From: a bacterium
GTDB taxonomy: Bacteria; Actinomycetota; Acidimicrobiia; Acidimicrobiales; Bin134
Assembly (NCBI GenBank): GCA_028820035.1
Contig: JAPPKI010000048.1
Coordinates: 1-14,077, forward strand
Reading direction: 5' to 3'
DNA: 14,077 bases
Under the pieces are notes generated by a model, which saw only the letters and a program-made list of their open reading frames with translations, did no database searches and was not told where the DNA came from. Positions 1 to 14,077 of this stretch are shown here, piece by piece (positions within the stretch are counted from its first letter, which is position 1; each line of letters begins with the position of its first letter). The position numbers were made by a program, and so were the translations under genes.

Positions 1-2
1 CT

Positions 3-1676
3 GCTGGGCTCTCCATAGGTGTCGGCGTGCAGGGCGTCTTGCTCGCCCTTGCCCCGACGGTGTTGACCATGGCGCTGTTCACGCAGGCTGCGGGCTTGGA
101 AGACGACTATGCGGCCTGGTCGGTTTTGGCGGCCGTCTTGATCAGCGGGATCGTCACTGTCCTTCAGGCCGGTCGTCTGGGGCCGATCGGCGGAGGCCAT
201 GTGTTGATTGCCGGGGCGGCGACCAGCTTCGTCGGCATCGCCATCATGGCTGTGGACCGGGCCGGGCCAGAAACGCTGGCCACATTGGTGCTCCTGTCGG
301 CGTGCTTCCAGTTTGCCCTGTCCCGGTGGCTTCCCCGGTTGCACCGGATCATCACGCCAACGGTGTCTGGGGTGGTCCTCATGCTCATCGCTGTAGGGGT
401 CATGCAGATTGCAGTGGGGAAGCTGGAGTTGGACCCCGACGGCGCCCCCGACTATGCCGAGCCCCTAGTGGTCGTGGTGACGCTGGCGGTTGCCGCGGCT
501 CTGAGCTTGCGGGCCACGCGATTGCTCCGTTTGTGGTCGCCGCTTCTTGGTGTCCTCACGGGCTCTGTCGTCGCGGCCCTATTCGGGCTCTACCGCGGTC
601 AGGGTGTGAACGACGCCTCATGGGTCGGCCTGCCTGATCCAGAAATTCCGGGATTCGACTTCTCTCCCAGCGCAGAGTTCTGGTCGCTGTTGCCGATGTT
701 CCTGATTGTGTCCATTTCGGGATTGATCAAGACAACCGGCGGCAGCGTGGTGGTGCAGGGGGTCTCCACACGGGAGCCGAAGTTGCCCGACTACCGGCTG
801 GTGCAAGGCGCGGTCAACGCCAACGGCGTGGGCTCAGTGCTTGCCGGCTTCGCAGGCACGCTGCCTACCGGCGCATTCGACGCCACGTCGGCATCCCTCG
901 TCGACTTCACCCGAGTCGCCTCCCGCCAGGTGGGATACGCCATCGGAATCATGCTGGTGGTTTTGACGTTGCTGCCGAAGGCGATGGCCCTGCTGCTCAC
1001 TGTTCCCGGCGCGGTAACCAGCGCGTACCTGCTCTTGATCATGGGCCAGCTCTTTGTGGCGGGCATGCGCACGGTCATCCAAGACGGCCTTCAACCCCAC
1101 AAGGCCCTAACTGTCGCCGTCTCGCTGGCGATTGGCATCGGCCTGCAGGGCGAGAACATCGTCGCCGACCTCCTCGGCGAGACGTGGGGGCCGCTGCTTG
1201 GCAATGGCCTGACGGTGGGCACCATCGTCGCGATCCTCATGACGTCGTTCATCGAGCTGAGCGGACGGCGGCGGATGCGGCTCAAAACCGAGCTGGACAT
1301 GGATGCACTGCCAAAGATCGATGCGTTCCTCCAAGAGGTGGCGGCGAGCATCGGCTGGAACCAGGTTTCGGCCAACCGGCTCCGCCTGGTCGGAGAAGAG
1401 GTACTGACCAGCCTGGTGGAGGCGAAGAACGGCGAGAGGCAGTCGCGGCTTGCCGTCGCCGCCCGGCCCAGCGCCAGCGTGGTGGAGCTGCAATTCATCG
1501 CCTCGCTGGAAGAGGCCAATATCGAGGATGAGCTCGTCTACCTGAGCGAGCGGGCAGAAGCCCAGGAGGAGCGCTTGGTTTCGCTCCGGCTGTTGCAGCA
1601 CTTCGCATCGGTGGTACGTCACCGCAAATACAGCGGTATGGACATCGTCACGGTCGAGGTGGAGGGCTCGCGCTAG
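3..1676 (+). CDS. NCS2-type xanthine/uracil permease with C-terminal RsbW/HATPase-like domain (5' truncated)
   Basis: The reading frame is open to the left edge, so the true start lies upstream; the GTG at 27 is internal. About 557 residues are visible. Roughly the first 430 are a polytopic membrane protein: repeated hydrophobic segments, a glycine-rich GPIGGG turn, the ITPTVSGVV segment (NCS2 families have PPxVxG here), and the block TRVASRQVGYAIG followed by LLPKAMALL, typical of the uracil/xanthine permease family. It should therefore be an inner-membrane nucleobase or similar solute transporter; the substrate cannot be told. From about nt 1300 the protein becomes soluble. FLQEVAASIGW, then RLRLVGEEVLTSLVE, and a final RLLQHFASVVRHRKYSG segment resemble the helices and strands of anti-sigma/histidine-kinase-type ATPase domains, but no clear ATP-binding Asn or glycine-rich box is seen. 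The next gene starts 11 bases downstream, suggesting cotranscription. Family is fairly sure; the C-terminal assignment is tentative. Confidence 0.8.
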   Translation, partial: AGLSIGVGVQGVLLALAPTVLTMALFTQAAGLEDDYAAWSVLAAVLISGIVTVLQAGRLGPIGGGHVLIAGAATSFVGIAIMAVDRAGPETLATLVLLSACFQFALSRWLPRLHRIITPTVSGVVLMLIAVGVMQIAVGKLELDPDGAPDYAEPLVVVVTLAVAAALSLRATRLLRLWSPLLGVLTGSVVAALFGLYRGQGVNDASWVGLPDPEIPGFDFSPSAEFWSLLPMFLIVSISGLIKTTGGSVVVQGVSTREPKLPDYRLVQGAVNANGVGSVLAGFAGTLPTGAFDATSASLVDFTRVASRQVGYAIGIMLVVLTLLPKAMALLLTVPGAVTSAYLLLIMGQLFVAGMRTVIQDGLQPHKALTVAVSLAIGIGLQGENIVADLLGETWGPLLGNGLTVGTIVAILMTSFIELSGRRRMRLKTELDMDALPKIDAFLQEVAASIGWNQVSANRLRLVGEEVLTSLVEAKNGERQSRLAVAARPSASVVELQFIASLEEANIEDELVYLSERAEAQEERLVSLRLLQHFASVVRHRKYSGMDIVTVEVEGSR

Positions 1677-1687
1677 CGTCCCCATCG

Positions 1688-3394
1688 ATGGGCCAAACAG
1701 AAGTCGGCCTCGACCGAGACGCCTACGACGCTGCGCTGGCCGCCGACCTGCAGGTCAACACCCAACTGTCCACGTGGGAGATGTTGTGGCGGACCGCCCA
1801 GCAAGTGCCCGACAACGCCGCCATCATCACCGGCGACACCCACATCAGCTATCGGGAGCTGGCCGAGCAGGCCCTGCGGTCCGCCGCCGCACTGGCCGAA
1901 TTGGGCGTGGCCAAGGGCAGCCGGGTGGCGTTTGTGTTCCATCCCAGCCCCGACTGGGCGGTGCTGCACTACGCGCTAGGCCGTTTGGGAGCCATTGGGG
2001 TGCCCATCAACACCTCGTACATGGCCGCTGAGCTGGAGCACCTGTTCACCCTGGCCCAGCCCGAGCTGCTGATCACCGTGGACCGGTTCCGGGATGTGGA
2101 CATGGCGGGACGTCTGTCGCCGGAGGCGGCACGGTTCGACAGCATTGCCGAGACCGTGGTGCTGCCAGTGGACGACGAAGGGTGGGTAACCTCGTCTTCG
2201 GAACGGGATCGGGTGTTCGGCCCCGATGGCGGAGCTGCCCTGGGGCTGGCCAGCCCAGCGGAGGGCGATGATCCGGCCTACATCATCTTCACGTCGGGCT
2301 CCACCGCTGCTCCCAAACCAGCGCTGATCACCCATCGGGGCATGGTGGGGGCGGCCACCGGCTTGCAGCACGCCCTCGGCCTGGTGCCCGAAGACCGGTT
2401 TGTGGCCTCGAATCCTGTGTTCCATACCGGCGGCATCGTGTGGAACCTGACCATGCCCCATCTGGTGGGGATGACCTCGTGTTTGGTGGGGGTGTACGAA
2501 ACCGGCAAAGTGCTGCGGGAGATGGAGCGGTCGAAGATCACCGTGATGGGTGCGTTCGACACCAAGCTGACCATGATGCGCAACGCCCCCGAGTACCACA
2601 CCGTGGACCGCAGCTCGGTGCGCAAGTGCAATGTGGGGGCCACCGGCAGCTTCCTGCGCAGCGTGCTCGGTGATTGGAACTGGGAGACGGTGGCCCAGGT
2701 GTACGGCTCCACCGAGTCGGGCGGGCTGGGGTCGATCACCCCCCGGTACGAGACCGACCCCAGAGTGCGCTACGACGCCAACGGCCGGCCCATGCCTGGT
2801 ATGGAGTTCGTGATCAAAGACCTTGACACCGGCCAGCGGTGCGCCCCTGACGAGCCAGGAGAGATCTGCTTTCGGGGGTGGGGCACGTTCATTGAGTACG
2901 TAGGGATGCCTGAGGCCACGGCAGATGCGTTTGACGAGGAGGGGTTCTTCCACTCCGGCGACTACGGCTTCATGGACGAGGCCGGGAACTTGTATTTCCG
3001 GGGCCGCTACAAGCTGATGATCAAGACCGGCGGGGAGAACGTGTCGGAGCGGGAGGTGGAGATCTTCTGCGAGGACAATTTGGAAGCGGTGAAGTTCGCC
3101 ATCGTGGTGGGGGTGCCCGACCCGCTGTGGGGAGAGGCGGTGGTGGCATTCGTGGAGTTGCACGACGGAGCCAAAGAGACCTCCGACAACCTGGTGGAAG
3201 CATGCCGGGGCCATATCGCCAACTTCAAGATCCCCAAGCGGTTCTTCGTGGTGGAAGAGGAGGACTGGCCGCTGCTGGACTCCGGTCGGCCTGATCGCCA
3301 CGAACTGCGGACTCGGGCCGCGGCCCTAATGGGGACTGAAGGCGAGACGCGCTTACGCTTTGGGGATGGCGCAGGAGGGTCTCAACCGGGCTGA
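1688..3394 (+). CDS. AMP-dependent acyl-CoA synthetase/ligase family protein, A10 Lys replaced by Arg
   Basis: 568 residues, the usual length for acyl-CoA synthetases. These activate a carboxylic acid as acyl-AMP, then transfer it to CoA. Motifs appear in the expected order: the ATP-binding loop TSGSTAAPK (residues 202-210), the aromatic motif YGSTE (339-343), the ribose-binding SGD (Asp425), the hinge region GRYKLMIKTGGENVSEREVE (from 439), and a C-terminal lid ending IPKRFFVV. The last motif, normally PxTxxGK with the Lys that drives adenylation, reads LLDSGRPDR here, so the expected Lys is Arg534. Overall resemblance is to medium/long-chain fatty-acyl-CoA synthetases. The ATG at 1688 has only a weak ribosome site. 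It sits 11 bases after the permease and overlaps the next gene, which leads into the men operon. A role as MenE (o-succinylbenzoyl-CoA ligase) is possible from context, but the length and motifs do not favour it. Confidence 0.88.
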   Translation: MGQTEVGLDRDAYDAALAADLQVNTQLSTWEMLWRTAQQVPDNAAIITGDTHISYRELAEQALRSAAALAELGVAKGSRVAFVFHPSPDWAVLHYALGRLGAIGVPINTSYMAAELEHLFTLAQPELLITVDRFRDVDMAGRLSPEAARFDSIAETVVLPVDDEGWVTSSSERDRVFGPDGGAALGLASPAEGDDPAYIIFTSGSTAAPKPALITHRGMVGAATGLQHALGLVPEDRFVASNPVFHTGGIVWNLTMPHLVGMTSCLVGVYETGKVLREMERSKITVMGAFDTKLTMMRNAPEYHTVDRSSVRKCNVGATGSFLRSVLGDWNWETVAQVYGSTESGGLGSITPRYETDPRVRYDANGRPMPGMEFVIKDLDTGQRCAPDEPGEICFRGWGTFIEYVGMPEATADAFDEEGFFHSGDYGFMDEAGNLYFRGRYKLMIKTGGENVSEREVEIFCEDNLEAVKFAIVVGVPDPLWGEAVVAFVELHDGAKETSDNLVEACRGHIANFKIPKRFFVVEEEDWPLLDSGRPDRHELRTRAAALMGTEGETRLRFGDGAGGSQPG

Positions 3395-3782
3395 GTTGAT
3401 CGAAGCCTCGGGTCTGGCTGCTAAGCAGGTGGATTTGGCCATCGACGCTGGCTTGGTGATCCCTGACGATTTCGGGCGATTCAAAGAGGATGCGGTCACG
3501 ATGCTGCAAGCCGGTGCCGCCCTCGTCGCTGTCGGGGTGAGCGTTCCCGACTTGGCCGCGTTGGCGGTTCGCCACGCCCGAAACGTGGAGGCGGTGGTGG
3601 ATGAAGCGGTGGACCTGTTCTTGGATGCCATGGGCACCGACGAATTGACCAGCAGCGACTTGGAGAATCTGACTCCTTTGGTGGAGGCACTAGTGCCCCA
3701 AGTGGTGGCCCTTGTGGGTGAGCACTTCCGCCGCACCCTGCTCAGCAGAGCGGCAGTCCGGTTGGCGGAGCGGGTGAAATGA
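3366..3782 (+). CDS. Small MerR-like helix-turn-helix protein at the head of the men genes
   Basis: 138 residues from ATG 3366; a TTG two codons upstream is less likely. Residues about 5-45 read as a degenerate winged helix-turn-helix of the MerR type: NRAELIEASGLAAKQVDLAID, then a GLV turn and a GRF-x-EDA segment where MerR proteins have the wing. The rest is an alpha-helical stretch rich in Ala and Val, ending LVGEHFRRTLLSRAAVRLAE. I recall similar helical tails in small actinobacterial regulators, but I cannot name a family with certainty. It overlaps the acyl-CoA synthetase by 29 bases, and its TGA overlaps the menF ATG as ATGA, so it is translated with the operon. It may regulate the operon, or respond to an acyl-CoA or quinone precursor; this is inference from position only. 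Confidence 0.72.
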   Translation: MAQEGLNRAELIEASGLAAKQVDLAIDAGLVIPDDFGRFKEDAVTMLQAGAALVAVGVSVPDLAALAVRHARNVEAVVDEAVDLFLDAMGTDELTSSDLENLTPLVEALVPQVVALVGEHFRRTLLSRAAVRLAERVK

Positions 3783-4903
3783 CGCCTCTAGAGGAATTCT
3801 CCTCGTGGACCGGCGACGACCGGGTGTATTGGCGGGCGCCGGGCGTAGACGCCATAGCCGGGTTGGGAGCAGCGCGGGCTGTTGAAGTAGATGGTCGTTG
3901 GCGGTTTGAGGCCGCCGCGGCGGCCGCTGCTGAGTTGCTGGCCGACGGGGAAGTCGCATTTGCTGGTTTCGGTTTTGCCGATCGATGCGGAACAGGGGCA
4001 TGGGACGGTTACCCAAGCGGGCGATTGGTGGTACCGGAACGGGTTGTTCGGGGGTCGACACACGGGGCAGGACACACAGACCTCACCAACGCCTTGCGGG
4101 TTGAAGATGGAACTCGGGCCACCTATCGGGACGCGGTGAAGCAGGCTGCCGACGCCATTGATGCCGGGGAGCTGGGCAAGGTGGTGGTGGCCCGAGAGGT
4201 GGAGGCGGTGGGCGGTATCGACCCCGCGGTGGTGCTGGCTCGGCTGTCGAACCGTTTCGAGTCGTGCGCAGTGTTCGGATTCGGCCGGGGGACGTCTTGT
4301 TTTGTGGGCGCCAGCCCCGAGGTTCTGGCGGAACTCAACGGCGATGTGGTCACCACCTATGCAGTGGCAGGCACCGCTCCTCGAGGGGCCACTCCAGCCG
4401 ACGACGCCGCAATCGCCGAGCGGTTGGCGGCCGATCCCAAAGAGCAGGCCGAGCACCACTATGTGGTGGAATACCTCCGCACCCGCCTAGCCCTAGCCGG
4501 AGTGGCGCTAGATCCTACTGGCGATACCGAAGTTCGGACTCTGCCTGGCGTTCACCACCTGGCCACTACGGTCAGCGGGCGGATCGCCCCTGAGCCTGGC
4601 ATGGCGCTGCGGCTGGCGGGCGCCTTGCATCCCACACCGGCGGTGGGAGGCACACCGACCACGTTCGCCCAGCAGTGGATCGCCGAGCATGAAGGACTTG
4701 ACCGAGGGTGGTACGCCGGGCCGGTGGGGTGGATCGACCACCGGGGGTGCGGCTCGTTCTATGTGGCCTTGCGATCGGCGTTGATCGGCCCCAGCGGGAT
4801 GCGCCTGTGTGCAGGCGCGGGCATCGTGGCCGGGTCCGACCCCGAGCAGGAATTGGTCGAGACCGACATCAAGTTGGCCGCGATTTTGGATGTGGTTACA
4901 TGA
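3779..4903 (+). CDS. menF: Isochorismate synthase MenF
   Basis: 374 residues of the chorismate-binding (ADCS/MST) family; converts chorismate to isochorismate, the first committed step of menaquinone synthesis, in the cytoplasm with Mg2+. Family signatures are all present: LGKVVVARE (Lys134, position of the general base), GASPEVLAEL (around Glu181), AGTAPRG (197-203), DPKEQAEHHYVVEYLR (219-234), HHLATTVSGRI, LHPTPAVGGTP (283-293), GWYAGPVGW, and the closing GAGIVAGSDPEQELVETDIK with metal-binding Glu residues. The first 100 residues are variable, as usual. The start ATG lies in an ATGA overlap with the preceding gene, and its own stop forms an ATGA overlap with menD. A salicylate or enterobactin-type EntC role is excluded mainly by the men neighbours. 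Confidence 0.95.
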   Translation: MTPLEEFSSWTGDDRVYWRAPGVDAIAGLGAARAVEVDGRWRFEAAAAAAAELLADGEVAFAGFGFADRCGTGAWDGYPSGRLVVPERVVRGSTHGAGHTDLTNALRVEDGTRATYRDAVKQAADAIDAGELGKVVVAREVEAVGGIDPAVVLARLSNRFESCAVFGFGRGTSCFVGASPEVLAELNGDVVTTYAVAGTAPRGATPADDAAIAERLAADPKEQAEHHYVVEYLRTRLALAGVALDPTGDTEVRTLPGVHHLATTVSGRIAPEPGMALRLAGALHPTPAVGGTPTTFAQQWIAEHEGLDRGWYAGPVGWIDHRGCGSFYVALRSALIGPSGMRLCAGAGIVAGSDPEQELVETDIKLAAILDVVT

Positions 4904-6561
4904 CCGACCTTGCCTATCGGGCGACCGGGCGGTTTTGGGCTGAGTTGGCGGCCTGCGGGGTGACGGATGTGGTGGTCTCGCCTGGTTCTCGCTCCACTCC
5001 GCTGGCGGTGTCGGCCCGCAATCAGGAGCGGCTACAGGTCACAGTTCAGCTCGACGAGCGGGTGGCCGGGTTCTGTGCCCTGGGCATGGCCAAGGCGTCG
5101 GGCCGTCCTGTGGCGCTGGTGTGTACGTCGGGCACCGCGGCGGCCAACTACCTTCCGGCGGTGGTGGAGGCCCACCACGGCGGGGTACCACTGGTGGTCT
5201 GCACCGCCGATCGCCCCCCCGAGCTGCGTGATGCTGGGGCGGGCCAGACCATCGACCAGCTGAAACTGTACGGCGACCACGTCCGCTGGTTCGCCGAGAT
5301 GCCGAGCGATGTCGACGAGCCTGACTTCTTCGCTCGCGTGGCAGTGCGGGCGGCCACCATGGCCGGAGCTGGGCCGGACCCCGGCCCAGTGCATCTGAAT
5401 TGGCCGTTCCGAAAGCCGCTGGAGCCCCAAGGACCGGTTCCCGAGATCAGTTCAACGGTTGGTCGGCCACCGGTACCCGTTCGGCCATTCGTTGAAACCG
5501 ATGTAGACGCCTTGCGAGGGATGGCCGGCCGCCGGGGGCTGATCGTGGCTGGCGCGCTGGATGTGGACGATGCCAGTGCCGCGGCCATCGTCGGCTTCGC
5601 CGAGGCGGCGGGATGGCCAGTGGTAGCCGACGCCGGATCCCAACTCCGGGGTCGAGGGTCGCTGGTCTTGGATGGGGCCGAGGGGGTACTGGGCCGCGCT
5701 GATCTGGCCCCCGACGTGCTGGTCCGTATCGGCGGACCTCCCAGCAATCGGGCGGTTATCGATTTTGTGGATACTTGCCCAGCATCCGACCGACTGCTGG
5801 TGGACCCGCGCCGCCGATGGGAAGACCCGTCGTTCGGTTGGACGGCTGCGTTGGCTTCCGACCCGGCGGTGTTGCTGGGTGCGGCTACCGGTCGAATAAC
5901 CTCAGCCGAAGACGCCTGGGCGGTGGACTGGATCGAAGCCGCCGCTGACGCCTGGGACCGGACAGAGGCGGCTTTGGGCCCCCATGACCTGCTGGAGCCG
6001 CTGCTGGCCGCCACTCTGTTGCGAGCGCTGCCCCCGGAGGTGGCGGTGTATGCGTCGAGCAGCATGCCGGTTCGGGATATCACCTCGTTCTGGCCTCCTG
6101 ATGCTCTACCCCGCCGGGTGCTGGTCAATCGGGGGGCCAACGGCATCGACGGCGTGGTGTCGTCGGCCCTCGGCGCTTCCCTGGCCTTGGGCGAGCCGGT
6201 GGCGGCATTGGTGGGCGATGTAGCCCTGCTGCACGACATCGGCGGTTTGTTGGCTGCATCCTTGTCGGACGCCGACCTCACCGTGGTGGTGCCCAACAAT
6301 GACGGCGGTGGCATCTTCTCGCTGCTGCCGGTGGCCGAGGGGGGCTCCGACGTCCACTTTGGAGAACTGTTCCACACGCCCCATGGAGTCGGTTTCGGCA
6401 AACTGGCTGAGGGGTTGGGCGTCAACCACCACCGGACCGGACAGGCTGATGAGCTGGTCGAGGCCATCACGAAGGCCTCTGGGGTGACATTGATCGAAGT
6501 CCCCATTGACCACGGGACAGCCATGAAGCAGCGCAAACAGCTTGCTGATCTGGTCGAATGA
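4900..6561 (+). CDS. menD: SEPHCHC synthase MenD (thiamine-diphosphate enzyme)
   Basis: 553 residues, close to the length of well-known MenD enzymes. Condenses isochorismate with 2-oxoglutarate, releasing CO2 and giving 2-succinyl-5-enolpyruvyl-6-hydroxy-3-cyclohexene-1-carboxylate. Visible signatures: VVSPGSRSTPLA (25-36, substrate-binding Arg), LDERVAGF with the cofactor-activating Glu53, TSGTAAANYLPAVVEA, ADRPPELRDAGAGQTIDQ, HLNWPFRKPLEP, NRGANGIDGVVSSALG, and the thiamine-diphosphate/Mg motif starting VGDVALLHD and ending VVPNNDGGGIF. The frame is open back to 4708, but the ATG at 4900 is chosen because it overlaps the menF stop as ATGA and begins the conserved MenD N-terminus. The stop overlaps menH as ATGA. 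Confidence 0.97.
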   Translation: MTDLAYRATGRFWAELAACGVTDVVVSPGSRSTPLAVSARNQERLQVTVQLDERVAGFCALGMAKASGRPVALVCTSGTAAANYLPAVVEAHHGGVPLVVCTADRPPELRDAGAGQTIDQLKLYGDHVRWFAEMPSDVDEPDFFARVAVRAATMAGAGPDPGPVHLNWPFRKPLEPQGPVPEISSTVGRPPVPVRPFVETDVDALRGMAGRRGLIVAGALDVDDASAAAIVGFAEAAGWPVVADAGSQLRGRGSLVLDGAEGVLGRADLAPDVLVRIGGPPSNRAVIDFVDTCPASDRLLVDPRRRWEDPSFGWTAALASDPAVLLGAATGRITSAEDAWAVDWIEAAADAWDRTEAALGPHDLLEPLLAATLLRALPPEVAVYASSSMPVRDITSFWPPDALPRRVLVNRGANGIDGVVSSALGASLALGEPVAALVGDVALLHDIGGLLAASLSDADLTVVVPNNDGGGIFSLLPVAEGGSDVHFGELFHTPHGVGFGKLAEGLGVNHHRTGQADELVEAITKASGVTLIEVPIDHGTAMKQRKQLADLVE

Positions 6562-7310
6562 ACCAGACGGCCACAGTGGTCCTGCACGGCTTCACCGGCT
6601 CGGCCGCAGCCATGGTGCCGCTCACCAGCCGCTTGCCCGAACAGGTATTGGCGCTTGACCTCCCCGGCCACGGTTCGGGGTCGATCTCTGACGACCCAGC
6701 CGACTACACCATGGCCGCCGCGGTATCTGGCGTGGTTTCGGCCACATCTCACCTCGAGCGTTTCGCCCTGGTGGGCTATTCGATGGGTGGGCGGGTCGCG
6801 CTCCACGTAGCGCTGGCCCTTCCCGACCGCATTGTTGCGCTAGCCCTCATCGGGGCCCGAGACGGGATCAACGATCCCGCCGAGCGGGCCGAGCGCATCG
6901 CCGCCGACGAAGCTTTGGCCGACCGAATCGAGTCAGAGGGCATCGAGTGGTTCGCCGACTACTGGGCCGATCGCCCCCTCTTTGCTACCCACCGGACCCG
7001 TCTATCAGCCGACCAACAGGCTGCACTGCGGGCCCAGCGGCTGGCTTGCGATCCCCGTGGCCTGGCCCACAGTTTGCGGGCCATGGGGGCTGGAGCAGTC
7101 GAGCCCGTTGGCTGCCTGCTGGGGGAGCTGGCAATGCCCTGCGCGCTAATTGCCGGGGCCGACGACGCGAAGTTCGCAGCCATCGCCCAGCAAATGGCCG
7201 CGGCCATGCCTCGAGCAACTGTCTCCTCTATTCCCGATGCTGGCCACGCCGCTCACCTGGAAGCGCCCGACGCGACCGCAGCCGCGGTGATCCAATGCAT
7301 GTCGAGCTAA
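6558..7310 (+). CDS. menH: Alpha/beta hydrolase, SHCHC synthase MenH
   Basis: 250 residues with an alpha/beta-hydrolase layout and operon position matching MenH, which eliminates pyruvate from the MenD product to give SHCHC. The oxyanion segment LHGFTGSAA is at 9-17, LDLPGHGSG follows strand 4, the nucleophile elbow GYSMGGR puts the Ser at 75, the acid is in GADDAKF (Asp202/203), and the catalytic His230 is in DAGHAAHLE. Length matches MenH enzymes. The start is fixed by the ATGA overlap with menD; menC starts 16 bases before its stop. By sequence alone another small hydrolase is possible, but placement between menD and menC makes MenH strongly preferred. Confidence 0.9.
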   Translation: MNQTATVVLHGFTGSAAAMVPLTSRLPEQVLALDLPGHGSGSISDDPADYTMAAAVSGVVSATSHLERFALVGYSMGGRVALHVALALPDRIVALALIGARDGINDPAERAERIAADEALADRIESEGIEWFADYWADRPLFATHRTRLSADQQAALRAQRLACDPRGLAHSLRAMGAGAVEPVGCLLGELAMPCALIAGADDAKFAAIAQQMAAAMPRATVSSIPDAGHAAHLEAPDATAAAVIQCMSS

Positions 7311-8281
7311 GTGAGGTCGCCCTCTTGCTGCGCCGTCCAGTGATGACTGGGCGGGGAGCCATCACTCAAAGAGATGGCCTTCTGGTCCGTTTACATGAGG
7401 GTGGGGTCACCGGCTGGGGAGAAGCCATGCCCCTGCCTGGATGGCCTGGTGCTGATCTGTCGGCCACACGGGAGGCATTGGAAGAGTGGGCTACTGATCC
7501 CAATCCTGAAGACCTGCCCTCCGAGCAGTTTGCCCACGGTGCGGTCGAGTTGGCCTTGCTCGATATGGAAGCCCAGCAGAGTGGTCGAAGCCAGGCTGAG
7601 ATGCTCTCCAAGGGCGGGCCAGTGGCTGATGCAGTGGAGCTCAACGCCCTTGTAGCCGATGCCGAAGACGCGGTCGTCGCGGTGGGTGACGGATATGACA
7701 CGGCAAAGCTGAAGGTGGGCGCGTCCGATATCGAGGTCGACGTGGTTGCAGTAGCCGCCGTGCGAGAAGCCATCGGGGAGCGTTGTCACCTGCGGCTCGA
7801 CGCCAACGGAGCATGGACCGTGGATCAAGCACTGGCTGCGCTGTCCCGCTTGGAGCAATTCGATATCGAGTACGTGGAAGAGCCGGTGGCGGGAATCGAA
7901 GCCCTGACTCAAGTGGCCGAGCAATCCCCGATTCCTGTAGCGGTTGACGACAGCCTGGGTTCTGCTGATGCCGAGGTACCTGAGTCAATTCCGGTTGTCG
8001 TGGTCAAGCCCATGGTTCTCGGTGGTCCCCGAACGGCTTACGCCGCTGCCTGCCGCTGGATTGACCAGGGCCGCAGAGTCATCGTCACCAACTATCTCGA
8101 CTCCGCCATCGGCCAGCATGCCGCCCTGGGCGTGGCTGCCGCCCTCCCCGGCCCCCCACAGGTCCACGGTGCAATCACGCCCGCCCTATTCGACTGCGAT
8201 GTTGCTGACCTGCCGACGATTGCTGTCGGCCGCTGCCCCCTCCCAGCCCGCAGTCCCGCCGTCGCCGATGAGGGCCGTTAG
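7295..8281 (+). CDS. menC: o-Succinylbenzoate synthase MenC (enolase superfamily)
   Basis: 328 residues from ATG 7295. Dehydrates SHCHC to o-succinylbenzoate, with Mg2+. The muconate-cycloisomerase-like barrel signatures are in order: the N-terminal capping region with TGWGEAMPLPG, the KxK motif in TAKLKVG (Lys138/Lys140), metal ligands in LDANGAW (Asp169), YVEEP (about Glu195) and VAVDDSLG (Asp218), and the second catalytic Lys in VVVKPMVLGG (Lys238). The frame is open upstream inside menH back to about 6947, but that part is menH read in another frame. The ATG at 7295 begins a normal MenC N-terminus and gives a family-typical length. It overlaps menH by 16 bases. Its stop overlaps the stop of the convergent lipoprotein gene by 4 bases, so no terminator separates the two transcripts. 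Confidence 0.93.
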   Translation: MHVELSEVALLLRRPVMTGRGAITQRDGLLVRLHEGGVTGWGEAMPLPGWPGADLSATREALEEWATDPNPEDLPSEQFAHGAVELALLDMEAQQSGRSQAEMLSKGGPVADAVELNALVADAEDAVVAVGDGYDTAKLKVGASDIEVDVVAVAAVREAIGERCHLRLDANGAWTVDQALAALSRLEQFDIEYVEEPVAGIEALTQVAEQSPIPVAVDDSLGSADAEVPESIPVVVVKPMVLGGPRTAYAAACRWIDQGRRVIVTNYLDSAIGQHAALGVAAALPGPPQVHGAITPALFDCDVADLPTIAVGRCPLPARSPAVADEGR

Positions 8282-8640
8282 GGCTCCCAGACCACGGTGT
8301 CGGTGTTGGCGTCGATGATGATGCGGTTGTCTAGGGGTTGGTCGAGGGTAATGTCAGCGGTTTGCTGGAGACCGGAGCGCTGGCACTCCTCGGTGATGAC
8401 CTGGGCGTAGACGGTGATTTTGATCTGAGTGATGCCGTAGTCAACTTCGGAGTCGCTGAACTCCTCGCACTCGGTGCCCCAGTAGCGGACGGTGAGGATG
8501 CGGTCGTCGTCGGCCACCTCCACGTTGTTGATGATGCGGATCTCCCGGGGCGGCCCTTGGGGAAGCTCCTTGGTCTTGGTAGTGCAGCCCGCAACGAGCA
8601 GCGCCACAGCCAAGAGCAATGCGATTCGGGGAAAGCTCAC
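8278..8640 (-). CDS. Small secreted lipoprotein of unknown function
   Basis: 120 residues read from GTG 8640. The start is chosen because GTG overlaps the upstream gene's TGA as GTGA and because it directly gives a lipoprotein signal peptide: SFPRI, a hydrophobic LLLAVALLVA core, then lipobox LVAGC with the lipidated Cys at 19. The mature part is about 100 residues, polar and beta-rich, with two further Cys (TEC and EEC) that could pair, and ends in an ITLDQPLDNRIIIDA segment. It is expected to be anchored to the outer face of the cytoplasmic membrane. The frame is open further upstream, but that is the coding region of the SRPBCC gene. I do not recognise a named family. Confidence 0.8.
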   Translation of the reverse strand: MSFPRIALLLAVALLVAGCTTKTKELPQGPPREIRIINNVEVADDDRILTVRYWGTECEEFSDSEVDYGITQIKITVYAQVITEECQRSGLQQTADITLDQPLDNRIIIDANTDTVVWEP

Positions 8641-9065
8641 GTTTGCTCGGCCAGGGTTGAAACTATTTCTACTGCTCGGCCAATGGACTCCCGGGCGAGT
8701 TTGTTCCAGGCCTTGGCTACTTCGGAATCGGAGTCTTCGGTCCATCCTTGCCACGTGAGCAGCGCCCCATTGCTCCTGGGAGCCACTTCGGTGAGCGCCT
8801 CATAATGATCCACCGGAGCGCCCGACACCATCCGGTAGCGCCGCTTGTGGGGGACCTCCAGCTCTACGCACACCTCGTGCAGCTCATAGCCCTGGAGCTC
8901 GAACACAACCAGCGCCCCCGGCCCGTGCGGGGGCGGATTGCCGAGCCGGGCGTAAGTGGGGGCATCTTCTGGGCCGCCGATCAAACCCAGCAAGGCGGCT
9001 AACACTGACTCCGGAGAAGCGTCAACCTCTTGGTCGATCCGATAGTGCTCTCGGTGCTTCTCCAC
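8637..9065 (-). CDS. SRPBCC (START/polyketide-cyclase-like) family protein
   Basis: 142 residues from GTG 9065. The beginning, EHYRIDQEVDASPESVLAAL, is the typical first strand and helix of SRPBCC proteins, followed by alternating strands (GALVVFELQGYELHEV, YRMVSGAPVDHYEALTEV, ALLTWQGWT) and a long C-terminal helix (AKAWNKLARESIGRAVEIVSTLAE) that lines the ligand cavity in this fold. These proteins bind small hydrophobic ligands; the ligand is unknown. It is translationally coupled (GTGA) to the downstream lipoprotein gene. The start is uncertain: the frame is open further upstream, but longer versions would run into the divergent MFS gene and add unlikely sequence. Confidence 0.7.
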   Translation of the reverse strand: MEKHREHYRIDQEVDASPESVLAALLGLIGGPEDAPTYARLGNPPPHGPGALVVFELQGYELHEVCVELEVPHKRRYRMVSGAPVDHYEALTEVAPRSNGALLTWQGWTEDSDSEVAKAWNKLARESIGRAVEIVSTLAEQT

Positions 9066-9074
9066 GATCAGATC

Positions 9075-10298
9075 ATGCCATCCGACGGGGTGGGGCAATA
9101 CCGTCGGGATGTGGGACTCCGGCGGTCGCAGCTTGTGGTGGTGTGGTTGATCGGGGCGGCGGTGATCCTTCCCAACGCCACAATCGCTCCGGCCATCCCC
9201 GACATCGCCTCCGCCTTCGGCATTTCCGACCAGACCTCGGTGTTCATCTTGATGACCGCCCACGCCCCTGGCTTGTTCATGGCCTCGGTGATCGGGGTGG
9301 CCGCCGATCGCTACGGACGCCGCCGGATCATCGTCCCCTGCCTGTTGGTGTTCGGCCTGGGCGGATTGGTCATTATGGCCTCCACCAACCTGGCCATGCT
9401 GCTGACCTTCCGGTTCATTCAGGGACTGGGCTCATCGGGATTCTTGAGCCTGGCTCTGGTGATCATCGGGGACAACTACGAGGGAGTGGAGCGCACCCGG
9501 ATCATCGGCCAGAACGCCCTGTCCATGAATTTGAGTGTGGCCTTGTTGCCTGCAGCCGGGGGCGTGCTCACCGAGCTGTTCGGCTGGCGGGGCCCATTCG
9601 CCTTACATGCCTTCACCATTTTGTTGGCCTTGTTCGCGGCGACCCTGCTGCCCCCCGATGAGCGGCGGACCCCCGAGCCGCTTCGCCACCAACTCCGCCA
9701 GGCCCGCCCCCACCTCATGCAGCGTGAGGTTGGAGTGCTACTGCTGGTGGCGCCATTCACATTCCTGGTTTTCTTCGCCGTGGGAATCACCACCATGCCC
9801 ATCCACCTGGAGAACGAGTTCGGAGCCTCGGCCGGGATTCGGGGCGTGGTCTTGTCTCTGCCTGCGGTGTCGGCCGGATTGATTGCGCTCAGCATGGGAC
9901 GCATAGCCGGCCGCCACTCCATCTCGACCATGGTGCGGGCTGGCTACATCGGGTTCATCATCTGCCTGACCGGAATGGCGCTGTCGCCCACGTTGGCCGT
10001 GATCATCGCCCCCATGCTGGTGTTGGGAGCCGCCGATCAGCTCGTGGTCGTTCCCCTGCAAAGCCGGGCCGCCTCGCTGGCCCCCGAACAACACCGAGCC
10101 GTGATGGTGGCCGCCTGGGGCACCGCCATCCGCATCGGCCAGGTCAGCGGCCCCGCCGTTGTCGCCGGCCTGCTCGCCGTGGGCGACACCCGCTTAGTCC
10201 TCTGGGCCGGCGCCGCCCTCTCCGCCGCCATGCTCATCTTCGTCACCCTCGTCCGCCCCTACATCGACCGCGACCCCGCATTCAGGTCAGCGCCATGA
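9075..10298 (+). CDS. MFS transporter, probable drug/metabolite exporter
   Basis: 407 residues from ATG 9075 with about 12 hydrophobic segments. The major-facilitator motif A is clear in the loop after the second helix: GVAADRYGRRRIIVP. The first helix, VVWLIGAAVILPNATIAPAIPDIASAFG, resembles the start of drug:H+ antiporter-type MFS proteins (PALPxIAxxF). Mid-protein the loop PPDERRTPEPLRHQLRQARP separates the two six-helix halves. The substrate cannot be inferred. The start is uncertain: GTG 9111 has a G-rich stretch upstream and would leave more room from the divergent SRPBCC gene, whose start at 9065 is only about 9 bases from ATG 9075. The 3' end overlaps the convergent nucleotidyltransferase gene by 17 bases. 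Confidence 0.87.
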   Translation: MPSDGVGQYRRDVGLRRSQLVVVWLIGAAVILPNATIAPAIPDIASAFGISDQTSVFILMTAHAPGLFMASVIGVAADRYGRRRIIVPCLLVFGLGGLVIMASTNLAMLLTFRFIQGLGSSGFLSLALVIIGDNYEGVERTRIIGQNALSMNLSVALLPAAGGVLTELFGWRGPFALHAFTILLALFAATLLPPDERRTPEPLRHQLRQARPHLMQREVGVLLLVAPFTFLVFFAVGITTMPIHLENEFGASAGIRGVVLSLPAVSAGLIALSMGRIAGRHSISTMVRAGYIGFIICLTGMALSPTLAVIIAPMLVLGAADQLVVVPLQSRAASLAPEQHRAVMVAAWGTAIRIGQVSGPAVVAGLLAVGDTRLVLWAGAALSAAMLIFVTLVRPYIDRDPAFRSAP

Positions 10299-11100
10299 GC
10301 AGATCAGACACCAGAGCCGTCATTGATGCAGAGACGAAGTCGGGATCAGCACCAGGTCCTGCGGCTCGGACTGCCATCTGAACGCCGACAGCATCAGCAC
10401 TGCCGAAAAGCGGGGTGAGATTCTGGATCGCCTCAGTTGTGACAGATGCGCTCAGTTCATCGTCCAGGAGCTTCTTCAGACGTTCAGCAAGGTCAGCGGT
10501 TTCTGTGGCTTGAAGCAGCCGGAGCACATCGAGTGAGTCCTTGTGGCTTAGGCGATTGAGCTCGTCAGCCCGCTCTGCAATCTTGTGAATCTTGGCCACC
10601 AGCAGCGCGCCGGGTCCAGCCACATTCATGGTGACGGAGCGATTGTCTGTGAGGTCAAGTGCGGAGATGATCATCGGTTGATGATCCAGGAGCGCCGCTT
10701 CCAGCCCCTTGGCGCGTCTTGCCACTCTCTTGCCATGGGCCAGGAGGTCAGCACTGCGTCTGTGTCTCTTGGAGCCGGCCAGAGCTTCGGGAACCATCAA
10801 GTCCACAGCGACGCCATTGGAATTGATCCAACTGCCAGGATTGTCTCCAGCTCTGAAGCCGCCTTTTGTCAATAGGTCGGCCAACAGGGGTGAGTCGCTC
10901 AGATCATTTGGGTTGATGCTGAAATCAGCGTCTGTGGTGTATTGAGCGACAGTGTCGAATAGGTCAGCTTCTCCAGTGTGGAGATAGATGGCCTGAGCCC
11001 CGACGAGGACGATGACGTCGAGATGGTCAAATAGTGCGTTGGCTGCGTCAAGGAGCGCAGAACGGGCATCGATGTAGATCGGGTCAGGAGCGCCAGGCAT
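10282..11100 (-). CDS. Nucleotidyltransferase-fold protein, putative type IV (AbiEii-like) toxin
   Basis: 272 residues. An early motif LVGAQAIYLHTG (32-43) followed by YTTDADFSINP (54-64) matches the nucleotidyltransferase pattern of AbiEii/AbiGii-type proteins (hGGxA...T.DiD). The candidate metal Asp residues are Asp57 and Asp59, with a third, Asp100, in VAVDLMVPEAL. This retains all three acidic positions of an active fold. The central part includes LLVAKIHKIAERADE and SHKDSLDVLRLLQ, a Lys/Asp-rich helical segment typical of this group. In AbiE systems the toxin transfers nucleotides to a target and blocks growth; that activity is inferred here. It overlaps the upstream HTH gene by 17 bases, so the two are one unit. 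The order regulator first, toxin second matches AbiEi-AbiEii. An ordinary nucleotidyltransferase-fold enzyme is the alternative. Confidence 0.72.
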   Translation of the reverse strand: MPGAPDPIYIDARSALLDAANALFDHLDVIVLVGAQAIYLHTGEADLFDTVAQYTTDADFSINPNDLSDSPLLADLLTKGGFRAGDNPGSWINSNGVAVDLMVPEALAGSKRHRRSADLLAHGKRVARRAKGLEAALLDHQPMIISALDLTDNRSVTMNVAGPGALLVAKIHKIAERADELNRLSHKDSLDVLRLLQATETADLAERLKKLLDDELSASVTTEAIQNLTPLFGSADAVGVQMAVRAAGPGADPDFVSASMTALVSDLLMALT

Positions 11101-12163
11101 CTTCGTTCTCCTGCATCCATCGCAGCATCTCTTCGCCTTGTGAAGGCTCTCGTCCTGGGCCTGTCAGCAAGTCGACGCAGAGCTGACTAGGGGCGACGCA
11201 TCTCAGCCCTCCTCGCCAGATAGTTCTGTCGAACACCACGGGATCGAATGGTTCGAGCAGGATGACATTTGCACTTGTCTCGATCTCCCGGAGTTTGAGT
11301 CGATCAGCGAATCTAGCGGCGTCTTCGACATACAGCGTGGCCGTCTTGGCGGGTGCGATTGGATCAAATGACTGCGCTGCAAAGGCACCGGTTGCGGCAT
11401 ACACGGGATCTGCCTCGTCAAGCTTCTCCAAAACCGCAGGAAGTCCCCGGGGTTCGAGAAAAGTCATTGGAGTGTTCGAGGTCGATTGGGCGTAGTCCGC
11501 TGCCCATCGGCGAATCGCGGCCTCCCAATCAACGGTCAAAACTGGACCTCGGGTTTCGCGGGTGACTATTCCCTCCCGATCCAGTAGCTCAACGACACGA
11601 GAGAGTGTGGGCGCGGAAGCTCCGCTGGTAGCTGCAAGCTCTCGGATCCCGAACGGGGGAGTGTGGTCGATGATGGCGCGAACGGCGCGAGCCGCCCCTC
11701 GGCCTTTGAGCGATTGGAGGTCGCTGTCTTGAGGCCAAGGGTCTCGATCGACACCCGTGGATGATATGAACAGCCCTGGTTGAGACACCTCGATCCGCAC
11801 GTTGCCAGCCATGTCGATGTATCCGACGCCAGCGCTGTCGAGAATCTCCCGTGAGCGGGGTGAGAGATACGCGGCTGCAACCACCGGAACTGCGTCAGAA
11901 AGATCGCCGGTGCAGTACATCGCAAGCCGATCAAGTACCCGAGGCACAACACGGGGCTCAATTGTCCTCTTGGTCTCGATTGCCAGTTCAGCGCGCTCCC
12001 CATTGGGTGCAAGGACTTCTATGAGCAGATCAAGTTGGGCATCGCCTGCTCGTACTCGTTGGTTTGCTTCTCTTATGGACCACCCCGTCGGCAAAGTCGA
12101 AGCTAGGGTTCGCTCAGCGTTGCGGATGATGTCGATTTCGCGGGGCATCTCTTGTGTCGGCAC
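11084..12163 (-). CDS. Winged-HTH protein with PD-(D/E)xK-like N-terminus, putative AbiEi-type antitoxin
   Basis: 359 residues from GTG 12163, preceded by the strong ribosome site GGAAGGAGGA with a 7-base spacer, which fixes the start. Residues about 30-130 look like a nuclease-type fold: Asp45 in AQLDLLIEV and, 17 residues on, the E-x-K of LAIETKR (Glu63/Lys65), then AGVGYIDMAGNVRIEV. Residues about 165-230 are a winged helix-turn-helix (FGIRELAATSGASAPTLSRV, then LLDREGIVTRE). The C-terminal part includes WRGGLRCVAPSQLCVDLLTGPGR, resembling the non-DNA-binding half of AbiEi-like antitoxins. It probably autorepresses the operon through the half-site array just upstream and neutralises the downstream nucleotidyltransferase; both are inferred. 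The GC content is lower than in the men region, consistent with transfer. Antitoxin assignment is moderate. Confidence 0.7.
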   Translation of the reverse strand: MPTQEMPREIDIIRNAERTLASTLPTGWSIREANQRVRAGDAQLDLLIEVLAPNGERAELAIETKRTIEPRVVPRVLDRLAMYCTGDLSDAVPVVAAAYLSPRSREILDSAGVGYIDMAGNVRIEVSQPGLFISSTGVDRDPWPQDSDLQSLKGRGAARAVRAIIDHTPPFGIRELAATSGASAPTLSRVVELLDREGIVTRETRGPVLTVDWEAAIRRWAADYAQSTSNTPMTFLEPRGLPAVLEKLDEADPVYAATGAFAAQSFDPIAPAKTATLYVEDAARFADRLKLREIETSANVILLEPFDPVVFDRTIWRGGLRCVAPSQLCVDLLTGPGREPSQGEEMLRWMQENEDAWRS

Positions 12164-12192
12164 TAGTCAATCCTCCTTCCACACGCCATATA

Positions 12193-12247
12193 TGTTTCAG
12201 AAATTGTACTGTTTCGATAAGGGTGAAACAACTAGAATAATGAAACA
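12193..12247 (-). promoter_or_regulatory. Promoter and symmetric four-half-site operator of the putative toxin-antitoxin operon
   Basis: On the plus strand, TGTTTC occurs at 12193-12198 and 12210-12215, and GAAACA at 12225-12230 and 12242-12247. The four hexamers form a nested dyad centred exactly on 12220 with steps of 17, 15 and 17 bases. On the minus strand TACAAT (12208-12203) is a good -10 box, and TTGTTT (12231-12226) lies 17 bases upstream as a weak -35. Transcription would start near 12196, about 33 bases before the GTG at 12163. One half-site covers the -35, one lies in the spacer next to the -10, and one is at the expected start point. A bound repressor would shut the promoter off. 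Confidence 0.65.
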
Positions 12248-12278
12248 GTCGAGGTGGGCCCCCTACGAAGCCGACCAG

Positions 12279-12335
12279 CCGTTCTGTCCACCGCGGTCTG
12301 CAAACTCCGCACCCGCGAACGCCGGCTCAGAACGG
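12279..12335. repeat. 8-bp inverted repeat in intergenic DNA
   Basis: CCGTTCTG at 12279-12286 is matched by CAGAACGG at 12328-12335, with a 41-base spacer. It lies in the 275-base gene-free stretch 12164-12438, between the operator array and the small plus-strand gene. It has no U-tract and is not a terminator. It could be a second operator or chance. Apart from this repeat and the operator array, I see nothing else convincing in that stretch. Confidence 0.3.
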
Positions 12336-12438
12336 GGTTTCGCCAATTGTGTCGCGGTGATGGCTGTCGCTGCCAACAATTTGCTCCAACGAGAGGCGCA
12401 CCAGATGCCACACTCTGGACAGACGGCAAGGAGCCCCC

Positions 12439-12630
12439 ATGGCCAGTTTGACTGTCCCTCGAGAGGACATTGTTGAGATGTTGAAGAGGAACGCCGATTC
12501 GACGGGTCTTGGATTGCGCCGCTTCTACGAGCTCGGCAGAAAAGACCGCCTAGATCACCCTCTTCTGCGAGATCTGTGGCTCATCTGGGGCGACTTGCTG
12601 ACCGAAGAGGATCTCCCTCCCGCGGCGTGA
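12439..12630 (+). CDS. Small hypothetical protein (63 aa)
   Basis: 63 residues from ATG 12439, with a good ribosome site (AAGGAG) 6 to 7 bases upstream. The sequence is polar and predicted alpha-helical (REDIVEMLKRN, GLRRFYELGRKDRL, LLRDLWLIWGDLLTEEDLP), with four aromatic residues in the second half. That composition is typical of a folded small protein rather than random sequence. No known family or function is recognised. It lies between the putative toxin-antitoxin operon and the XRE/ImmA pair. Its TGA overlaps a GTG (GTGA at 12627-12630) that opens a second, interrupted frame, hinting that it was the first gene of a two-gene unit. Confidence 0.6.
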   Translation: MASLTVPREDIVEMLKRNADSTGLGLRRFYELGRKDRLDHPLLRDLWLIWGDLLTEEDLPPAA

Positions 12631-12878
12631 GCGAACTCCTCAAGGCAGAATCCAACACACTTGTCGCAGTGGGCGAGAAGACCTTCGCAAAGGCGTAACC
12701 CCGGCCGTTTGCCGAAGCAGGGACGGTTCCGGGGTCTAGGCCAGCAATTGTACGAGGTGCCGAAGGATGGGGCAACGACGTTGAGCCATATCCGCCTGTT
12801 GTCGTTTGGCAGAAAGCCGACTTGGCTGTCAGCCAGCACGAGCCCGTTGGACTCTCTTGTAGGCGCCGGTCATATTGA
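12627..12878 (+). pseudogene. Interrupted reading frame coupled to the small gene (possible decayed gene)
   Basis: GTG 12627 overlaps the preceding stop as GTGA. The frame runs for 23 codons (SELLKAESNTLVAVGEKTFAKA), meets TAA at 12696-12698, then continues open for 59 codons to TGA at 12876-12878. The part after the stop contains PAIVRGAEGWGNDVEPYPP and VVVWQKADLAVSQHEP, which read like real protein. This suggests a gene of roughly 80 residues broken by one nonsense change, or a real 23-residue peptide followed by chance sequence. The far end overlaps the convergent metalloprotease gene by 50 bases. No family is recognised. Confidence 0.3.
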
Positions 12879-13389
12879 GGCGCCAAGTCAACATCTGTTT
12901 GCTGACTCCCCACCGCGTTTGCGCCTCCTGCCGTGTAAATCGGCCACGCGCAACAGCGAGCGCCATGTCTTCAGTAACGAGCATGACTCCAGCTAGCCAG
13001 TCAGCCTCATCTTCTTTGGTGGGATCCCAAATTCTGCAGCCGGTCACTCCGTCAAGTGCAGGAGTTGGCTCGTGGAGAAGGAGGCCATGACTCAATTCAT
13101 GGGCCAGACTGCTGTTTCGTCTTGCTTTGGAGTGGAAATCGTTGAAAACGATGACCCTGTGGCGGCCGTCAAAGACGGTGCAGGCGGAGAAGACATCTGG
13201 TTCTTCGGAGAGGAGGTAGGAGGCGCCGACGCACTGGTCTTCCAAGGCACTAAGCGGGAGAGTGGGGATGGCGAGGTGTTGGGCGAGGGTGTGCGGGTCG
13301 AGTCGGTCAAATGGGCCGAGACCCAATTCGCCCCGTATTTCGCTTGCTAGATCCGCGGCCTCCGTCTTGAAGCCTCGTCGAAGTTGCAC
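12829..13389 (-). CDS. ImmA/IrrE-family metallo-endopeptidase
   Basis: 186 residues from GTG 13389. The zinc motif HExxH is present as LAHELSHGLLLH, and a downstream KEDEADWLAGVMLV segment supplies the expected third ligand, the Glu of the DEADWLA helix. The N-terminus (GFKTEAADLASEIRGELGLGPFDRLDPHTLAQHL) is the helical region usual before the protease core. The C-terminal EAQTRWGVSKQMLTWRLN resembles a helix-turn-helix-like tail seen in this family. Family members cleave cognate XRE repressors or other regulators in response to stress or induction. It lies 3 bases after the stop of the XRE gene, so they form an operon, and the XRE protein is its most likely substrate (inference). Confidence 0.9.
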   Translation of the reverse strand: MQLRRGFKTEAADLASEIRGELGLGPFDRLDPHTLAQHLAIPTLPLSALEDQCVGASYLLSEEPDVFSACTVFDGRHRVIVFNDFHSKARRNSSLAHELSHGLLLHEPTPALDGVTGCRIWDPTKEDEADWLAGVMLVTEDMALAVARGRFTRQEAQTRWGVSKQMLTWRLNMTGAYKRVQRARAG

Positions 13390-13392
13390 CAG

Positions 13393-13752
13393 TTACTCCT
13401 GCGTTCGTAGCTGTTCGTAGGTCACCTGGATGACTTGGTCGAGGGCACTGGCTGCTTCTGGGGTGAGGTTCTTGTCTGATCGCAAGTAGGTAGAAATCAC
13501 CGCTAATGGTTCAGGGTTTGGCAGGGCAGAGTCAGATCGCACAAAGTCGTTTGTCTGTAGTCCTGACCAGGTGACTAGGGCTGCAAGACCATCAACATCG
13601 GGGCGCTTGCCCTGTGCCATCCGGGTGAGGGTTGAAGCGCTGACACCTGACTCAGCTGCCACCTGCTTCCAGTTCAGGCTTCTTGTTTGTCGGGTCAGGT
13701 CGAGCGCATCAAAGAACGCCTCGATATCGAACCACCCAATTTTCTCGGTCAC
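13393..13752 (-). CDS. XRE-family helix-turn-helix transcriptional regulator
   Basis: 119 residues from GTG 13752, chosen because GGAGG lies 5 bases upstream and the protein then begins at the conserved FDIEAFFDALD region. An ATG at 13788 in the same frame is the alternative and would add 12 residues. The DNA-binding domain is clear: LNWKQVAAESGVSASTLTRMAQGKRPDVDGLAALVTW, with the recognition helix at SASTLTRMAQG. The C-terminal part (EPLAVISTYLRSD and ALDQVIQVTYEQLR) is helical and probably mediates dimer formation. It is cotranscribed with the ImmA/IrrE peptidase and divergent from the ubiquitin-like gene, so it most likely represses both directions through the palindromic intergenic region. 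Confidence 0.85.
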   Translation of the reverse strand: MTEKIGWFDIEAFFDALDLTRQTRSLNWKQVAAESGVSASTLTRMAQGKRPDVDGLAALVTWSGLQTNDFVRSDSALPNPEPLAVISTYLRSDKNLTPEAASALDQVIQVTYEQLRTQE

Positions 13753-13786
13753 GGCCCCCTCCGGTGATTGCGATAGTGAAATCGAC

Positions 13787-13822
13787 ATGCTATCCTGCAA
13801 TTGCTCAATAGCAACTGAGCAT
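13787..13822. promoter_or_regulatory. Overlapping palindromes between the XRE and ubiquitin-like genes (candidate operator)
   Basis: Several dyads overlap here: GCAATTGC (13797-13804, perfect), TTGCT-CAAT-AGCAA (13801-13814), GCTCA/TGAGC (13803-13807 and 13816-13820), and ATGCT/AGCAT (13787-13791 and 13818-13822). The region lies between the divergent starts. TTGCTC (13801-13806) with TGAATA 17 bases downstream (13824-13829) is a weak plus-strand promoter candidate for the ubiquitin-like gene. The binding factor is inferred to be the neighbouring XRE protein. Confidence 0.45.
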
Positions 13823-13854
13823 CTGAATAACAATCACGAAAGTGAGGATAGCTG

Positions 13855-14077
13855 ATGACTAGGCCAGAGACCGGGAAGGGTGGAGACAAGCCAAGGGGGC
13901 CCGTGCATATCACGGTCAATCGTCAAGACATCGAAATCGACGGACCACGGGACAGCGGGCTGGAGAACAAGGAGGCTGCGATTGAGCAGGGTCTGGCCAT
14001 CGATCTGGGTTTTCAGTTGGCGATGGAGACGCCGGAAGGGGAGCAGAAGATCATTGGCGACAACGATGTTGTTGAGG
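13855..14077 (+). CDS. Ubiquitin-like beta-grasp protein, multiubiquitin-family (3' truncated)
   Basis: ATG 13855, with a GAGG ribosome site 7 bases upstream; the first 74 residues are visible before the window ends. After a polar, Gly/Lys-rich leader (about 16 residues) comes a beta-grasp-like unit: strand 1 VHITVNRQDIEID, a turn GPRDSG, helix LENKEAAIEQG, strands IDLGFQLAMETPEG and EQKIIGDNDVV. The order hairpin, helix, strands ending in a GDNDVV-type acidic turn is that of bacterial multiubiquitin-family (Multi_ubiq) proteins. In related gene sets these are encoded with E1-like (ThiF), E2-like and JAB-type proteins. Here the partners, any further ubiquitin repeats and the C-terminal residue chemistry lie outside the window. 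A different beta-grasp family is the main alternative. Confidence 0.65.
   Translation, partial: MTRPETGKGGDKPRGPVHITVNRQDIEIDGPRDSGLENKEAAIEQGLAIDLGFQLAMETPEGEQKIIGDNDVVE

What the first reader, a model, noticed from the sequence alone, without database searches (positions are those of the whole stretch)
13855..14077. Likely start of a bacterial ubiquitin-like conjugation operon at the window edge
The 74 visible residues have a ubiquitin-like beta-grasp pattern (VHITVNRQDIEID, then the helix LENKEAAIEQG, then IDLGFQLAMETPEG and the acidic turn GDNDVV) as in multiubiquitin-family proteins. Known families of this type sit with ThiF/E1, E2 and JAB genes. The gene directly adjoins a putative toxin-antitoxin module and a repressor-protease pair, so the region may be a defence island.
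Basis: partly seen in the sequence, partly recalled or inferred. Interest (0 to 1): 0.85.

Follow-up and report, generated by a model that had tools for sequence, protein, structure and literature searches.

The report
Serine-tailed bacterial ubiquitin-like tagging operon
The edge of this stretch holds the start of a bacterial ubiquitin-like gene; its likely partner enzymes lie at the start of another contig of the same genome, and together they would form a protein-tagging system, probably switched by a neighbouring repressor and protease, of a group whose close relatives' tags mostly end in a fixed four-residue tail instead of the usual glycine.

Summary
The finding holds. Window 13855-14076 encodes the first 74 residues of a Multi_ubiq (PF14452) protein; the nearest homologue is 96 aa and 82% identical. 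The contig ends there. The operon very likely resumes on contig C165, after a gap of about 230 bp: the end of an E2-like gene, then a JAMM-E1 fusion matching Citrobacter BubCD. This is the Bub (bacterial ubiquitination-like) kind, Iyer 2006 row 6e.

The divergent HTH-M78 pair (12829-13752) is CapH/CapP-like. That link is already published, as toxin-antitoxin (2016) and as DNA-damage control (2026).

Not found in the passages I could read:
(1) In this subgroup the modifier ends in DDNS, not Gly: 14 of 16 fetched loci and all 120 listed profile hits (a biased list). Loci ending DD[N/D][S/A] lack DUF6527 (0 of 8, against 31 of 46 others).
(2) The E2 site is an invariant Ser; 63 of 120 listed E2s have no cysteine, which excludes a thioester in those.
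(3) This HTH family travels with ATTGC/GCAAT repeats, confirmed in six held-out loci.

The papers defining Bub (Ye 2026, Gong 2025) were not held. Antiphage function is unproven.

The parts
13855..14076 (+). First 74 codons of a Multi_ubiq / BubA-like ubiquitin-like modifier; runs off the contig end
13753..13854 (.). Divergent promoter region with ATTGC/GCAAT repeats (13767, 13797, 13800), TAGCAA at 13809, and an 8-bp inverted repeat GCTATCCT / AGGATAGC (13789-13796 / 13845-13852). If the HTH gene starts at the ATG 13788 instead of the GTG 13752, the repeat at 13767 lies inside it.
   Evidence: controls; binding by the repressor is inferred
13393..13752 (-). CapH-like HTH repressor, 119 aa if it starts at the GTG 13752 (131 aa from the ATG 13788)
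   Evidence: HTH_3, 26.9 bits; 46-67% identical to HTH proteins of 8 related loci
12829..13389 (-). CapP-like M78 (ImmA/IrrE) metallopeptidase, 186 aa, HELSH at residues 97-101
   Evidence: PF06114, 6.7e-13; PADLOC capP, 5.2e-6; 60% identical to the neighbour in L016

Best explanation
The window ends inside a ubiquitin-like modifier gene (Multi_ubiq, BubA-like) that is likely the first gene of a Bub-type conjugation operon, whose predicted E2 (BubB-like) and JAMM-E1 fusion (BubCD-like) lie at the start of contig C165 of the same genome and which would attach the modifier to cell proteins when the adjacent CapH/CapP-like pair lifts its repression. Proposed order of events. (1) Resting: the HTH repressor sits on the ATTGC/GCAAT repeats between the divergent genes and keeps both units low (inferred from the repeats). 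(2) Trigger: ssDNA from phage attack or DNA damage activates the M78 protease, which cuts the repressor (inferred from CapH+CapP). (3) Maturation: in the window's lineage the modifier likely carries six extra residues after DDNS, as its three closest relatives do, and the JAMM domain would trim them; most other fetched relatives are encoded already ending in DDNS. (4) Activation and transfer: the ThiF-like domain adenylates the tail and passes it to the E2, most likely on the invariant Ser as an ester, since no cysteine column is conserved in the E2s. (5) The modifier is placed on targets, and the same JAMM domain can remove it. Shown here: gene content, order in relatives, conserved residues, repeats. 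Inferred: every chemical and regulatory step.
For: Modifier. E1 in the own genome: C165:196-1617, 72% identical to the L002 E1, matching PDB Citrobacter BubCD along residues 10-416 at E=2.6e-21. E2 in the own genome: C165:3-211 in two frames. Copy number in G000: one modifier, E2 only on C165, one full-length E1 (a second hit on C71 covers 182-324 at 1.1e-4). The matching bases in L002 and L016 lie 230 and 229 apart. JAMM residues E31, H96, H98, S107, D110 are kept in 22 of 22 aligned E1s. The E2 model of L002 (pLDDT 94) has one PDB match at E<=0.001, Citrobacter BubB, TM 0.73. Tail DDNS in 14 of 16 fetched loci and in the 120 listed of 2123 hits. Repeats: 24 copies in 8 regions with this HTH family, 1 in 13 other regions, 0 of 500 shuffles reaching the best 5-mer count; six held-out loci against 55, Mann-Whitney p=4.5e-6.
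Against: No read seen here joins the two contigs. The E2 start and the modifier tail fall in the gap. The E2 fragment on C165 is in two frames, so it may be broken or mis-assembled. The tail statistic is biased: the query profile contained DDNS and only the best 120 of 2123 hits were listed; in the survey 9 of 61 loci end DD[ND][SA]. A terminal Ser as such does not go with loss of DUF6527: of 50 other loci with an E1, 23 end in Ser and 17 of those have DUF6527. Within the nine DD-tailed survey loci only 4 have this HTH family and 5 an M78 hit, so the switch is not fixed to the subgroup. In L015, where the HTH lies elsewhere, only 1 repeat lies within 110 bp of the modifier. Occurrence is sporadic: 3 of the 197 relatives searched besides the own genome.
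Confidence: 0.85

Rival explanations
1. The HTH-M78 pair is a toxin-antitoxin module that stabilises a neighbouring ubiquitin-like cassette by addiction, rather than its regulator.
For: Published reading for Synechocystis pSYSX slr6056-slr6057; that paper finds 70% of PF14452 proteins adjacent to DUF955 loci (PMC4963859, passages). In L022 an AbiEi-family antitoxin-domain gene lies beside the HTH.
Against: No M78 was detected beside the HTH in L004-L006 (tblastn with the window M78), L124 and L156 (profile), and none is annotated in L022 (that gene table is incomplete). The HTH family shares operator-like repeats at the modifier promoter. CapH+CapP is described as a DNA-damage regulator of adjacent operons including Bub (PMC13373217, passages). 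Toxicity was not tested here.
Confidence: 0.1
2. The modifier and the C165 enzymes belong to two separate incomplete operons of the same genome, or C165 is a binning contaminant.
For: The genome is a fragmented bin (560 contigs, 68.9% complete, 2.06% contamination) and the junction is not sequenced.
Against: Both contigs break at points that lie about 230 bases apart in intact relatives. No second modifier or E2 was found, though the bin is incomplete. The E1 is 72% identical to that of L002, whose modifier is 57% identical to P0001.
Confidence: 0.08
3. The system acts in sulfur-carrier chemistry (ThiS/MoaD-like) rather than protein conjugation.
For: ThiF-fold E1 with two CxxC pairs; MoeB and ThiF are among its PDB matches.
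Against: No C-terminal Gly-Gly in close relatives. The best PDB matches are Bub E1, E2 and multi-ubiquitin proteins, and an E2 and a JAMM domain are present.
Confidence: 0.03

Closest known systems
Bub (bacterial ubiquitination-like) operons; Citrobacter BubA, BubB, BubCD (PDB 9d59, 9ea4, 9ea8, 9eae, 9eav)
   Same: Multi_ubiq modifier, UBC-fold E2 with a Ser-Arg motif at the aligned site, JAMM domain fused in front of the ThiF-like E1
   Different: The modifier is predicted to have one beta-grasp domain, and close relatives end in DDNS; the Citrobacter BubA construct ends in VNNG. No DUF6527 gene follows; the next gene on C165 is HsdM. The E1 is only about 24.5% identical to the E. coli plasmid relative
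Iyer et al. 2006 operon type 6e (polyUbl, inactive E2-like, JAB-E1, metal-binding protein)
   Same: Modifier, E2-like and JAB-E1 genes (PMC1779556, passages)
   Different: Metal-binding protein absent here (that this protein is DUF6527 is my recollection); the E2 was called inactive there, while its Ser is invariant in the sequences aligned here
CapH+CapP regulators
   Same: HTH and M78 genes next to the operon; the M78 matches PADLOC capP. Its authors report CapW or CapH+CapP at 219 of 544 Bub operons (passage)
   Different: Weak match only (24 bits); RmrA models match nearly as well; no cleavage or ssDNA data for this pair
Synechocystis pSYSX slr6056-slr6057 with its multiubiquitin cassette
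   Same: Same divergent layout; HTH 57% identical; shares the ATTGC/GCAAT repeats
   Different: Has DUF6527, and its modifier ends in TTTEG

Membership tests
Bub / Iyer type 6e | Multi_ubiq modifier | tested here: met
   (below cut-off)
Bub / Iyer type 6e | UBC-fold E2 next to the modifier | tested here: inconclusive
   Own genome has only the C-terminal part, in two frames, on C165; the homologue in L002 is predicted to fold like BubB
Bub / Iyer type 6e | JAMM domain fused to ThiF-like E1 | tested here: met
   (contig C165; linkage to the window inferred)
Bub / Iyer type 6e | DUF6527 / metal-binding gene in the operon (a metal-binding protein is listed in row 6e; whether later Bub papers require it could not be read) | tested here: not met
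   C165 has HsdM and an IS481-like element after the E1; 0 of 8 DD[ND][SA]-tailed survey loci with 3 kb or more downstream have it. I therefore file it as a variant with the Bub core, not as a full type 6e member
Bub (recalled: ester intermediates on Ser) | Conserved Ser, no conserved Cys, in the E2 | tested here: met
   Ser in 16 of 16 aligned and in 120 of 120 listed (115 by pattern, 5 by eye); 63 of 120 have no Cys
CapH+CapP | Adjacent HTH and M78 protease with HExxH | tested here: met
CapH+CapP | ssDNA-activated cleavage of the repressor | not testable with these tools
   needs purified proteins
Classical ubiquitin pathway | Modifier with C-terminal Gly | tested here: inconclusive
   Own tail lies in the gap; the 3 closest relatives have DDNS plus 6 residues ending R, L, R; 14 of 16 fetched loci end in DDNS
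Classical ubiquitin pathway | Catalytic Cys in the E2 | tested here: not met

The most novel reading that the evidence does not exclude
A widespread branch of bacterial ubiquitin-like conjugation in which the modifier's terminal glycine has been replaced by an invariant acidic Asp-Asp-Asn-Ser tail, carried through an all-ester, cysteine-free relay without the DUF6527 helper, and in the sponge-symbiont lineage made as a precursor with a six-residue cap that the JAMM domain must remove.
Probability: 0.45. Interest if true: 0.65.

Novelty: new variant of a known kind. Interest (0 to 1): 0.42.

Why it matters
Bub operons are a known but little-tested branch of the ubiquitin world. A subgroup whose tag ends in Ser after Asp-Asp-Asn, with an E2 that has no cysteine at all in about half of the listed members, would show that neither the Gly tail nor thioester chemistry is needed for a ubiquitin-like relay. 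The shared promoter repeats give a direct handle to test when the system is switched on.

Tried and rejected
Thioester chemistry in the E2: rejected for the 63 of 120 listed E2s without any Cys; open for the rest.

A viral origin: one scan of viral contigs had 29 pattern matches and no relative confirmed; PHROGs gave no match to P0001. Weak evidence only.

A simple rule 'Ser tail means no DUF6527': rejected, since 17 of 23 other Ser-ended loci have DUF6527. Only the DD[ND][SA] tail goes with its absence.

PDB sequence searches with the modifier profile, the L002 E2 and the window M78 gave no Bub or CapP match; the fold search found Bub for the first two. PADLOC has no hit for modifier or E2, but its E1-E2 models match the C165 E1 up to 2.5e-12 over the ThiF part; the fused JAMM and the BubCD match argue for Bub instead.

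Papers. Searches gave listings only (capped; e.g. 15 of 2,095, mostly surnames); in the passages read I saw nothing on a DDNS tail or DUF6527-less operons. Ye 2026 and Gong 2025 are not held, so 'not in print' is not claimed. One search listed 8 of 101 papers, none about this operon by title.

My errors: the window HTH was translated one base out of frame, so its identities there are void; redone. In one search the window region starts one base late; counts unaffected.

Full report
WHAT IS THERE. The window is contig C495 of a fragmented genome bin (2.71 Mb, 560 contigs, 68.9% complete); no base beyond 14077 was returned. At its right end an ORF starts at 13855 and runs off after 74 codons. 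Pfam gives Multi_ubiq at 17.2 bits over residues 18-73, under the curated cut-off of 24.5. Three full-length homologues of 96 aa exist, 82, 80 and 68% identical, all PF14452; one is from Candidatus Poriferisocius, class Acidimicrobiia. The host is therefore likely an acidimicrobial, probably sponge-associated, bacterium (inferred).

THE REST OF THE OPERON. Five relatives in genome contigs are titled Acidimicrobiaceae, Chloroflexi, Acidobacteria, Candidatus Palauibacter and Rhodothermales bins. In four of the five the modifier is followed by a small E2-like gene and a JAMM-ThiF fusion; the Chloroflexi one (L003) has a DUF6791-ThiF E1. Searching the own genome with the L002 genes found contig C165 (4200 bp): E2 pieces at 3-74 and 71-211 in two frames, and an E1 at 196-1617, 72% identical. 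In L002 and L016 the bases that match the end of C495 and the start of C165 lie 230 and 229 apart. The genome has one modifier, E2 only on C165 and one full-length E1. I take C495-gap-C165 as one operon: likely, not proven.

THE PARTS ARE BUB PARTS. The E1 matches PDB Citrobacter BubCD along 10-416 at 2.6e-21. JAMM residues are kept in 22 of 22 aligned E1s, while no Cys column is universal: the two CxxC pairs are in 19-20 of 22 and C305 in 16 of 22. The E2 (L002 with 52 relatives; pLDDT 94) has one PDB hit at E<=0.001, Citrobacter BubB, 1.2e-4, TM 0.73. By Pfam alone it is under the cut-off (18.1 against 25 bits for Prok-E2_E). The modifier model (P0001; pLDDT 77) best matches bacterial multi-ubiquitin proteins, weakly (5.4e-3, none at E<=0.001), with BubA(155-229) twelfth. 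Iyer et al. 2006 listed this operon kind as row 6e, with an 'inactive' E2 (PMC1779556, passages). PMC13373217 (passages) calls Bub operons putative immune pathways not yet shown to protect a host against phage.

TAIL AND CHEMISTRY. Of 16 fetched loci of this E2/E1 group or near it (L002, L004-L006, L015-L017, L020-L028), 14 modifiers end exactly in DDNS; L027 ends HHEDS and L017 GGSDS. The three 96-aa relatives have DDNS followed by six residues. A profile search gave 2123 proteins; all 120 listed end in DDNS. The profile held that tail, so this is not an unbiased rate. In five distant plasmid loci (L029-L033; L034 was fetched but not analysed), two modifiers end EG, one GGGV and two are fused to the E2; four of the five have DUF6527. 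In the fused E. coli case the Citrobacter BubA construct boundary is VNNG. For the E2, 1225 proteins were found; all 120 listed have Ser-Arg at the site (115 by pattern, 5 by eye), 63 have no Cys at all, and 6 carry the Pfam E2 model. In the 16-sequence alignment with distant forms the Ser is invariant, the Arg not. Ester transfer on Ser is the simplest reading; I recall that Ye 2026 reports ester intermediates but could not read it.

SURVEY. PF14452 was searched in 396, 350, 347 and 298 genomes around four centres: 12, 12, 17 and 18 genomes match. I fetched 61 places: the matches, less the already held L003 and L004 places and repeated domains of one gene, plus two. An E1 hit was found in 59 of 61, some of them weak. 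Nine end DD[ND][SA] (seven DDNS, one DDDS, one DDNA); all nine have E2 and E1, four this HTH family, five an M78 hit. With 3 kb or more downstream, DUF6527 is in 0 of 8 of these and in 31 of 46 others (Fisher p=0.0005, not corrected for relatedness). One of the eight, L107, is probably the plasmid of L025. Of the 50 others with an E1, 22 end in a Gly motif with or without further residues by my pattern; 23 end in Ser, and 17 of those have DUF6527, so Ser alone is not the mark.

REGULATOR. The window HTH is 46-67% identical to HTH proteins at L002, L004-L006, L015, L016, L022 and L033, and its M78 neighbour is 60% identical to that of L016. L002 has the M78 in two pieces about 2.6 kb apart with a stop; no M78 was detected in L004-L006. 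An M78 or HTH hit lies near 34 of 59 surveyed operons. The link is known: 70% of PF14452 proteins beside DUF955 loci, read as toxin-antitoxin (PMC4963859, passages); CapW or CapH+CapP at 219 of 544 Bub operons. What I add is a shared repeat: ATTGC/GCAAT occurs 24 times in 8 intergenic regions with this HTH family, 0 of 500 shuffles reach the best 5-mer count, and 13 regions with other or no such regulator hold 1. The motif was picked after looking. Held-out test: six surveyed loci with this HTH family (100 bits or more) have 5, 5, 2, 2, 5, 3 copies in 230 bp; the other 55 have 0 (37), 1 (15), 2 (2), 3 (1); p=4.5e-6. In L015, where the HTH lies 3' of the E1, one copy is near the modifier and one near the HTH. 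L114 has a distant E1 yet the same HTH family and five repeats, so the repeat seems to follow the regulator, not the E1.

NEIGHBOURHOOD. On C165 the E1 is followed by HsdM (N6_Mtase 2.5e-101) and an IS481-like integrase. None of the 20 listed same-genus genomes has the modifier, and 3 of 197 other relatives do: sporadic, likely mobile.

VERDICT. An operon with the Bub core, of a DUF6527-less, DDNS-tailed subgroup, with a CapH/CapP-like switch. The kind and its regulator are known; the tail, its link to missing DUF6527, the possible precursor cap and the operator-like repeat are the new points, subject to the unread Bub papers.

Noticed in passing
window 10282-12163 (-): Two overlapping genes (272 and 359 aa). 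No family match over a curated cut-off.
   Followed up: partly
L018 (C165) 3-211: The E2 reading frame changes near a run of G close to the contig start; assembly error or broken gene cannot be told apart.
   Followed up: partly
L018 (C165) 1550-4200: HsdM-type methyltransferase and IS481-like integrase right after the E1; the contig ends there.
   Followed up: partly
L004 7901-9481, L005 10536-12116, L006 12016-13617 (all -): Genes of about 530 aa, alike by eye at their starts, lie convergent to the E1 in three bins where the HTH has no detected M78; the Mesorhizobium locus L022 has a gene of like size and place (not compared). No Pfam match for the L005, L006 and L022 copies; none in PHROGs or PADLOC for L005. 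Candidate effector or regulator.
   Followed up: partly
L003, L114, L123: Multi_ubiq operons with a distant E1 (DUF6791-ThiF in L003) also carry HTH and M78 genes; L114 and L123 have the window's HTH family.
   Followed up: partly
L002 6234-9530: M78 partner split into two pieces about 2.6 kb apart with a stop, while the HTH beside it is open.
   Followed up: no
G572, G573, G576: Three bins carry two separate Multi_ubiq places each.
   Followed up: partly
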